Shown here one piece after another: positions 1 through 64,000 of a DNA stretch of 64,000 nt. Every line of letters begins with the position of its first letter. Within the stretch, counting starts at the first letter, position 1. The translations under genes were made by a program, and so were the position numbers. The notes beneath the pieces were generated by a model, which was given only the letters and a program-made list of their open reading frames with translations, did not search any database and was not told the DNA's origin. Source of the DNA: Luteimonas fraxinea (GTDB lineage Bacteria > Pseudomonadota > Gammaproteobacteria > Xanthomonadales > Xanthomonadaceae); the NCBI RefSeq assembly GCF_021233355.1, contig NZ_CP089507.1, positions 3,597,001 through 3,661,000 of the forward strand, written 5' to 3'.

Positions 1-853
1 TGTACCCGTTCGCACCGAACACGATGCCGGCGCCGATCGCGGTCCACATGTCGATGACTTCGCCGAACAGCAGCCAGCCGAACAGCACGACGATCGGCAA
101 CTGCACGAAGCTGATCGGTTGCAGCGCGGATACTTCGCCCAGGCGCAGCGCCCGCGTCCACAGCCATTGGCCCAACGTGCCGAGCACGCCGGTCGCGATC
201 AGCCACAGCCACACCGTCGGACTCGGCCAGACCCACTGGAACAGGGCCGGTATCAGCGACAGCGGCACCCACAGCAGGTAGGTGTAGAACACGATCGTGT
301 CCGGCGGATCCAGCTTCGAGAGCTGCTTCATCTGGATCGCGACCAGCGCGGCGAGCAGCGCACCGACCACCGGCACCAGCATCGCGGCGGTGAACGCCAC
401 GCCCGGTCGCAGGATCACCAGCACGCCGAGAAAACCGGCGGACACCGCCATCCAGCGCCGGACACGTACAATCTCGCCGAGCCAGATCACCGCTGCGATC
501 GTCGCGAACAGCGGCGCCGCATACGACAGCGAGATCGCCTGCGACAACGGCAGATGGCCGATCGCCCAGAACGCGCACAGCATCGAGCCGAGACCGACCA
601 CGGTGCGGATCACATAGCGGCCCAGATTGCGCGTGCGCGGCAGGCCGGCGCCGCTGCGCAGGATGATCGTCAGCAGGGCGAGCAGGCCGAAGAAGTTGCG
701 GAAGAACGCGACCTCGGTGGTCGGAACGGTCGCCGATGCGTAGCGGATCGCGATCGCCATCAGCGCGAAGGCCGAGGTGCTGCCGAGCATCAGCAACGCG
801 GCCTGCCCCTGCACGGTCGCGGGTCGCCAGCGGAGCAGGGCGCGCGCGCTCAC
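1..853 (-). CDS. EamA/DMT-family transporter, C-terminus cut by window edge
   Basis: Inner-membrane drug/metabolite transporter of the EamA (RhaT/RarD) type; substrate not predictable. About 284 residues are visible and the reading frame leaves the window at position 1. Hydrophobic helices alternate with short loops throughout, with the two-fold EamA pattern: SLSYAAPLFATIAAVIWLGE near the end of repeat 1 and LPIVVLFGWLLFGEVID in repeat 2. I start it at a GTG (853-851) that overlaps the murB stop (GTGA); this gives MSARALLRWRP before the first helix. It is the last visible gene of a tight minus-strand run with murB, pyrD and the DUF4190 gene, so it is probably co-transcribed with them. Family assignment is firm, function is not. 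Confidence 0.8.
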   Translation of the reverse strand, partial: MSARALLRWRPATVQGQAALLMLGSTSAFALMAIAIRYASATVPTTEVAFFRNFFGLLALLTIILRSGAGLPRTRNLGRYVIRTVVGLGSMLCAFWAIGHLPLSQAISLSYAAPLFATIAAVIWLGEIVRVRRWMAVSAGFLGVLVILRPGVAFTAAMLVPVVGALLAALVAIQMKQLSKLDPPDTIVFYTYLLWVPLSLIPALFQWVWPSPTVWLWLIATGVLGTLGQWLWTRALRLGEVSALQPISFVQLPIVVLFGWLLFGEVIDMWTAIGAGIVFGANGY

Positions 854-1881
854 CACGCCGCGCCGACGATTTTCGGTTCGGGTTCCAGCGCCACGCCGAA
901 GCGCATCTGCACCGAGGCCGCGATGCGTCGCGCCAGCCCCAGCAGTTCTGTGCCCTGTGCGTTGCCGTGATTGACCAGCACCAGCGCGTGGCCGGGCGCC
1001 ACACCGGCGTCGCCATCGCGATGGCCCTTCCAGCCGCAGCGATCGATCAGCCACGCGGCCGAAAGTTTGCGCAGGCCTTCGTCGACTGCGAACACCGGAA
1101 TGCCCGCATGCGCGGCGACCAGTGCGGCGGCCTGCGCGGCCGGCACGATCGGATTCTTGAAGAAGCTGCCGGCGTTGCCGATCACCGCAGGGTCCGGCAA
1201 CTTGCTGCGTCGGATGTCGATGACGGCCTCGGCGACGTCGAGCGGGCGCGGCGCGGTGATGCCGCGCGCGGCCAGTACATCGCGCAGGCCCGCGTAATCG
1301 AGCACCGGTTCGGCGAAGCGGTGCAGGGCGAACTCGACGGCGGTGACGATCCAGCGATCCGGCAGTTGCTTGAAGATGCTGTCGCGATAGCCGAAGCGAC
1401 AGGCATCGCGATCGAGCCGCACGAAGTTGCGCGTGTCCTGGTCGAAGGCCTCGACCGCGACCACATGCTCACCGACCTCGACGCCGTACGCGCCGATGTT
1501 CTGGATCGGCGCGGCGCCGACCGTGCCCGGAATCAGCGCCAGGTTCTCCATGCCGCCGAGCTCCTGCGCCAGCGTCCACAGCACGAAGCCGTGCCAGTCG
1601 GCGCCGGCAGCAGCGCGAACGACGACGCGCTCGCCATCGTCGGAGACCACGCTGCGTCGCGCATCGATGATCGCGAGCGCATCTATGGCATCGCCCGCGA
1701 ACAGCAGATTGCTGCCGCCGCCGATGACCAGCGGGCGCATATCGCCGTCGAGCGCGGCCAGCGCCTGCGGCACGGCCGCGGCATCGAGCACCTCGATCAG
1801 CCGGCGCGCATGCGCGGCCACGCCGAAGGTGTTGCGCGGGCCCAGATCGGCCGGCTGCAGCAGACGGAAGGAGTCGGACAT
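850..1881 (-). CDS. murB: UDP-N-acetylenolpyruvoylglucosamine reductase MurB
   Basis: Cytosolic FAD enzyme that reduces UDP-GlcNAc-enolpyruvate to UDP-MurNAc with NADPH, the second committed step of peptidoglycan precursor synthesis. The 343-aa length matches type I MurB of E. coli (about 342 aa). Visible signatures are NTFGV near the N-terminus, the FAD-binding VIGGGSNLLF, GTVGAAPIQNIGAYG, the catalytic-serine segment NAGSFFKNP, and the C-terminal glutamate in EPEPKIVG. The ATG at 1881 lies 8 nt downstream of the pyrD stop, and the 3' end overlaps the start of the EamA gene. A minus-strand operon with pyrD is likely. Confidence 0.97.
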   Translation of the reverse strand: MSDSFRLLQPADLGPRNTFGVAAHARRLIEVLDAAAVPQALAALDGDMRPLVIGGGSNLLFAGDAIDALAIIDARRSVVSDDGERVVVRAAAGADWHGFVLWTLAQELGGMENLALIPGTVGAAPIQNIGAYGVEVGEHVVAVEAFDQDTRNFVRLDRDACRFGYRDSIFKQLPDRWIVTAVEFALHRFAEPVLDYAGLRDVLAARGITAPRPLDVAEAVIDIRRSKLPDPAVIGNAGSFFKNPIVPAAQAAALVAAHAGIPVFAVDEGLRKLSAAWLIDRCGWKGHRDGDAGVAPGHALVLVNHGNAQGTELLGLARRIAASVQMRFGVALEPEPKIVGAAW

Positions 1882-1889
1882 TGCTGTGA

Positions 1890-2942
1890 TCAGAGGCTGG
1901 GCAGGTTGCCGCGGCTCGGGGCTTCGCGACGTCGGCGGATCGCTTCGACGCAGTCGCCGATCAGCGCCGGGCCGCGATAGATCAGACCCGAATACACCTG
2001 CACCAGCGCCGCACCGGCGGCCATCTTCTTGACCGCATCGGCGCCCGACAGGATACCGCCCACGCCGACCAGCGGAATCTCGCTGGCGAGGCGCGTGCGC
2101 ATCATCCGCAGCACGGTGGTCGCCTTGTTCATCAGCGGCTCGCCGGACAGCCCGCCGGCCTCGTCGGCGCGGCGGTCGTCCTGCACGCTGATGCGCGAGA
2201 TCGTGGTGTTGGTGGCGATGACGCCGTCGACATGCAGATCCGACAGCACCCGGGCCGCGGCCTCGATGTCGTCGTCGCTCAGATCGGGCGCCACCTTGAC
2301 CAGCAGCGGCACGCGCTTGCCGTGTTGCGAGGCCAGGCGCTCCTGCGCGTCGCGCAGTGTGCCGATCAGCCGGCGCAGTGCCTGCTCTTCCTGCAGTTCG
2401 CGCAGGCCGGCCGTGTTGGGCGAGGAGATATTGACGGTGATGTAGTCCGCCAGCGGATACACACGCTCGAGGCAGAACAGATAGTCGTCGGCCGCCGATT
2501 CGTTCGGCGTGTCCTTGTTCTTGCCGATGTTGATGCCGAGGATGCCGGCGCGCTTCGCGCGGTTCACGTTGGCGACCAGCGCATCGACGCCCTGGTTGTT
2601 GAACCCCAGACGGTTGATCAGCGCGCGGTGGCGCGGCAACCGGAACATGCGCGGTTTCGGATTGCCGTCCTGCGGCTTCGGCGTGATCGTGCCGATTTCG
2701 ACGAAACCGAAACCCAGCGCGAACAGTGCATCGATGTGATCGCCGTTCTTGTCGAGCCCGGCGGCGAGACCGACCGGATTCGGGAACTGCAGACCGAAGG
2801 CTTCGGTGGGCAGCGGTTGCGGCGGTGTCGCGATCAGCGACGACAGGCCCACGCGATGCAGCGCGTCCATCGCCGTCAGGGTGAGCCCGTGCGCGCGCTC
2901 GGGGTCGAGCCGGAACAGCAGCGGACGGGCGCTTGCGTACAT
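1890..2942 (-). CDS. pyrD: Dihydroorotate dehydrogenase (quinone), class 2
   Basis: FMN enzyme of pyrimidine synthesis that oxidises dihydroorotate to orotate and passes electrons to membrane quinones. At 350 aa it has the class 2 length and an N-terminal amphipathic/helical extension for membrane association. Motifs: [16 protein letters not shown] (FMN/substrate loop), [11 protein letters not shown] containing the catalytic serine of class 2 enzymes, and the phosphate-binding [11 protein letters not shown] followed by [13 protein letters not shown]. The ATG overlaps the stop of the upstream DUF4190 gene (ATGA), so translation is probably coupled. Confidence 0.97.
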
Positions 2943-3232
2943 CAGGACGCCGCCGCGATGAAGGCCAGCAGGCCGCCGAAGAACAGGAAGATGAAAAGGA
3001 ACCCGACGACCGCCATCGCGACCATCAGATAACCGAGCACCAGACCCGCGACCGCGAGGCCATCGCCTTCGAGCGCTTCCGGGCGACGGCGGATTTCGCC
3101 GCGGGCCAGATGCCCGGTGACGATCGCCACGACGCTGCCGATGACCGGCAGCAGCGACCAGCCGAGCAGGCCCGCAACGAGACTGACGATCGCCATCGCA
3201 CTGGTCTGGCGGAAGGCGACGGGAGCATTCAT
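2942..3232 (-). CDS. DUF4190-type small membrane protein
   Basis: A 96-aa protein with two hydrophobic hairpins (about residues 13-40 and 62-95) separated by a polar loop containing [19 protein letters not shown]. This loop is the hallmark of DUF4190 domain proteins, which are inner-membrane proteins of unknown role. Its stop overlaps the pyrD start codon, so it is the first gene of the pyrD-murB-EamA run. No catalytic residues are evident. Confidence 0.75.
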
Positions 3233-3395
3233 GCGTGTGGACCTCGTACCGGATCGGACACAGGCGAAGCAGACACGCGGTTGCGCGTCGCGGCGGGCAT
3301 GCAGGCCGGAATTCGCGGCGCCATCGGCGGCGGTCCAGGGAAAGCGGGGGAAGACACGATTATTCAGACACTAGGGCGTCGCGCGCAAGCACACA

Positions 3396-3422
3396 GGCGC
3401 CGCGGATCGAATCCGCGACGCC
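3396..3422 (-). terminator. Hairpin downstream of the aldehyde dehydrogenase gene
   Basis: A 12-bp stem (one G-U pair when transcribed leftwards) with a 3-nt loop lies 11 nt beyond the stop of the minus-strand aldehyde dehydrogenase. It has no U-tract, so it may be a weak or Rho-assisted terminator or an mRNA-end stabiliser. Confidence 0.4.
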
Positions 3423-3433
3423 CGTGATCGACC

Positions 3434-4969
3434 TCAGAGGTCGAACTTGATGCCCTGGGCGAGCGGCATGGAGTCGGAGTAGTTGATCGTGTTGGTCTGG
3501 CGGCGCATATAGGCGCGCCACGCGTCCGAACCCGATTCGCGACCACCGCCGGTTTCCTTCTCGCCACCGAAGGCGCCGCCGATTTCCGCGCCGCTGGTGC
3601 CGATGTTGACGTTGGCGATGCCGCAATCCGAACCCCAGGCGGCGAGGAACTGCTCGGACGCGCGCAGGTCGGTGGTGAACAGCGACGACGACAGGCCCTG
3701 TGGCACGTCGTTCTGCAGGTCGATCGCTTCTTCCAGATCGCTGTACTTCATCACGTAGAGGATCGGGGCGAAGGTTTCGGTCTGCACAACCTCGGCATCG
3801 TTGGTCAGACCGCTGATCAGCGCCGGCAGCACGAAATTGCCCTTGCGGTCGTCCAGCGCGCGGCCGCCGCTCTCGATCGTGCCGCCGCTGGCCTTGGCCT
3901 TGGCGACCGCATCGAGATACGCCTGCACACCATCACGGCTGTTGAGCGGGCCCATCAGGTTGGCGGCGTCGGTCGGATCGCCGATCTTCTTCTCGACCTG
4001 GCCGTAGGCGGTCTTCAGCTTGGTCAGCACGTCGTCATAGATCGACTCATGCACGAACAGGCGGCGCGTCGTCGTGCAGCGCTGGCCGGCCGTGCCGACG
4101 GCGCCGAACACGATCGCCGGGATCGCCAGCTTCAGGTCGGCGGTCGGGTCGACGATGATCGCGTTGTTGCCGCCCAGTTCCAGCAGCGAGCGACCCATGC
4201 GCTTGGCGACGCGCTCACCGACCTGGCGGCCGATCTTGGTCGAACCGGTGAAGCTGACCAGCGCGACGCGCTTGTCGTCGACGAAGGCCTGCGCGAGATC
4301 GCTGCCGGCATCGTTGAACAGGAAGAAGATGTCCGGGAAGCCGGCCTTGTTCAGCGCCTCGTTGCAGATCTTCATCGACGCGATGGCGGAGAGCGGCGTC
4401 TTCGGCGACGGCTTCCAGATCGAGATGTTGCCGCAGACCGCCGCGACCAGCGCATTCCAGGCCCACACCGCGACCGGGAAGTTGAACGCGCTGATGATGC
4501 CGACCACGCCCATCGGGTGCCACTGCTCGTACATGCGGTGGCCGGGACGCTCGGAGTGCATCGTCAGGCCGTAGAGCTGGCGCGACAGGCCGACGGCGAA
4601 TTCGCCGATGTCGATCATTTCCTGGACTTCGCCGTCGCCTTCCGGCTTCGACTTGCCCATTTCCAGCGCGACCAGCGAACCCAACGCGTCCTTGTGCGTG
4701 CGCAGTGCGTCGGCGCACAGGCGCACGGCTTCGCCGCGGCGCGGGGCGGGGGTCTTGCGCCAGATCTTGAACGCCGCCTGGGCGCGCTCGACGATCAGGT
4801 CATAGTCGGCCTGCGAGCTGGCCTGCACGCGGGCGAGTACTTCGCCATCGGTCGGGTTGACGGGTTCGATGACACCGGCATCGCGGGTCTTCGACCACTC
4901 GCCGTTGCCCAGATAGGTGCCCGATTCGGTGCCGGACAGGCCGAGCGCGGTGAGGACGGAATGGGTCAT
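3434..4969 (-). CDS. amaB: Aldehyde dehydrogenase, ALDH7/AmaB type
   Basis: NAD(P)-dependent aldehyde dehydrogenase of the ALDH7 branch. Bacterial AmaB oxidises piperideine-6-carboxylate/2-aminoadipate semialdehyde in lysine catabolism, and ALDH7 enzymes also act on betaine aldehyde and lipid aldehydes. The protein is 511 aa. Catalytic elements seen: the glutamate in LLELGGNNA, the nucleophile cysteine in [28 protein letters not shown] (cofactor/substrate tunnel) and FTGSTKIGR (Rossmann loop). The C-terminal [20 protein letters not shown] is typical of ALDH7. It stands alone, with a tRNA upstream. The exact substrate is inferred from family only. Confidence 0.88.
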
Positions 4970-5071
4970 GGACAGAACTCCTTGTGAGCGGACGCCGCCG
5001 ATGTGGCCATCGACGGACGTACGGTGGGAAGCGGCGCGACGCGGCGCAAGGCCGGCGGGGGAAGTCGCGGT

Positions 5072-5148
5072 TGGTGACCCCGGCCCGATTCGAACGGGCG
5101 ACCTTCCCCTTAGGAGGGGGACGCTCTATCCAGCTGAGCTACGGGGCC
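5072..5148 (-). tRNA. tRNA-Arg (anticodon CCT)
   Basis: The minus strand folds into a 77-nt cloverleaf. The acceptor stem is GGCCCCG paired with CGGGGTC, the D-arm is AGCTCAGCTGGATAGAGC, the anticodon stem TCCCC/GGGGA encloses loop CTCCTAA (anticodon CCT), and the T-arm has loop TTCGAAT. The 3' CCA is encoded in the DNA (complement of 5072-5074). It decodes AGG, a rare codon in this GC-rich genome. Confidence 0.96.
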
Positions 5149-5223
5149 GTGAAGCCGTACAGGATACCGGACTGCCCTAGCGCCACGAAACCGCGGCGCC
5201 GGCCGGGACAGCGACGGCGAGCG

Positions 5224-7062
5224 TCAGCAGGGGCCGGTGGCCAGTTCCACGCAGTCGCGGCCGTTGGCCTTGGCGGCGTACAGCGCACGGTCCGCGCTGC
5301 CGAGGGCATCGTCGACGCCGATCGCCGATGCCGGATCGACCACGTGCACACCGAGGCTCGCGGTGACCCGGATACGCATATCCCCACTGGCGAAGGGCTC
5401 ATCGCCGAGCGCATGACGGATCGCTTCGGCGATGGCGCCGGCGGCGGCCAGATCGCAGCCGGGAATCGCAGCCACGAATTCCTCGCCGCCGAAGCGGGCG
5501 AGCAGGGCGTCGTGCGGGCGCAGGATGCGGCCGATGCGACGCGCGGACCAGCGCAGGCAGTCGTCGCCGGCGAGATGGCCGTGGCGGTCGTTGATCGACT
5601 TGAAGTGATCGAGGTCGATCATCAGCACCGCGAGCGGCGTGCCGGTCTGTTTCGCCTGCTGGGCGAGATCGCGGAAGGCCTCGTGGAACCAGGTGCGGTT
5701 GTAGAGCCCGGTCAGGCCGTCGCGCCGGCTCGAATCGCGCAGTCGCGCGTGTGCCTCTTCCAGCTGCAGCAGGGTGCTGCGCACTTCCTGGGTGCGCTGG
5801 GCGACCTTGCGTTCGAGTTTCTGGTTGGCCTCGGCGGTAATGCGCAGGTTCTCGTGGCGCAGCGCCGCGTAGCGATGGCCCAGCGCGATCGACAGCAGCA
5901 GCATCTCCAGCGCAGAACCGATCTGCACGCCGTACTCGGTGGCGAAATTCTTCGGCAGCAGGCCGAACGCCAGCAGGGTGAACACCGCGGTGCCGAGCAG
6001 GAACATCGACCACGCGAGCAGCAGCAACCACGCCGGCGCATAGCCGCGACGCAGCACGACGATCGTCGCGATGACGATGCCGACCACGCCCAGCAGCACC
6101 GCGCGCGAGGCGACGGGCGTCGAGATGCGCAGCGGCAGCCAGATCGAGGCGATGCCGAACAGCACGAAGAACGCCATCAGCGCGAGCAGCAGCACGTTGC
6201 CACGTGGCCAGCGCCGCGGCAGTTCGAGGAAGGTGCGTGAGAACTGCAGCATCGCGATCAGGGCCAGGCAGATCGAGATCGGCACCATGTGGTCCGCCAT
6301 CCACGACGAGCCTGGCCACAGGTATTCGAAGCCCAGGCCGTTGAGCGTGAACAGCACCAGGCCGAATGCGGTGACGTGGCACAGATACCAGAAGTAACTT
6401 GCGTCGCGCAGCGACAGCCACAGCACCAGGTTGTAGAAGAACAGCGCCAGCATGATCCCGTAGTACAGGCCGATCGCCAGTTGCGCGTCGCGCGAGACTT
6501 CGGTGAACGCCTTCGGCGTGTAGAGCTGCAACGGCACCTGCATCGAACTCTGGCTGCGCACGCGCACCAGCAGATCGACCGGCTCGCCCAGCGGCAGTTC
6601 GAAGCTGAAATTCGGGTGCCGGTAACGCACGCTGCGCGAGGCGAACGGGCGGTGGTCGCCGCCGGCGAAGTGCAGCACGCGACCGTCGGCATACCGCACA
6701 TGCAGATCGACTTCGTCGCTGAGCGGATACTCCTGGACCAGCATCCAGCGCGGTTCGTGCGGCTCGTGGTTGACCACGCGCGCATGGAACCAGAACGTGC
6801 CGCGCTGGAACCCGAATGCATCGGCGCCACCGGGCAGCGGGGCCATGCCGTCCGCGTCGACGCGGCGCCAGGCGGCGGCGAGATCGTCGACGTCTTCGCG
6901 GTCGTGGTAGTGGCCGAGCTGCGGCGCCAGCACGAAACGCTCGGTGCCGGGCTCGAGTACGACGTCCGCGCGTTCCAGCGCCGGTGCCAGCAGCGGACAG
7001 CACAGACACGCCAGCAGCAGCCAGCATCGCCACGCCTGCACTGTCCTGCCGATCAGCGTCAT
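5224..7062 (-). CDS. 7TM-DISM sensor diguanylate cyclase
   Basis: Predicted membrane sensor that makes cyclic-di-GMP. Order over 612 aa: signal/anchor (LLLACLCCPLLAPAL), a periplasmic 7TMR-DISM extracellular domain (about residues 30-180, with FWFHARVVNHEP), seven transmembrane helices (about 190-400), a short coiled coil (ANQKLERKVAQRTQEV), and a C-terminal GGDEF domain with active-site RFGGEEF. An RPHD tetrapeptide precedes it, but with six rather than the usual five residues to GGEEF, so feedback inhibition is uncertain. I prefer the ATG at 7062 (upstream GGGGGCGAAGGG). A longer frame to 7209 would run into the divergent phosphoesterase gene. Confidence 0.88.
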   Translation of the reverse strand: MTLIGRTVQAWRCWLLLACLCCPLLAPALERADVVLEPGTERFVLAPQLGHYHDREDVDDLAAAWRRVDADGMAPLPGGADAFGFQRGTFWFHARVVNHEPHEPRWMLVQEYPLSDEVDLHVRYADGRVLHFAGGDHRPFASRSVRYRHPNFSFELPLGEPVDLLVRVRSQSSMQVPLQLYTPKAFTEVSRDAQLAIGLYYGIMLALFFYNLVLWLSLRDASYFWYLCHVTAFGLVLFTLNGLGFEYLWPGSSWMADHMVPISICLALIAMLQFSRTFLELPRRWPRGNVLLLALMAFFVLFGIASIWLPLRISTPVASRAVLLGVVGIVIATIVVLRRGYAPAWLLLLAWSMFLLGTAVFTLLAFGLLPKNFATEYGVQIGSALEMLLLSIALGHRYAALRHENLRITAEANQKLERKVAQRTQEVRSTLLQLEEAHARLRDSSRRDGLTGLYNRTWFHEAFRDLAQQAKQTGTPLAVLMIDLDHFKSINDRHGHLAGDDCLRWSARRIGRILRPHDALLARFGGEEFVAAIPGCDLAAAGAIAEAIRHALGDEPFASGDMRIRVTASLGVHVVDPASAIGVDDALGSADRALYAAKANGRDCVELATGPC

Positions 7063-7198
7063 CCCTTCGCCCCCGTGTTCCATGCATCTCCGCATCGGCC
7101 GCATCCATGGCCTCCGAACGCGGGAAGCGTAGACCAGCGGCCGGCCGAAAGCATCCGGCGGCATAATCCGGCGATTCCCTGCAACACAGGTGCTGCCG

Positions 7199-8761
7199 AT
7201 GTCGCCCATTCACCGTCGCCCGTTGCTGCCGGTCGCGCTCGTATCCCTGATCCTGTCGGCGGGCGCCGCGTCCGCCTGCGATGCGGGGCGCGTGGTCGGC
7301 ACGCAGGTCGATGGCGCCAGCGCAGGCATTGCGGGCGTCCGTGTGTCGGATGGCCGCCGCATCGTCGAAACCGGTGCGGATGGACGGTTCGAGGGTCTCT
7401 CCGGTCGCGATGCGCCGGTGTTCGTGATCAAGCCTGCTGGCTGGACGCTGCCGCGCGAGGGCGCGAATCCCGCGTTCTGGCGCGCGGCCGGCAGCCGTGG
7501 CGATGCCTGCACGTTCACGCTGCAGGCGGGGGAAGCGGCAGGCACGCTCGATGTCGCGGTGTTCGCCGATCCGCAGACCGGCACCGCAGACGAGGTGGGC
7601 TACTACGACCGCGCCGTGGTCGAGGCTGCGCGCGCCGTCGGCCCGTTCGGGCTGGGCCTGATGCTCGGCGACGTCACCAATGACGAACCCGCGCTATATC
7701 CGCTGATCGATCGTGCGACCGCGCGCCTCGACACGCCGTGGCTGCATGCGCCGGGCAATCACGATCTGGATTTCGACGCGACGGACGATGCGGGTTCGAC
7801 AGCCTCGTTCCGCGCCGCGTACGGCCCGGAGACCTACGCCTGGGAAACGCCGCAGGCGAACGTGCTCGTGCTCGACAACGTGATCTACCAGCCGGGCGCG
7901 CGTCCGGCCTACGTCGGCGGTCTGCGCGAAGACCAGTTCGCATTCGTCGAGGCGTATCTTGCCGCGGTGCCGGTCGATCGCCTGCTGGTGGTCGCCGCGC
8001 ATGTGCCGTGGTTCGACACCGCATCCGCCGGCGCACCCGAGACGATGCGCAGCGCGGATCGCGCGCGGCTGTTCGCGGCGCTGCAACGGCATCCGCGCGT
8101 ACTGCTGCTCACCGGTCATCGTCACACCCAGCAGCATGTGTGGCACGACGCGGCAACCGGCTGGCACGGCGAGAGGCCGCTGCACGAATACAACGTCGGC
8201 GCGGTCAGCGGCGCGTTTTGGAGCGGCGCCCCCGATGCCGACGGAGTTCCCGACGCGACCATGGCCGACGGCACGCCGAACGGCTTTGCGACACTGCACA
8301 TCGAAGCCGATGGCGCCTATCGCCTCGCCTGGCATCCGGCGCGCACGTCCGACGATCCGGCGACCACGCAGGCGATGGGCCTGCATGCGCCGCGCGTACT
8401 GCGGCAGGGCGCGTATCCGGCCTGGGGCGTCTACGCCAACGTCTACATGGGCCAGGCCGACACGCGCGTCGAGTTCCGCGTCGGCGATGGCGCGTGGGTG
8501 CCGATGCGTCGTGTCGAGCGCGCCGATCCGCGCCTGCTGCTGGAGAACGCACGCGACGATCTCGCCGATGCGCTGCGCGGCCTGGACCGTTCGCCCGAAG
8601 CGACGCCGTCGATGCATCTGTGGCGTGGCGCGCTGCCGACCGATCGCGCGGTCGGCGAACACGTCGTCGAAGTGCGCGTGTTCGACGCCTGGCAGGGCGA
8701 ACAGCGTGCGCGCACCACGTATCGCCTCGACCGTTTCGAAAGCGCTGGTTCCAGACCATGA
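7199..8761 (+). CDS. Secreted calcineurin-like metallophosphoesterase
   Basis: Predicted exported two-metal phosphoesterase, about 520 aa. A signal peptide (LPVALVSLILSAGAASA) is followed by an N-terminal beta/Ig-like region. The catalytic domain carries FADPQTG (D-x-Q in place of the usual D-x-H), GDVTND, GNHDL, AAHVPWF and GHRHTQQ. A C-terminal beta domain follows (TRVEFRVGDGAWVPM). This N- and C-flanked layout is known for periplasmic metallophosphatases of unknown substrate. ATG 7199 has AGG 8 nt upstream; an in-frame GTG at 7190 is the alternative. Its stop overlaps the next start (ATGA). Confidence 0.85.
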   Translation: MSPIHRRPLLPVALVSLILSAGAASACDAGRVVGTQVDGASAGIAGVRVSDGRRIVETGADGRFEGLSGRDAPVFVIKPAGWTLPREGANPAFWRAAGSRGDACTFTLQAGEAAGTLDVAVFADPQTGTADEVGYYDRAVVEAARAVGPFGLGLMLGDVTNDEPALYPLIDRATARLDTPWLHAPGNHDLDFDATDDAGSTASFRAAYGPETYAWETPQANVLVLDNVIYQPGARPAYVGGLREDQFAFVEAYLAAVPVDRLLVVAAHVPWFDTASAGAPETMRSADRARLFAALQRHPRVLLLTGHRHTQQHVWHDAATGWHGERPLHEYNVGAVSGAFWSGAPDADGVPDATMADGTPNGFATLHIEADGAYRLAWHPARTSDDPATTQAMGLHAPRVLRQGAYPAWGVYANVYMGQADTRVEFRVGDGAWVPMRRVERADPRLLLENARDDLADALRGLDRSPEATPSMHLWRGALPTDRAVGEHVVEVRVFDAWQGEQRARTTYRLDRFESAGSRP

Positions 8762-9342
8762 GTGCGGCACCGCCCGACGGTCTGCCGGTGCAGGCATTTG
8801 CCGACGAGGCGGCGTGGGAAGCGTGGTTGCTCGCGCACGCGGATGCCGCGGGGGTGTGGTTGAAGATCGCCAAGCAGGGCAATGCGACGCCGTCGCTGAC
8901 TTATGCGCAGGCGCTCGATGTCGCGTTGTGCCACGGCTGGATCGACGGCCAGAAACGCGGCTTCGACGACACGTGGTTCCTGCAGCGCTTCACGCCGCGC
9001 CGCGCACGCAGTCTCTGGTCTGAGCGCAACGTCGCGCATGTCGGACGTCTGCACGCGGCCGGGCGCATCGGCCCGGCCGGGCAACGCGAAATCGATGCGG
9101 CGAAGGCGGATGGTCGCTGGGACGCCGCTTATGCCGGCGCAGCGTCGATGGCGGCACCGGACGAACTACAGGCAGCGCTCGCGGCGACGCCCGGCGCGCA
9201 GGCCGCATTCGACGCCCTCGACCGGACCAATCGCTATGCGGTGTGCTTCCGGGTCGCGACGTTGAAGACTGCGGCCGGACGCGTGCGCCGGGCGCAGGCA
9301 CTGGCGGACATGCTCGCGCGTGGCGAGCGTCTGCACGGCTGA
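8758..9342 (+). CDS. YdeI/OmdA-family protein
   Basis: A 194-aa protein of the YdeI (OmpD-associated) family, a bacteriocin-protection-like family without a proven reaction. Typical features: W-aromatic N-terminal helix EAAWEAWLLAHADAAGVWLK, LTYAQALDVALCHGWIDGQ, the RFTPRRARSLWSERN block, and the C-terminal helix RTNRYAVCFRVATLKTAAGR. ATG 8758 overlaps the TGA of the phosphoesterase, so the two are probably translated together. No signal peptide. Confidence 0.82.
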   Translation: MSAAPPDGLPVQAFADEAAWEAWLLAHADAAGVWLKIAKQGNATPSLTYAQALDVALCHGWIDGQKRGFDDTWFLQRFTPRRARSLWSERNVAHVGRLHAAGRIGPAGQREIDAAKADGRWDAAYAGAASMAAPDELQAALAATPGAQAAFDALDRTNRYAVCFRVATLKTAAGRVRRAQALADMLARGERLHG

Positions 9343-9749
9343 TCCGCCGGATCGCAAGCAGCGAAAAAAAAAGTCGCCTTGAGGGGTTTTTCACGTCGCG
9401 ACGCGGCGGCCCAGCGAGTGGCTGCCATGGATGGCAGCCACAAAAAAACCGCACTTGGCGGGTTCTTCGGAGATGACCGGCTGGCGCGCGAAGGCTGGCG
9501 GGCGGGTCGTGCGCGTCGCTTGCTGGCGATGGCTGGCGTGCGGCGCGGTGCGATTCTATCGACGCACCGCAGGGTCATGACGAAACGAGAATCACTCTCG
9601 GCAGGGCGGTTCTTCGCGGATTGATTCGGACGTCAGCGCGCGCTTGCCCGTGGTGGCGCGTTGCCGGGGCAGTCCCATCTCGCGCCAGCGCATTCCTACC
9701 GGCAGAAATTGCGCTTGAAGTCGGCTCTGCATGGCTCTGGTACTTTTGC
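9343..9749. other. Intergenic region with A-tracts and one perfect palindrome
   Basis: No credible gene. It holds a run of nine A at 9364-9372, a perfect 9-bp-stem hairpin at 9418-9441 directly followed by seven A, and a loose GC-rich hairpin ending in GGGTTCTT near 9449-9466. It lies between convergent genes, so some of these may end transcription of YdeI (plus) or the C13 peptidase (minus), but none is a clean intrinsic terminator. Confidence 0.4.
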
Positions 9750-10619
9750 TCAGGGCGCGATCGGGTACGGGTACACCGCAGGTGGCGGCTCTGCCGGCAG
9801 CGTGGCCTGCCAGCGCGACAACGTTTCGCCGATGCGCGCGCCGGCGGCGATCTGCGGACCGGAGCGTTCGTAGCCGAGCTTGCGTTCGCGCTGCTTGATC
9901 GCGCGTGCCGCCGAGCGATAGGCGTTCGCGAAATCGCGATCGGCGTTGAGGCCGTCGAGCAGCCAGGCGTGCCCGAAGAACGTGATCGTCGATTCGCTGC
10001 CGCAACCGAACGACGGCCGATCGGGACGCGCCGCGGTCAGCACCAGCGTGTCGGGATCCTTGAGCGCGGGCACGAAGCCGCCGGAGTAACAGGCCGAGAT
10101 CACGACCACGCGATTCACGATGCCGGAGGCGTCGAGCGCCGCGCGCAGCGCATCGGGCGTGATCGTGTCCTCGCTGCCGTCGGGCAGCGCCAGGCCGAGC
10201 GCGTGATCGGGTGAGCCGTGCATCGTCAGATACAGGAGCAGCACGTCCCGCTCGCGGTCCATGTGTGCGCCCAACGCGGCAAGCGCATGCTGCAGGTTCG
10301 ACTCGGTCGCAAGCGGCGTGCCTGCGCCCTTGAGACTGTCGATGTGGTTGACCAGCGCGAGTGCACGCGCATCTGCGCCGAGACGCGGCGCCACCCGTTC
10401 GGCGAGAAAACGCACCTCGTTGCGGAACACGTCCTCTGCGGCATCGCCGGCGACCCCGACGACGTACAGCGCCGGCGCATCGCCTGCGCCGTACGGCATC
10501 GCCGCGACCGCGGCATCGATCAGCGCCTGGTCGCGCGTCGCCAGCGGTTCGGTCGCCTGCAGCGGCGCGCAGACAAGCAGGCACAGCAAAGCCGTCGTCT
10601 GTATCCAGTGTCGAAGCAT
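9750..10619 (-). CDS. C13 (legumain-like) cysteine peptidase, secreted
   Basis: Caspase-fold peptidase of family C13. A signal peptide (TTALLCLLVCAPLQA) is followed by a domain with the histidine of the catalytic dyad in LYLTMHGSPDH and the cysteine in VVVISACYSGGFVPAL. These match the H-G and A-C-Y-S-G-G signatures of bacterial C13 proteins. The chain ends in a short proline-rich tail. I start at ATG 10619; the frame stays open to 10643, close to the mtnC stop. It follows mtnC by 25 nt on the same strand but has no known link to methionine salvage. Substrate unknown. Confidence 0.82.
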   Translation of the reverse strand: MLRHWIQTTALLCLLVCAPLQATEPLATRDQALIDAAVAAMPYGAGDAPALYVVGVAGDAAEDVFRNEVRFLAERVAPRLGADARALALVNHIDSLKGAGTPLATESNLQHALAALGAHMDRERDVLLLYLTMHGSPDHALGLALPDGSEDTITPDALRAALDASGIVNRVVVISACYSGGFVPALKDPDTLVLTAARPDRPSFGCGSESTITFFGHAWLLDGLNADRDFANAYRSAARAIKQRERKLGYERSGPQIAAGARIGETLSRWQATLPAEPPPAVYPYPIAP

Positions 10620-10644
10620 GTGCCGACCGGACGCCGGCCGCATG

Positions 10645-11334
10645 TCAGCGGATCGCGTCGATCTGGTCGAACGTGGTCACGCGCGTATGACCATTCGCGG
10701 CAGTCGCGTCGCGCGGCTGCGGATAATCGTCGAGTCGGTCGATCAGCACCGTGCGCATGCCGGCATCACGCGCGGCGTCGAGTTCCTCGACCACGTCCGA
10801 CAGGAACAGGATTTCCGCCGGCGCCGCGTCGAGCGCATCGGCGATGCGCGCATAGCTCTCGGCCTCGCGCTTGCCACCGACCTCGGTGTCGAACCAGTTC
10901 GACACCAGCCCGGTGAGATCGCCCGCGTCGCTATGGCCGAAGAACAACTTCTGCGCCGGCACCGAGCCCGAGGAATACACCGCCAGCGTTTCGCCATCCG
11001 CATGCCAGCGCCGCAGCGCTTCGGCGGCGTCGGGATAGATGTGCGCGGTGAAATCGGTGTCTTGGTAACCCGCCGACCAGATCATGCCCTGCAGCGCCTT
11101 GAGCGCGGTGTGCTTGCGGTCGGCGTCGATCCAGCCCTGCAGCGTCTCTACAATCACCTTGTCGTCGCAGATCGCACCGTGTTCGGTCGCGACCAAGTCG
11201 AGCCAGCGGCGCACTTCGGGATCATCGCGATGCGCAGCGACGAAGCCGGGCAGGGCGCGGCGCGCATAGGGAAACAGCACGTCCTTGACGAACGAGATGC
11301 TGCTGGTGGTGCCTTCGATGTCGGTCAGGATCAT
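10645..11334 (-). CDS. mtnC: Enolase-phosphatase E1 (acireductone synthase)
   Basis: HAD-superfamily enzyme of the methionine salvage pathway that enolises and dephosphorylates 2,3-diketo-5-methylthiopentyl-1-phosphate to acireductone. HAD motifs: [13 protein letters not shown] (the E1-type DIEGT); [46 protein letters not shown]. The 229-aa chain starts at ATG 11334, which puts motif I at the N-terminus as in other E1 proteins. In related genomes it follows mtnD directly; here two small genes intervene. Confidence 0.95.
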
Positions 11335-11344
11335 CCGCGCGTCA

Positions 11345-11387
11345 GCCGGTGGTCGGGGCGTTGAAGTGTAAGGCGTCGGGTGTCCGG
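11345..11387. repeat. 43-bp direct repeat, copy A (next to mtnC)
   Basis: Matches 11929-11971 at 41 of 43 bases in the same orientation, 584 bp apart. This copy sits just upstream of mtnC. Read on the minus strand it encodes [12 protein letters not shown] followed by a stop, resembling the coding sense of copy B. The two copies bracket the extra DNA that separates mtnC from mtnD. Confidence 0.85.
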
Positions 11388-11449
11388 TCGCTTGGGCCGT
11401 AGTGACCGAGAACCGAAACGTAATGAACCGGTGACTTCTGAAAGGCTTT

Positions 11450-11818
11450 TTATCTGGCAACGAACGAAGCGAGCATTGCGACGAAGCCCAGCGCGAACAT
11501 GATCAAAAGCGTTGCCGCTCCAGCTGCGATGGACTTGCCCCAACCTCTCGACCCCGCGCTCGCGATGATCACTGTCAGCACGAGACCTGCCGAGTAAACC
11601 CAATAGGCGTAAATGACGAAAGCATCGAATAGGACGACGCATGTCGCAGCGGCAGCCATGCCGGCGATCGACGCAGGTAGAAGCCGGCGGTGAAGGATAT
11701 CGGTGCGATCTTTCAGTTGGCAAAACGCCACGACATGGCCCAGAGCAAGGCCCAGCAGCAAGCAAGCCACGCTGAGTATCGCGTCGCTCGAGGTCGTGTA
11801 TGCCGTGAATCCTTGCAT
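11450..11818 (-). CDS. Unknown four-helix membrane protein
   Basis: A 122-aa hydrophobic protein with about four membrane segments (residues near 10-32, 45-65, 67-88 and 97-120) and a short charged loop, [13 protein letters not shown] recognise no family. ATG 11818 overlaps the upstream stop (TGATG), so it is coupled to the 70-aa gene. It lies inside the segment bracketed by the 43-bp repeats and interrupts the mtn operon. Possibly a membrane immunity or accessory protein; that is a guess from context only. Confidence 0.55.
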
Positions 11819-12030
11819 CAATCGATACGCCTTAGCAGCTTCGAAAAGTACTCGCTTGGACAGGGCGCGTCATCGGAAAGCACGATCTTTCCGGCGCCTT
11901 CGACAACGGTCAGGGTCGTCCACACGAAGCCGGTGGTCGGGGCGTTGAAGTGAAAGGCGTCGGGTGGCCGGCTGGTTTGCATGGCGGTTCGGTCTAAAAA
12001 CTCAGCTGGTCCGAGCAGCACGTCTGCCAT
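11818..12030 (-). CDS. Small unknown protein spanning repeat copy B
   Basis: A 70-aa reading frame from ATG 12030, with no signal peptide, membrane segment or recognised family. Its middle ([12 protein letters not shown]) is encoded by copy B of the 43-bp repeat. The frame stays open further upstream into the palindromic repeat, which is unlikely to be coding. It is coupled by TGATG overlap to the membrane protein gene. It may be the truncated or re-joined 3' part of a gene broken during the duplication. Confidence 0.4.
   Translation of the reverse strand: MADVLLGPAEFLDRTAMQTSRPPDAFHFNAPTTGFVWTTLTVVEGAGKIVLSDDAPCPSEYFSKLLRRID
11929..11971. repeat. 43-bp direct repeat, copy B
   Basis: Second copy of the sequence at 11345-11387 (two mismatches). 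It lies inside the 70-aa frame and marks the distal edge of the 584-bp duplicated or inserted unit. Confidence 0.85.
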
Positions 12031-12066
12031 CACTCCGTCGGGCAACACGCGACGCACTTGAAACCC

Positions 12067-12222
12067 GTCATTCCCGCGCAGGCGGGAATCCAGCGCCTTT
12101 GCGTTCAATGAGTGGAAAGCGCACTCGATCCGTGCGTTCGTAGCACACCCTGTCTAGAACTGAGGCCAAGGCAGCCGCCGTTTGCGCGAAAGGCACTGGA
12201 TTCCCGCCTGCGCGGGAATGAC
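12067..12222. repeat. REPIN-like inverted palindrome pair
   Basis: Two arms of about 37 bases (12067-12103 and 12186-12222) are near-perfect reverse complements. Each contains its own small palindrome (TCCCGCGCAGGCGGGA type). This matches the paired REP (REPIN) layout spread by RAYT transposases in Xanthomonadaceae. It separates the mtnD 3' end from the two inserted small genes. Confidence 0.75.
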
Positions 12223-12294
12223 GGTTGATAGTGAGCTGAGATTCCGCACCGCTCGTGCGCCAACGCACTTGCAGTCAGATTGCCGGAATAATCC

Positions 12295-12849
12295 TCAGCG
12301 CGAACCCGGCTCGTACCGCGGAAACTTCTGCGCGATGTCCGAGCCGGTGAAGTGCCCGATCCAGCCGTCCGGTTGTTCGAAGAAGCGGATCGCGACGAAG
12401 CGCGGTTCGCTGCCCATGTCGAACCAGTGGGTCACGCCGTCGGGCACGCCGATCAGATCGTCCTTGACGCATTCGATCTCGTAGACCTTGCCGTCGACGT
12501 GCAGGGTGAACAGGCCCGAGCCGTCGACGAAGAAGCGCACCTCGTCTTCCTTGTGGAAGTGTTCGTCGAGGAATTTGGCGCGCAGTTCTTCGCGCTTCGG
12601 GTTGTCGGGCGCGATGCTGATCACGTCGACCGACTTGAAGCCGCGCTCGGCGCTGATGCGGTCGATGTCGGCCTTGTACGCGGCGATGACCTCGTCCTGC
12701 GAGGCGCCGGCGCCCACCGGCTGGGCGGCCTGCCAGCGTTCGAACGTGACGCCGATCGTCTGCAGTTCGCGGGCGATCGCGTCGCCGTCGCGGCTGTCGA
12801 ACAGCGGCGTGTCGGGGGCGGTGGCATCGAAAATGCGGAGGCGGCTCAT
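12295..12849 (-). CDS. mtnD: Acireductone dioxygenase
   Basis: Cupin metalloenzyme of methionine salvage. With Fe2+ it converts acireductone to the 2-keto acid precursor of methionine plus formate; with Ni2+ it gives an off-pathway CO-releasing reaction. The metal ligands are visible as H-x-H-x4-E in [12 protein letters not shown] and the later histidine in GVTHWFDMG. Length from ATG 12849 is 184 aa, normal for ARD. It follows mtnB with a 109-nt gap, consistent with an mtnB-mtnD-mtnC operon. Confidence 0.95.
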
Positions 12850-12958
12850 GGCGGTCTGGCTCGGCGCGTGGCGGGCCGTCCAGCCTAGCAAAGCCGCATG
12901 TCCGCAACGTTGACCGCGGCGGAACGCCGTCGTTCCACCGCTGGTGACGCCGGGGGCG

Positions 12959-13606
12959 TCAGTGCTGCGCGCGCAGGCGGCGCAGTTCTAGTTCGCAGTG
13001 CAGCAGGAACTCGAAGGCTTCCAGATGGCGGCGCGCTTCTGCCATGTCGCGGCCCCAGGCGTAGAGGCCGTGGCCGTCGATCAGATAGCCCCACATCGGA
13101 CCGGCGTCGAGCAGCGACTCGACCTGCGCCGACAGCACCTGCATGTCCTGACTGTTGGGCAGCACGGGCACGTGGACCGCCATCTCGTGCGTGCTGTTGC
13201 CGGCGAACGCCTTCAGCAGTTCGTAGCCTTCCAGACGTACGTGGCCCGCGTCGGCAAACAGGCGCGAGGCGATGGTCTGGGTCGGCGAATGCGTGTGCAG
13301 GATGCAGCCGATCTCCGGGAACCGGCGATACAGCTGCGTGTGCAGCAGGGTTTCGGCCGACGGGCGGTGGTCGCTGCCGACGGCGAGACCATTGAAGTCG
13401 ACGACCATGATGTCGTCTTCCTTCAGCTTGCCCTTGTCGCGGCCGGAGACCGTGATCGCCGCGTGGCGGTCATCGAGGCGGCGCGAAAAGTTGCTGCTGG
13501 TGGCGGGCGTCCAGCCGGACTGGGCGAGTTCGCGGATGTTGACGATCAGCTCGCCGGCGAGCTCGCGCAGGCGGTGGATGTCGTAGGGCGTGGGCGTATC
13601 GGACAT
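12959..13606 (-). CDS. mtnB: Methylthioribulose-1-phosphate dehydratase
   Basis: Class II aldolase-fold zinc enzyme that dehydrates 5-methylthioribulose-1-phosphate in methionine salvage. Zinc-site histidines appear in ILHTHSPTQ and, downstream, in [11 protein letters not shown]. The N-terminal substrate region has [14 protein letters not shown] and the core has [11 protein letters not shown]. From ATG 13606 it is 215 aa. It is the promoter-proximal gene of the mtn group in this window; mtnA is not in view. Confidence 0.94.
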
Positions 13607-13635
13607 GGCGCGAATTCTAGCGCGCCGCCGTTGCG

Positions 13636-13884
13636 TCAGCGTGTCGAGCCCCAGCGGGGCGGTTCGCCTTTCAGTGCGCAGACTGCGATCAGCAGCGCCG
13701 TCGCCACCAGTACACAGATGCCGAACGCTGTCGGGTGTGCCGAAGGCGGCAGCCGCCATGCGCTGACCGCGAGTGCGCCCAGATACACCGCCAGCACCAC
13801 CCAGCCCTGCCAGCGCCGCGGCAGGCCCCAGCCGTAGCCAAAGGTCTTCGCCGGAAACCAGTAGTCGTCGTGCCGCTCGCTCAT
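13636..13884 (-). CDS. Small membrane protein, unknown
   Basis: An 82-aa protein with a polar, aromatic N-terminus ([18 protein letters not shown]) and two transmembrane helices (about residues 25-43 and 50-70). The WFPAKxxGxGWGLPxxWQGW pattern is one I associate with conserved small proteins of this family of bacteria, function unknown. Its ATG overlaps the stop of the upstream permease (ATGA). Confidence 0.65.
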
Positions 13885-15191
13885 GGCGCGGGCGGTGCTT
13901 CGCGGCGGCGCGAGGAGAAGCCGCGATACGCGGCCCAGGCCAGCAGCGCGATGATCGCCGCGCCCATCAGCGTGTCAATTGGCGTTGACCAGACCAGCAG
14001 GCCGCAGGCGATCAGCGCGCCCATGCCGAGCAGGCGCTCGCGTCGCCCGGCCGGATGCTGGCGGTTGCCGAGCATCAGGCTCAGGCCGGCAGCGGCGTAG
14101 GCCATGACCACGAGCGTCACCGCCATGTTGATGATGGTTTCGAACTGGCTGCCGACGGTATCGGTCACGGTGATGAACGCGATCAGCGTCATTGACGACA
14201 CGACGATCAGCAGGCCAGGGCCGGCGGCGCCGTTCTTGAGCAGGCGTCCAAAGATCGCCGGCAGGAACCCGCGCTGCGCGGCGCGCGCGCCGGATTCGCC
14301 GGTGACCAGCATCCAGCCGCCGAGCGTGCCGGTGGCCTTGAGCGCGGCGGCCGCGGCGATCACCGGGATCGCCCAGACGCCGAACATCTGCCCGGCGACG
14401 AGGGCGAACGGTGCGCTCGACGTCGCGAGTTCTTCGACCGGCACGATGCCCATCATCAACACCGACGAGACCATGTAGATCACGCCGGCGAGCAGGATGC
14501 CGCCGAGCGTCGCGATCGGCACATTGCGCTCGGGATTGCGGACGACGCCGGCGACCATGGCGCCGGTTTCCAGGCCGATGAAGGCCCAGAACACCGTCGC
14601 CAGCGAACCGATCGCCACGGCCGCGTCCGACTGGCCGCTGACGTTCCAGCCGGCGCGATAGATGTCGGGATCGAAGTAGGCCCAGCCGGCGATCAGGATC
14701 GCGGCGACCGGCAACAGACCGAACACCACGCAGAACGACTGGAAGCGCGCGATGTTGCGCGGGCCGAGCAGGTTCAGCGCGAACATCGACCAGATCAGCA
14801 GCACCTGGCCGACGAGCTGCACGCCCGGGGTTTCGTTGACCGGCAGCAGGATCACCAGATAGCCGACCGCGGCGACCGCGATCGCGTTGTTGCCGACCCA
14901 CGAGGACAGCCAGTACAACGTCGTCGCCAGAAAGCCCATGTCGCGGCCCAGACTCGGGCGGATGTAGTCGTCCGGCGAATTGAGATCCGGGTACTGCCGG
15001 GCGAGCCGCGCGAATGCGCCGCCCAGCGCGACCGCGAGCAGGGTGCCAATCAGCCACGAGAACACCGTCACCGCGCCCGAGCGCGCGAGCGTGGCCGGCA
15101 GCAGGAAGAAGCCGGAACCGATCATGTTGTTGGCGACCATGAAGGTCGCCAGCACCGGGCCGATCTTCTTGGCCGTGGAAGTCGTGGACAT
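13881..15191 (-). CDS. APC-superfamily amino-acid antiporter, AdiC-like
   Basis: A 436-aa inner-membrane transporter with about 12 helices. The helix-1 signature [17 protein letters not shown] matches the GSG(I/F)FxLP motif of the basic amino acid/polyamine antiporter group (AdiC, CadB, PotE). Exchange of arginine, ornithine or a related base is therefore plausible, but the substrate is inferred from family. It is coupled by overlap to the downstream 82-aa membrane protein. ATG 15191 is the clear start. Confidence 0.82.
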
Positions 15192-15249
15192 CGTGCGATC
15201 CGCGTGGAAGGCGGCGCGAGCGGCCGCAGGTCGGGAGGCTCTATGGACA

Positions 15250-15274
15250 CACGGCCCGCGTTAGGCGGGCCGTG
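15250..15274 (-). terminator. GC-rich hairpin after the second permease gene
   Basis: A perfect 10-bp stem with loop GTTAG/CTAAC lies 14 nt beyond the stop of the minus-strand permease at 15288. There is no clear U-run, so termination efficiency is uncertain. Confidence 0.5.
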
Positions 15275-15287
15275 CGGTTGGATCGGA

Positions 15288-16799
15288 TCAGCGCGGCGGC
15301 AGTTGCTGCCGGAGCTTGCTGTGCTTGTAGCCGTAGAGGAAGTAGATGGTGAAGCCGATGATCGTCCACACCAGCAGCACGGTCCAGTTCAGCAGCGGCA
15401 TCGTCGCGACCAGACCGAGACAGGCCAGCACGCCGAGGGTGCCGACGAGGAACACGGCCGGCACGCGGAACGGGCGATGCAGGTTGGGCTGCGTGCGACG
15501 CAACACCATCACGCCCAGACACACGGTTGCGAACGCGACCAGGGTGCCCATCGACACCACGTCGCCGAGCAGCTGGATCGGCAGGAACGCCGCCATCACC
15601 GCGGCGACCAGCGCGACCAGCACGGTGCCCTTGTGCGGCGTGCGGTAGCGCTTGTGGATCGCGCCGAAGAAGCGCGGCAGCAGGCCGTCCTGCGCCATCG
15701 AGAAGAAGATGCGCGGCTGGCCCATCAGCATCACCAGGATCACCGTGGTCAGGCCGGCGATCGCGCCGATCTCGACCAGTGTCTTCAGCCATGCCAGCGC
15801 CGGATAGGCTTCGAGCGCGGTCGCCACCGGCTTGGCCGTGCCGAGCGTGGTGTAGGGGACCATGCCGGTGAGCACCGCGGACACCGCGATGTAGATCAGC
15901 GTGCACAGGAACAGCGAACCGAGGATGCCGATCGGCATGTCGCGCTGCGGGTTCTTGACCTCCTGCGCTGCGGTCGAGACCGCGTCGAAGCCGATGTAGG
16001 CGAAGAACACGATCGACGCGCCGCGCAGCACGCCTTCCCAGCCGAAGCGGTCGCCGCCCTGGTTTTCAGGAATGAAGGGAAGCCAGTTTTCGGCATTCAC
16101 GTACTGCGCGCCGAAGGCCAGCAGCAGCAGGATCACCAGCACCTTGATCGACACGATGATCGCATTGGCCGTGGCCGACTGGGTGATGCCCACGTAGCAG
16201 AGGATGCCGACCGCGCCGATGATCAGCACCGCAGGCAGGTTGAACAGCGCGCCGGTGGTGACGAACTTGCCGAATTCGCACGCGCCGGCCACGGCCGCCT
16301 CGTGCGTGCAGAAGTTGATCGGTGCCTGCGTCAGCGCTGCGGGCAGATGCACGCCGAGACTGTCGAGGAAGCTGACCGTGTAGCCCGACCAGCCCACCGC
16401 GACGGTGGACGCCGCGAACAGATATTCGAGCACCAGACTCCAGCCGACGAACCAGGCCAGCGCTTCGCCCAGCGTCGCGTAGGTGTAGCTGTAGGCGCTG
16501 CCCGAGGCCGGGATCATCGCCGCGAACTCCGCGTAACACAGGCCCGCCATTGCACAGGCGAAGCCGGCGATGACGAAGCTCAGCATGATCGCCGGGCCGG
16601 CGTGGTTGGCCGCCGCGGTACCGGTGATGACGAAGATGCCGGCGCCGATGACCGCGCCCAGGCCCAGCATGACCAGATGCTTGGCGGTCAGCGTGCGCTT
16701 GAAGCCGACTTCGCCGCCGAGGCTGCCTTCGACCGGCTCGCCCGCATCGACATGCGGTTGCGCCGCGATCGGCTTGGTAATCATCAGGTTCTTGAACAT
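15288..16799 (-). CDS. APC-family amino-acid permease (cationic amino acid transporter type)
   Basis: A 503-aa permease with about 12-14 helices. Helix 1 carries LGLGAVIGAGIFVITG, followed by the substrate-region ASGSAYSYTYATLGE and later FFAYIGFDAVSTAAQE, all typical of CAT/YfnA-like uptake permeases. ATG 16799 starts MFKNLMITKPIAAQ; the N-terminal cytosolic stretch ends in FKRTLTAKHLVMLGLG as in the family. It stands alone with its own hairpin and is divergent from the NUDIX gene. Confidence 0.85.
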   Translation of the reverse strand: MFKNLMITKPIAAQPHVDAGEPVEGSLGGEVGFKRTLTAKHLVMLGLGAVIGAGIFVITGTAAANHAGPAIMLSFVIAGFACAMAGLCYAEFAAMIPASGSAYSYTYATLGEALAWFVGWSLVLEYLFAASTVAVGWSGYTVSFLDSLGVHLPAALTQAPINFCTHEAAVAGACEFGKFVTTGALFNLPAVLIIGAVGILCYVGITQSATANAIIVSIKVLVILLLLAFGAQYVNAENWLPFIPENQGGDRFGWEGVLRGASIVFFAYIGFDAVSTAAQEVKNPQRDMPIGILGSLFLCTLIYIAVSAVLTGMVPYTTLGTAKPVATALEAYPALAWLKTLVEIGAIAGLTTVILVMLMGQPRIFFSMAQDGLLPRFFGAIHKRYRTPHKGTVLVALVAAVMAAFLPIQLLGDVVSMGTLVAFATVCLGVMVLRRTQPNLHRPFRVPAVFLVGTLGVLACLGLVATMPLLNWTVLLVWTIIGFTIYFLYGYKHSKLRQQLPPR

Positions 16800-16997
16800 C
16801 GGTGTCCCCGGTTGGTCGTTCGGTGCGGTCCGCGACGGCTGACGGACGTGCCGTCGAGTCCCCCGCGGCCACGCGGCAATCGCCGTACCATGCCAAACGC
16901 TGCGTTCCGGCACAAGCAACACAACCGCCGCTTGTGCGCACGCACGGGAACGCCGATGCTGCCGCTCCCGTCACGCCGCGCTGCAGCAAATCCGCCG

Positions 16998-17594
16998 ATG
17001 TCGAACCCGTCCATGCCCGATTTCGAACGCCTGTCCGTCCTGCCCCCAGCGGTGCAGGCGCTGGCCCGCGCATTCGCCGATTTCGGTGTGTTGCAGCCTG
17101 ACCAGCAGGCGCTCGCCGGGGACTTCATCGATCTGCTCGGCGATGCCGAAGACCCGTTCGAGCGCGCGCGACTGGCCGGTCATTTCACCGCCTCGGCGCT
17201 GGTGGTCAGCGGCGACGGCACGCGCACGCTGCTGACCCATCACCGCAAGCTCGGCATGTGGCTGCAGCCCGGCGGGCACGCCGATGGCGACCGCGATCTG
17301 GCGCGTGTGGCCTTGCGCGAGACCGAAGAGGAAACCGGACTGGTCGGCGTGACGGTGCAGCCCGGCATCTTCGATCTCGACCGGCACTGGATTCCCGAGC
17401 ACAAGGGTGTGCCCGGGCATTGGCACTACGACGTGCGCTATGTCGTGCGTGCGGGCACGGATGAGACCTTCGCGGTCAGCGAGGAATCGCACGCGCTGGC
17501 CTGGGTGCCGCTGCGCGATGTCGCGGACGGCGAGGTCTATGACGCCTCGCTGCGCCGCATGGCACGTCGCTGGCTGGAAATGCCGGCGGGCTGA
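16998..17594 (+). CDS. NUDIX hydrolase
   Basis: Cytosolic hydrolase of nucleoside-diphosphate-linked compounds; substrate unknown. The Nudix box spans the segment from GGHADGDRD to ALRETEEETGL, with the catalytic REtxEE core intact and the G-x5 spacing typical of the branch that has an aspartate-rich first half. Residues before and after give the usual alpha/beta/alpha fold (TASALVVSGDGTRTLLTHH; GHWHYDVRYVVRAG). About 198 aa from ATG 16998; ATG 17013 is also possible. It converges with serA. Confidence 0.85.
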   Translation: MSNPSMPDFERLSVLPPAVQALARAFADFGVLQPDQQALAGDFIDLLGDAEDPFERARLAGHFTASALVVSGDGTRTLLTHHRKLGMWLQPGGHADGDRDLARVALRETEEETGLVGVTVQPGIFDLDRHWIPEHKGVPGHWHYDVRYVVRAGTDETFAVSEESHALAWVPLRDVADGEVYDASLRRMARRWLEMPAG

Positions 17595-17654
17595 GCATCG
17601 TGTCCGCAGGATGGGATGCGCGCAGCAACAGCTGTCACTGCGCGTACCGGCCGA

Positions 17655-18887
17655 TCAATACAGCACGCGCGTTCGCATCGTCCCGTCGATCTTCTGCAGC
17701 TCGCTGCGCAGATGCGCGGCCTGTTCTTCGGTTGCGGCGACATCGATGACCACGTAACCCACGTTCGCATTCGTGCGCAGGTACTGGCCGTCGATGTTGA
17801 TCGCTTCGCGCGAGAACACTTCGTTGATCTTCGACAGCACGCCGGGCACGTTGCGGTGCAGGTGCAGCAGGCGGTGGCTGCCGATGTGCTCGGGCAGGGT
17901 GACTTCGGGGAAGTTGACCGCCGACAGCGTGCTGCCGTTGTCGCTGTAGCGCACGAGTTTCGCCGCGACCTCGATGCCGATGTTGTCCTGCGCTTCGAGC
18001 GTGCTGCCGCCGACATGCGGGGTCAGCAGCACATTGTCGTGACCGAGCAGCGGCGATTCGAACGCGTCGTCGTTGCCCTTGGGCTCGATCGGGAACACGT
18101 CGATCGCAGCGCCGCCGACCTGGCCGCTGCGCAGCGCGGCATCGAGTGCGTCGATGTCGACCACGGTGCCGCGCGAGGCGTTGATCAGATGCGCGCCGGG
18201 CTTCATCGCGTTGATCTCGGCTGCGCCGAACATCAGCTTCGTCGACGGCGTTTCCGGCACGTGCAGGGTGACCAGGTCGCTGCGCGCGAGCAGGTCTTCC
18301 AGGCTCGTCGCGCTGCGCGCGTTGCCCAGCGACAGCTTGGTTTCGATGTCGTGGAAGAGCACCTGCATGCCCAGCGATTCGGCCAGCACGCCGACCTGGG
18401 TGCCGATGTGCCCGTAGCCCACGATGCCCAGCGTCTTGCCGCGTGCTTCGTGGCTGCCGAGCGCGGACTTGCTCCAGCCGCCGCGGTGGCACTCCGCGTT
18501 CTTCTGTGGAATCCCGCGCAGCAGCATGATCGCCTCGGCGACGACGAGTTCGGCCACCGAGCGCGTATTGGAGTAGGGCGCGTTGAACACCGGAATGCCG
18601 GCCAGTTCCGCCGCTTCCACGTCCACCTGGTTGGTGCCGATGCAGAAGCAGCCGATCGCCATCAGTCGGCGCGCATCGGCCAGCACTTCAGCGCTTAGAT
18701 GCGTGCGCGAGCGAATGCCCACGATGTGCGCGTCGGCGATCTTCGCCCGCAGCTCGTCTTCGGGCAGCGATTTGGGATAGATCTCGACCTGCGAGTAGCC
18801 GGCGGCGTGGAAGGTGTCGACAGCGCTCTGGCTGACGCCTTCGAGCAGCAGGACGCGGATGTCCTGCCGGGGAAACGAGGTCTTCAT
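17655..18887 (-). CDS. serA: D-3-phosphoglycerate dehydrogenase
   Basis: First enzyme of serine synthesis: it oxidises 3-phosphoglycerate to 3-phosphohydroxypyruvate, and E. coli-type SerA can also reduce 2-ketoglutarate to D-2-hydroxyglutarate. The 410 aa equals E. coli SerA. The substrate domain has GIRSRTHL, the Rossmann loop is LGIVGYGHIGTQVG, and catalytic Arg/Glu/His lie in INASRGTVVD and LTPHVGGSTLEAQ. A C-terminal ACT domain (about 335-410) carries HRNVPGVLSKINE, the serine feedback site in the family. It is divergent from the FAD dehydrogenase that is its known metabolic partner. Confidence 0.95.
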   Translation of the reverse strand: MKTSFPRQDIRVLLLEGVSQSAVDTFHAAGYSQVEIYPKSLPEDELRAKIADAHIVGIRSRTHLSAEVLADARRLMAIGCFCIGTNQVDVEAAELAGIPVFNAPYSNTRSVAELVVAEAIMLLRGIPQKNAECHRGGWSKSALGSHEARGKTLGIVGYGHIGTQVGVLAESLGMQVLFHDIETKLSLGNARSATSLEDLLARSDLVTLHVPETPSTKLMFGAAEINAMKPGAHLINASRGTVVDIDALDAALRSGQVGGAAIDVFPIEPKGNDDAFESPLLGHDNVLLTPHVGGSTLEAQDNIGIEVAAKLVRYSDNGSTLSAVNFPEVTLPEHIGSHRLLHLHRNVPGVLSKINEVFSREAINIDGQYLRTNANVGYVVIDVAATEEQAAHLRSELQKIDGTMRTRVLY

Positions 18888-19018
18888 CGGGTTGGATTCG
18901 CGCGTGGGGGACAGCGCGGGCCATGGTGCCAGAATCGCGCCGGGCGTGTTGCGCCGCAGCGCTGGACGCGCCCAAAGCACGCTGGCACGCTGGCGTCCCG
19001 TTCGACCGGCGCCCGACG

Positions 19019-20404
19019 ATGTCCGACTCCCGCGTTTCCAGTCTCCAGGCCGCCGTGCCGACCCTGCGGCTGCTGACCGAGCCTGCGGACCTCGCGCATT
19101 ACGGCGTCGACTGGACCCGCCGCTGGACGCCGGCGCCGCTGGCGATCGCGCTGCCGGCCAATGTCGAAGAAGTGCAGGCGACGATGCGCTGGGCGCATGC
19201 GGAAGGCGTGGCGGTGGTGCCATCCGGTGGTCGCACCGGTCTGTCGGGCGGCGCGGTCGCGGCCAACGGCGAACTGGTGCTGAGCCTGCAGCGCATGAAC
19301 AAGGTGCTCGGGTTCGAGCCGGCCGATCGCCTGTTGACCGTCGAAGCCGGCATCGCGCTGGAAGCGGTGCACGAAGCGGCCCGTTCGCATGATCTCCAAT
19401 ACCCGGTGGATTTTGCGGCACGCGGTTCGTGTTCGATCGGCGGCAACATCGCGACGAATGCCGGCGGCATCCGCGTGGTGCGCTACGGCAACACGCGCGA
19501 GTGGGTGGCCGGCGTCAAGCTGGTGACCGCGACCGGCGAGTTGCTCGATCTCAATCGCGGCCTGGTCAAGAACTCCAGCGGCTACGACCTGCGGCATCTG
19601 GTCGTTTCATCGGAAGGCACGCTCGGCATCATCGTTGAGGCGACGCTGCGGCTGGCCGCGCCGCCGCCGGAGACGCGGGTGATGCTGCTGGCGCTGCCCT
19701 CGTTCGAAGTGCTGATAGAAGTCTTCCAGGCGCTGCGCGCGCGCCTGCCGCTGGAAGCCTTCGAGTTCTTCACCGATCGCGCCTTGCACCACGTCGTTGC
19801 GCATGGCGCGCAGCCGCCGTTCGAGTCGGTGTATCCGTACTACGTCGTCGCCGAGTTCGCCTGCGAGGGCGAGGGCGGCGAGGTGCAGGTGCTGTCGGCG
19901 TTCGAGTACTGCATGGAGCAGGGCTGGGTCGAGGACGGCGTGATCAGCCACGGCGACACCCAGGCCGCGGCGCTGTGGCGCCTGCGCGAGGGCATCACCG
20001 AAAGTCTCGCGCCGCACGTGCCCTACAAGAACGACGTGTCGGTGCGGATCTCGGCGATGCCGGCCTTACTCGCCCGCACCCAGGCGCTGCTCACCGCCGA
20101 GTACCCGCAGTTCGACGTGGTCTGGTTCGGCCATATCGGCGACGGCAATCTGCACATCAACGTGCTCAAGCCGGCCGACATGGCGAATGCGGATTTCGTC
20201 GTCGAATGCGAGCGCGTGACCAAGCTGCTGGCGGCGACGCTGGCCGAGCACGGCGGCAGCATCTCGGCCGAGCACGGCATCGGCCTGGTCAAGAAGCCGT
20301 ATCTGGGTTCGACGCGCAGTCCGGCGGAGATCGCGGTGATGCGCGGCATCCGCCAGGCACTGGACCCGGCCGGTATCCTCAATCCCGGCAAGCTGTTCGA
20401 TTGA
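19019..20404 (+). CDS. FAD-binding oxidoreductase, probable D-2-hydroxyglutarate dehydrogenase
   Basis: A 461-aa flavoprotein of the VAO/GlcD type. The N-terminal FAD domain has VVPSGGRTGLSGGAV and SIGGNIATNAGGIRVVRYGN; the C-terminal cap has the metal/substrate histidines in WFGHIGDGNLHINVL and ISAEHGIG. These are the signatures of D-2-hydroxyglutarate/D-lactate dehydrogenases. Its divergent position beside serA supports D-2-hydroxyglutarate, because in Pseudomonas this enzyme re-oxidises the D-2-hydroxyglutarate made by SerA and pulls serine synthesis forward. ATG 19019 starts MSDSRVSS. D-lactate or glycolate remain alternatives. Confidence 0.85.
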   Translation: MSDSRVSSLQAAVPTLRLLTEPADLAHYGVDWTRRWTPAPLAIALPANVEEVQATMRWAHAEGVAVVPSGGRTGLSGGAVAANGELVLSLQRMNKVLGFEPADRLLTVEAGIALEAVHEAARSHDLQYPVDFAARGSCSIGGNIATNAGGIRVVRYGNTREWVAGVKLVTATGELLDLNRGLVKNSSGYDLRHLVVSSEGTLGIIVEATLRLAAPPPETRVMLLALPSFEVLIEVFQALRARLPLEAFEFFTDRALHHVVAHGAQPPFESVYPYYVVAEFACEGEGGEVQVLSAFEYCMEQGWVEDGVISHGDTQAAALWRLREGITESLAPHVPYKNDVSVRISAMPALLARTQALLTAEYPQFDVVWFGHIGDGNLHINVLKPADMANADFVVECERVTKLLAATLAEHGGSISAEHGIGLVKKPYLGSTRSPAEIAVMRGIRQALDPAGILNPGKLFD

Positions 20405-20477
20405 GCGTGCGGTTCAGGCCGCTGCAACACGCCGACGCTAGAGTGTCGGCTGCCGTTCCCGTTCGGAGATGCCCCGC

Positions 20478-20780
20478 ATGATGGTCCGTACCGCACTCGT
20501 TCTTCTGCTGACCGGTCTGTCCGCGTCGGCGTTCGCCGGCAGTTTCGCCGGCACCAGCGCGGGCGCCTCGTCCGGCGGGTCGTCAGCGTCGTCGGGCAGC
20601 ACGTCCGGCGATGACAAGGTGGTGCTGCAGGCGCGCGAAGACGCCGCCGGCTTCGTTGCCAGTGACGGCCGCATCCGCGGCGCGCGACTGGAGGCGGCAT
20701 TGCGTCATCTGCGCGAGACGCAGAGCGCCGCGCGCGACGCGTCCGATCTCGCACTCGCTCAGGCGATCCTGGCGCGTTGA
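20478..20780 (+). CDS. DUF2388-family small exported protein
   Basis: About 100 aa: a signal peptide (VRTALVLLLTGLSASAFAG), a Ser/Gly/Ala-rich linker, then the conserved block KVVLQAREDAAGFVASDGRI and RGARLEAALRHLRE, which I recognise as DUF2388 (periplasmic, unknown role, common in pseudomonads). I choose ATG 20478 because GGAG at 20465-20468 sits 9 nt before it; the ATG at 20469 abuts that GGAG. It overlaps the following DUF4105 gene, a pairing also seen in Pseudomonas. Confidence 0.78.
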   Translation: MMVRTALVLLLTGLSASAFAGSFAGTSAGASSGGSSASSGSTSGDDKVVLQAREDAAGFVASDGRIRGARLEAALRHLRETQSAARDASDLALAQAILAR

Positions 20781-22591
20781 TCCGGCAGGCGCGTGTGCAA
20801 CTGCGCGCCGCCCTGTTCGTTGTTGCAGTGCTGCTGGCGCCCGTCGCGTCGGCGGCCGGCTGGTCGGTCGCACAACAGGCAGCCGGCGCGCCGCTGACGG
20901 CCGCCGAGTCGGCGCGTGCCGACGCCGCGATCGCCGACGCCCAGGCGCGATTGCCACCGAACTGGCGTGACGCGCCGGGGCTCGATGTCGTCATCGACTG
21001 GCGCGAGGATCTGCCTGACGCCGTACACGGTCGCACCTTCGGCGCCCATCTGCGTCTGCAACGTGCGCTGTTGACCGATGACGCGGCAGCGCAGCCCCTG
21101 CAGGCTGCATTGCTGCACGAATTCGCCCATCGCTACGACCGCTCGACTCATGGCAGTCTGTCGCGCGATCCACGATTGCTTGATCTCGCAGGCTGGCCCC
21201 AGCGCCCACTGCGCTTCGGCTTGCGCGTGCGCGACAACGCGATGCGCGATCGCAGTCCCGATGCCTACGAGCTCGCATCGCCGGCCGAGTTCGTCGCGGT
21301 CAATCTCGAACACTTTCTGCTCGACGCCGAGTACGCCTGTCGGCGCCCAGCGCTGCACGCCTACTTCGCGACGCACTTTGACTGGGCGCCGCCGCAGGCG
21401 GATTGCACGCAGGATCTGCCGTTCGTCGAGGCCGAGCCGGGTGCCGACGTCGCGCCGTTGCTCGCGCTGGATCCGGCGCGCGTCTACGCCGTCGACTACC
21501 TGCTTGCAGAGGGCAACGCCCGGCCGATGAGCCGCTGGGGCCACAGCATGCTGCGGCTGGTGATCTGCGCACCCGGCCGCGCGCCGGGGCCTGACTGCCG
21601 CCTCGATCTCGCGCATCACCGCGCGCTGTCGTTCCGCGCCTTCGTCGACGATGTACAGATCTCCAGCCTGCGCGGACTGACAGGACGCTATCCCTCGCGC
21701 TTGTTCGTGTTGCCGCTCGACCAGGTGATCGACGAGTACACGCGCATCGAGTTGCGCGGCTTGCAGTCGATTCCGCTGCAGCTGTCGCCGGACGAAATCG
21801 CCTCGTTGCTGACGCAGGCCGCGAACCTGCACTGGAGCTACGACGGGCGTTACTACTTCGTCGGCAACAACTGCGCGGTCGAGACCTGGAAGCTGCTGAA
21901 GACCGGCGTGCCGCGTCTGGCCGACGCACGGCTGCGCAGCATCACGCCGACCGGCTTGCTGCGGAAACTCGTGCGCAGTGGCGATGCGGATCAGAGCGTG
22001 CTCGACCGCGAGGATGCGGTGCGTGCCGGTTACTACTTTCCGTCTGCGGATGCGGAGTACCAGGCGCTGCTGGACATCGCTCGCGCGGTGCAGCCGTTGC
22101 CGGTTGCGCGGGTCGATGACTGGCTGAAACTACCGCCGGATGCGCGCGCGCCCTGGCTCGCGGACGCGCAGCTGCGCGATGGCGCGGCGCTGCTGGTGTT
22201 GGAGCATGCGGCGCGGCGACGGGAGGAACTGCGGCTGCGCGATGTACTCAAGCGTCAGTTGCCCGATCCGCGGCACGCGGCGGATGCGGCGCCGGCCATC
22301 GCGACCCTGCGCGCATTGCTGGCGGCGGGAAACAGCCTCAGTCGGCCGGCGCAGCTGCTGGGGACCGGCTACGGCTTGCCTCAGCCGGCCGAACTCGCGG
22401 TGCTACAGGACGATGTGGAAACGCGTGCGCAAGGGCTGCGCGGACTGCGTGGACAGCTTGAGAATGAAGCGCGCGCGGCATTGGCGCCCGAGGCACAGGC
22501 GCGAATCTCGGCGCTGGACCGGAACGTGGATGCGCTGGGTGCGCGGCTGCGCGCGCTGCATCGAGAGGCGGGTGGGCTGCAGCTGGATTGA
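20777..22591 (+). CDS. DUF4105-type periplasmic protein with HEFAH motif
   Basis: A 604-aa exported protein of unknown activity. A signal peptide (FVVAVLLAPVASA) precedes an N-terminal region with LLHEFAHRYD, which fits a zinc-metallopeptidase HExxH helix. The central DUF4105/Lnb-type domain has RWGHSMLRLV and YYFVGNNCAVETWKLL, whose conserved His and Cys suggest a permuted NlpC/P60-like thiol fold (inference). A helical C-terminus follows. The start is taken as TTG 20777, overlapping the TGA of the DUF2388 gene; GTG at 20795 is an alternative. Probably a cell-envelope hydrolase. Confidence 0.75.
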   Translation: MIRQARVQLRAALFVVAVLLAPVASAAGWSVAQQAAGAPLTAAESARADAAIADAQARLPPNWRDAPGLDVVIDWREDLPDAVHGRTFGAHLRLQRALLTDDAAAQPLQAALLHEFAHRYDRSTHGSLSRDPRLLDLAGWPQRPLRFGLRVRDNAMRDRSPDAYELASPAEFVAVNLEHFLLDAEYACRRPALHAYFATHFDWAPPQADCTQDLPFVEAEPGADVAPLLALDPARVYAVDYLLAEGNARPMSRWGHSMLRLVICAPGRAPGPDCRLDLAHHRALSFRAFVDDVQISSLRGLTGRYPSRLFVLPLDQVIDEYTRIELRGLQSIPLQLSPDEIASLLTQAANLHWSYDGRYYFVGNNCAVETWKLLKTGVPRLADARLRSITPTGLLRKLVRSGDADQSVLDREDAVRAGYYFPSADAEYQALLDIARAVQPLPVARVDDWLKLPPDARAPWLADAQLRDGAALLVLEHAARRREELRLRDVLKRQLPDPRHAADAAPAIATLRALLAAGNSLSRPAQLLGTGYGLPQPAELAVLQDDVETRAQGLRGLRGQLENEARAALAPEAQARISALDRNVDALGARLRALHREAGGLQLD

Positions 22592-22601
22592 GCCGAGCCG
22601 T

Positions 22602-22669
22602 GTAGGAGCGCGCTCGCGCGCGATAAAGCGCGCGCCGCAATGCCTGGTCGCGCGCGAGCGCGCTCCTAC
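22602..22669. repeat. GTAGGAGCGCGC-type REP palindrome
   Basis: Perfect 22-bp inverted arms at 22602-22623 and 22648-22669 with a 24-nt centre that itself contains GCGCGCGCC. This GTAGGAGCGCGCT family is a widespread REP element of Pseudomonas and Xanthomonadaceae. It lies between convergent genes and could act as a bidirectional 3' stabiliser. Confidence 0.85.
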
Positions 22670-22720
22670 ATCCGCAGTTGCATTTTGGAACGGACAACGA
22701 ATGTGCCCGTTCCGCGTCGA

Positions 22721-23287
22721 TCAGTCCGCGCGACCGCCAAATTCGCCGGTACTGGTGCTGACCAGGATCCTCTCACCGTTGGTGATGTATTCCGGGACCT
22801 GGATTTCGATGCCGGTGTTGAGCTTTGCCGGTTTCGGGCGCTTGGTCGCTGTCCCGCCCTTCAGTTCGGGCGGCGTCTCGATCACTTCCAGAACCACGTT
22901 CGGCGGCAGCTGCAATCCGACCGGTTGTTCGTCGATGATCTGCACGTAGCAGCCCGACAACGCATCGGTGATGTAGCCGCTGGCGTCGCCCACGACGTCG
23001 GCGTCGAGCGTGTAAGGCGTGTAGTCCTCGTCATCCATGAACACGAACGCGTCGCCGTCTTTGTACGAGAACGTCGCCTGCCGGCGCTGCAGTTCGACTT
23101 CCTTCAGATCGTCGTCGCCGCCGATGTTGAGGTCGAACTTGTTGCCGCCCGGCACGCTGTAGAGCGTGAAACGCATCTTGAGTCCGCCGCCGCGACCCTG
23201 CGGCGCGCTGCGCTCGATATCACGCACCTGATAGACGGTGCCGTTGTGTTCGATCACGTTTCCTTTCTTGACGTCGTAGGCTTTCAT
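22721..23287 (-). CDS. efpL: Elongation factor P-like protein (EfpL/YeiP)
   Basis: Ribosome-binding factor of the EF-P family that relieves stalling at particular motifs including polyproline. The 188-aa chain has the three beta-barrel layout. It begins [20 protein letters not shown] and has the YeiP-type loop [11 protein letters not shown] where EF-P carries its modified lysine, so no beta-lysine modification is expected. The C-terminus has [19 protein letters not shown]. Its ATG overlaps the stop of the aspartyl protease (ATGA), giving an SDR-protease-efpL operon. E. coli yeiP is the namesake. Confidence 0.92.
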
Positions 23288-23868
23288 CGTTGTTCGCTGC
23301 TGGATGGAGAGGACGCCGCCGCGTCCGCGGCAGCCGGGTTGCGGAGATAGAGCCGCAGGTTGGGATAGTCGATCACGGCGCCGCCGCGTTCGAGGATGTC
23401 GGCACCGATCACGCCGTCGACCGGCGCCTCGCCACGCTGCGAGAACGCGGCGTTGACATGGTCGAGCGCCAGGATGTGCACGGTGAACGCATCGTCGCGG
23501 TAATCGCCGATACGCAGGCGGTTGCCGGGCAGGGCGCTGATCGCCATGCCCGTGCCGCCGGCACCGGTCGCCTGGCCGCCGGCCACCACGTCTCGGCCCT
23601 CATCGAAGCGCGACTGCGCCGCGCGGTCGATGACGGTGCGGCCTGCGCCGGTGTCGAGAATGAAAGTACCGGCCACGCCATTGACGCGCACGTCGACGGT
23701 CAGATGCGAATCGCCGTGCCGCGTCATGGGCACCGCGGTGTAGCCCGCCGGCGTCAGCGCGGCGGCGAGCGCCGTCGGCGCTGCTTCGCGTGCGGTCACC
23801 GGGAGGCTGCACAGCAGTGCAGCCAGTCCACACGCGATCCACGATGTCGGGACGGAGCGGCGCATCAC
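23284..23868 (-). CDS. Exported retropepsin-like aspartyl protease
   Basis: A 194-aa protein with signal peptide ([15 protein letters not shown]) and one retropepsin-type lobe: the catalytic aspartate in [15 protein letters not shown], the flap-like glycine-rich stretch [15 protein letters not shown], and the closing [18 protein letters not shown]. Single-lobe clan AA proteases act as dimers. Substrate unknown. It overlaps both neighbours by ATGA (SDR upstream, efpL downstream). Confidence 0.82.
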
Positions 23869-24635
23869 TTCGGCGCGAGACGCACGGCACCGTCGAGGCG
23901 GATGGTTTCGCCGTTGATGTAGCGGCTGCCGACGATGTAGGCGACGAGTTCGGCGAATTCTTCCGGGCGACCCAGACGCGACGGGAACGGGATCGAGGCC
24001 GACAGCGACTGCTGCACCTCGTCCGGCATGCCGTCGACCATCGGCGTCCAGAAGATGCCCGGTGCGATCGTGTTGACGCGGATGCCGAAGCGCGAAAGTT
24101 CGCGTGCCATTGGCAGGGTCATCGCGACCACGCCGCCCTTGGACGCCGAGTACGCCGCCTGGCCGATCTGGCCTTCGTACGCCGCGACCGATGCGGTGTT
24201 GACGATCACGCCACGCTCGCCGTCTTCGCCCGGCTCGTTGCCCTGCATCGCGGCCGCCGCGGCCTTGGCCACATTGAAGCTGCCGACGAGATTCACCATG
24301 ACCGTGCGGCTGAAGGTCTCCAGCGGCATCGGCGCTTCGCGGCCGAGCACGCGGCCGGCGCCGAGGATGCCGGCGCAGTTCACGGCGACGTTGAGCCCGC
24401 CGAGGAATTCGCGCGCGGCGGCGACGTTCGCGACCACGCCGCCTTCGTCGGTCACGTCGGTGCGCAGATAGCGCGCATTGGCGTCGCCGAGTGCGGCCAC
24501 CGCTTCGGCACCCTTGTCGTCGTTGACGTCGAACAGCACGACCTTGCCGCCGCCGGCGACGAGGTGGCGGGCCACGGCGAGGCCGAGGCCGGAGACGCCA
24601 CCGGTGATGAGGGCGCGGACGGAATCGGGCGTCAT
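23865..24635 (-). CDS. SDR oxidoreductase, 3-hydroxyacyl-CoA dehydrogenase type 2-like
   Basis: Classical short-chain dehydrogenase, 256 aa from ATG 24635. Cofactor motif ITGGVSGLGLAVA, acidic residue after strand 2 (LFDVND) implying NAD preference, NNAG-equivalent VNCAG, catalytic S-Y-K in NTASVAAYEG / QAAYSASKGG, and C-terminal INGETIRLDGAVRL. Sequence style (GGLNVAVNCAGI, EDGERGVIVNTASVAAYEGQ) is close to 17-beta-HSD type 10/3-hydroxyacyl-CoA dehydrogenases of fatty-acid or branched-chain breakdown. First gene of a three-gene operon. Confidence 0.88.
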   Translation of the reverse strand: MTPDSVRALITGGVSGLGLAVARHLVAGGGKVVLFDVNDDKGAEAVAALGDANARYLRTDVTDEGGVVANVAAAREFLGGLNVAVNCAGILGAGRVLGREAPMPLETFSRTVMVNLVGSFNVAKAAAAAMQGNEPGEDGERGVIVNTASVAAYEGQIGQAAYSASKGGVVAMTLPMARELSRFGIRVNTIAPGIFWTPMVDGMPDEVQQSLSASIPFPSRLGRPEEFAELVAYIVGSRYINGETIRLDGAVRLAPK

Positions 24636-24699
24636 GTGCGGATCCTTGGACGGAAAACCCACAGTTTAACCGGCCGGCCGCATGCGCCGGTCGGCCTGT

Positions 24700-27276
24700 T
24701 CAGATGGACGCGCCGGGCGCGCCATGCAGGCGCCGGGCGAATTCGTCCGGCGACAGCCCCGGCGCGAACAGGAAGCCCTGGCCGACCGTGACGCCGAGAT
24801 CCAGCAGGAACCGCCGCTGCGCTTCGGACTCGATGCCCTCGGCGACGAGACCCAGGCCGAGACTGCGCGCGATGCCGGCGACCGCCTGGCACACGGCGAC
24901 GTCCGAGCGGTCGCCCGGCACGCCGCCGACGAACAGCTGGCTGAGCTTGAGCCCGTGGATCGGCAGCCGGCGCAGATAGTTCAGGCCGCTGTAGCCCTCG
25001 CCGAAATCGTCGATGCTCAGCTGCACGCCCATGTCGCGCAGCGCGGCGAACGTGCGCAGCGTGTCGGGCGCGTCCTCGATCAGCACGCGCTCGGTGAATT
25101 CGAGTTCCAGCGCGCTGCCCGGCAACGCGAATTCCGCGAGCACGTCGCGCACGTGCACGGCGAGATCGTCGCCGAGGAACTGCCGGTAGGACACGTTCAC
25201 CGCGACGCGCACCATGCCGAGCCCGGCATCGCGCCACGACGCGATCTGCCGGCAGGCCTCGCGCAGCACCCAGGCGCCGATGCGGACGATGTCACCGGTG
25301 CTCTCGGCGTGGTCGATGAAATGGTCGGGCCGCATTTCGCCCAGCTGCCGGTTGCGCCAGCGGATCAGCGCTTCGGCCGAGATCACGCGCCGGCTGCGCA
25401 GGTCGACCTGCGGCTGGTAGACGAGATGGAATTCGTCGTTGTCGATCGCGCGGCGCAGGTGCGTTTCCACGCGCAACCGGTCCTGCTGTGTCTGCGCGAG
25501 CGCAGGCGTGAACAGCTGCCAGCCGTTGCGGATGCGCCGCTTGCTCTCGTACATCGCCGCGTCGGCGTTCTGGATCAGCGTCTGCGGCCGGTCGCCGTCT
25601 TCGGGCGCGCATGCGATGCCGATGCTCGCGGTGATCGAGAACTCTTCCTTGTCGAAACGGAAGCCGTCGCCGAAGGCATCGAGGATCGCGTTGGCGACCC
25701 GCTCGGCATGACTGGCGCCCGCGCCGGCATCGCAGACCACGAGGAACTCGTCGCCACCGAAACGGGCGATGCTGCCCGACGCGCCGACGGCCTGACCGAT
25801 GCGATGCGCGGCGGCGATCAGCAGCTCGTCGCCGGCCGCATGGCCGAGCGCATCGTTGACGAACTTGAAGCGGTCGAGATCGATGTAGAGCACGGCCACG
25901 CCGGCGCGTGCGGGATCGGCCATGCGCGCCTCGAGCTCGCACAAAATCGCGTCGCGATTGAGCAGGCCGGTCAGCGGATCGGTGCGCGCCTGCGCCCGCA
26001 GGATCGCCTCGTCGTGCTTGTCGCGCGCGATGTCCTGCAGCGTGCCGGTCAGCCGCGAGGTCGCCGGATCGCCCTGGCGCGGTCCGCCGATCGCGCGTAC
26101 CCAAAACGCGCTGCCGTCGCTGCGCAGGCCCTGCAATTCGATGTCGAATCCGGCGGCATCAAGCATCGCCGCGCCGAGCGCATCGCGCAGCCGGGTGCGG
26201 TCTGGCAGCTGCAGCAGGCCGACCAGCGCTTCCATCGTCGGCGGTGGCTGCCGGGGATCGAGGATCTGCGCGGCTTCGGCGGTGAGATACAGCCGGTCGG
26301 TGCCGCAATCGAGTTCCCAGCCGCCGATGTGCGCCAGCGCCTGCACACGATCGAACATCGCGCTGTCGCGCTTGAGCGCGCTGACATCGGAGAACAGCGA
26401 CAGCACCTGGTGCGGCCGGTCGCCGCCCGGCGGGTACTGCGGCACGGCGGTGACCATCAACCAATACAGCTCGCGGCGCATGCAGTGATACAGGCCGACC
26501 AGCGTGCTCTCGACGATGCGGCCGTCGCGCAAGGCCCGCACCGGCGGCAGCGCGTCCCAGGGCATCTCGTCGCCGTCGGGCGCGATCGCAACCCACTCGC
26601 CGAGGTTGGACATGTCGCCGAGCGAGGTGCCCTGGCGGATGCCGAGCAGGCGCAGCGCCGCGGCATTGCCGTAGACGAAACGGCCGGACACATCGTGGAT
26701 CGCGATGCCGCGGTCCATGACGTCCATCAGTTCGCGGTAACGCACCTCGGCCTCGCGGCGCTCGCTGAGATCGCGCGCCACCGCGACCAGGCACGGCAGA
26801 CCGTCGTGTTCGAAGCCCGCGGTGTGCACCTCGACCGGAAACCGCGAGCCGTCACCGCGCATGTTGGTGACTTCGATGACGTAGGTGCGGCCGCGATGCA
26901 CGGCATCCCAGACCGGTGCGAGATGGTCGCGCGGCAGGTCCGGATTCAGCACTTCGATCGGTTGGCCGACGATGTCGGACCGCGGCCGGCCATAGGCCTG
27001 TTCGCCGGCGCGGTTGAGGTCGAGCACGATGCCGTCGGCGTCGAGGATGCTGACCGGATCGGGCACCGCATCGAAGAGTGCGTGGTAACGCAGCGCCGCC
27101 GCATCGGCCTCGGCGCATGCAGTCGCGAGGCCGTCGCGTGCGCGGGCGAGCAGAGCGCGGACGTCGTCGGGCAGGTCGGGATCGTCGGCTGCCAGCGACA
27201 GCGCATCGGGCAGGGCCAGCGCGTGCGCCTTGCGCTCCAGCAGTCCGGTATGTCCCGTGCCCGATCGGTGCGTCAT
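24700..27276 (-). CDS. PAS-PAS-PAS-GGDEF-EAL cyclic-di-GMP protein
   Basis: 858-aa cytosolic signalling protein. Approximate order: helical lead (1-60), PAS 1 (65-172), PAS 2 (178-302), PAS 3 (305-425), GGDEF (430-600; RFGGDEF at 505-511 intact), EAL (610-855). EAL features present: AEALIRWR, VAVNVSYRQF, ELEFTERVL, SIDDFGEGYSGLNYL, AEGIES, and QGFLFAPG. The usual K-[IL]-D triad reads LKLSQLFV, so K is kept but D is S; phosphodiesterase activity is plausible but should not be assumed. Start ATG 27276 gives MTHRSGTGHTG. It stands alone on the minus strand. Confidence 0.9.
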   Translation of the reverse strand: MTHRSGTGHTGLLERKAHALALPDALSLAADDPDLPDDVRALLARARDGLATACAEADAAALRYHALFDAVPDPVSILDADGIVLDLNRAGEQAYGRPRSDIVGQPIEVLNPDLPRDHLAPVWDAVHRGRTYVIEVTNMRGDGSRFPVEVHTAGFEHDGLPCLVAVARDLSERREAEVRYRELMDVMDRGIAIHDVSGRFVYGNAAALRLLGIRQGTSLGDMSNLGEWVAIAPDGDEMPWDALPPVRALRDGRIVESTLVGLYHCMRRELYWLMVTAVPQYPPGGDRPHQVLSLFSDVSALKRDSAMFDRVQALAHIGGWELDCGTDRLYLTAEAAQILDPRQPPPTMEALVGLLQLPDRTRLRDALGAAMLDAAGFDIELQGLRSDGSAFWVRAIGGPRQGDPATSRLTGTLQDIARDKHDEAILRAQARTDPLTGLLNRDAILCELEARMADPARAGVAVLYIDLDRFKFVNDALGHAAGDELLIAAAHRIGQAVGASGSIARFGGDEFLVVCDAGAGASHAERVANAILDAFGDGFRFDKEEFSITASIGIACAPEDGDRPQTLIQNADAAMYESKRRIRNGWQLFTPALAQTQQDRLRVETHLRRAIDNDEFHLVYQPQVDLRSRRVISAEALIRWRNRQLGEMRPDHFIDHAESTGDIVRIGAWVLREACRQIASWRDAGLGMVRVAVNVSYRQFLGDDLAVHVRDVLAEFALPGSALELEFTERVLIEDAPDTLRTFAALRDMGVQLSIDDFGEGYSGLNYLRRLPIHGLKLSQLFVGGVPGDRSDVAVCQAVAGIARSLGLGLVAEGIESEAQRRFLLDLGVTVGQGFLFAPGLSPDEFARRLHGAPGASI

Positions 27277-27575
27277 GTGCGCGGCGCCAGGGCCATTCCG
27301 GATGCGGAGGAGACAAGAAGCGTTGTAGCGCCGCCGCGCGACGGCGTCCAGACGTCCACCGGCCCGTCCGGGACGAGCGTGGTGTCCGGCAGGAAGGCGT
27401 CGTGATCCATGTCGTGCAAGGGAAACGGGCGATCCGGGGACGATCGGCCATGCCGGTTGGCGCTCGACATCTTCGAACGTGCATCGGCGACAGAGGCAGC
27501 ATTCCGATAGCGAAACGGACTGGATCCGCAACGACCCGCCATGACCCCGCACCCGGCGCCGGGCCCGGGCGTAGA

Positions 27576-27594
27576 ATCGCGAACCATTCTCGAT
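27576..27594 (+). promoter_or_regulatory. Possible Fur box / promoter of feoAB
   Basis: A 19-nt stretch 13 nt upstream of feoA resembles the AATGAGAATCATTCTCATT-type Fur palindrome at 13 of 19 positions (its right half ATTCTC is exact). It overlaps a -10-like TAGAAT (27572-27577). Iron repression of feo by Fur is established in enterics; here the site is suggestive only. Confidence 0.35.
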
Positions 27595-27607
27595 ACCAGA
27601 TCGCCCC

Positions 27608-27853
27608 GTGAACCTCTGCCAGCTGCCGCGCCGCACGCCTGCACTCGTCGAAGACATCGACACCGTCGGCGCCGTCGACCCCATCGCGCGCCGGCTCGGC
27701 GAACTCGGCTTCGTGCCGGGCGAGCCGGTCGAGGTCATGGCGGCCGGGCCGTTCGGCGGCGATCCGCTGCTGGTGCAGGTCGGCTACACCCGCTTCGCCC
27801 TGCGTCGCAGCGAAGCCGCGCGGGTGCGTGTGCGCGTGGCACCGGCGGCATGA
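27608..27853 (+). CDS. feoA: Ferrous iron transport protein A
   Basis: An 81-aa SH3-like cytosolic partner of FeoB. Family pattern visible: IARRLGELGFVPGEPVEVM, PFGGDPLLVQVGYTRFALRRSEA. Start is GTG 27608 (VNLCQLPRR). Its stop overlaps the feoB ATG (ATGA), so the two are translationally coupled. Confidence 0.93.
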   Translation: MNLCQLPRRTPALVEDIDTVGAVDPIARRLGELGFVPGEPVEVMAAGPFGGDPLLVQVGYTRFALRRSEAARVRVRVAPAA

Positions 27854-29706
27854 GTACCGCGCTCGCGGCACCGCGCTTCGCCCTGGTCGGCAATCCCAAT
27901 GCCGGCAAGACCGCGCTGTTCAATCTGCTGACCGGCAGCCGCCAGAAGGTGGCCAACTACGCCGGCGTGACCGTCGAGCGCAAGGAAGGCCGCATGCACG
28001 GGCCGAACGGGGAGGGCTGGGCGTTGCTCGATCTGCCGGGCGCCTACAGCCTGCAGCCGGCGAGTCTGGACGAGGCGATCACCCGCGACCTGTGCCGCGG
28101 CTTCTATCCCGGCGAGCCCGCGCCCGACGTGCTGGTGTGCGTGGTCGACGCGACCAACCTGCGCCTGCATCTGCGCTTCGTGCTGGAGCTGCGCACGCTG
28201 GGCGTGCCGATGATCGTGGCACTGAACATGGCCGACGCCGCGCAACGCCGCGGCATCGGTATCGACCGCGCGGCGCTGGAAGCGAAACTCGGCGTACCGG
28301 TCGTCGAGACCGTCGCGATCCGCCGCGATGGCGCGCAGGCCTTGCTGGCGCGACTGGCCGAAGTCGCCGCGCATCCGAAGCCGCCGCCGGCGGCGGATGA
28401 CAGCGGCGATCTGCATGCCGAAACGCGTGCGTTGCTCGCGGCTGCAGTGACGATGCCGCGACGCACCGCGCGCATCGACGACGCGCTCGACCGCTGGCTG
28501 CTGCATCCGGTGTTCGGCCTGGTGGCGCTGGCGACGATCATGTTCCTGATCTTCCAGGCGGTGTACGCGTGGGCGACGCCGATGATGGATCTGATCGACG
28601 CCGGCACGTCCGCGCTCGGCGCGTGGGTGTCGACGACATTTCCGCCCGGGCCGCTGACCAGCCTGCTCGCCGACGGCATCATCGCCGGCCTCGGCGGCGT
28701 GATCGTGTTCCTGCCGCAGATCCTGATCCTGTTCCTCTTCATCCTCGCGCTCGAAGAATCCGGCTATCTGCCGCGCGCCGCCTTCCTGCTCGACCGGGCG
28801 ATGAAGGGCGCGGGGCTGTCGGGACGCTCCTTCATTCCGCTGCTGTCGAGTTTCGCGTGCGCGATCCCCGGGATCATGGCGACGCGTTCGATCCAGGATC
28901 CGCGCGACCGGCTCGCGACGATCATGGTCGCGCCGCTGATGACCTGCTCGGCGCGGCTGCCGGTCTACGCGCTGCTGATCGGCGCGTTCATTCCGCAGCG
29001 CACTGTCTGGGGCGTGCTGAACCTGCAGGGCTTGGTGCTGTTCGCGTTGTATCTGGCCGGCATCCTCAGCGCGCTCGCGGTGTCGTACGTCATGAAGAAA
29101 TGGCGGCGCGACAAGAGCGAGCATGCCTTGCTGCTCGAGCTGCCCTCGTACCGCCTGCCGCATCCGCGCGATCTCGCGATCGGGCTCAAGGAACGCGCGA
29201 TGATCTTCCTCAAGCGCGTCGGCGGGATCATCCTCGCGCTGACGGTGCTGCTGTGGTTTCTGCTGTCGTTCCCGGCGCCACCGGACGGCGCGACCGGCGC
29301 GGCGATCGAGTACAGCTTCGGCGGCCGCATCGGTCATGCGCTCGCGGTGCTGTTCGCGCCGCTGGGCTTCAACTGGCAGATCTGCATCGCGCTGATTCCG
29401 GGCCTCGCTGCGCGAGAAGTCGCGGTCGCGTCGCTGGCGACGGTGTACGCGCTGTCGACCGCCGATGACGCCGCAGCTGCGCAGGCGCTCACGCCGATCA
29501 TCACCGACGGCTGGTCGCTGGCCACCGGCCTGTCGCTGCTGGTGTGGTTCATCTATGCGCCGCAGTGTCTGTCGACGTGGGCGACGATCAAACGCGAAAC
29601 CGGTTCGTGGAAACTGATGGCGCTCAACGCCGGCTATCTGTTCGCGCTGGCGTACCTCGCGTCGCTGCTGACCTACCAGGTCGCCCGCGCGCTGGGCGCA
29701 GGCTGA
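27850..29706 (+). CDS. feoB: Ferrous iron transporter B
   Basis: Inner-membrane Fe2+ transporter with an N-terminal G domain. 618 aa, shorter than E. coli FeoB (about 770 aa). G1 is GNPNAGKT, G2/switch I has NYAGVTVERKEG, G3 is LLDLPGAYSL, G4 is ALNMADAA. The membrane part has two Gate regions: ESGYLPRAAFLLDRAMKGAG with SFACAIPGIMATR, and LIPGLAAREVAVASLATVYAL. Coupled to feoA and followed by a small CGGC membrane protein. Confidence 0.96.
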   Translation: MSTALAAPRFALVGNPNAGKTALFNLLTGSRQKVANYAGVTVERKEGRMHGPNGEGWALLDLPGAYSLQPASLDEAITRDLCRGFYPGEPAPDVLVCVVDATNLRLHLRFVLELRTLGVPMIVALNMADAAQRRGIGIDRAALEAKLGVPVVETVAIRRDGAQALLARLAEVAAHPKPPPAADDSGDLHAETRALLAAAVTMPRRTARIDDALDRWLLHPVFGLVALATIMFLIFQAVYAWATPMMDLIDAGTSALGAWVSTTFPPGPLTSLLADGIIAGLGGVIVFLPQILILFLFILALEESGYLPRAAFLLDRAMKGAGLSGRSFIPLLSSFACAIPGIMATRSIQDPRDRLATIMVAPLMTCSARLPVYALLIGAFIPQRTVWGVLNLQGLVLFALYLAGILSALAVSYVMKKWRRDKSEHALLLELPSYRLPHPRDLAIGLKERAMIFLKRVGGIILALTVLLWFLLSFPAPPDGATGAAIEYSFGGRIGHALAVLFAPLGFNWQICIALIPGLAAREVAVASLATVYALSTADDAAAAQALTPIITDGWSLATGLSLLVWFIYAPQCLSTWATIKRETGSWKLMALNAGYLFALAYLASLLTYQVARALGAG

Positions 29707-29714
29707 GCATCGCG

Positions 29715-29960
29715 ATGATGACCGCCGGGCTGGTCCTGCAGTACGTCGTCGTGGCACTGGCCGTGCTGCTCAGCGCGTGGGTCGCGCTGAAGAAGCAGGC
29801 GCCGAATGCGGCGCGACGGCTGCGCATCGCGCTCGCGTTGCCGCTGATGCGTGATGGTCGGCCGGCGTGGATGCGCGCCGTGGGTCGGCGCATCGCACCG
29901 GTGCCGATCGCGGCGAATACATGCGGAGGCTGCGACAGCTGCGGTCCGGCCCAACGCTGA
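29715..29960 (+). CDS. Feo-associated small membrane protein (DUF6587-like)
   Basis: 81 aa from ATG 29715, 8 nt after feoB. One N-terminal transmembrane helix (LVLQYVVVALAVLLSAWVAL), a basic middle, and a C-terminal CGGCDSCG cluster. Small proteins with one helix and a CGGC-type tail in third place of feo operons are known in this family of bacteria (DUF6587). The cysteines may bind iron or an Fe-S cluster, a FeoC-like accessory role by inference. Confidence 0.7.
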   Translation: MMTAGLVLQYVVVALAVLLSAWVALKKQAPNAARRLRIALALPLMRDGRPAWMRAVGRRIAPVPIAANTCGGCDSCGPAQR

Positions 29961-29976
29961 GCGGTTCGCTGGGATT

Positions 29977-30537
29977 TCAAACAGGCGGCACCACCACCGT
30001 GCCGCCGCCGACATTGCGACCTCCCTCGACAAGCACGAACGCGCTCCCGTCTTCGAGTGCAACCGGCGCCTCGCATTTCAGATGCGCAACGACCGTGCTG
30101 CCAGGTTCGATGGCGCCTTCCGTATCGAAGCGCAATGCACACAGCGGCGTCGCGACGACCTCGCCATCGTTACCGATGAAGCGGACGCTGGGCCGGTAGT
30201 GATCGAAGACCGCGCTGCGGCGACCGCCCTCCGATTGCGCGCGCAGGTGCACGCAGGCGCGGATGTCCGTGCGCAACGCGAATGCATGCGAGCGGGGCGG
30301 CGTGTCTGCAGAGCGCGTGGTGCCGTCTTCGAGAGGCGCGCACGGTGCGTCATACGTGGGGCCGGCAGTCGATCCGGTCGACGACGATTCGGCAGTCCTG
30401 GTCGACGCGGGACGGTCTGCACTGGCCGATGACTCGATCGATGCGTCGGTCGACGGCGCAGAAGGCGCGCAGGCGGCAAGTGCGGACGCAGCCGCGAGCA
30501 GGCATGCGGAAGAAATGGAGCGGGCAGCAAAACGCAT
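29977..30537 (-). CDS. Predicted lipoprotein, unknown function
   Basis: 186 aa with a lipoprotein signal (SSACLLAAASALAAC, lipid cysteine near residue 22), a Ser/Thr/Ala-rich linker of about 40 residues, then a compact beta-type domain containing four cysteines in all (APCAPLED, IRACVHLRAQ, PLCALRFD, HLKCEAP) that could form two disulfides. The C-terminus ends GGGTVVVPPV. I recognise no family. It converges with the feo operon. Confidence 0.65.
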   Translation of the reverse strand: MRFAARSISSACLLAAASALAACAPSAPSTDASIESSASADRPASTRTAESSSTGSTAGPTYDAPCAPLEDGTTRSADTPPRSHAFALRTDIRACVHLRAQSEGGRRSAVFDHYRPSVRFIGNDGEVVATPLCALRFDTEGAIEPGSTVVAHLKCEAPVALEDGSAFVLVEGGRNVGGGTVVVPPV

Positions 30538-30591
30538 CGGACATCCTTGCCGGCGCGGCGCGCGTCATTGCGCGGTGTCGATCCGGAGACG

Positions 30592-30996
30592 CTAGTGGCG
30601 TCCCCGGCTCAAAGGCGAACGTGTGGGACGGCGGACGTCGCTGGTCGGCGTGACTTCAACCGCGAGGCTGAAGGTGCGTTCGTCGCCCACCAGCAATGCG
30701 CCGACACCGACGACCTGGCGGTTGAGCTCCTTGCCGTCCTCGTCGCGGATCACCAGCACGACCGAGTATTCCCAGGCACCGCCTTCCGATGGATGCCGGA
30801 TGCGGCCCTCGACCTGCAGCGCGGTCGTGGTTTCCTCGCGCTGCACGGTGTTGCGGGCCACGATTGGCGAACCCGGGGCCGCGTCGAGCTTCAGGAAATG
30901 CTGGCACGCTGGACAGCGCGACGCGCTCTCCAGGATCACGGTCTTGCAGTGCGGGCAGGTGCGCGTGGCACCTGCCGCGCCCGGGCGACTGCTCAC
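30592..30996 (-). CDS. Zinc-ribbon protein linked to bactofilin
   Basis: 134 aa with an N-terminal zinc ribbon (CPHC-x11-CPAC, about residues 14-32) followed by a beta-rich domain (IRHPSEGGAWEYSVVLVIRD, KELNRQVVGVGALLVGDERT). GTG 30996 is chosen: it lies 2 nt after the bactofilin stop, indicating an operon. The role is unknown; by position it may act with the bactofilin scaffold. Confidence 0.65.
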   Translation of the reverse strand: MSSRPGAAGATRTCPHCKTVILESASRCPACQHFLKLDAAPGSPIVARNTVQREETTTALQVEGRIRHPSEGGAWEYSVVLVIRDEDGKELNRQVVGVGALLVGDERTFSLAVEVTPTSDVRRPTRSPLSRGRH

Positions 30997-30998
30997 GG

Positions 30999-31589
30999 TC
31001 AGTCGCTGGACTTGTCGTTGGCGGCCTTGTCCTTGGCGTTGCCGGTCGGCGTCGGACCGGGCTTGACGTCGCCCCAGCCGCACTCGATGTGGCCACGGAT
31101 CTTGGAGCCCGACGCCACCGTCAGCGAGCCTGCCTTGAGGTCACCGGTCAGCACCGCCGAATCACGCAGCTCGACCAGCGACGCCGATTCGATGTTGCCT
31201 TCCAGTTCGCCCGACACCAGCACCTGCTGGGCACGCACGCCGCCGTTGAGCTTGGCGCCGTGTTCGATGGTCAGGTTGCCCTGCACGTTGACGTCGCCCT
31301 TGAAGCGGCCGGCGATGCGCACATCGCCCGTACCTTCGATCTTGCCCTCGATGGTGAGGTCGGCGGCGATGATCGATTCCTTGCTCACCGGCGCTGCAGC
31401 ACGCGGCGCGGGCGTCGGCGCTGCGGCTGGTGCAGGCGTGGTGGCGGGCGGCGCAGGCGGTGTCGCGGTCTGGAAATCCGCCACGGCGGGTGGCGGCGTC
31501 TCGCGGGCCGGCGCGGGCGGCGGCGGAGCGTCTGTGCCGAAAGCGGGGGAATCCTTCTTGACGGTGCCGGACTGCTGGAAAATGGCCAT
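30999..31589 (-). CDS. Bactofilin
   Basis: A 196-aa polymer-forming cytoskeletal protein. The N-terminal disordered Pro/Ala-rich tail (about residues 20-70) leads into the right-handed beta-helix core (about 75-175): IIAADLTIEGKIEGTGDVRI, AGRFKGDVNVQGNLTIEHGA, SGELEGNIESASLVELRDSA. A charged tail closes it. Bactofilins polymerise without nucleotide and organise envelope processes. Start ATG 31589 (MAIFQQSGTVKK). Followed by the zinc-ribbon gene. Confidence 0.92.
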   Translation of the reverse strand: MAIFQQSGTVKKDSPAFGTDAPPPPAPARETPPPAVADFQTATPPAPPATTPAPAAAPTPAPRAAAPVSKESIIAADLTIEGKIEGTGDVRIAGRFKGDVNVQGNLTIEHGAKLNGGVRAQQVLVSGELEGNIESASLVELRDSAVLTGDLKAGSLTVASGSKIRGHIECGWGDVKPGPTPTGNAKDKAANDKSSD

Positions 31590-32164
31590 GTCGCGCGTTA
31601 CCTCGGAAATGGACAGGAGAGCGGAAAAGGACCGCTCGAACAGGGGAATTCCACGCCGCCGCGGTGGGCAAACGCGGACACCGACCTTAGCACGCAATCG
31701 AAGACAGCCAACTGTGACCGGCGGAGCGGATTCGAGACACGGCAAGGACTTGCCGCATGTTCAAGAAGCGTTACGCGAGATGTGGTCTGGGCTGGATTGA
31801 GGGGGGCTGATGGTGTGCGGAGCGAGGGTGCTCGCAGCAGATCGGGCGCCGTAATTCTTCGCCGCACGGCTCGCAACGGCGAGGGTCGCAAGACGTTTGA
31901 AAAGAACGCGCGGGCTGCTGGTCGAAGTGATCGCGCTTCAGGCGTTCGCGTCGAAGCGTCAGGCAGATAGGAGATCAGCGTGTCGCGTAGAGTGTTCGGG
32001 CAGGACGCGTGCGCTCTACCGCAGTCGGGATACTCACTACTGTGTGCGCGCGGCGCGAGACTGGCGATAGACGTATACGGCTGCCTGAGCAACTGAGAAC
32101 ACGCAGTGCAGCGCCAGCGCACGAACGTCAGGTCTCGCTCGATCCTCGCAATCCCGTCAAAAAG
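31590..32164. other. Intergenic region, nothing recognised
   Basis: About 575 nt upstream of the bactofilin gene. A minus-strand open frame crosses much of it but shows no family signature and poor codon character. It presumably carries the bactofilin promoter; no clear -10/-35, operator or RNA element is visible. Confidence 0.4.
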
Positions 32165-32188
32165 AAAGCCCGCCATCAGGCGGGCTTT
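32165..32188 (-). terminator. Intrinsic terminator of the alanine-rich lipoprotein gene
   Basis: Stem AAAGCCCGCC/GGCGGGCTTT with a 4-nt loop, followed on the minus strand by TTCTTTTTG. It lies 23 nt past the stop of the gene at 32212-32574. Confidence 0.85.
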
Positions 32189-32211
32189 CCAGAAATATCA
32201 GCGGAAGCAGA

Positions 32212-32574
32212 TCAACGATCGGCGCGTTCTTCCACACGCTCACCAGCGTTCTCGATCGCCTGGCCTGCCTCCTGCGTCGCCTGGCCCGTTGCGCGGGCGG
32301 CTTCGTCGGCGGCAGCGTCAGCGCGACGCGCAGCGTCCTGCGCAGCGACTTCCGCTTCCTGCGCGGCATCACGGGTGTGCTGGGCAGCCGCGTCAGCGGT
32401 GGCACGCGCGGCATCGGCCGTGGCGGACGCTGCGTCGGAAATCGCCTGGCCGGCGTTCTCGGTTGCCGCAGCGGCTTCTGCGCGCTCGCGATCGGCGTCG
32501 TTGGAGTTGCTGCAGGCGGCGAGGGCCAGCGAAATCGTGGCGGCGGCAATCGCGGTCATCGGCTTGAAATGCAT
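32212..32574 (-). CDS. Alanine-rich coiled-coil lipoprotein (paralogue 1)
   Basis: A 120-aa lipoprotein: signal and lipobox (ISLALAAC, lipid Cys near residue 21), then almost entirely an alanine/acidic/basic repetitive helix (ADAARATADAAAQHTRDAAQ), reminiscent of LEA-like or Lpp-like periplasmic helices. It has its own terminator. It resembles the next gene (32779-33114) in layout. No enzymatic motif; a structural or stress role is a guess. Confidence 0.72.
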   Translation of the reverse strand: MHFKPMTAIAAATISLALAACSNSNDADRERAEAAAATENAGQAISDAASATADAARATADAAAQHTRDAAQEAEVAAQDAARRADAAADEAARATGQATQEAGQAIENAGERVEERADR

Positions 32575-32712
32575 GGCGTGTCTCCTGTGAGGTATCGGAC
32601 GGCGCGCAGATTGAATGCGCTGGTGTGAGGGCCGTGCAAACGCCGGCCACCGTGGCCGACGCTCCGCTGAACTGCCGTTCTTCAGTGGCGGGGCGGAACG
32701 TCACGCAAAAAA

Positions 32713-32740
32713 AAGACCGCCGGGAAATCCCGGCGGTCTT
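32713..32740 (-). terminator. Intrinsic terminator of the second alanine-rich lipoprotein gene
   Basis: A 12-bp stem (AAGACCGCCGGG...CCCGGCGGTCTT) followed on the minus strand by a run of eight T. It lies 38 nt beyond the stop at 32779. Confidence 0.9.
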
Positions 32741-32778
32741 CGAATCCACTACCGATGGCACGAGGCCATCGAAGCAAA

Positions 32779-33114
32779 TTACGGCGCGACTTCCTCAGCA
32801 GCGTCCTTGGCTTCTTCGGCCTTGGTCTCTGCGTGGTCAGCGGCGTCGGCAGCGTGCTCGGCAGCGGTGTCGGTACCGGCAGCGGCAGCCTGGGCAGCAG
32901 CGTCGGCAGCGGCGTCAGCAGCAGCAGCGGCGTCGTCAGCAGCAACCTGCGCGGTGTCGGCAACGGCCGGGTCCTGCGTCTGGTTGGCAGCAGCCTGCGC
33001 GTCGGCAGCTGCGTCAGCAGCGCCTTCAGCCGAGCTGTTGGCCTGGTCGGCATTGCTGCAAGCAGCCAGAGCCATACCCAGTGCCAGGGCAAGCAGAGCC
33101 TTGTTGATCGTCAT
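32779..33114 (-). CDS. Alanine-rich coiled-coil lipoprotein (paralogue 2)
   Basis: A 111-aa lipoprotein: MTINKALLALALGMALAAC (lipid Cys at residue 19), then Asn/Gln-containing and Ala/Asp-rich heptad-like helix (ADTAQVAADDAAAAADAA) ending in an acidic Glu/Ala tail. The ribosome site GAGGAA precedes ATG 33114. Same layout as the gene at 32212-32574, with a separate terminator, so probably an old tandem duplication with independent transcription. Function unknown. Confidence 0.75.
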   Translation of the reverse strand: MTINKALLALALGMALAACSNADQANSSAEGAADAAADAQAAANQTQDPAVADTAQVAADDAAAAADAAADAAAQAAAAGTDTAAEHAADAADHAETKAEEAKDAAEEVAP

Positions 33115-33240
33115 TGTGTCTTCCTCGTCTGAAAGTTTGGGCAACGCGCTTAATGCGCGCCGCCGACATGATGACAAGCCTCTGACGGCTGTCAAGCGGG
33201 ACGTGCGTGGTATTTTCGTAAAAAACACGTTATCCGAAGT

Positions 33241-34416
33241 TCACGCCAATTGCACGGCAATTGCCGTCGCTTCGCCGCCACCAATACAAAGCGTGGCCAC
33301 ACCGCGATTTAGGCCACGCGCCTTGAGTGCGTGGATCAGCGTGACGATCAGGCGCGCACCGCTCGCGCCGATCGGATGACCGAGCGCCAGTGCGCCTCCA
33401 TTCACGTTGAGACGGTCATGCGGGATGCCGAGATCTTTCATCGGCGCCATCGCGACGTTGGCGAATGCTTCGTTGACCTCGAACAAGTCGACGTCTTCGA
33501 TCGACCAGCCGGCCTTCTCGAGCACGTTGCGGATCGCGGTGACCGGCGCGGTGGTGAACCACTCAGGCTCCTGCGAGTGGCGGGCGTGGGCGACGATGCG
33601 CGCGAGCGGCTCGAGGCCGTGCGCGGCGGCTTCGTCGGACGAGGTCAGCACCAGCGCCGCGGCACCGTCGGAAATGCTCGACGAGCTGGCGGCGGTCAGC
33701 ACGCCATCCTTGCCGAATGCGGCGCGCAGGGTCGGGATCTTGTCGGTCTGGATGCGCCCCGGCTGTTCGTCGGTATCAAAGGACACGTCGCCCTTGCGCG
33801 AGGCCACGGTCACCGGAACGATTTCGTCCTTGAACGCGCCCGATTCGATCGCGTGCTTGGCGCGGTTCGCGCTTTCGATCGCGTAGGCGTCGAGATCCTC
33901 GCGGCTGAAGCCGTACTTGTGGCTGGCGACATCGCCGAACACGCCCATCGACTTGCCGTCGTAGGGATTGGTCAGGCCGTCCCACGCCATGTGGTCGAGC
34001 ATCTCGGTGCTGCCGTAGCGGATGCCGGTGCGCGAGCCGTTGAGCAGGTGCGGCGCGTTGGTCATCGACTCCATGCCGCCGGCGACGACGAACTTCGCGG
34101 TGCCGGCCTTGATCAGATCGTGGCCGAACATCACCGCCTGCATGCCCGAGCCGCAGACCTTGTTGATGGTCACGCAGCCAGCCTTGTCCGGAATGCCTGC
34201 CGCGCGCGATGCCTGGCGCGCCGGTGCCTGGCCCAGACCGGCCGGCAACACGCAGCCGATGATGGCTTCGTCGATGAGATCGGGCGACACGCCGGCGTGT
34301 TCGAGCGCGGCGGTGATCGCGGTCGCGCCGAGGGTCGTCGTGGGAACGCCGGTGAACTGGCCGAGCATGGAACCGATGGCGGTGCGCTTGGCGCCGACGA
34401 TGACGATGTCAGTCAT
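33241..34416 (-). CDS. Acetyl-CoA C-acetyltransferase (thiolase)
   Basis: A 391-aa biosynthetic/degradative thiolase that condenses or cleaves acetoacetyl-CoA. Active-site elements: nucleophile Cys in NKVCGSGMQAVM, VAGGMESMTNAPHL, His in GGALALGHPIGASGAR, and second Cys in ATLCIGGGEATA. Start ATG 34416 (MTDIVIVGAKRTAIG). AtoB/PhaA-type; no pha genes are adjacent, so general acyl-CoA metabolism is the likelier role. Confidence 0.94.
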   Translation of the reverse strand: MTDIVIVGAKRTAIGSMLGQFTGVPTTTLGATAITAALEHAGVSPDLIDEAIIGCVLPAGLGQAPARQASRAAGIPDKAGCVTINKVCGSGMQAVMFGHDLIKAGTAKFVVAGGMESMTNAPHLLNGSRTGIRYGSTEMLDHMAWDGLTNPYDGKSMGVFGDVASHKYGFSREDLDAYAIESANRAKHAIESGAFKDEIVPVTVASRKGDVSFDTDEQPGRIQTDKIPTLRAAFGKDGVLTAASSSSISDGAAALVLTSSDEAAAHGLEPLARIVAHARHSQEPEWFTTAPVTAIRNVLEKAGWSIEDVDLFEVNEAFANVAMAPMKDLGIPHDRLNVNGGALALGHPIGASGARLIVTLIHALKARGLNRGVATLCIGGGEATAIAVQLA

Positions 34417-34594
34417 GGGGGAGGTGACTCCAATAGGTGAACTGCATGGTCCGCCGATTATCGCACCCGGCGCGCTGCGCCGTCGCCAGCCCTTGCGGCG
34501 AGCCCCGATAGCGTCGATCCGGGATTGCGGGTATAGATGCCGCAACAGGGGTGTTGGCGGGTGCGACGCATCCGCGCGGGACGAGAGCAGACAG

Positions 34595-37438
34595 ATGCCG
34601 AATGCGATGAAGGCGCGCAGTGGTGCGCAGGGAACACAGAGGACATTGTTGGCCTGTGCGCTGGGGACAGTGCTCGCGGCGTGCGGAGGGGGAGGATCGG
34701 GCGGCGGCCTCGTGATGCCGACACCGCCGCCGCCATTGGCGCCACCGCCGACCACGCCACCGCCCACGGTTGTGCAACCGCCGAATCCGGCGTACAGCGG
34801 GCATCTGGCCGATACGAATACCTACGCCGCGCACGATGCCGGGTTCACGGGGCGCGGGGTGCGCATCGGTTTTCTCGACAGCGGCATCAATCGCAACCAT
34901 CCGGCGTTGCGCGACCGTGTGGTCGCAAACCTGACGTACATCGGATCGTCGGGCAACAACCTGTCGGTGGACGATGTCGTCGGTCACGGCACCGCTGTCG
35001 CGCAGACCGCGACCGGTCGTCCCTTCGGCACATGGCCGGGTGGCGTGGCGCAGAACGCAGAAATCGTGTCGGCCCGCATCATCAGTGACAAGCCACCCGT
35101 CGACGACGGGACAGGTGGTGGCAACGAGATCGATGGTCCCCTCGGTCTGACCGCGATCCACCGTGACCTGATCGATCGCAACGTCAAGGTGATGAACAAC
35201 TCGTGGGGCGGGTTGTACTGGACTAATCTAGGTGTGACCCCGCAGATCGCGGCCGAGTATCGGCCCTTCATCATCAACCACGGTGGGTTGGTGGTATTCG
35301 CCTCGGGTAACTCGGGGTTTGCCAATCCCTCCGACACTGCGGCGCTGCCGAGTAAAGCTGGCACCAATGGCACCACGCCTGCAGCGGACCTCGAGCGCGG
35401 TTGGCTCGCGGTGTCGGCCCTCGCGGAAAACAGCACCACGCAGCTGGCGAGTTACTCGAACGCCTGCGGTGTTGCGATGCGCTACTGTCTGGTGGCACCC
35501 GGCACGGTGATCGTCACCGGCACCACGGACGCGCCCAACGCGCCGACATATTTCCGCTACAGCGGCACGTCGCTGGCCGCGCCACTGGTGTCGGGCGCGG
35601 CCGCGCTCGTATGGGAAGCATTCCCGTACTTCGACAACGATCTCGTGCGGCAGACCATCCTCGGCACCGCGACCGACATCGGCGCGCCGGGCGTGGATCC
35701 GGTGTTCGGCTACGGCGCGCTCAACGTCGGCAAGGCCGTCCGTGGTCCGGCGAAGTTCGACTGGGGCGATGTCACGGCCAACTTCAGCAGCGGCACATCG
35801 ACCTGGGCCAACGACATCAGCGGCGCGGGTGGTTTGATCAAGCGTGGCGGCGGCACGTTGAAGCTCAGTGGTGTGGCCGGATACGGCGGCGCAACCCGGG
35901 CCGAAGGCGGCACGCTGGCGTTCGAATCCTCCTCGATTCCGGGCGCGGCGACCGTCGCATCCGGCGCGGCGCTGCAATTCGGCGGCGCGCGGGTCGGCGG
36001 CAACCTCGTCAACAACGGCACGTTCGCGGTCACGGGCAATACGCGCGCACGCGCGATCGCTGGCAATTTCCAGCAGGGATCGAGCGGTCGCCTCGCCTGG
36101 CAGATCGGCGCGCCGCTGCAGGTGACCGGAACGGCAAGCCTCGCGGGCGAGCTGCAGGTGACCGGCGTCGTCAGCGGGTATACGACGCAGCGACGCGAGA
36201 ACGTCGTCGAAGCCGCGGGTGGCGTAACCGGCGTTTTCGGCAGTCTCACCAGCGGCCCGGGCGTCTTCCTGGAAGGCAATCTGCGCTACGACACGAACCT
36301 CGCCTGGATCGATGTCATCCGGCTCAACGTCACGGCCGCGGCCGCGTCGTTCTCGAGTATCACCGCGCAGTCGCTCGGCGCTGCCGAGCGTGTCGAAGGT
36401 GCGTTCTCGCAGATCGATGGTCAGTCGTCGGTGGGCGATGGTCCGATCGCCGATGGCTTCATCCGCGCGGCCGGTGCATTCCAGGGCATCCAGAGCGAGG
36501 CGGCGGCGCTCGCCGCGCTCGACAGCATGTCCGGCGCGCAGCATGCGGCAGCGTTGACGGCAACGTTCGACAACGTCGACATGGGCCGACGTGCGATCGC
36601 GTCGCGCGTGGGCGCATTGGCGGCGCGCGATGCGACGGCGGGCGTGTGGAAGGAATCGTTGGGGCAGGGCGGCAGCGGCGGTTTTGCACGCGATGGTTTC
36701 AGCGTCGACGGCTGGAGCATCGGGCGCGATCATCTGCTCGGCAACGGACTGGTGGCCGGCTTCGCGTTCGGCGAGCTGCGCGGCGACGGCATTGCCGCCG
36801 CACGTGGCGATCGCAATCGCGATCGGCAGACGCAGGCGCAGGCGTATCTGGCGCGCAGCTTTGGCGACAGCTACGTCATGGCGCAGCTCGGCAGCGGTCG
36901 TTTCGATCGCGACATGCAGCGGCAGCTGTTCGCGGGCGCCGACTGGCAGGGCGTGTCGACGCGCTACGCCGGCAGCTACACGCAGGCGGCGGTCGAGGCG
37001 GGGCACCAGTGGCGGCTCGGTTCGACCGCATTCGGTCCCTATGTCGGCGCCGAGCAGGTGCGGCTGCGTAGCGACGGGTTCGACGAGCGCGGCGGAGATG
37101 GTTTCGGCTTGCGCAGTGCGGGCTGGGATGTCGAGCGCAGCCAGGCGATCGCGGGTCTGCGCGCGCGCTGGGATGCGCCCGGGTTCTCGCTGCACGGATA
37201 CGGCGAATGGCAGCAGACGTTGTCGTCGAGCGGATTTGATCTGCAGGCGAGCTTCACCGGCATCGAAGCGTGGGCGCCGATCGCCGGATTCGCGCCGGCG
37301 CGTTCGGGTGGGCTGGTCGGTGTCGGCTTCGAATCCTGGCTGACGCCACGCGCGCGGATGTTACTCGGCGTCGATCAGCGCTTCGGTCCGCGAGGCAGTG
37401 ATCGGATGGCGTCGATGCGGGTTGCGGTCGGGTTCTAG
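34595..37438 (+). CDS. Subtilisin-like serine protease autotransporter
   Basis: 947-aa type Va autotransporter. The N-terminal signal ends in a lipobox-like VLAAC (Cys30) followed by GGGGSGGG, a proline-rich linker (42-65), and an S8 subtilase domain with catalytic Asp95 (IGFLDSGINRNHP), His131 (VVGHGTAVAQ), Asn239 (FASGNSGFANP) and Ser326 (RYSGTSLAAPLVSG). Autotransporter-associated beta repeats follow (GGLIKRGGGTLKLSG). The C-terminal beta-barrel domain (about 680-947) ends MRVAVGF with a terminal aromatic as expected. A lipidated passenger resembles SphB1 of Bordetella. ATG 34595; flanked by a strong terminator. Confidence 0.92.
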   Translation: MPNAMKARSGAQGTQRTLLACALGTVLAACGGGGSGGGLVMPTPPPPLAPPPTTPPPTVVQPPNPAYSGHLADTNTYAAHDAGFTGRGVRIGFLDSGINRNHPALRDRVVANLTYIGSSGNNLSVDDVVGHGTAVAQTATGRPFGTWPGGVAQNAEIVSARIISDKPPVDDGTGGGNEIDGPLGLTAIHRDLIDRNVKVMNNSWGGLYWTNLGVTPQIAAEYRPFIINHGGLVVFASGNSGFANPSDTAALPSKAGTNGTTPAADLERGWLAVSALAENSTTQLASYSNACGVAMRYCLVAPGTVIVTGTTDAPNAPTYFRYSGTSLAAPLVSGAAALVWEAFPYFDNDLVRQTILGTATDIGAPGVDPVFGYGALNVGKAVRGPAKFDWGDVTANFSSGTSTWANDISGAGGLIKRGGGTLKLSGVAGYGGATRAEGGTLAFESSSIPGAATVASGAALQFGGARVGGNLVNNGTFAVTGNTRARAIAGNFQQGSSGRLAWQIGAPLQVTGTASLAGELQVTGVVSGYTTQRRENVVEAAGGVTGVFGSLTSGPGVFLEGNLRYDTNLAWIDVIRLNVTAAAASFSSITAQSLGAAERVEGAFSQIDGQSSVGDGPIADGFIRAAGAFQGIQSEAAALAALDSMSGAQHAAALTATFDNVDMGRRAIASRVGALAARDATAGVWKESLGQGGSGGFARDGFSVDGWSIGRDHLLGNGLVAGFAFGELRGDGIAAARGDRNRDRQTQAQAYLARSFGDSYVMAQLGSGRFDRDMQRQLFAGADWQGVSTRYAGSYTQAAVEAGHQWRLGSTAFGPYVGAEQVRLRSDGFDERGGDGFGLRSAGWDVERSQAIAGLRARWDAPGFSLHGYGEWQQTLSSSGFDLQASFTGIEAWAPIAGFAPARSGGLVGVGFESWLTPRARMLLGVDQRFGPRGSDRMASMRVAVGF

Positions 37439-37455
37439 TTCCGATTGCGCCGTAG

Positions 37456-37482
37456 AAAAAGGCCACCTACGGGTGGCCTTTT
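37456..37482 (+). terminator. Intrinsic terminator of the autotransporter gene
   Basis: Stem AAAAAGGCCACC/GGTGGCCTTTT with loop TACG, then TTCTTTG, 17 nt after the stop codon. Confidence 0.9.
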
Positions 37483-37517
37483 CTTTGCGAGTGCGGCGAT
37501 GCGGAGGCTGTACAGAA

Positions 37518-37569
37518 AGACGGAAGTTCTGCAGCGAGACGGAAGTTCTGCAGCGAGATGGAAGTTCTG
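37518..37569. repeat. 19-bp tandem repeat, about 2.7 units
   Basis: Unit AGACGGAAGTTCTGCAGCG occurs exactly at 37518-37536 and 37537-37555, then a partial unit with one change to 37569. It is non-coding and adjoins the palindromic repeats that follow. Confidence 0.85.
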
Positions 37570-37572
37570 TAA

Positions 37573-37850
37573 CACCTCTCCCTCTGGGAGAGGTCGACTC
37601 GCGCCGCGTGTCGGGTGAGGGAAAGCGAGCCACCAGCATCGTGACTTCGCTGGCGATCTTGCCGATCCAGCTTTCACGATCTATCGGAGGCGCAACCCGC
37701 GCATTCTTTATCCGTCTCGGGCCCTCACCCGACGCGCCTTGCGCGTCGACCTCTCCCGGAGGGAGAGGTGCCAGCGAACCTGTAGCGCGTCCAAGGTTCG
37801 GCCCTCACCCGACGCGCCTTACGCGTCGACCTCTCCCAGAAGGAGAGGTG
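37573..37850. repeat. Three copies of a CTCTCCC...GGGAGAGG dispersed repeat
   Basis: Roughly 50-bp elements at 37573-37622 (one orientation), 37721-37770 and 37801-37850 (opposite orientation). Each combines a CTCTCC(N)GGAGAGG palindrome, a GTCGAC-containing centre and a GGGTGAGGG end. The same family occurs inside icmF. The stretch 37,439-37,891 otherwise holds no gene. Confidence 0.8.
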
Positions 37851-37891
37851 CAGAGTAGAAGAGGCGAGGCCGCGCGCGAGCGCGCCAGCAC

Positions 37892-38614
37892 TCAATGCGC
37901 CGCGTAATGGATTAACGGGCGCTCGTTGAGCGGCTGGACCTTGCGGTTGTTGTGGCTGTAGCGGGCATTGAAGCCGGCGATTTGGGTGGCCGACAGGGTC
38001 ACAGGCGTGTCCAGCACATACCACTCGACGTTTTCGGTCAGCGGCGGGGTGGTGAGCGAGCCGAGGTAGTGGTGGTAGCTCTTGTCGCGCGGCAGCATGA
38101 TCGCGATGTCTTCGCGCTCGATCTCGCCTTCGCGTGCATCGCCGAGCGCTTCGAGCACTTCGCCGGCGAGTTTGTTGGCGTCGCCTTCGCGGTACATCAC
38201 GCCGACCACAGCGAGACGGCCGTCCTTCGCCTTGAACACGAAGTGACCTTCGAGCGGAAACGATTCGCCGTCGATCGTGTGTTCGCTGGCGGCGTGGAAG
38301 TGGAACTGCATCAGTTCGAAATGGCGTCCGCGGATCAGCGCGTCCGGGCCGTGCGCTTCCACTTCGACCGAATGACCGTTGTCGACGACGCGCAGCGCGG
38401 CTTCGGTGTCCCGCAACTCAATCGCCTGGGCTTCTTCCATGTCGCCTTCGGATGCGGCGGTGCGCTGGATGTCGATCGGCGACTGGCCCAGCGACGCGGG
38501 GTACTGCCACTTTTCCTGACGCTCGTAGTCGTACTGCTGAGCGGACACGAACGTGGGGGCGAGCAACGCCGCCACGGCGACGACGAGCACGCGGGAACGG
38601 GACGAACGCAGCAT
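37892..38614 (-). CDS. Periplasmic alpha-carbonic anhydrase
   Basis: Zinc enzyme interconverting CO2 and bicarbonate. 240 aa with a signal peptide (VLVVAVAALLAPTFVSA). Alpha-class signatures: LGQSPIDIQ, zinc histidines in MQFHFHAASEHTIDG, and the substrate pocket YLGSLTTPPLTENVEWYVL. Start ATG 38614 (MLRSSRSRVL). It is transcribed alone on the minus strand. Confidence 0.95.
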   Translation of the reverse strand: MLRSSRSRVLVVAVAALLAPTFVSAQQYDYERQEKWQYPASLGQSPIDIQRTAASEGDMEEAQAIELRDTEAALRVVDNGHSVEVEAHGPDALIRGRHFELMQFHFHAASEHTIDGESFPLEGHFVFKAKDGRLAVVGVMYREGDANKLAGEVLEALGDAREGEIEREDIAIMLPRDKSYHHYLGSLTTPPLTENVEWYVLDTPVTLSATQIAGFNARYSHNNRKVQPLNERPLIHYAAH

Positions 38615-38734
38615 CGAACTCTCCAAGGGATGGCGACCGGTGACGCCGATGCCGCAGCCTACACCTGCAGTTCCGGTGTGAAAGTCACAGCCGTAGACGC
38701 CGCCAAATCCCGCAAACACGCCGTTCTCGAAACG

Positions 38735-38762
38735 AAAAACGCCACCCGAAGGTGGCGTTTTT
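38735..38762 (-). terminator. Intrinsic terminator of leucine dehydrogenase
   Basis: Symmetric hairpin AAAAACGCCACC/GGTGGCGTTTTT with loop CGAA, 23 nt beyond the stop at 38786; T-run on the minus strand. Confidence 0.88.
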
Positions 38763-38785
38763 GTGACAGCTGCGGGACGGCCGGA

Positions 38786-39886
38786 TCAGCCGCCGCGCAC
38801 GCGGCCCTGGAAGCGGGGCTGGGCGCGGCCCAGCGGCAGCTTCAGCTTGCCCATGGTCTCGATACGCTCCTCGGCGAGGCGGTCGGCGGCCATGTAGGTC
38901 GGTACGCCGTCGCGCTCGGAGATCTCGAAGATGCGCGTGAGGTTGTGATAGATCGTGCGCATCATGCGCATCGCGCGTTCGCGGTTGTAGCCGTCGATTT
39001 CCAGCGAGATGTTCATCACGCCGCCCGCGTTGACCGCGTAGTCGGGCGCGTAGAGGATGCCGCGCTTTTCCACTTCATCGCCGATCGCATTGTTGGCGAG
39101 CTGGTTGTTCGCCGCGCCGCAGATGATCTTGGCCTTCAGGCGCGGCAGCGTCTTCTCGTTGACCGTGCCGCCCAGCGCGCACGGCGAGTAGACATCGGCG
39201 TCGACGTCGTAGATCTCGTCCAGGCCCACGGCTTCGGCGCCGTATTCGCCGACCGCACGTGCAACGCGATCCTTGTTGATGTCGGTGACGAACACTTTCG
39301 CGCCGCGCTCGGACAGCAACTTCACGAACTCGATGCCGACATGGCCCAGGCCCTGCACGGCGTAGCTGTAGTTGCCGACGTCTTCGTTGCCGAACTTGCG
39401 GTTGAGCGAGGCCAGCAGGCCCTGCATCGTGCCGTAGGCGGTGAACGGCGACGGGTCACCCGAACCACCGTGGACCTGGTGCACGCCGGTGACGAACTGG
39501 GTCTCGCGATAGACGAGTTCCATGTCGTTGACGTCGATGCCGACGTCCTCGGCGGTGATGTAACGGCCGCCCAGCGACTCGACGAACTGGCCGAACGCGC
39601 GGAACAGGCCTTCCGACTTGTCGGCGGCCGGGTCACCGATGATCACGGCCTTGCCGCCGCCGAGGTTCAGACCCGCGACCGCGTTCTTGTACGTCATGCC
39701 GCGCGACAGGCGCAGCACGTCGTTGAGCGCGTCCTGCTCGGAGTCGTACGGCCACATGCGGGTGCCGCCCAGCGCCGGACCCAGCACAGTGTTGTGGATC
39801 GCGATGATCGCCTTCAGACCCACGTCCTTGTTGTGGCAGAACACGACCTGCTCGTGGCCGTAGGTGTCGAGGTGCTCGAAAATCAT
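38786..39886 (-). CDS. Leucine dehydrogenase (Glu/Leu/Phe/Val dehydrogenase family)
   Basis: NAD-dependent deaminating dehydrogenase for branched-chain amino acids, 366 aa. The substrate domain has ALGGTRMWPYDSEQDALNDV and the catalytic lysine region GLNLGGGKAVIIGDP; the Rossmann domain has YAVQGLGHVGIEFVKLL. Length and motifs match bacterial LeuDH, and it probably starts leucine/isovaleryl-CoA routes used for branched fatty acids in this group. Monocistronic with a clear terminator. Confidence 0.93.
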   Translation of the reverse strand: MIFEHLDTYGHEQVVFCHNKDVGLKAIIAIHNTVLGPALGGTRMWPYDSEQDALNDVLRLSRGMTYKNAVAGLNLGGGKAVIIGDPAADKSEGLFRAFGQFVESLGGRYITAEDVGIDVNDMELVYRETQFVTGVHQVHGGSGDPSPFTAYGTMQGLLASLNRKFGNEDVGNYSYAVQGLGHVGIEFVKLLSERGAKVFVTDINKDRVARAVGEYGAEAVGLDEIYDVDADVYSPCALGGTVNEKTLPRLKAKIICGAANNQLANNAIGDEVEKRGILYAPDYAVNAGGVMNISLEIDGYNRERAMRMMRTIYHNLTRIFEISERDGVPTYMAADRLAEERIETMGKLKLPLGRAQPRFQGRVRGG

Positions 39887-40269
39887 TCAAAACTCCGTCA
39901 CGGGCGTTGGGCCCGACGTCTGGTGGCAGGAGGCGGCGTGGGGGCTGTGCGGGTCGGTCTAGGCGACCGGATGGGTCCGGCAGGGCCGCAGGGTGTGAGT
40001 GACCGCGGCATTTTACGCCCCTGTCCGGGCAATTGGTTGAAGGTGCAACTGCCGGGTCGGAAGGGCTTCAGGATCAAGTGGTTGCGGGGATTCGGCGATG
40101 GCAACCTGTGTCGGGGTCCGGCCCGCCACTCCTGAACTAGCTCGACTTCATGGTCGGCTACGCGCTCCGGTCGTCGCGTTGGCGAGGCCGGAGCTTATCT
40201 ACAACGCGTGACGCTGGTCATCCAACGACTTACGCGCTCCGAGCGAAGATGCACAGTAAGCGTGATCTC
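39887..40269. other. Intergenic region upstream of leucine dehydrogenase
   Basis: About 380 nt with no gene, no T-box or other riboswitch that I can recognise, and some short GC-rich inverted repeats near 39,960-40,060 (for example CGGTC...GACCG). It likely contains the leucine dehydrogenase promoter. Confidence 0.35.
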
Positions 40270-40420
40270 GTCATCCCCGCGAAGGCGGGGATCCATGGAC
40301 GTCCGTGCAGGATGCAAGCGTTACAGGCTCCGTGCCGGGTCGCCGCATCCGCTGCAGTCTGCGGCGTCGCGTAGAGCTGAAGCTCAAAGTCCATGGATTC
40401 CCGCCTTCGCGGGAATGACG
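40270..40420. repeat. REPIN-like inverted palindrome pair
   Basis: Arms at 40270-40300 and 40390-40420 are near reverse complements (GTCATCCCCGCGAAGGCGGG type), each with an inner palindrome, about 90 nt apart. Same class as 12067-12222. Confidence 0.75.
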
Positions 40421-40492
40421 TGCTGAAGCGAATCGCGCAAATCGAACGATGCGTCGGTCATACAGTGCCCGGAGCGTCGTCCGGGGTCGGCT

Positions 40493-42055
40493 TCAAAGCT
40501 GCGACTCGATCGGCAACCACCGCACCACATTCGCGCTCACGCGTTGCAGGCGGGTGCTGTCGGGTTCCAGCTTCAAGGGCGCGGGCGGGTCTTCGGCGCG
40601 GTCGAGCCATCGCGTGTCGCCGTCGCCATTGAGGTAGACCCAGTAACTCATGCCCGGCGCGGTCAGGTGCCGGTACTCCTCGAACAGGGCGGCGCCCAAC
40701 GCAGGGTCGTCGAACAACACGCCCATCTCGGTGTTGAGGTTGGCCGAACGCGGGTCGAGATTGAACGAGCCGACGAAACCGCGTCGACCGTCGACCAGGA
40801 TCGCCTTGGTGTGCAGGCTGGCGCCGCTGCTGCCGAACAGGCTGCTGGCGGCTTTCGCTTCCGCCTGACTGCGGGCTTCGAACAGATGCACGCCACCTTC
40901 GAGCAGCGTCGTGCGATAGCGCACGTAGCCGCCGTGCACGGCGACCACGTCGTTCGCCGCCAGCGAGTTCGTCACCACCGACACATGCACGCCGCGCTGG
41001 GCAAGGTGGACGAGTCCCTGGGTGCCCTGCACGCCGGGCACGAAGTAGGGCGAGATCAACAGTGCGGAGCGGTCCGCCTCGACGATGTCACCGACCAGGC
41101 GCTCGACCAGCCAATCCTCGCGATCGTCGCCGCGCCATTTGATCGGCGGATCGGAGAGGATCTGGATGTGCTCGCTCCAGATCGGCGTGAGCCCCTGCGA
41201 GAAATACCCGCGCACGCTCGGCGACAGTTCCATCGCGTCCAGATACCGGCGCGCTTCCTCGCTGCCTGCTTCTTCCTGGATCTGCGCCAGCACCGCGCGG
41301 ATGGTCGACTTCGACTTGCGGTTCAGCGCCTCGATCGGAATCGCCGCCTCGCTGTTCCAGAAGTCGTCGAAAATCGCGCTGGCATCGGCGACGGCCGGGC
41401 CGAACAGCACCATGTCGAGGTCATGGAAATTGAATTCCTCGGCCGCGCTGAAATATTCGACGCCCACGTTGCGCCCGCCGACCACGGCCACGCGGCCATC
41501 GGCGATCCACGCCTTGTTGTGCATGCGGTGGTTCACGCCCCAGGCGCGCTGCACCATTTCCAGCAGGCGCATCACGCCGGTGCGGTTGCGGAACGGGTTG
41601 TAGACGCGCAGTTCGATGTTGTCGTGCGAGTCCATCGCCAGCAGCGTGGCGTCCATTTTCCCGATGCCCATGTCGTCGAGCAGAATGCGCACGCGCACGC
41701 CGCGCTCGGCGGCTTTCCAGGCTTCGTTGGCGAGCATCCGGCCGGTCAGGTCGTCGTGCCAGATGTAGTACTGCAGATCCAGACTGCGTCCGGCCTGGCG
41801 CGCGGAAATCGCGCGTGCGGCGTAGGCGTCCACGCCGTCGGGCAGCATGATCGCGCCGGTCTTGCCGTCGTGGCGCGCCAGCAGCGGCGCCAGTTCTCGG
41901 TCCAGCGCGGTGGCGTTGTCCGACAGCGGCAGCGTCTGGCTCGGCTTGCCCGTGGCCGGCGGCAGCAGCCGATCGGCCACGAATATGCTGCTCACGGCCA
42001 TCACCAGCAAGGTGAAAAGTCCCCAGCCGATCAGCTTCTTGACGCGCTTCTTCAT
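40493..42055 (-). CDS. Phospholipase D-family protein, cardiolipin synthase-like
   Basis: 520 aa with an N-terminal signal/anchor helix (LIGWGLFTLLVMAVSSIFVA) and two HKD motifs: HNKAWIADGRVAVVGGRN (about residues 180-198) and HTKAILVDGRRGFVGSFN. Two HKD sites in one chain with a single N-terminal anchor resemble ClsC/YmdC-type enzymes that make cardiolipin or transfer phosphatidyl groups; a secreted phospholipase is the alternative. It is divergent from the papain-fusion gene 209 nt away. Confidence 0.85.
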   Translation of the reverse strand: MKKRVKKLIGWGLFTLLVMAVSSIFVADRLLPPATGKPSQTLPLSDNATALDRELAPLLARHDGKTGAIMLPDGVDAYAARAISARQAGRSLDLQYYIWHDDLTGRMLANEAWKAAERGVRVRILLDDMGIGKMDATLLAMDSHDNIELRVYNPFRNRTGVMRLLEMVQRAWGVNHRMHNKAWIADGRVAVVGGRNVGVEYFSAAEEFNFHDLDMVLFGPAVADASAIFDDFWNSEAAIPIEALNRKSKSTIRAVLAQIQEEAGSEEARRYLDAMELSPSVRGYFSQGLTPIWSEHIQILSDPPIKWRGDDREDWLVERLVGDIVEADRSALLISPYFVPGVQGTQGLVHLAQRGVHVSVVTNSLAANDVVAVHGGYVRYRTTLLEGGVHLFEARSQAEAKAASSLFGSSGASLHTKAILVDGRRGFVGSFNLDPRSANLNTEMGVLFDDPALGAALFEEYRHLTAPGMSYWVYLNGDGDTRWLDRAEDPPAPLKLEPDSTRLQRVSANVVRWLPIESQL

Positions 42056-42264
42056 GTACGGGGGCTCGAGGTCATCCGGACAAGCATCGCAGATGCGCCG
42101 CCTGCGCGTCTTCGCACGGCCGGTCGCGACGGCTGCGACCGCGCCGGTGCAGCCTCGACCACATCGCGACCGTCATCGATCCGTTGCACACTGCGGCGGG
42201 GGATCCGTCGCTGTCCGCCCGGCAGACCCGGGCGCGTTCGATATCTGCGAACCACGGAGGCTTC

Positions 42265-44337
42265 ATGGCGACGAAGAAGACCACGCGCAGCGCGTCGCGC
42301 AAGGCGACGACCCCGCGGCTGCTCGATGCACGCCCCGACACCGCGGACTTCCGCGACCGCATGTTCGAACCCACGCTGGTCGATGTGCCCAGCGAGATGC
42401 CGCTGTCGCGCTTCGCCGCGTTGCGCGTGCCGGTGCTCGACCAGGGCGAGGAGGGCGCCTGCACCGCCTACGGCCTGGCGACGGTCGCGCATACGCTGTT
42501 GCGTCGCCGGCGGCCCGACCCGGTCACGCTGCGCATGAGCACGCGCATGCTCTACGACATGGCCCGCCGCTACGACGAGTGGGAAGGCGAGGACTACGAC
42601 GGCTCCAGCTGCCGCGGCGCGATGAAAGGCTGGCACCGCCACGGCGTCTGCGCCGAGGACTGCTGGCCGGATACGCCCGTTGGCCCGCTGCACGAGGTCT
42701 ACACCGAAGAACGCGCGCGCGCCGCGCAGGAACATCCGCTCGGGGCCTACTACCGCGTCAACCACAAGGACCTCGTGGCGATGCACGCCGCGTTCGCGGA
42801 AGTGGGCGTGCTCTACGCCTCGGCCGCCGTGCATGCCGACTGGATGATGCCGCCGGCGTCCGGCGTCATCGAATGGTCCGAACAGCCGATCGCCGGCTAC
42901 CACGCGTTCGCGATCGTCGGCTACGACCGCGACGGCTTCTGGATCCAGAATTCCTGGGGCACCGGCTGGGGCAAGCGCGGCTTCGGCTGGATCAGCTACG
43001 ACGAATGGCTGCAGCGCGGCACCGATGTCTGGGTCGCGCGCCTCGCGGTGCCGGTGCGCCTGCAGCGCGTGCAGGGCGTGGCCGCCAGCAACTCCGCGCT
43101 GGCGCGGCAGTCGAACGGCTACTCGCAGGCCGATCTGCGCCCGCACATCGTGAGCCTCGGCAACGACGGTCGCCTGCGGACCAGCGGCCGCTTCGGCACC
43201 AGCCAGGACGCGGTGCGCAATCTCATCCGCGAGGATCTGCCGCGCATCACGAAGAATTGGCAGAAGAAGCGGGTGATGCTCTACGCGCACGGCGGCCTCG
43301 TGCCCGAACAGGCCGCGATCCAGCGCGTCGCCGACCTGCGCGAGCTGATGCTGCCGCAGCAGATCTACCCGCTGTGCTTCGTCTGGAAGACCGACTTCTG
43401 GAGCACGCTCGGCAATGTCCTGCGCGACGCCGTGCGCCCGCGCAGCGAGGGCCTGATGGACAAGGCCAAGGGCGTGCTGCTGGACCGCGTCGACGACACC
43501 ATCGAACCGCTGGCACGCGCGCTCGGCGGCAAGGCGATGTGGAACGAGATGAAGGAGAACGCGCTGCTCGCGACGACGGCCGTCATCCGCAACAGTGATC
43601 AACTCACCGAAGCCGGCGGCGCCGCGCAGGTGGCGCGCCTGCTGGGCGAGTGGATGCAGGCCGATCCCAACGTCGAACTGCATCTCGTCGGCCACAGCGC
43701 CGGTTCGATCCTGCTCGCGCCGCTGGCGCAACTGCTCACCGCCGACGGTCTCGTCTCCACGGGCCCGGCCGCGAGCATGCAGGGCATCGGCCAACGCATC
43801 GCCAGCCTCAACCTGTGGGCACCGGCGATGACGATGGCGCTGTTCGAACAGAGCTTCGCGCCCGCGCTCGCAGCGGGGAAGATCGCGCACGCCGGCCTCT
43901 TCACCCTGAGCGACCGCGCCGAACAGGACGACCACTGCGCCCGCGTCTACAACAAGTCGCTGCTGTACCTCGTCGCCCACGCCTTCGAAGAACGCGCCCG
44001 CAGCTGGGTGCGCCGCGAGTACCGCAACGGCACACCGCTGCTGGGCATGGCGCGCTTCATCGAATCCAACGGCGCGATCCGCGACCTGCTGGCGACCGGC
44101 AAGCTCGACTGGATCCAAGCCCCGGTGCAGGGCGATCCCACGCATGCGGCGGATGGCAGCGCAGCGACGAGCCACGGCGGCTTCGACGATGACAGCGCGA
44201 CGCTGCAGGCTACGCTGTACAGGATTCTGGGCGAGCGCAGCACCACGGCGCCGGTGCGGATTCACCGGTCGGAATCGGGGCTGGCGGATTGCCGGGCGCG
44301 GTTGAGCGAGGCATTGGAGCCGGTGGGGCGGGGGTGA
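42265..44337 (+). CDS. C1 (papain-like) protease fused to a serine-hydrolase-like domain
   Basis: 690 aa from ATG 42265 (GGAGG 7 nt upstream). The N-terminal half is a C1 peptidase with Cys66 (DQGEEGACTAYG), His213 (GYHAFAIVGY) and Asn229 (WIQNSWGTGWG). The C-terminal half (about 330-620) opens with VMLYAHGGLVPEQAA and has an alpha/beta-hydrolase nucleophile elbow LVGHSAGSILLAPL (Ser478). No signal peptide and no pro-domain are obvious; the N-terminus is short and basic. The fusion suggests a cytosolic or non-classically exported two-activity enzyme. Function unknown. Confidence 0.85.
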   Translation: MATKKTTRSASRKATTPRLLDARPDTADFRDRMFEPTLVDVPSEMPLSRFAALRVPVLDQGEEGACTAYGLATVAHTLLRRRRPDPVTLRMSTRMLYDMARRYDEWEGEDYDGSSCRGAMKGWHRHGVCAEDCWPDTPVGPLHEVYTEERARAAQEHPLGAYYRVNHKDLVAMHAAFAEVGVLYASAAVHADWMMPPASGVIEWSEQPIAGYHAFAIVGYDRDGFWIQNSWGTGWGKRGFGWISYDEWLQRGTDVWVARLAVPVRLQRVQGVAASNSALARQSNGYSQADLRPHIVSLGNDGRLRTSGRFGTSQDAVRNLIREDLPRITKNWQKKRVMLYAHGGLVPEQAAIQRVADLRELMLPQQIYPLCFVWKTDFWSTLGNVLRDAVRPRSEGLMDKAKGVLLDRVDDTIEPLARALGGKAMWNEMKENALLATTAVIRNSDQLTEAGGAAQVARLLGEWMQADPNVELHLVGHSAGSILLAPLAQLLTADGLVSTGPAASMQGIGQRIASLNLWAPAMTMALFEQSFAPALAAGKIAHAGLFTLSDRAEQDDHCARVYNKSLLYLVAHAFEERARSWVRREYRNGTPLLGMARFIESNGAIRDLLATGKLDWIQAPVQGDPTHAADGSAATSHGGFDDDSATLQATLYRILGERSTTAPVRIHRSESGLADCRARLSEALEPVGRG

Positions 44338-44748
44338 TTCGGTCTGTCTGACCCGGTGCACAAGTCGCTGGACCCCGTGTGCGCCTGGGCGACGGGTTCG
44401 AGAGTCTCGTGCTATGGGAGCTCCACCATTGCGCGAACGTCAAAATGGATGACCAGCCGTTCGGCTGTTGAAAGACGCTTCCAGCGTTCGCTGGGATGAC
44501 GACATAAAGCGTCAGAGCTTTTACTGCGTTCGCCGCTTCGCCGCCCCGCGCCCCAGCGCACGCGGGAATCAAAACGAATCCTTTCTTGCCGTCGCCCCAG
44601 CGCACGCTGGGGCTCATTTTGATCCTCGTGTTTTGATCCACCGCAGACGCTTCAGAACGCCGCGCATGCGTTACGGACTGATTGCCGTCACTGGTTCCAC
44701 TGACGCCCCACCGTCCGGTGCACATCACTCGACTGACGCCCGCCTGAC
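44338..44748. other. Intergenic region with CCCCAGCGCACGCTGGGG-type palindrome
   Basis: About 410 nt without a gene. A perfect 18-bp palindrome lies at 44595-44612, with a related degenerate half at about 44,550-44,570, the same dispersed family as 45656-45971. Confidence 0.5.
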
Positions 44749-45354
44749 ATGCTGCCGATTCCAATGGCACACCCGCCGCAGATATCCCTCGCCGTGCCCA
44801 GTCCCGATCCAGTTCCCAGCATCGACACCCTCTGGACCATCGGTCACTCGACGCGGTCCTGGGACGACTTCCTCGCACTGCTCATCCACTGGCGCATCGA
44901 GGCCATCGTCGACGTGCGGCGGTTTCCCGGCTCGCGCCGCTATCCATGGTTCGCCAGCGAAACGATGGCCGAACAGTTGGCGGCATCCCGCATCGACTAC
45001 CACTGGCTGCCGCATCTTGGCGGCCGTCGGCGCGCGCAGCCGGGCTCACCGAATGGCGCGTGGCGCAGCAACGCGTTCCAGGGCTATGCCGATCACATGA
45101 CCAGCGACGAATTCGCGGACGGCCTGTCTCAGACGCTCGCCGTCGCCGCGAAACGCCGCACCGCATTGATGTGCGCCGAGGCGTTGTGGTGGGGGTGTCA
45201 TCGGCGTCTGGTCGCCGATCTGTTGACCCATCGCGGCGTCGAGGTCTGCCACATTCTCGATATCGGCAAAATGCAGCCGCACGTGATGCACCCTGATGCG
45301 CGTCCAGCCGGCGCGGATCTCGTCTATCCGCCGACGCAGGCGGGATTGTTCTGA
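44749..45354 (+). CDS. DUF488 family protein
   Basis: A 201-aa protein with the DUF488 signatures: LWTIGHSTRSWDDFLALL at the start of the domain, IVDVRRFPGSRRYPWF, HLGGRR, and the cysteine block LMCAEALWWGCHRRLVADLL. The family's activity is unproven; the conserved Cys/His suggests metal or nucleic-acid chemistry. ATG 44749 lacks a good ribosome site; ATG 44764 is an alternative. Confidence 0.88.
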   Translation: MLPIPMAHPPQISLAVPSPDPVPSIDTLWTIGHSTRSWDDFLALLIHWRIEAIVDVRRFPGSRRYPWFASETMAEQLAASRIDYHWLPHLGGRRRAQPGSPNGAWRSNAFQGYADHMTSDEFADGLSQTLAVAAKRRTALMCAEALWWGCHRRLVADLLTHRGVEVCHILDIGKMQPHVMHPDARPAGADLVYPPTQAGLF

Positions 45355-45364
45355 GGCTTGCGAC

Positions 45365-45559
45365 TCAGGGCGTGTCGAGGGACGCCTGCAACGCGGTCGC
45401 CAATGCGGCATCGCCGCTGACCAGATCCGTCCAGCGCAGTTCGAGGCCCTTGCGCTTGCCTTTGGGGACGAGCTTCAGCCCGTCGGGATCGATGGTCAGC
45501 GAATAGGCGTCTTCGCCGATGCGGACTTCGCGCTTGAGAGGTTTGTCGAGTGGGGTCAT
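45365..45559 (-). CDS. Small conserved-looking hypothetical protein
   Basis: 64 aa from ATG 45559: charged, soluble, with [20 protein letters not shown] and [20 protein letters not shown]. Beta-strand-rich with a short C-terminal helix. No family recognised. Convergent with the DUF488 gene, 10 nt apart. Confidence 0.6.
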
Positions 45560-45655
45560 GGTGGCGCTCCGGGAGTGGGATCTGGATGCTGCGCCCGATG
45601 CTGTCGAGGGCAGGCAAGGGCGGCGGCGCTCCATGTCCGTGTGGAAGTCGCTGGG

Positions 45656-45971
45656 CCCCGGCGTGCGCCGGGGCGACGGGCTCGGCGCAGTGAGGCTCTA
45701 CCGGACCGTCCGGCTCCGCGAAAAATCAAAATGGATCCCAGCGTGCGCTGGGATGACAGAAGAAGAAATCTCCTCGACCGTCGCCCCAGCGCACGCTGGG
45801 GCCCATTTTGATCTTCAAGTCCCGGGCTCCGATACGCCGCGACCATGGAACGCGCGAGCGCTCGTGAGAGCTTTTGTAAGTGCTGCTTCACAGCATCCGC
45901 ATGCAGCTATGCGGCCACCACTCGCAACGCCCAGACAACCCAACCACCTGTCGCCCCGGCGCACGCCGGGG
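45656..45971. repeat. Cluster of four 18-bp palindromes
   Basis: Palindromes at 45656-45673 (CCCCGGCGTGCGCCGGGG), 45736-45753, 45784-45801 and 45954-45971 belong to one CCC(A/G)GCG(C/T)(A/G)CGC(T/C)GGG family in alternating orientation. The first and last carry flanking CTGGGC/GCCCAG and the two inner ones carry AAAATGG/CCATTTT, as in nested REPIN pairs. They fill the gap upstream of icmF. Confidence 0.7.
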
Positions 45972-46112
45972 CCCAGCGACTCTGCTCTCCAGCCCGACCA
46001 ACCGAAGACCGACACACCTCGAAAAATGCCGCACCGCAGCATATTTTCAGCCGAAACAGCTCCCCGCCCGCCGCTACAATCGACGCATCTTTTGTCCCCG
46101 CAGGAGCGCGCC

Positions 46113-49100
46113 ATGAGCACGCCGGCCAACCAGCTTCCCGACCGTCAGCCCGAGTCTTCCCCGCTGCGCTTCGTCACCGCCGCCAGCCTGTTCGACGGGC
46201 ACGACGCGGCCATCAACATCATGCGGCGCCTCATCCAGTCGCAGGGCGCGGAGGTCATCCATCTGGGCCACAACCGCAGCGTCGAGGACGTGGTGCGCGC
46301 AGCGTTGCAGGAAGACGCCGACGGCATCGCGCTGTCGAGCTACCAAGGCGGGCATGTCGAGTACTTCAAGTACATGGTCGACATGCTGAAAGAACGCGGC
46401 GCCGGCCATATCCGCGTGTTCGGCGGCGGTGGCGGCACGATCACGCCCGAGGAAATCCGCGAGCTGCAGGGCTACGGCGTCGAGCGCATCTATCACCCGA
46501 ACGACGGCATGAAGATGGGCCTCGTCGAAATGATCGAGGACGTCGTCAACCGCGCCGCCACCGCGCGCGATGCCGCCGTCCGCGACGATTCCAGCCACGC
46601 GCCCGACATCGACGACGAGATCGGCCTGGGCCGCGTGCTCTCCTCGCTCGAAGACGGCAGCATCAGCGAGAACGAACTTGCGAAACTGCGCAAGACCTGG
46701 CAGCTGGCCGGCGGCAAGACGCCGGTCATCGGCATCACCGGCACCGGCGGCGCGGGCAAGTCCTCGGTCACCGATGAACTGCTCAACCGCTTCCTCGCCA
46801 GCTTCCCGCAGATGCGCATCGCGGTGATCTCGGTCGATCCCACGCGTCGCCGTAGCGGTGGCGCCTTGCTCGGCGACCGCATCCGCATGAACTCGCTGCG
46901 CAGCCATCGCGTCTACATGCGCTCGATGGCCACGCGTCGCCAGAACGTCGCCACCAATGCGGTGCTCAAGGACTGCATTGGTTTCCTCAAGAGCCTCGCC
47001 TACGACCTCGTCATCGTCGAAACCGCCGGTATCGGCCAGTCGGATTCGGAGATCGTCGATCTCGTCGACTTCCCGATGTACGTCATGACCAGCGACTACG
47101 GCGCGGCCAGCCAGCTCGAGAAGATCGACATGATCGATTACGCCGAGCTGATCGTGCTCAACAAGTACGACAAGCGCGGCGCCGAGGACGCGCTGCGCGA
47201 CATCCGCAAGCAGTGGAAGCGCAACCGCGTCGCGTTCCAGACCGCCGATGCCGACGTACCGGTGTATCCCACCATCGCCAGCCAGTTCAACGATCCCGGC
47301 GTGACCTGGATGTTCGACAACCTGTGCCGCCTGCTGCGCGAGAAGACCGGCGCCGGCAATGCGGGCCAGTGCAGCTTCCAGCCCGGCCTCGACACCTCGC
47401 TCAAGGAACCGCGCGCCACCGTGCTGATCCCCGGCGCGCGCGTGCGCTATCTGGCCGAGATCGCCGAATCCGGTCGCCGCATCAACAGCGACATCGAGCG
47501 CCAGGCCGAAGCCGCCGACCGCGCCCAGGCCATGTGGCAGGCGTTGCAGGAACTGGGCGACGCTCAACTGCCCAAGGCGCTCGACCTCTATCACTCCGAT
47601 GATCTGCAGCCCGCCCGCGATCCCAACACCTCTCCCTCCGGGAGCGGTCGCAGCGCAGCTGCGGGTGAGGGTGCCGTGGTCGTCGACAGCCCATCCCCCG
47701 CAGTCCCCGCCGACCCCGTCCAGGCCGGCACCGCGCTTGACCCCAACACTGCGCGCGAACTCAGCACCTCTCCCTCCGGGAGAGGTCGCACCGCAGGTGC
47801 GGGTGAGGGCGGGGCCGTCGCAGTCGACCGCTCCCTCCTCACCCTGCGCCAGCGCTACAACGACGCCATCCAGGCGCTCAGCAGCGAATCGCTGAAGCTC
47901 CTGCGCGAATGGCCGCAGCGTCTGAAGTCGATCACCGACGAATTCACCGAGTACCAGGTGCGCGACAAGTCGATCAAGGTCGACAACTACCGCGACTCGC
48001 TGAGCCACCAGAAGATCCCCAAGATCGCTGCGCCCACCTACAAGAGCTGGGGCGAGCTGCTGACCTTCCTGGGCAAGGAAAACCTGCCGGGCAGCTATCC
48101 CTACACCGGCGGCGTGTATCCGTACCGCCGCACCGGCGAAGACCCGATCCGCATGTTCGCGGGCGAAGGCACGCCCGAGCGCACCAACCGCCGCTTCCAT
48201 TACCTGTCCGTCGGTCAGCCGGCCGCGCGCCTGTCCACCGCCTTCGACAGCGTCACCCTGTACGGCGAAGACCCGGCGCCGCGCCCGGACATCTACGGCA
48301 AGATCGGCAACTCGGGCGTCAACATCCCCACGCTCGACGACATGAAGAAGCTCTATTCCGGCTTCGACCTGTGCGCGCCCACCACGTCGGTGTCGATGAC
48401 GATCAACGGCCCCGCGCCAATGATCCTGGCGATGTTCATGAACTGCGCCATCGACCAGCAGATCGAGAAGTACCTCAAGGCAGACGAGGCCCGCTGGCAG
48501 GATGCGGAAGCTAAACTCGCCAAACTCTTCGAAGGCCGCGAACGCCCGCGCTACCACGGCGAACTGCCGCCCACCAACGACGGCCTCGGCCTGAGCCTGC
48601 TGGGCGTCTCCGGCGACCAGATGGTGGACGCCGACACCTATGCCGACATCAAGGCCCGCACCCTCGCCACCGTGCGCGGCACCGTGCAGGCCGACATCCT
48701 GAAAGAGGACCAGGCCCAGAACACCTGCATCTTCAGCACCGAGTTCGCGCTGCGGATGATGGGCGACATCCAGCAGTACTTCGTGGATCGCAAGGTCCGC
48801 AACTTCTATTCGGTTTCCATTTCCGGCTATCACATCGCCGAAGCCGGCGCGAACCCGATCAGCCAGCTCGCCTTCACCCTGAGCAACGGCTTCACCATCG
48901 TCGAGTACTACCTTGCGCGCGGCATGCGCGTGGACGACTTCGCGCCCAACCTGTCGTTCTTTTTCTCCAACGGCATGGACCCCGAGTACACCGTCATCGG
49001 CCGCGTCGCCCGCCGCATCTGGGCACGCGCCATGCGCGAGCGCTACGGCGCCAACGAGCGCAGCCAGATGATGAAGTACCACATCCAGACCAGCGGCCGG

Positions 49101-49841
49101 TCCCTGCACGCGCAGGAGATCCAGTTCAACGACATCCGCACCACGCTGCAGGCGCTCTACGCCCTGTTCGACAACTGCAACAGCCTGCACACCAACGCCT
49201 ACGACGAAGCCATCACAACGCCCACGGAAGAAAGCGTGCGCAGAGCGGTGGCCATCCAGATGATCATCAACAAGGAAATGGGGCTCAACTTCATCGAGAA
49301 CCCCTGGCAAGGAAGCTTCGCCGTCGACTACCTCACCGACATCGTCGAAGAGGCCGTCTACAAGGAGTTCGAAGCCATCAGCGAGCGCGGCGGCGTGCTG
49401 GGCGCCATGGACACCATGTACCAGCGCGGCAAGATCCAGGAAGAGTCCATGTACTACGAGCACAAGAAGCACGACGGCTCGTTGCCCCTGGTGGGCGTGA
49501 ACATGTTCCTGCCCAAGGAACACGCCGGCGAGATCGCCACCGAGATCGAGCTGATCCGCAGCACCGAAGAAGAGAAGGGCCAGCAGATCGAGAACGTCCG
49601 CAACTGGCAGGAAGGTCGCAATGCGGTTGTACTTCCCCCTCTCCCTCAGGGAGAGGGCCGGGGTGAGGGCGCTCTTCGCGCCGATGCATCAGAAACCGAG
49701 AACCTCGCGTATCTTCAGAACGCGGCGCGCGAACGGCGCAATGTGTTCGAGGCGCTGATGGAGGCGGTGAAGACGCATAGCCTGGGGCAGATCAGCCACG
49801 CGTTGTACGACGTGGGTGGGGAGTATCGGCGCAACATGTAA
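46113..49841 (+). CDS. icmF: Fused isobutyryl-CoA mutase IcmF (methylmalonyl-CoA mutase family)
   Basis: 1242-aa adenosylcobalamin enzyme that interconverts isobutyryl-CoA and n-butyryl-CoA. Order: B12-binding domain with base-off His30 ([15 protein letters not shown]), MeaI-like G-protein chaperone (Walker [10 protein letters not shown] near residue 210; NKYD near 350), then the mutase TIM barrel (about 570-1240, [26 protein letters not shown]). ATG 46113 has GGAG 6 nt upstream and a TACAAT -10-like box at 46075-46080. Three stretches unlike the family (about residues 505-520, 551-566, 1175-1186) are encoded by dispersed repeats. No B12 riboswitch was recognised upstream. Confidence 0.95.
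47627..47672. repeat. Dispersed palindromic repeat inserted in icmF (copy 1)
   Basis: CACCTCTCCCTCC-GGGAGCGG...GGGTGAGGG element of the same family as 37573-37850. It reads through in frame as [16 protein letters not shown], in the linker between the G domain and the mutase domain. Confidence 0.85.
47765..47809. repeat. Dispersed palindromic repeat inserted in icmF (copy 2)
   Basis: Second copy 138 bp downstream in the same orientation and frame ([16 protein letters not shown]). Confidence 0.85.
49635..49669. repeat. Dispersed palindromic repeat inserted in icmF (copy 3)
   Basis: CCCTCTCCCTCAGGGAGAGGG plus GGGTGAGGG near the 3' end of icmF, in frame as [14 protein letters not shown] within a C-terminal surface region. 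Confidence 0.82.
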
Positions 49842-49904
49842 TACCGCAGCCTGGCTTTGGTGGGAGCCCGCTCTGAAGCTGGTTTTGCGGTACCATCGGG
49901 TCAT

Positions 49905-50100
49905 GTCAGCGACCAGGAGCATCTCCGGTCACCAGTCTGACCTCTAGGCCGTTTAATTAACTTTACATTTGCGCGGTCTGCATTTGGCAGGCCGCGCGAA
50001 CTGTAAAACAACAGCCTACTTATGTGTCTGCGGCGGCCCCGCATCATTGATCTTTAGTGCAAACGAGCGATATGACGTCGTATCCTTCGGTGTGCGCAAC
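49905..50100 (+). ncRNA. Candidate structured RNA (retron msr-msd) upstream of the RT gene
   Basis: Non-coding and rich in stem-loops. GTCAG/CTGAC (49905-49909 with 49937-49941) encloses a hairpin GACC-A-GGAG/CTCC-GGTC (49911-49930) next to an AGC trinucleotide. A long hairpin spans 49962-50007 (TTTAC, TTTGCGCGGTCTG pairing with CAGGCCGCGCGAA, then GTAAA). A 5-bp hairpin lies at 50029-50043 and a near-palindrome at 50069-50084. Retrons place their msr-msd RNA directly 5' of the RT. I could not find convincing a1/a2 inverted repeats, so the exact ends and the branching G are not assigned. Confidence 0.45.
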
Positions 50101-50118
50101 TGATTGGAGTGGGCAACT

Positions 50119-51069
50119 ATGAATAAGCAGCCATTGCGCGATCTCTTTGATGCGATGTATCACGGAAAACATCAGTTCGCAGACTTTATGAGTTGCGATG
50201 TGACTGCGCGCGCGACCGCATTTCAGCTTAACGAAAGAACTATGTATAGCCCCGATAAGCGCTTAAGGGCATACCACTCCTTTCTGACCTTGTTCCTCTT
50301 TGACTACTTCCCTGTGGAATCCGAGGTTGCGTTTGGATACAGGAAGGGTTCCAGTGCCTATGACGCTGTCTCTCCTCATGCTCGAAGCCGCCACTTTTTT
50401 CAGGCGGACATCACGAGCTTTTTTGGCAGTCTTGATTCAGGCGTGGTCGCCAATGTTATTGATGAACATAAAGAGCGGTCGCCGATCGAAGATGTTGAAA
50501 AATATACGGCGCGAGTACGAAGTTTAGTGCTTCTCAACGGGTCGCTTCCAATGGGATTCTCGACATCCCCGGTGTTGAGTAACGCATGCCTATACAAGTT
50601 CGACCGCGCACTCCGAGAGAGGTGTCAGACGGCTGGGTTGCATTTCACTCGATACGCAGATGACCTCATTATTTCTTCGGGTGACCTCGAATTGACACGC
50701 TCCGCTAAGGCGATTGTGGAGGAGGTCTTGCTGCACGAATTCGACGGCAAGCTGCAGCTCAATGCTGAAAAAACGAAGCTGACGAGCATTGGTCGTAAGG
50801 TAAAGATTCTTGGTATGGTAATTCTGCCGAATGGACGAATCACTGTTGACCAAAGGACTAAAGATCGAATTGAGGTGCTTATCCATTTCTATCGAGTCGA
50901 TCAAGAGCGCTTTCTCGCACTGGTAAAGAATGACCGTGCTGGCGGGTTAGAGCATCTCGCGGGTCTGGTTAGCTACGTAAATACTGTGGATCAGGAGTAT
51001 CTGGGGAAACTTCGTCGAAAGTTTGGAGTGACAATAGTTGACAGTCTCCTGCACAAGACTATTCTGTGA
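50119..51069 (+). CDS. Retron-like reverse transcriptase
   Basis: A 316-aa RNA-directed DNA polymerase. Motifs: RT2-like AFGYRKGSSAYDAV, catalytic Asp97 in FFQADITSFFGSL (motif A), LPMGFSTSPVLSN (motif B, 143-155), catalytic YADD at 179-182 (motif C), LQLNAEKTKLTS (motif D), and KILGMVILPNGRI. The retron NAxxH signature appears as AVSPH and the VTG signature as ILG, so it is a divergent member. ATG 50119 has GGAG 9 nt upstream. A/T-rich, unlike its neighbours upstream. It overlaps the ATPase gene (GTGA), so the two form one unit. Non-retron defence RTs remain an alternative. Confidence 0.85.
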   Translation: MNKQPLRDLFDAMYHGKHQFADFMSCDVTARATAFQLNERTMYSPDKRLRAYHSFLTLFLFDYFPVESEVAFGYRKGSSAYDAVSPHARSRHFFQADITSFFGSLDSGVVANVIDEHKERSPIEDVEKYTARVRSLVLLNGSLPMGFSTSPVLSNACLYKFDRALRERCQTAGLHFTRYADDLIISSGDLELTRSAKAIVEEVLLHEFDGKLQLNAEKTKLTSIGRKVKILGMVILPNGRITVDQRTKDRIEVLIHFYRVDQERFLALVKNDRAGGLEHLAGLVSYVNTVDQEYLGKLRRKFGVTIVDSLLHKTIL

Positions 51070-52427
51070 CCGTTTTTCGCGTCCATATTGAGAATGTTCA
51101 ACATATCTCGAATCTCACCGTTGAACTCGATCTATCGAAAAACGGAATAATATGCGTTGCCGGCAAGAATGGGGCAGGGAAGACGACTCTCATAAAAGCG
51201 CTGAAGAATATCGCCTCTGCGGATACCTTTATGCGCACCTCCGCTCCAACTATCTTCAATGAAGAAAGTCGAATTTCGTATAACTGGAATAATGAGCAGT
51301 TCGATTTTGTTTACGATCCCTCGCTCCGCACCCTCGATTGCCGCATGCAAATTCCGGACTCTCTGCGCGGACTGGTGGTCGCGGAGTTGCCTGTCCCGCA
51401 CGGGGAGCGCTTCAACTACTTCCGCTCCATCAGTGATGCCGATCTCTCTATCCGGCGTGCCATTGTGCTCGGTGAGTACACCGTACCCAATGAGTTGATT
51501 TCGTTTCTTGAGGCGATATACGGTACGGGCAAGTTCGAACGCGTCGTGCAAGTGACGCTAGGTAGAAATCAGTACTTTTGCACGCTTTTAGGAGGCGGGA
51601 GGTATATCAGGGAAGATTACTTTAGCTCCGGCGAGTATTTCCTTATAAGTCTCTACAAGCGTTTGCGAAGTGAGTGCAGGCTGATTGCTATTGATGAGAT
51701 CGATATTTCTCTAGACCCTGCTGCGCAAGTGCGACTCGTTGGTGAACTACGCAGGATGTGCTCCCGCTATTCTCGAAACGTGCTGTTCACTACGCACTCT
51801 TTAGCGATGCTAAAGACTGTGCTCCCTGGCGAACTGCGGTACATGGAGCAACAAGGGGACGAAGTCGTACTGATTCCCCTCTCCTACAGCTTCATAAAAA
51901 CTATCTTGTTCGGGTTCCGCGGGTGGGATAGATATATCCTTACTGAGGACGATGTGCTGCAGAGGTTTATCGAGTATGTGATTTCAAGGTTCTGTGGCCC
52001 CAGCTTTTTCTCGTGCAAGGTTATCTATATTGGTGGCAGTCAAAACGTTATCGATCTCATGAGGCGAAACGCGGTCGAGGGTTTTCTTAGCGATGCTGCG
52101 GCTGTGATTTCGGTGTTGGACGGTGACCAGCGCGACACACGCGCGGGGCGCAGCCGGAATACCCTCTGCATTCCGGTGGATAGTGTCGAGAAAGCGCTTC
52201 ATCGGTATTATCAAGACTCCGCCTTCGAGCCTCGTCTGGATGCGTCATTTGACCACGCTAGACCGAAAGTCTTATTTTCGGAAATGATGCGACAGCGCGT
52301 TTTGTCGGAGCGCGAAATATTCGATGTCATTTGTTGCAACGAGGCCGAGGCGATCGCTGGGTTTGCAGCTACGTTGTCTGTCTTTCTAGCTTCGGAGCCA
52401 CAGCTTGTCACAAGTGTAGATATGTAG
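51066..52427 (+). CDS. OLD-like ABC ATPase with C-terminal TOPRIM-like domain
   Basis: 453 aa from GTG 51066, overlapping the RT stop. ABC/SMC-type ATPase: Walker A GKNGAGKTT (33-41), signature-like YFSSGEYFLISLYK (about 185-198), Walker B LIAIDEIDISLDP (206-218), H-loop FTTHSLAML (His244). From about residue 290 a TOPRIM-like nuclease region: acidic ILTEDDVLQRF, KVIYIGGSQNVIDLM, and the D-x-D of VISVLDGDQRD (352-354). This matches OLD-family effectors, which are paired with RTs in type I retrons. Probable effector triggered through the RT-made DNA. Confidence 0.82.
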   Translation: MTVFRVHIENVQHISNLTVELDLSKNGIICVAGKNGAGKTTLIKALKNIASADTFMRTSAPTIFNEESRISYNWNNEQFDFVYDPSLRTLDCRMQIPDSLRGLVVAELPVPHGERFNYFRSISDADLSIRRAIVLGEYTVPNELISFLEAIYGTGKFERVVQVTLGRNQYFCTLLGGGRYIREDYFSSGEYFLISLYKRLRSECRLIAIDEIDISLDPAAQVRLVGELRRMCSRYSRNVLFTTHSLAMLKTVLPGELRYMEQQGDEVVLIPLSYSFIKTILFGFRGWDRYILTEDDVLQRFIEYVISRFCGPSFFSCKVIYIGGSQNVIDLMRRNAVEGFLSDAAAVISVLDGDQRDTRAGRSRNTLCIPVDSVEKALHRYYQDSAFEPRLDASFDHARPKVLFSEMMRQRVLSEREIFDVICCNEAEAIAGFAATLSVFLASEPQLVTSVDM

Positions 52428-52513
52428 ACCGATCGCCCATTAACTTGCGTAGTCCTGCCTAACGCGAATAACGGGGTCGGTTTGGAGTACCCCTGGTTTC
52501 TCGGACAATGAAC

Positions 52514-52597
52514 CTAAGGCACATACCTTAGGCGATTGAACTGCTTTTCGTATTGATGGGGCGATTGGTAACCCAGCGCAGAGTGCATGCTCCAGGT
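52514..52597 (-). pseudogene. C-terminal remnant of an IS3-family transposase
   Basis: On the minus strand the codons from 52597 to the TAG at 52514 read WSMHSALGYQSPHQYEKQF then NRLRYVP and stop, the hallmark C-terminus of IS3 OrfB integrases (HSALGYxSPxxYE). Only about 27 codons remain; the sequence upstream (above 52597) is unrelated. TTTGGAGTACCCCTGG near 52480 could be the matching IS end. Confidence 0.75.
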
Positions 52598-52936
52598 TCA
52601 CTTATCTAGGATGACGCTGCGCGAGGGGTGACGTAGGCCAGTCAGGGGGACGGCATGCGACAGGGATTGAAGCGGGGGGCTCAGCGTCGAGAGGATGCGC
52701 TGACAGGGGGGGGGGGGCGGTGGGATCGGTTGGAGAGAGCGCCTTAATGGGTGAGGCTGTCTTCCATGCCTGGGCCTTAGCGATGTGAATCGAGGTCGCG
52801 GCGGAAGCCGAGCGCGATATGAATGCTCCTGCGTAGAGGTGCATGCCCATCGCGACAGGACGGCGCAAGCACAGGGCCGACACACCGGCGCCAATGTGGT
52901 TTCCAACCCTATTTCCCGTTGGAAGGGCTCCGGCGG
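52598..52936. other. Unassigned stretch with a 12-G homopolymer
   Basis: Lies between the IS3 remnant and the nuclease operon. Minus-strand frames of up to about 119 codons cross it but match nothing I know and contain a proline run from the G/C tract. A run of 12 G is at 52706-52717. GC-rich unlike the flanking genes; probably a recombination scar. Confidence 0.35.
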
Positions 52937-53737
52937 TCACCTCACTTCCAATAGCTCGCACAACACTACTCGCACTAGATCTAGGACCCGGAGAGCCTCA
53001 TCTCTGGAGGTACTGGTGTGGGTAGAGACACTTGACCGAGTATATACGGATCGAACAAATGTCCCCAATGCCTCTTCTACTGCGGTCGCAGCATTCTCAG
53101 TTGGTTCGCTAATGCTCTTGGAAACACGCCTGTTCTTCAGGACATAGCGTACTTTCTGTTTCATGGTAGGGCCGCGTGCGTCTGGCTCCATTTTAAAGCC
53201 AGGCGCAACTTTCACATCTTCATCGGGCGCGAGCTGGTCAAGCACCTTCCGTAGCGCTTCTCTCAAGTCTGTCGCCGGTCCGCGCCAAGACAATCGATTC
53301 TCGGTGCGGAGATCGATGAGTGCTTGTTCATATGACATCGCCGCCGTGGGCAGTAACGACCGAAGCGTTGCCACTAGGCGGCCATCCGCAGCGCTTAGTT
53401 CGATTACGTTGGTCCGGACTGGGGCTGCAACTAACTTCGTATCTAAAAGCACTAAGTGCTTCTTCAGCGATCTAAAAAGCTCCTTGTACTTGCTTGTAGA
53501 TGATGCCTTGTGCGTTAGTTGCAAAAGCAGCTGCATCATGCGGTCGACCTCTGCGACGTGGGTGCCATCACCTGTGTTGTCTTCGATCATTGGTCGGACG
53601 TCGGCAAAGTACCCCTCGATAAGATTACGAATTCGCTCGCGCGATACCTTTGACTGAACCTGGGGGCCTGCAACTGAGTTGAGCAACTTTCTTTCGGCTT
53701 CAATCTGAGCCAACAATGCTGTCACGTGGGATGGCAT
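52937..53737 (-). CDS. Probable pPIWI-associating nuclease-like protein
   Basis: A 266-aa protein. An N-terminal helical half (MPSHVTALLAQIEAERKLL...) is followed by the block SYEQALIDLRTENRLSWRGP, TDLREALRKVLDQLAPDEDV, PGFKMEPDARGPTMKQKVRY and ERS-like SVSTHTSTSRDEALRVLDLV. From memory this resembles domains annotated as predicted pPIWI-associating nuclease; I could not verify it by search. ATG 53737 overlaps the upstream stop (TAATG), so it is coupled to the 171-aa partner. The operon lies in a low-GC island beside an RT-ATPase pair, so a defence role is likely. No PIWI gene is in view. Confidence 0.6.
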   Translation of the reverse strand: MPSHVTALLAQIEAERKLLNSVAGPQVQSKVSRERIRNLIEGYFADVRPMIEDNTGDGTHVAEVDRMMQLLLQLTHKASSTSKYKELFRSLKKHLVLLDTKLVAAPVRTNVIELSAADGRLVATLRSLLPTAAMSYEQALIDLRTENRLSWRGPATDLREALRKVLDQLAPDEDVKVAPGFKMEPDARGPTMKQKVRYVLKNRRVSKSISEPTENAATAVEEALGTFVRSVYTRSSVSTHTSTSRDEALRVLDLVRVVLCELLEVR

Positions 53738-54252
53738 TAGCCTTCGCCAGGCAGGTTGTGTTCCACCAAGTTGTACCCAACCGCGTTCAACTTGTACTCG
53801 CCTCGACCGGTCGACTCAAAGTATCCGGCAGCTTTCGCGTCGACAAGCAACTGCGCCATTCTCGTTGGGAGCTTGTACCCCGCTTGCTTAAAGTACTTTT
53901 CGAGGTCCGTTGTGGAGATGCTGTCCTTGCGTTCCTCATCACCTGCAAGCTCTTGTAAGTAGAAGGCTGTTACGCACGCCATTTCTCGCGCGGTTCGAGG
54001 CTTCTTCTGCTCCTTGAACGAGCGGATATCCACCCGCGACCTGCGCTCGATTGGCTGCTCCAAGCTCAGCTGCGGGGCGGGGGTTTCGTGCGGTAGGGGA
54101 TCGCTCACAAAGAGCGCGCCGGACACTGGGGCTAGGTTTAGCTGCCGACAGACTGCGATTATCGCGGTCTCCCTCGATGCCTCATCTAGAGGCTCCAGGG
54201 CTGCGAGCAAGATGTCGATCGCCTTACCAAGAGTGTGTTTTTCTGAACTCAT
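53737..54252 (-). CDS. Small partner of the pPIWI-associating nuclease-like protein
   Basis: 171 aa from ATG 54252 (GGAG 7 nt upstream). A helical N-terminus (GKAIDILLAALEPLDEASRE), a variable linker, then a winged-helix-like C-terminal domain: SFKEQKKPRTAREMACVTAF, ISTTDLEKYFKQAGYKLP, MAQLLVDAKAAGYFESTGRG and EYKLNAVGYNLVEHNLP. Proteins with this GYF...GRGxYKLNxVGYNLV end are common next to such nucleases. I infer DNA/RNA binding or regulation of the nuclease. Coupled by TAATG overlap. Confidence 0.6.
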   Translation of the reverse strand: MSSEKHTLGKAIDILLAALEPLDEASRETAIIAVCRQLNLAPVSGALFVSDPLPHETPAPQLSLEQPIERRSRVDIRSFKEQKKPRTAREMACVTAFYLQELAGDEERKDSISTTDLEKYFKQAGYKLPTRMAQLLVDAKAAGYFESTGRGEYKLNAVGYNLVEHNLPGEG

Positions 54253-54302
54253 GATTATCTCCAAAAAATAGAGAAGAGCCTCCTGTCCGCTTGGGCGAGT
54301 GG

Positions 54303-54851
54303 TTAGCTTGTGGTCCAGATTAGCCCGAGTTTATTGATGAACTCAGCGCCCACAAGCTGAGGATGGTAGGAAAGGTTATGCTTGAGCTCATCGGCGTGTC
54401 CCGACAAGACCATGCCTTCCCCCTCCGTCCAGCCGTTTATCAAAGCCATGCTGGTTGGAAGAGAAAAATCAAGTATCTCCATGCTTGGAAGCGTAAGCCA
54501 CGCATGGGCTTCAAACGTACGTGTGCCAAGCCCGTTGGCGGCCAGTTCCGAAAAGTAGTTATCGAGAGTCTTGAATCGAAAAGTGCTGCCCGATTTGATG
54601 TAGCCGATCGTGAAAGCTGGCTGCACGCCGAACACTTTCTCGAGCACGGGAACTAGGCGGAGGTGGATGCTTAAGCATTGTGCAACAAGGTCGGCAGGAG
54701 TTAGCTCTCCGAGCACATCACGCACCATATAAGGGATTGCCTCTAGGTTTTTGGGCACCAGAAGTCGCTCTTGCGCGAAAGTCATGTCGGGCTTTACACC
54801 GAGCTGCTGGGAGTAGGCGACTGCCTGTTGGAACTCGCTGAGATATGTCAT
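54303..54851 (-). CDS. Unknown protein, first gene of the nuclease operon
   Basis: A 182-aa soluble protein from ATG 54851, 50 nt upstream of the 171-aa gene on the same strand. I do not recognise it. Features: helical N-terminus, IGYIKSGSTFRFKTLDNYFS, and FEAHAWLTLPSMEILDFSLP. The last has the H...D spacing seen in transglutaminase/NlpC-like thiol peptidases (HAW-L...G-xIxD), but no obvious catalytic cysteine precedes it except Cys in VAQCLSIHLRL. It may be a sensor or an inactive fold. Codon use is as in the neighbouring island genes. Confidence 0.55.
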   Translation of the reverse strand: MTYLSEFQQAVAYSQQLGVKPDMTFAQERLLVPKNLEAIPYMVRDVLGELTPADLVAQCLSIHLRLVPVLEKVFGVQPAFTIGYIKSGSTFRFKTLDNYFSELAANGLGTRTFEAHAWLTLPSMEILDFSLPTSMALINGWTEGEGMVLSGHADELKHNLSYHPQLVGAEFINKLGLIWTTS

Positions 54852-55535
54852 AGCAAGCTAACCCCTTATGTTTCAAGTTTTTCGACCCTAGGTAACGAGC
54901 CCGGGGTGTGCGCCTCATAACGCCTCGGTGTCAGTAGCACCGTGTCCCCCCAGCGAGCCACCCGCTAGAGCCCGCGTCCTGCGCTTGGACAGTTGGACAA
55001 GGCAACTCTAGTAGAGATAAGCGTGGGCTTAGGCGCGATGCACTGAACAAAGCTAACCATATCGGATAAACGGGATGCCGGCGGTAGGCATCGTAGGCAA
55101 GGCGGCATTGGATGTCGCAATCAATGGCGTGACCGAAGGACACGGTTCGGCGACGGCGAGACTGGTATTGGCAGGCTCAAGGTCGTTGCCGATGTGCGCG
55201 TCTTGATCGACGCTATAGGGTAGACACAACAAAGCGCTGCTGGAGATTGGCCTGCTCCCACGTTTCGACCGCCTCTCGCCGCCTCATCAGCGGCACACGT
55301 CTCACGTTGTTGCGTGGTCTTGACGGTACCGCTTGACCCGTAGCAGACTCGATCCCAAGGAGCGTCGAAACTCCTCACGTAGCGGTCCCCACCTCCGTCA
55401 ATCTGGTGGGTTTTTTGTGCCCGTGCGCTTGCGGGCATGGACCGACGCGATGTCTGCGTCGGGAGGGCGGCTAATACAACACCCTTCGGGGAAATACGCC
55501 CGCCGGCTACGTGCGGTTTCGAACCTCCCGACTTC
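54852..55535. other. Long intergenic region between the two islands
   Basis: Nearly 700 nt without a convincing gene; frames present have no family signature. It contains one strong plus-strand terminator (55388-55416) with no recognised gene in front of it and a CCCG/CGGG hairpin just after it (about 55421-55436). GC content rises from the low-GC island toward the GC-rich effector island here, so this is likely a junction. Confidence 0.4.
55388..55416 (+). terminator. Orphan intrinsic terminator
   Basis: CCCACC/GGTGGG stem (55388-55393 with 55405-55410) followed by six T. No protein gene precedes it on the plus strand for more than 2.9 kb, so it may end a small RNA. Confidence 0.7.
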
Positions 55536-55841
55536 CCGTCCTCCGTCTGGCGGACGGGCACTTCATGGATCGAGGAGATGACGATGTCGAAGTTCGATAC
55601 GGAAGATCGCGGCGCGCTGGGCTATTTCCTGACCGAGGACGGCCAGTCCCGGCTGCGCAATCTGCACCAGCACATTGTGTTCCTGTCACGCCTGGCAGAG
55701 CCGCGCGTGGACGAGGAAGAGGACGGGCCTGAAATCGACCACCCCGCGCTGGCCGGCTGCATGGACCTGCTGGCCGAGCAAGTGCAGTTGGTGCTGGATA
55801 CGGTGGCCTGGCCGGCGCGCCTGCAGGCGAAGGGCAAGCCG
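55536..55841. repeat. About 305-bp direct repeat, copy 1
   Basis: Covers the upstream hairpin (CCGTCC/GGACGG, 55536-55557), ribosome site, start and first 85 or so codons of the XAC0095-like gene. It matches 63202-63507 with scattered single-base changes, 7666 bp away, same orientation. Confidence 0.88.
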
Positions 55842-56252
55842 CTGAAGGTAGGGCCGCAGGCCGACGATGACGAAGCCGAGGACGCGGATGAGGCCGATGG
55901 CGACGCTGCGCCCGTGGCAGCTTCCGCTGACGATAACTACGATTTCGGCATGACGATGGATCAGCTGGACGAGCTGCACCGCCTGCTCGATCTGCTGCGC
56001 GCCCAGGGCGATCTGATGATGGCCACCGGCGAAGGCAATGTCGCCAAGGAGACCATCATCGTGACGGGCTCGGCCATCTTCGATGGCGCCGAGGCCGTGG
56101 ACGCCATCATCGACCAGGTCGAAACGCAGATCCTCGACGACGACGACCCGCGTGCCAAGCCCCGGCGTGTGCGTGAAATGCCGCCGGCGTATGGCGTGCA
56201 CGCCGTCGCGGCCACTGAGCCGAAGGCTCAGCACCGCGCAGAGCTGCACTGA
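55584..56252 (+). CDS. XAC0095-like protein, copy 1
   Basis: 222 aa from ATG 55584 (GAGGAG about 6 nt upstream; the ATG at 55578 abuts that site). The N-terminal conserved block MSKFDTEDRGALGYFLTEDG, QSRLRNLHQHIVFLSRLAEP and the helix CMDLLAEQVQLVLDTVAWPA resemble the small XAC0095 family of Xanthomonas as I remember it. An acidic linker (residues about 100-125) leads to a second helical domain (MTMDQLDELHRLLDLLRAQG). No signal peptide or catalytic motif. It is followed by a 13-bp hairpin. Function unknown; a paralogue lies at 63250-63957. Confidence 0.72.
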   Translation: MSKFDTEDRGALGYFLTEDGQSRLRNLHQHIVFLSRLAEPRVDEEEDGPEIDHPALAGCMDLLAEQVQLVLDTVAWPARLQAKGKPLKVGPQADDDEAEDADEADGDAAPVAASADDNYDFGMTMDQLDELHRLLDLLRAQGDLMMATGEGNVAKETIIVTGSAIFDGAEAVDAIIDQVETQILDDDDPRAKPRRVREMPPAYGVHAVAATEPKAQHRAELH

Positions 56253-56258
56253 GCCCAA

Positions 56259-56297
56259 CGCCACCCGCAGCCGCGTTGGTGCGTGCTGCGGGTGGCG
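56259..56297 (+). terminator. Long hairpin after XAC0095-like copy 1
   Basis: A 13-bp perfect stem (56259-56271 with 56285-56297) 6 nt past the stop, no T-run. The same left arm follows copy 2 but runs off the window at 64000. Confidence 0.6.
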
Positions 56298-56530
56298 TCT
56301 CGGGTCGAGGGACGGCGAGCGCCGCTGTGTTCTCTTCCACTCGCGGGTCGCGCGCGACCTGGCCGCGCATCCGTCGCCTTCGGTTACTGAACTGCTGCGG
56401 CGCAATCGGAGAAGTAGGGATTGCGGTTCCTCTTACGCGGCCACTTGCCGGGGTCATAGGTTGGACAGGCAGCACGGCCGTAGCCGTCTGCGCAGACGAA
56501 TCCCTGACCTTTATCTCGAGGAGTACGCAG

Positions 56531-56803
56531 ATGGTGACGAACGCGGGCGAGATGTGCCCGATATGCCAAGAGACCTTCAACGCGGGTGACACGGCCCGGC
56601 GACACGGAAGCACGTGCGCGGCCCGCTTCCACTCCGGTTGCATCGACAGCTGGCTTGCCGGGCAGATCCGCGTCAACCCGGCCGCCCCTGGTGTGCTTCC
56701 CGGGTTTTCTCCTGTGACGCATACGATGGAGGCGCCGAACACGAACTGCCCGGCGTGCCAGCAGCCCTGGGCGGGGTTGACCTACGTGGACACCGTTGTT
56801 TGA
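56531..56803 (+). CDS. Small RING-H2-like zinc-finger protein
   Basis: 90 aa from ATG 56531 with GAGGAG 7 nt upstream. Nearly the whole chain is one cross-brace finger: Cys9/Cys12 (MCPICQETF), Cys29, His34, Cys37 (CAARFHSGCIDSWL), Cys73/Cys76 (NCPACQQPW). The CIDSWL and CPxCxxPW strings are typical of eukaryotic RING-H2 ubiquitin ligases. The fourth ligand position (C-x-H) is Ala31; His25 might substitute. A 35-residue loop separates the last pair. RINGs are rare in bacteria and usually host-directed effectors. E2-binding and ligase activity are inference. Followed by a strong terminator. Confidence 0.72.
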   Translation: MVTNAGEMCPICQETFNAGDTARRHGSTCAARFHSGCIDSWLAGQIRVNPAAPGVLPGFSPVTHTMEAPNTNCPACQQPWAGLTYVDTVV

Positions 56804-56821
56804 ACGGCAACACATCACAAC

Positions 56822-56846
56822 AAGGCCCGCCATTGGCGGGCCTTTT
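56822..56846 (+). terminator. Intrinsic terminator after the RING-like gene
   Basis: AAGGCCCGCC/GGCGGGCCTT stem with a 3-nt loop and TTTTCTTT, 18 nt past the stop; it could also act weakly for the convergent ART gene. Confidence 0.85.
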
Positions 56847-56953
56847 CTTTGGGGGCGTGGAGTCGGGGGCACGCATTCTGTTTGAGACAGCGGCCATCCC
56901 GCTCTTGTCGGGGTTCTGTGCACGCCGCCTCGGGACAGCGTGCGTTCCGTGCG

Positions 56954-57538
56954 TCAGGGCATGGCGACCCAGGCGGTGGTGCCGGGCTCCTGGTAGTGGG
57001 TGATGTGCGCGTACGGGATGGACGTGAGGAAGGCCACCTCTGTGAGACCCACGGCGCCGACGCCGGTCAGCGCGATGAGTTGCGACGTGGCCAGGTTTGC
57101 GCCCTCGAAGACGAGTCGGGTGCCAACCGCTGATGCGAGCACGTCGGAATTGTTGCCCACGGGGATGACCGCGCCCTGTCCGTTGACTTGGTAGTTGAGC
57201 GTGAACGTCATGCGGTACACATAGCTGGTGCCGTAACCGCCAGCGTCCGGGGTGACATCGGTCGAGATGTGCACCGTGTCCTGACTCTTCCCCTTCTTGA
57301 TCTCCGTCATCAGCGCCAGCAGGTTGATGCGATTCGCGCTGTTCAGGGCGGTCTGCAGCGGTGTCGTATTCGCCGGCGGAGGCAGCGCAACTGCGGCGTA
57401 GGGGCCCGCCTGACCCATGCATCGGTTGATCAGCGCGATTGCGGTGGCTGGTGTGAGGGGCGCCCGGGCGGCGAACCCGTTCGCCGCTTGGATCTGTTCG
57501 GGAGTGCGGGTATCGCCTCGATAGAGTTGGATTGGCAT
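56954..57538 (-). CDS. Candidate ADP-ribosyltransferase toxin (cholera toxin A-like)
   Basis: 194 aa. The N-terminus LYRGDTRTPEQIQAANGF matches the NAD-binding arginine region of R-S-E class toxins (Arg7). VHISTD (Ser92-Thr93) fits the STS strand, and TEVAFLTSIPYAHI (Glu167) aligns with the catalytic glutamate region of cholera toxin A (EVSALGGIPYSQI). The first residue of the usual E-x-E is Leu165, so transferase specificity or activity is uncertain. No signal peptide; ribosome site AAGGAA precedes ATG 57538. It is the last gene of a six-gene minus-strand run. Target unknown. Confidence 0.7.
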   Translation of the reverse strand: MPIQLYRGDTRTPEQIQAANGFAARAPLTPATAIALINRCMGQAGPYAAVALPPPANTTPLQTALNSANRINLLALMTEIKKGKSQDTVHISTDVTPDAGGYGTSYVYRMTFTLNYQVNGQGAVIPVGNNSDVLASAVGTRLVFEGANLATSQLIALTGVGAVGLTEVAFLTSIPYAHITHYQEPGTTAWVAMP

Positions 57539-57610
57539 TGCGTTTCCTTACGTGGTCTGCAGGGCAGCCACTGCGTTGATGGGGGTTATCGGCGCGCGCG
57601 TGCCGGCGCG

Positions 57611-58531
57611 CTAGTAGTAGTTGTCGGCCAGGCGTGCTTCAGAGGCACTCACGGCGGCCTGGTAGGCGTTGCCCCTCGAAGCCAGTGCCTTGATCGACGC
57701 GCGCACGATCTGCTGGGTCACCAGGGAGCCCGCTGTGAACGAATGCTCGACGGCGGGTCCAAAGCCGTGCGCCCTCTGCAGAACCACCGGTTTCGTGACA
57801 TCAAAGCTTGCTTCCTTGAGGCGTTGCTGGATTTTCTTCACCGCCAGGTCGTATGCGCTGTCCTTCTTGGCCCATTCGTCGATGTCGAGCGTGTCCTTCG
57901 CCAGGTCCTCCGTCAGGCCGGCCTGCAGCTGCTTCATACGCCTGAGGTTCTGGGCATCGATGAGGGCGTTGCCGAACGCGGACTCGTTCTTGACGTCGTC
58001 GATGCTCTGCATGAAACGGTAGTAGATCGCTGTCGCCGTCACGGCCTCGGCGCCGAAGGTGTCCACGTCTTTGATGTTCACCGAGGTGGCATACAGGAAC
58101 GAGAACAGTCCGGGCGACAGCCGGGTCATGCTGAACGCCAGGCTGGCGGCCGACGTAGAAGACGACTTGGCCGCCTCCGCGACCGTGTTGACCACGTCCG
58201 AGTAGGCGGCGATGGCCTGTTCGCTCATAGCGGGCGAAGGCGAGGTTGGATCCTGTGCGGCGGCCACCGCCTTGAGCGCTGACGTGACGACCGCCGCGAT
58301 CTTGTCCAGGCTGAACTCGCTCGTGTACTCGATCTTGGTGTCCGAGTTGAACGAGAGCTCGCGTGCATCGGTGACCTTGGCATCCCTGAGATGGACGCCG
58401 ATCGCGTCGATGAAGTACTTCCGCGTTTTCTCGTCGTCGTCCTTTAGCAATACCGTCAGTTTGTCGATCTGTGCCTTGGCGGCGACCGTCTTGTCGGCGA
58501 CGGATTCAACCGAGCCGGATGTGCATGTCAT
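57611..58531 (-). CDS. Helical protein of unknown function
   Basis: 306 aa from ATG 58531 (AAGGAG upstream). Mostly alpha-helical; contains a cysteine near the N-terminus (MTCTSGS) and a conserved-looking core FGAEAVTATAIYYRFMQSID, with MTRLSPGLFSFLYATSVNIK before it, and ends SEARLADNYY. It brings to mind the alpha-helical virulence factor Evf family, but I cannot confirm this. No signal peptide or transmembrane helix stands out. Between the 117-aa gene and the ART gene, in the same orientation. Confidence 0.65.
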   Translation of the reverse strand: MTCTSGSVESVADKTVAAKAQIDKLTVLLKDDDEKTRKYFIDAIGVHLRDAKVTDARELSFNSDTKIEYTSEFSLDKIAAVVTSALKAVAAAQDPTSPSPAMSEQAIAAYSDVVNTVAEAAKSSSTSAASLAFSMTRLSPGLFSFLYATSVNIKDVDTFGAEAVTATAIYYRFMQSIDDVKNESAFGNALIDAQNLRRMKQLQAGLTEDLAKDTLDIDEWAKKDSAYDLAVKKIQQRLKEASFDVTKPVVLQRAHGFGPAVEHSFTAGSLVTQQIVRASIKALASRGNAYQAAVSASEARLADNYY

Positions 58532-58575
58532 GGTGTCTCTCCTTGTCGGGTCTCGTGGTGGACGGCGGTGTGCCG

Positions 58576-58929
58576 TTACATCCTGTTGAGTACGCCGATC
58601 AGCCGCTGGCTCGCCTCCGCTGCCTGGAAGAGCCGGAAGCCGTCCTGACCCAGGTGCGCGCGAACGTCGTTGAAAGCATCGTTGAAAGGCGCGTTCTGCT
58701 GGGGGCCGAGCAGCTGGACTTGGACGCCGTTGACCTCCATTCCTACGACGTTGTCGTAGCCGAACGGCGCGCCGTTGCCGCCATGGACGTCGATCCATGC
58801 CTGGATTCCGTTGAAGTACGCGATGTACGGCTGGAGGTATGGCCCTTGGTTCTGCGGGCTGGAACTGGCCCATGTCGCGAGTTGTGGATGCGCCATCTGG
58901 GTGGCGAGCTGTGCAGGCGTGAAAGGCAT
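58576..58929 (-). CDS. Small unknown protein of the effector island
   Basis: 117 aa from ATG 58929 (CGGAG upstream). Soluble, with aromatic and Asn/Gln-rich N-terminal half (PYLQPYIAYFNGIQAWIDVH) and a helical C-terminus (LFQAAEASQRLIGVLNRM). No family recognised. The 45-nt gap to the next gene indicates co-transcription. Confidence 0.6.
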   Translation of the reverse strand: MPFTPAQLATQMAHPQLATWASSSPQNQGPYLQPYIAYFNGIQAWIDVHGGNGAPFGYDNVVGMEVNGVQVQLLGPQQNAPFNDAFNDVRAHLGQDGFRLFQAAEASQRLIGVLNRM

Positions 58930-59241
58930 GGCGGTAATTCTCCGGCGGGTGGCTGAGGGAACAGGGGGGCGTTGGTGCGCTTGACCTGTTTCATTGCGAG
59001 GCGATCGAGTGCTGCATGCCCACCGTAGGAGCCCAGGCGGTGCTCCGGTAGGGGAACGACGTTCCCCGGTTCTGTGCCGCCGCACGCCGTCAGCGAACGC
59101 CGCGCCACGCCGCAGGTAGCGCCGTGAGATGCATCGCCTGCATGCGCAGTGACAGGGCTCTCGCGGCAGCCGCGCAGCAGCCCAGCTGCAATCCGCCCGT
59201 GCGGCCGACGTCAGTCAGCGTCGATGCGCCGCGAACGGAAG

Positions 59242-60906
59242 TCAGTGGCGGAGCAAGCGCGCCAGGTCTGCCGGCGTGCCGGGGAAGAGGTCGAGGTCCG
59301 CGGCGCTGGGGCTTGCCGGCAGCCGATCGGAGCGCTGCCAGAACGCGAAGGTGGTCCATGCCGGCGGCAGGCGCGGGGCGGGGGCGTCGGTCCAGTCGGC
59401 AATCCAGAGCGGGTATTGCGCGAACTGCGGATCGTGCAGGTAGGTGCTGCCCATGCTCCAGTTGGTGTAGAGCAGCGGCATGCAGCCCAGGCGGTGCCGT
59501 GCGCGCTCGAGCGCGGCCAGCACGATGCGCGCAACGTCTTGTGTGTCGTGGGGCGGGCCGCGCGGAGTGAAACTGAGTTCCTCGAAGTCGATGGCCAGGC
59601 AGAGATCCCGGGACGTGGCCGGCCCCAGGGCGTCGACGGCGTTGTCGACCTGGGCGATGGGGTCCTCGTCGAGCCTGAGAAACACGTAGGCGCCCCGATA
59701 GATGTCGCGTTCGGCCATCAGTTGCCAGTTGCTGTGGAACTCGTGGTCCAGGCGCCGGCCATAGGCCACCCGGACGAAGGCGAAATGTAGGTCCGGCACG
59801 GCATCGAACACCGCGCTGGCGCCCCGCGCGCCGTGGCCGGACCACTGGGAGATGTCGGTGCCGAGCAGGGGGGATGGCGCGGGCTGCGGTATGTCTGCGG
59901 TCGCATCATGCGGATCCAGGTCGTGGTCCTCGCGCAGAGGCGTGGGCCACGTCTCCGGTATTGCCGGCGGTGGCACGGATGCGGTGGGGCTTTGGGAGGG
60001 TGGGAGGGGGCCGGGATGCGCATCGGCGCTGATGTCCTGCGACACCGCCAGGAGTTCGGCGACATCGTCCACATACACGCCGATGGCGACGCCGAACGCC
60101 ACGCAGAGCTTGCAGGCGACGAGGGCGGCCACCCACCTGGGGCAGCGATGCGCGCGGCGCCGACGCGTCGGGCGCGATGCCGATGCTGAAGGCGCATTGC
60201 CCGGCCATGCCGCCGCATCCCACGCCGTGTGGGGTGGGGCCTCGTGCGCCAAGTCTGGCGATGCCGCATCCGCGTCCGTGGGCTCCGGTGCCCCCTCCGC
60301 CTCGACGCGCGTGGGACGGGTGCGCTCGGGCGCGAGCGAATCGCGAAGCGCGGTGGTCCTCGCGTCGGCCCGGATTGCCATTACGCCGCTGGTGAACTGC
60401 AGCAGCAGTGCGGAGGCTTCGGGGCCGAAGGGATGCCCGACATACCGCACGTCGCCGCCGGCGCTGCGGATCTCGGAGGGATCCTCGGTGTAGTCGCCCG
60501 CCGCATTGAGCACGATGCGCGGCGTGCCGTGCTCCATGGCGACGCGCGGCTTATCGAAGATGTTGCCGATGCAGCGGAAGGCGCCGGGTGTGGCGTGCGC
60601 GACAGGGTGCGTGGTGGCGATACCGCAGCGCGCCATGTCGGCGAGCAGCACGGCGGCGGACAGGGTCTCCGCCGCCAGTCTGTCGCGTTCGCCCGCCTGC
60701 GCGGCCTCGACGTAGAGGTAGGCGGCCCCGGCGTCCGGCTGGAGGATCAGCCCGGTCCCGGGGCGCGGTGAAAACCACGCCCGTTGCCATGCCTCGCTGA
60801 GCGCGATGGGGCCGTCCGCGCAGGCGGCCAGCACGGCGCGCAGCCAGGCGCGGTCGGTCTCCGGCAGGCTGGCCAGCGCCCGCACGAATCGGGTGGCGGA
60901 ATGCAT
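59242..60906 (-). CDS. GH25 muramidase with novel N-terminus and internal membrane helix
   Basis: 554 aa from ATG 60906 (AAGGAG 9 nt upstream). Residues 1 to about 195 form a domain I do not recognise (ETLSAAVLLADMARCGIATT, VGHPFGPEASALLLQFTSGV). A basic, disordered stretch precedes one transmembrane helix (WVAALVACKLCVAFGVAIGVY, shown in part), then a Pro-rich linker, and a C-terminal glycosyl hydrolase family 25 domain with LGTDISQWSG, RGAYVFLRL, catalytic CLAIDFEE, LLYTNWSMG and LWIADWTDAP. GH25 enzymes cleave the MurNAc-GlcNAc bond. N-in/C-out topology would place the enzyme in the periplasm. Confidence 0.85.
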   Translation of the reverse strand: MHSATRFVRALASLPETDRAWLRAVLAACADGPIALSEAWQRAWFSPRPGTGLILQPDAGAAYLYVEAAQAGERDRLAAETLSAAVLLADMARCGIATTHPVAHATPGAFRCIGNIFDKPRVAMEHGTPRIVLNAAGDYTEDPSEIRSAGGDVRYVGHPFGPEASALLLQFTSGVMAIRADARTTALRDSLAPERTRPTRVEAEGAPEPTDADAASPDLAHEAPPHTAWDAAAWPGNAPSASASRPTRRRRAHRCPRWVAALVACKLCVAFGVAIGVYVDDVAELLAVSQDISADAHPGPLPPSQSPTASVPPPAIPETWPTPLREDHDLDPHDATADIPQPAPSPLLGTDISQWSGHGARGASAVFDAVPDLHFAFVRVAYGRRLDHEFHSNWQLMAERDIYRGAYVFLRLDEDPIAQVDNAVDALGPATSRDLCLAIDFEELSFTPRGPPHDTQDVARIVLAALERARHRLGCMPLLYTNWSMGSTYLHDPQFAQYPLWIADWTDAPAPRLPPAWTTFAFWQRSDRLPASPSAADLDLFPGTPADLARLLRH

Positions 60907-60938
60907 GAGGGCGCGGCTCCTTGCCGTCGGTGTTGGCG

Positions 60939-62447
60939 TCAGCCGCCACCGCCGGCGTCAGCAGGCGGCGGATCGGCGTCCTTGCCTCCTGTGCCGGGAG
61001 TTGCCGGGCTGGAGTCGTCGATCGAAACCGCGAGGTATTTGCCGGGGTAGTACTTGGCCATCCAGCCCTGCGCCAGCTGCGAGGCGGTGATCCGCTTGAG
61101 GTAGTAGGTGATCGGCGCGCCGATCTTGCCGTCCAGGCACTTCTGCACGTAATCGTCGAGCGCATCCATCATGGAATTGATGTCGATGATCTTGTTGGCG
61201 CCGTCGTCGATGTCCTTCAGCGCGGAGAGCGCGCTTTCCATCTGTCCGGACTTCATGGCCACCAGGCCTTGCCCTGTGCGCGCGGCGGTGGCGGACGATG
61301 CGACAGAATCCCGCTCGGTCTGGGTCACCCCTTGGAGTTTGAGCAAGGCGGTCATCGACGCCGATCCATCGTTGTCGGCAAATTCGCGCACGCCCATCTT
61401 CACCTGGTTGGACTTGATCGACGGGATGGAGCCGATGGTGGTCAGGGTGCAATGGGAGGTGATGTTCTGCGAGGACAGCAAGGATTTGGCATCGTCACTG
61501 AAGGTCCGGCTGATGCCGAAGCCGCCGGACGCACTCTGGAACCAGCTGCCGACCTTCATCTGTGTCTGCAGCGAGGAGGCGATGCTCACCATCGCCTCGC
61601 TGCTTCGTGTATCGGTGGTGTTGAGGATGTGCACCATGCCGATGAAGCAGGAGCCCATGGTGGCGCCGGAGAGGATCGTGAGTGCTTTTTCGTCTTTGGT
61701 GTCGGCGCGGGCGGCGATGTCCTGGATGCTGGCCGGCGAATCGGTCTTGATCATGTCGTCCGGGAAAAAGGCGTTGAACGCCCGGACGCCCTTGTCCACA
61801 TCGAGAATCAAGGGCGCGAGCAATACGGCGTCCTTGTGGGTGCAGGTAATGGCGATCACCAGCGTGCCGCTGATGCTGTGGTTCTGCGTCTGGCTGTGCA
61901 CCTGGCTGGCCGACGAGCGCGAGGCCTGGGACGCGAACGAACTGCCCAGATACCCGACCTGGCCGCTGATGAACTGGGCGACATCGGAGGCGTGACTGCC
62001 TGAGTCCTGGGTGTTTTCGTCCCGGCTGAAATACTGGATGTTCATCCGCAGGCCGTCGGCCGACAGCGGCATCTGCTTGATCTGGCTGCGGTTGTAGTCG
62101 ATGGGGGATTCGATCGACTCGCTGATGCCCGGAAGCTTTGCGCGCAGCGGTTGCGAGGCCCGGATAGCCTGGATCTTCGCCTTGGCATAGGCCTCGGCGG
62201 CCGTGGACACCGACTGGCCGAACTCGGCGCGCTCGGCGTCCAGTTCCTTGGTGTCGATGCCCATGCCGGCGAGCTCCTGGGACGTCATGTCCAGTGAGCG
62301 CTTGGTTGCGAGCAGGGAGTTGAGCGAGTCCTCGGCGGCGTCGGCGGGTGCCTGTGCCGCGGCGATCTGCTCGAGCACTTCGAGTCGTTCTCTGCTGACC
62401 AGGTTACCGAGGGCAAGGGCGGGGTCGTACGGGATGGTGGATGGCAT
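60939..62447 (-). CDS. Large unknown protein of the effector island
   Basis: 502 aa from ATG 62447 (CGGAG upstream). A helical, charged N-terminus (1-150), a Ser/Gln-rich middle (QASRSSASQVHSQTQNHSIS), then a beta-rich part (GTLVIAITCTHKDAVLLAPL, SGATMGSCFIGMVHILNT) and a helical C-terminus ending in a Pro/Gly tail. No signal peptide, no catalytic motif known to me. It follows the Mor-like gene and precedes the GH25 gene by 32 nt. The layout could suit a secreted structural or pore-forming protein, but this is a guess. Confidence 0.65.
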   Translation of the reverse strand: MPSTIPYDPALALGNLVSRERLEVLEQIAAAQAPADAAEDSLNSLLATKRSLDMTSQELAGMGIDTKELDAERAEFGQSVSTAAEAYAKAKIQAIRASQPLRAKLPGISESIESPIDYNRSQIKQMPLSADGLRMNIQYFSRDENTQDSGSHASDVAQFISGQVGYLGSSFASQASRSSASQVHSQTQNHSISGTLVIAITCTHKDAVLLAPLILDVDKGVRAFNAFFPDDMIKTDSPASIQDIAARADTKDEKALTILSGATMGSCFIGMVHILNTTDTRSSEAMVSIASSLQTQMKVGSWFQSASGGFGISRTFSDDAKSLLSSQNITSHCTLTTIGSIPSIKSNQVKMGVREFADNDGSASMTALLKLQGVTQTERDSVASSATAARTGQGLVAMKSGQMESALSALKDIDDGANKIIDINSMMDALDDYVQKCLDGKIGAPITYYLKRITASQLAQGWMAKYYPGKYLAVSIDDSSPATPGTGGKDADPPPADAGGGG

Positions 62448-62520
62448 GGTGCGTCTCCGGATGAAATGTCGAGTGGGTCGGGCGTGCGCGACATGGCGTC
62501 GCTTCGCCGCGGGGTGGCGT

Positions 62521-63009
62521 CTAGTTCCGGTAGGCCTTCAGCTGACGCCTGGACACGCCGAAGGTGGCGTGGAGCATTTCGGGGGGCCACTTCCTGGCGA
62601 CGGCGACACGGATGGCCGCCCGGCGCAGCGACAGGAACAGGCCCCAGGAGCTGGGAATGTCCAACTGGCCGTTGACGTCGGCGATGTCGCGCCAGTGCTG
62701 GTAGACCACCGACGGCACGTCCAGGCCGGTCATGTCGAAAAAGCGCGCGGCGCGCGTTGGAAGATAGATGCGCTTGCCGCCATAGCTGTTGACCAGATCG
62801 ATGATCAGCTCGAAGCCGCCGACGGCGCCGATTTCGGCCAGCGATGCCGGTAAAGCCTCGACCACGAACGCCTTGTTCTGCTCGCAGAAGCACACGCACA
62901 TGTACCGCGACTCGCCCTGGAAAATAGACGCGCCGCCAATCAGGCTGATGAAGCATTCGCCCGGCTGCATGCCGGATACGAGCCACTGCGACGTCCCTGT
63001 GTGGTCCAT
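62521..63009 (-). CDS. Possible Mor-family DNA-binding regulator
   Basis: 162 aa from ATG 63009 (AGGGGG upstream). The second half resembles the phage Mor activator family: FELIIDLVNSYGGKRIYLPT followed after about 55 residues by a helix-turn-helix-like MLHATFGVSRRQLKAYRN. The first half (FISLIGGASIFQGESRYMCV) is unlike Mor and may be a separate sensor or partner domain. It is the first gene of the six-gene minus-strand run, a good place for a regulator. Confidence 0.45.
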   Translation of the reverse strand: MDHTGTSQWLVSGMQPGECFISLIGGASIFQGESRYMCVCFCEQNKAFVVEALPASLAEIGAVGGFELIIDLVNSYGGKRIYLPTRAARFFDMTGLDVPSVVYQHWRDIADVNGQLDIPSSWGLFLSLRRAAIRVAVARKWPPEMLHATFGVSRRQLKAYRN

Positions 63010-63201
63010 GAAACCCCCTGTGCATCCATGGCAGTTGGTGGTGCCTCACGCTATGGAGGCTTCCAACGCGGGTGTAGGGGATCGGTCTTCCCTAGTGGTA
63101 AAAATTCTCGCTTGCTGAAGGATTCTGTGATGGTGTCGCGAGTTCTGCCACGCGGCTCGAGCTGCGTTCAACGCAAGACGTCACTGCGGCCTTAAGCACC
63201 T

Positions 63202-63507
63202 CCGTCCTCCGTCTGGCGGACGGGCACTTCATGGATCGAGGAGATGACGATGTCGAAGTTCGAGACGGAAGATCGCGGCGCGCTGGGCTATTTCCTGAGC
63301 GAGGACGGCCAGTCCCGGTTGCGCAAGCTGCACCAGCACATCGAGTTCCTGTCACGCCTGGCAGAGCCGCGCGTGGACGAGGAAGAGGACGGGCCTGAAA
63401 TCGACCACCCCGCGTTGGCCGGCTGCATGGACCTGCTGGCCGAGCAGGTGCAACTGGTGCTCGATGCGGTGGCTTGGCCGGCACGCCTTCAGGCGAAGGG
63501 CAAGCGG
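63202..63507. repeat. About 305-bp direct repeat, copy 2
   Basis: Same as 55536-55841: hairpin 63202-63223, ribosome site and the first 85 or so codons. Similarity stops at the linker of the protein (after AKGK) and resumes just after the stop codon (ACTGAGCCCAACGC). Confidence 0.88.
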
Positions 63508-63957
63508 GGCGATGACCAGGACGAGGCCGACGACGACCACGACGACCACGACGACGACGACAGCGACGAAGACGAAGCTGAGGATGTGGATGTGGATGCC
63601 TCGGACGATGTCGAAGAGGCAGTCGCGACGGAACCGGGTGGGGCGAAGTATCTGGTCGGCATGACGCTGCGTCAGATCGATGAAGCGACCAACCTGCTCG
63701 ACATGCTGGTTGCCCAAGGCGATCTGCTGCACTTGAGCGGCACTTCGGGCACCGAATTCACGGACAACACGATTGCAATCGCTGGCGCGTCCATCTTCGA
63801 TAGTGCGCAGGTGCTGCAGGCACTCCACCGGCAGGTGATTTCGCAGTACCTCACTGATCGGCCGGCCGCGCGACCGCGGGTGCGGGAGACGCCGCCGCTG
63901 TACAACGTTCACGTGACTGCAACTGCCAAGCCGCAGGGCGAACACCGCGCCCACTAG
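63250..63957 (+). CDS. XAC0095-like protein, copy 2
   Basis: 235 aa from ATG 63250 (GAGGAG upstream). Residues 1 to about 85 are almost identical to copy 1 (MSKFETEDRGALGYFLSEDG). The linker is longer and extremely acidic (a DDDHDDHDDDDSDEDE stretch from GAC repeats). The C-terminal domain has diverged (MTLRQIDEATNLLDMLVAQG) but keeps the same pattern and the ending RPRVRETPPLYNVHV. The pattern of a conserved N-terminus and varied C-terminus suggests a common docking domain with a specific partner domain. Confidence 0.72.
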   Translation: MSKFETEDRGALGYFLSEDGQSRLRKLHQHIEFLSRLAEPRVDEEEDGPEIDHPALAGCMDLLAEQVQLVLDAVAWPARLQAKGKRGDDQDEADDDHDDHDDDDSDEDEAEDVDVDASDDVEEAVATEPGGAKYLVGMTLRQIDEATNLLDMLVAQGDLLHLSGTSGTEFTDNTIAIAGASIFDSAQVLQALHRQVISQYLTDRPAARPRVRETPPLYNVHVTATAKPQGEHRAH

Positions 63958-64000
63958 CACTGAGCCCAACGCAACCCGCAGCGGCGCTGATGCGTGCTGC

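Follow-up and report, generated by a model that had tools for sequence, protein, structure and literature searches.

A probable type I-B1 retron-like locus of Luteimonas fraxinea pairs a reverse transcriptase and an OLD-type ATPase-TOPRIM protein with a conserved structured RNA

INTRODUCTION

OLD nucleases recur across several defence systems. Retron-Eco8 (type I-B2, class 3A OLD), described in PMC12887533 as the first retron-linked (class 3) OLD with a solved structure, joins an OLD ATPase-TOPRIM protein to a retron reverse transcriptase (RT) and cuts double-stranded DNA as a holocomplex that is triggered by phage SSB. In type I-B1 (class 3B OLD) systems, the RT comes first and the OLD second (Mestre et al. 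2020, as summarized in PMC10568477). Type I-A retrons (Ec78/Eco7 and Ec83) consist of an RT, the ABC ATPase PtuA, and the HNH nuclease PtuB, and Gabija GajA partners the helicase-like GajB. To our knowledge, neither the Gabija GajA system nor that of the OLD nuclease 6p74 contains an RT or an RNA.

Retrons normally present the priming guanosine by means of the a1/a2 repeats, and the RT-DNA (msDNA) of validated ones has a 2',5' branch at a conserved G. The inverted repeats a1/a2 flank msr-msd, according to PMC8989520 and PMC12887533. PMC6868368 reports NAxxH in region X for 14 of 16 validated retron RTs and, for 14 verified ones, a region Y that opens with VTG.

Here, we analyze a locus in a 64,000-nucleotide stretch of the Luteimonas fraxinea genome (the window). 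The locus, which is chromosomal, is likely a retron-like module of type I-B1 (class 3B OLD) that acts against phages, and in which RT, RNA, and cDNA would control an OLD nuclease.

RESULTS

The locus has the type I-B1 layout

The RT gene is followed, on the same strand, by a gene for an OLD-class ABC-ATPase/TOPRIM protein (Table 1), and the 4-nt GTGA overlap between a YADD RT and an ABC ATPase that an earlier note had described is borne out by the ORF coordinates. Both proteins are matched over their full length by PADLOC retron type I-B models, the RT by RT_I-B (PDLC02937; E 3.8e-121, residues 1-314 of 316) and the ATPase by ATPase-Toprim_I-B (PDLC02914; E 3.3e-177). The locus thus combines an I-B family RT, an OLD effector 3' of it, and an associated noncoding RNA (ncRNA), in agreement with the type I retron-like plan (RT, ATPase-TOPRIM effector, and 5' structured RNA) that the note had proposed. 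Since RT-then-OLD is the described I-B1/class 3B order, and no difference in protein layout is seen relative to the I-B1 summary in PMC10568477, the two-gene form is not the new subtype that the note had envisaged.

Table 1. Features of the locus (window positions)
Feature	Position	Strand	Detail
Promoter-like boxes of the RNA	49868-49896	+	-10 TACCAT 49891-49896 (4/6); -35 CCGCTC (1/6)
Structured ncRNA, candidate msr-msd equivalent	49903-50007	+	inferred +1 A to end of terminal hairpin
Helix P1	49905-49941	+	GTCAGC and facing 3' arm, around P2
Hairpin P2, bulged	49911-49930	+	GACCAGGAGCATCTCCGGTC; enclosed by P1
CCTCTA linker, single-stranded	49941-49946	+	strongly conserved; invariant or near-invariant columns in 64 loci
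Terminal long hairpin P3/P4	49962-50007	+	TTTAC ... GTAAA; candidate reverse-transcribed part
RT, type I-B	50119-51069	+	ATG 50119, stop 51067-51069, 316 aa
RT motif YADD	50653-50664	+	
OLD-type ABC ATPase, C-terminal TOPRIM	51066-52427	+	GTG 51066, stop 52425-52427, 453 aa
Walker A	51162-51185	+	
DEID	51693-51704	+	
TOPRIM domain core	51930-52211	+	invariant residues, model strand/helix order, OLD alignment
TOPRIM E294	51945-51947	+	after strand 289-293
TOPRIM DGD 352-354	52119-52127	+	after strand 347-351

The RT frame lies immediately 5' of the ATPase in 97 of 101 related loci, 3 of them with a broken RT; therefore, the pairing is not due to chance. In 94 of the 97, the gap between the two genes measures -17 to +7 nt, and in 26 it is exactly -4. 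The type I-A retrons share the ABC ATPase partner and differ in their nuclease, which is PtuB in those systems, whereas here the TOPRIM lies within the ATPase and no HNH Pfam match was found in the three neighbouring genes scanned. For want of an HNH partner among these neighbours, Septu/PtuAB and type I-A assignments were rejected. The next gene, carrying PF18165, is convergent (52937-53737). Retron-Eco8 differs in having its OLD gene upstream of the RT and a larger OLD, and sequence similarity to it is low (the window effector scores 26 bits against NF038234, cut-off 250).

The RT is retron-like in fold and divergent in its motifs

A tree was built from 25 reference RTs and 21 of the 59 aligned family RTs (alignment A5). 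In it, the I-B1 RTs group together in a clade (support 98/98) separate from that of six group II RTs (100/99). With group II as the outgroup, the I-B1 RTs branch outside the group that the other sampled retrons make up, on an orientation that depends on a long group II branch (2.86). The AF2 model of the RT (pLDDT 96.6) has a predicted retron-like fold: the best PDB match is the Retron-Eco7 RT (TM 0.81), matches 1-18 are all retron RTs (TM to query 0.69-0.82), and group II RTs occupy ranks 19-23 (0.58-0.64). The type I-A retron RTs are the closest solved RTs by fold and stand near the top by sequence, where the best solved matches are PtuA-type retron RTs and the Eco8 RT is more distant. The NCBIfam retron St85 RT model gives 172 bits, below its cut-off of 235.

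The separate clade and the lower fold ranks rule out a group II intron RT, in keeping with the note's expectation; DGR and DRT/Abi RTs, of which the tree held neither kind, are ruled out by fold ranks below the retrons, DGR RTs not being the nearest by fold. Drt3a (45.5 bits, cut-off 200) and Drt2 (37.2 bits, cut-off 390) are rejected by their scores. The reference families PDLC02938 and Drt3a, searched in 150 genomes each, gave 0 matches, in a search where the controls were likewise silent.

Neither of the two retron RT motifs occurs in the I-B1 family. NAxxH in region X is found in 0 of 59 RTs, although the H is present in all and an A takes the N position in 56; VTG, expected where region Y begins, is also found in 0 of 59, the position reading LLG (36), ILG (22), or HLG (1). 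Both I-A RTs that were checked carry both motifs, and among 19 other retron-type RTs, NAxxH occurs in 12 and VTG in 7. The RT motifs are thus divergent, as previously noted, in a manner common to all 59 family members tested and not peculiar to the window copy.

The effector carries a TOPRIM domain of OLD type

In the protein alignments (A4/A5; the window and 58 of 80 full-length loci), E294, D352, D354, and E375 are invariant in 59/59 proteins, the window copy included. E294 and the DxD motif align with their counterparts in eight OLD proteins (local profile-profile, hhalign probability 97.8, E 9.4e-13); in Retron-Eco8, too, an E follows the first TOPRIM strand and a DxD motif is present. Modeling of the ATPase, which the note had offered as a check, gave an AF2 model (pLDDT 92.6) whose best Foldseek match is the OLD nuclease 6p74; this protein and Gabija GajA are the top structural matches. 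The C-terminal TOPRIM is therefore upheld by invariant residues and the OLD profile alignment, and stands without Pfam support: the 25 families that Pfam lists for the window protein or for the 59 members include no TOPRIM, nor was one detected by PDB sequence search, where the C-terminal part alone gave a best E of 1.7.

A conserved structured RNA accompanies the proteins

The noncoding stretch 5' of the RT, which the note had called hairpin-rich, spans 277 nt (49842-50118), and the fold of 49900-50030 is far better than that of its shuffles (z -5.7, 0/200). We aligned 64 of the 81 motif-positive loci (alignment A3; those >90% identical removed). In P1, 5/5 pairs are changed on both sides with 96.3% of cells paired; in P2, 100% of cells are paired and 7/8 pairs are without variation; in P3/P4, 10/10 counted pairs show changes on both sides, and G-U pairs outnumber A-C (65 vs 14 over the 64 loci). 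The number of pairs changed on both sides is 16 vs a shuffle mean of 14.9 (129/500 shuffles as high), and the other four covariation measures exceed their shuffles. Together, shuffles and covariation rule out simple chance.

The covariance model matches the window at 49899-50021 (95.7 bits, E 3.3e-27), the window being 1 of the 64 training rows, and this is its one match in the whole 4.0 Mb genome. The model, built from 64 of the loci later searched with it, matches 95 of 100 I-B1 loci once each and 0 of 37 control loci; the search covered 100 of the 101 loci, omitting L027 (a relative of L026, same plasmid group), and 14 of the 95 had escaped the motif search. One locus with RT and ATPase (L100, a Streptococcus-labelled MAG) has no credible match with filters off (best 5.0 bits). 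Within the sets searched, the RNA and the I-B1 proteins show strict co-occurrence, and an IMG/VR scan by DNA pattern found its motif on 11 contigs, 11/11 of which had already been found via the ATPase. Rfam has no match at the locus and, on five relatives, nothing at the RNA, matching only tRNA and C4 RNA elsewhere. Novelty of the RNA relative to published I-B1 descriptions is unproven. The effector of the I-B1 family is compact, at 453 aa, and the accompanying RNA is small and well defined, its ends and helices having been predicted.

Priming of reverse transcription

The RNA of Retron-Eco8 differs from that of the window in having IRa1/IRa2 and a branching G. A test for a1/a2 repeats was passed by 4 of 64 I-B1 loci (mean z 0.1), whereas 6 of 14 loci passed among the known retron types (mean z 1.57), with span limits that differed between the two sets (110-230 and 80-230). 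The first test had given z 2.8 and 2.5 in two of three comparisons, which became 0.21 and 0.02 after composition control; under that control, the mean z values are 0.21, 0.02, and -0.07. Thus, the repeats that typically flank retron RNAs are apparently missing from the I-B1 partner RNA. The sensitivity of the test per locus is limited, because repeats were found in only 6/14 loci of known retron types.

This sensitivity, together with the published type name and the retron RT fold, leaves a real, if less than even, chance that I-B1 is a canonical retron, with a1/a2 that are short or imperfect or lie beyond the ranges covered by the search, and with an RT that primes from the usual 2'-OH guanosine. 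The low pass rate and the composition-controlled scores speak against this, as does the spacing of the promoter boxes, which leaves only ~2 nt between +1 and P1.

It is less probable, in our judgment, that reverse transcription starts differently in a sister lineage of retrons, for instance at the 3' end of the RNA's own terminal hairpin or, as some DRT systems do, on a protein. The missing NAxxH, VTG, and a1/a2, the drop in conservation right after the GTA of the RNA, and the tree position are consistent with this reading, but the RT fold is retron-like, the orienting group II branch is long, NAxxH and VTG are both absent in 7 of the 19 other retron-type RTs as well, and such a primer is not directly evidenced. 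With similarly limited confidence, I-B1 may be pictured as a non-canonical sister lineage with an RT lacking NAxxH/VTG and a compact RNA that starts at the first helix, lacks a1/a2, can be transcribed away from the RT, and is primed otherwise, e.g., by its 3' end copying the CUCUA linker. Should a1/a2 truly be missing from the RNA, an exception would have to be made to the rule on how DNA synthesis by retron RTs begins.

Orientation and promoter of the RNA

In 80 of 95 loci, the RNA precedes the RT gene and shares its strand, an arrangement that would suit an operon regulator (leader or antisense) rather than an RT template. We find this improbable, given the strict co-occurrence with the I-B1 proteins, the distance from motif to RT start (56 to 507 nt in motif-positive loci), and the inversion of the RNA gene in one RT clade (15/86), where the structure is retained. 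The orientation tree, made by a quick method with SH-aLRT only, held 86 of the 95 RNA-positive loci; those omitted (L087, L097, L111, L113, L114, L119, L122, L124, and L126) are all forward. The inversion points to the RNA being a gene in its own right, which could therefore be supplied in trans.

The family promoter consensus has TTG at -35 and TAnAnT at -12 to -7 from a near-invariant A. The window copy scores 5 vs a family mean of 8.09, and scanning the window for promoters gave none at the RNA. The poor -35 box, and broken relatives such as L027, L087, L097, and L111, might indicate a decayed, non-working module, which is very improbable with both frames open, the invariant residues kept, and the RNA at 95.7 bits. 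The earlier note began the locus at 49905, 2 nt downstream of 49903, where the RNA is inferred to start.

Proposed function and genomic context

For the type I-B1 module, we propose by analogy an anti-phage function. The RT would bind the P1/P2 part of the RNA and copy the terminal hairpin, perhaps with the linker, into DNA; the RT-RNA-DNA complex would assemble with the OLD protein; DNA cleavage by the TOPRIM would then be triggered by a phage product (phage SSB in Retron-Eco8); and cleavage would kill or arrest the infected cell, aborting phage infection as in Retron-Eco8. The I-B1 effector, at 453 aa, falls short of the 679 positions of the Eco8-family model, and the Eco8 mechanism may therefore not apply to it.

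Searches of E. coli genomes by DNA and of phage records by protein gave no match. GC content is 0.49 at 50001-52000 vs 0.63-0.70 in the preceding 2-kb bins, so that the A/T-rich composition read in the note as a mark of transfer is confirmed, and the module was probably acquired in this way. The locus sits in a variable defence hotspot behind icmF, as seen in a family scan of selected genes of 20 regions, minus L171, L172, and L174.

Proteins and gene order place the module within type I-B1

The RT was assigned to the PADLOC family RT_I-B (402 bits; runner-up RT_II-A, 168 bits) and the ATPase to ATPase-Toprim_I-B (588 bits; runner-up family, 57 bits), and the GTGA overlap reported for the two genes is present. 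According to the available text of PMC10568477, class 3B OLD proteins are encoded downstream of the RT in type I-B1 retrons and class 3A proteins upstream of it in type I-B2, with that of Retron-Eco8 as the best characterised class 3 OLD. Unlike the OLD gene of Retron-Eco8 (I-B2, class 3A), that of the window lies downstream of the RT, which is the I-B1 order. Therefore, the new subtype proposed in the earlier note is not supported, as gene order and PADLOC families are those of an already described type; judged by its proteins, the module adds a new member to type I-B1.

Features of the module and its surroundings (window coordinates)
Feature	Position	Strand	Remark
REP-like repeats	49630-49690; about 47590-47900		CTTCCCCCTCTCCCTCAGGGAGAGGGCCGGGGTGAGGG; in frame within icmF, by eye
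Variable hotspot	49842-55330		directly behind icmF stop
Structured RNA	49903-50007
RT gene	50119-51069		overlaps ATPase gene by GTGA
ATPase gene	51066-52427		overlaps RT gene by GTGA
Element of ~143 bp	52593-52735		single copy in window's genome
Gene, PF18165 (predicted pPIWI-associating nuclease)	52937-53737	-	E 2.4e-13; convergent with module
Gene, no Pfam match	53737-54264	-	convergent with module
Gene, no Pfam match	54303-54851	-	convergent with module
Paralogous genes	55437-56252; 63244-63957		MTMSKF[DE]TEDRGALGYF...

The structure model of the RT is very confident (96.6), and its nearest structures are type I-A retron RTs. A tree of 46 RTs places the RT in the I-B1 clade (21 rows, 98/98), apart from the six group II RTs (100/99); the other 19 retron-type rows form a third clade (98/93). 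If group II is taken as the outgroup, I-B1 would branch outside the rest of the sampled retrons; we regard this as no more than a lead, given the length of the group II branch, the long branches of two retron rows and the odd letter composition of 11 rows. The divergent RT motifs noted earlier proved common to the family members tested: the retron motifs NAxxH and VTG each occur in 0 of 59 family RTs, whereas a plain pattern search found them in 12 and 7, respectively, of the 19 other retron-type rows. Neither motif is universal in retron-type RTs, since 7 of these 19 carry neither; in the accessible part of a 2019 review (PMC6868368), NAxxH is given for 14 of 16 validated RTs. Among the 59 family members, the catalytic box reads YSDD in 44 and YADD in 15.

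We assembled 101 loci, window included, from genome contigs (74 loci), IMG/VR (21 loci) and plasmids (12 records, five loci used). An RT frame lies directly upstream of the ATPase in 97 of them, three of these RTs being broken; of the others, L065 is truncated at the start of its contig, and no RT is present in L094, L104 and L105. Across 398 genomes sampled phylum-wide, the ATPase model matched in nine at E 1e-30, the window's own included, and four of these reach E 1e-130 or better. Within the window's genus, a close RT match was found in one of 37 genomes, its own, and distant RTs in five others. Type I-B1 also occurs on plasmids (L026, L028 and L030): the module adjoins mer genes on an Alteromonas plasmid and is carried by an IncFIB plasmid in Klebsiella and by a 7-kb mobilizable plasmid in Serratia. 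Near the module of a Pseudomonas locus (L042, 3297-3384, minus strand) lies a C4 antisense RNA (RF01695), a type of RNA typical of P1/P4-like phages.

The effector resembles OLD nucleases

The AlphaFold2 model of the effector is confident (pLDDT 92.6), and its best Foldseek matches are an OLD nuclease and GajA, followed by PtuA, RecN and SMC heads. The top three TM values are low (0.36-0.41), perhaps owing to hinged domains, and therefore the Foldseek result alone is no proof of a TOPRIM fold. A local hhalign comparison of the 59-sequence family with eight OLD proteins, taken from loci with a match to Pfam OLD-like_TOPRIM, gave an alignment over residues 172-355 (probability 97.8, E 9.4e-13) in which E294 and the DxD fall on their OLD counterparts. 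The C-terminal order (strand, E294, helix, strand, helix, strand, D352-G-D354) fits the Eco8 TOPRIM as described in the available text of PMC12887533. The proposed TOPRIM-like C-terminus is thus supported by alignment, acidic residues and strand order, but not by Pfam, where TOPRIM is absent from the families listed for the 59 members.

A structured RNA specific to type I-B1 loci precedes the RT

The structured non-coding RNA suggested upstream of the RT was borne out. A motif search found a common element there in 81 loci. An alignment of 64 of these shows helix P1 and a bulged, short-looped hairpin, P2, followed by a CUCUA linker and a terminal hairpin, which is long. The structure predicted by RNAalifold has 23 pairs; both partners vary in 16 of them, a number not above shuffles (14.9). 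Paired cells amount to 94.2% vs 78.7% in shuffles, and the covariation score is 0.493 vs 0.204 (0.05-0.13 in slid controls), in a test that favours the structure, which was derived from the same alignment. In the terminal hairpin, G-U pairs outnumber A-C mismatches (65 vs 14), which suggests that selection acts on the RNA strand.

A covariance model matched 95 of 100 I-B1 loci once each, including 14 missed by the motif search, and none of the 37 loci used as controls (group II RTs, other RTs of retron type, and further OLDs and ATPases); its single place in the 4.0-Mb genome is the window RNA. A protein-free DNA-pattern scan of IMG/VR returned 11 contigs, all already in the protein search. 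Rfam gave no match for the RNA in the window and five relatives, and we found no description of the RNA in the partly covered full-text literature on retrons and I-B1: it does not appear in the available text of PMC10568477, and the other papers matched deal, judging from title and abstract, with CRISPR-associated transposons. We do not claim that it is unpublished, because this coverage is partial and PADLOC holds msr-msd models of its own (PMC9252829, available text).

Counted from the A of AUGCC (or AUACC), which is near-invariant, TTG stands at -35 and TAnAnT spans -12 to -7; the sequence further upstream is hardly conserved. The promoter score is at least 8 in 46 of 64 loci vs 6.5% of shuffles, and only 5 for the window copy. 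From the box positions, +1 is predicted about two bases before P1. At the other end, conservation drops just past GTA. Canonical retron RNAs lie between a1/a2 repeats, with initiation at an adjacent guanosine (available text of PMC8989520 and PMC12887533), whereas such repeats were not detected for the I-B1 RNA. Composition-controlled mean z values for an inverted repeat joining the RNA ends were 0.21, 0.02 and -0.07, and long-span helices passed z 2 in 4 of 64 I-B1 loci vs 6 of 14 from known retron types, which show pairs of 12-13 bp. Since no repeat joined the ends in this test of limited sensitivity, the RNA seems to lack the a1/a2 feature of canonical retrons.

The RNA and the RT are on opposite strands in 15 of the 95 loci, and the RNA therefore looks like an independent gene rather than a leader. 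These loci form one side of a branch in an RT tree of 86 loci (one change, SH-aLRT 95). The inversion is probably old and tolerated, as the clade includes Comamonadaceae, Alcaligenaceae and others, divergent among themselves. Of the inverted loci, 14 are in the alignment; the sense strand has the better fold in 12 of these, and their G-U vs A-C counts taken alone are not significant (9 to 4, p 0.27).

Proposed mechanism

Computation establishes the protein families, the RNA family, gene linkage and conserved catalytic residues. We propose that the RT would copy the terminal hairpin, that the complex would control the OLD nuclease and that a phage product would act as trigger. In the available text of PMC12887533, double-stranded DNA is cut by the Retron-Eco8 holocomplex but not by its OLD protein on its own, and phage SSB is the trigger. 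The I-B1 trigger may differ, because the I-B1 effector is smaller than that of Eco8.

The module lies within a defence hotspot behind icmF

The left neighbour of the module is icmF (NF045497, 1645.9 bits). In all 20 relatives compared (17 of the same genus, three of the same order), homology to the window stops no more than 4 bases from the icmF stop codon, and no further match to 49846-52591 was found, other genes standing there instead. GC is 0.59 or less in the first kilobase behind icmF in 18 of 20. A PADLOC family was found at E 1e-10 or better, some weak or partial, in 10 of 17 partly scanned regions, and 4 of the 15 places from the genus RT search lie within 12 kb behind icmF (genomes G000, G009, G038 and G048). 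The right flank resumes at about 55330 in G022 and nearby in G003 and G016. These comparisons place the module in a defence hotspot, a position that fits acquisition by transfer.

The hotspot is variable in genus and order (loci L157-L176), and its contents in relatives include a UG5-nitrilase DRT (G009), a type III-A retron RT (G038), PtuA-like and HerA genes. In five close relatives (L157, L158, L159, L160 and L163), the hotspot holds 2-6 copies of the ~143-bp element; searched genome-wide, 7 of 10 relatives carry it, and all its 20 places except a contig end in G020 fall within the hotspot. Unusual DNA folding was not found in the element, which may be a mobile-element remnant or a cassette boundary. 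In L173 (G048) the icmF 3' tail occurs twice, ~1.5 kb apart (near 113-249 and 1617-1749), as an integration bringing its own gene end would leave. Inserts similar to the REP-like repeats occur near the icmF 3' end in 4 of 20 relatives (G022, G009, G023 and G014), and a different insert in G012. Between the paralogous genes lies a block with a GH25 lysozyme-like gene and several others that have no Pfam match.
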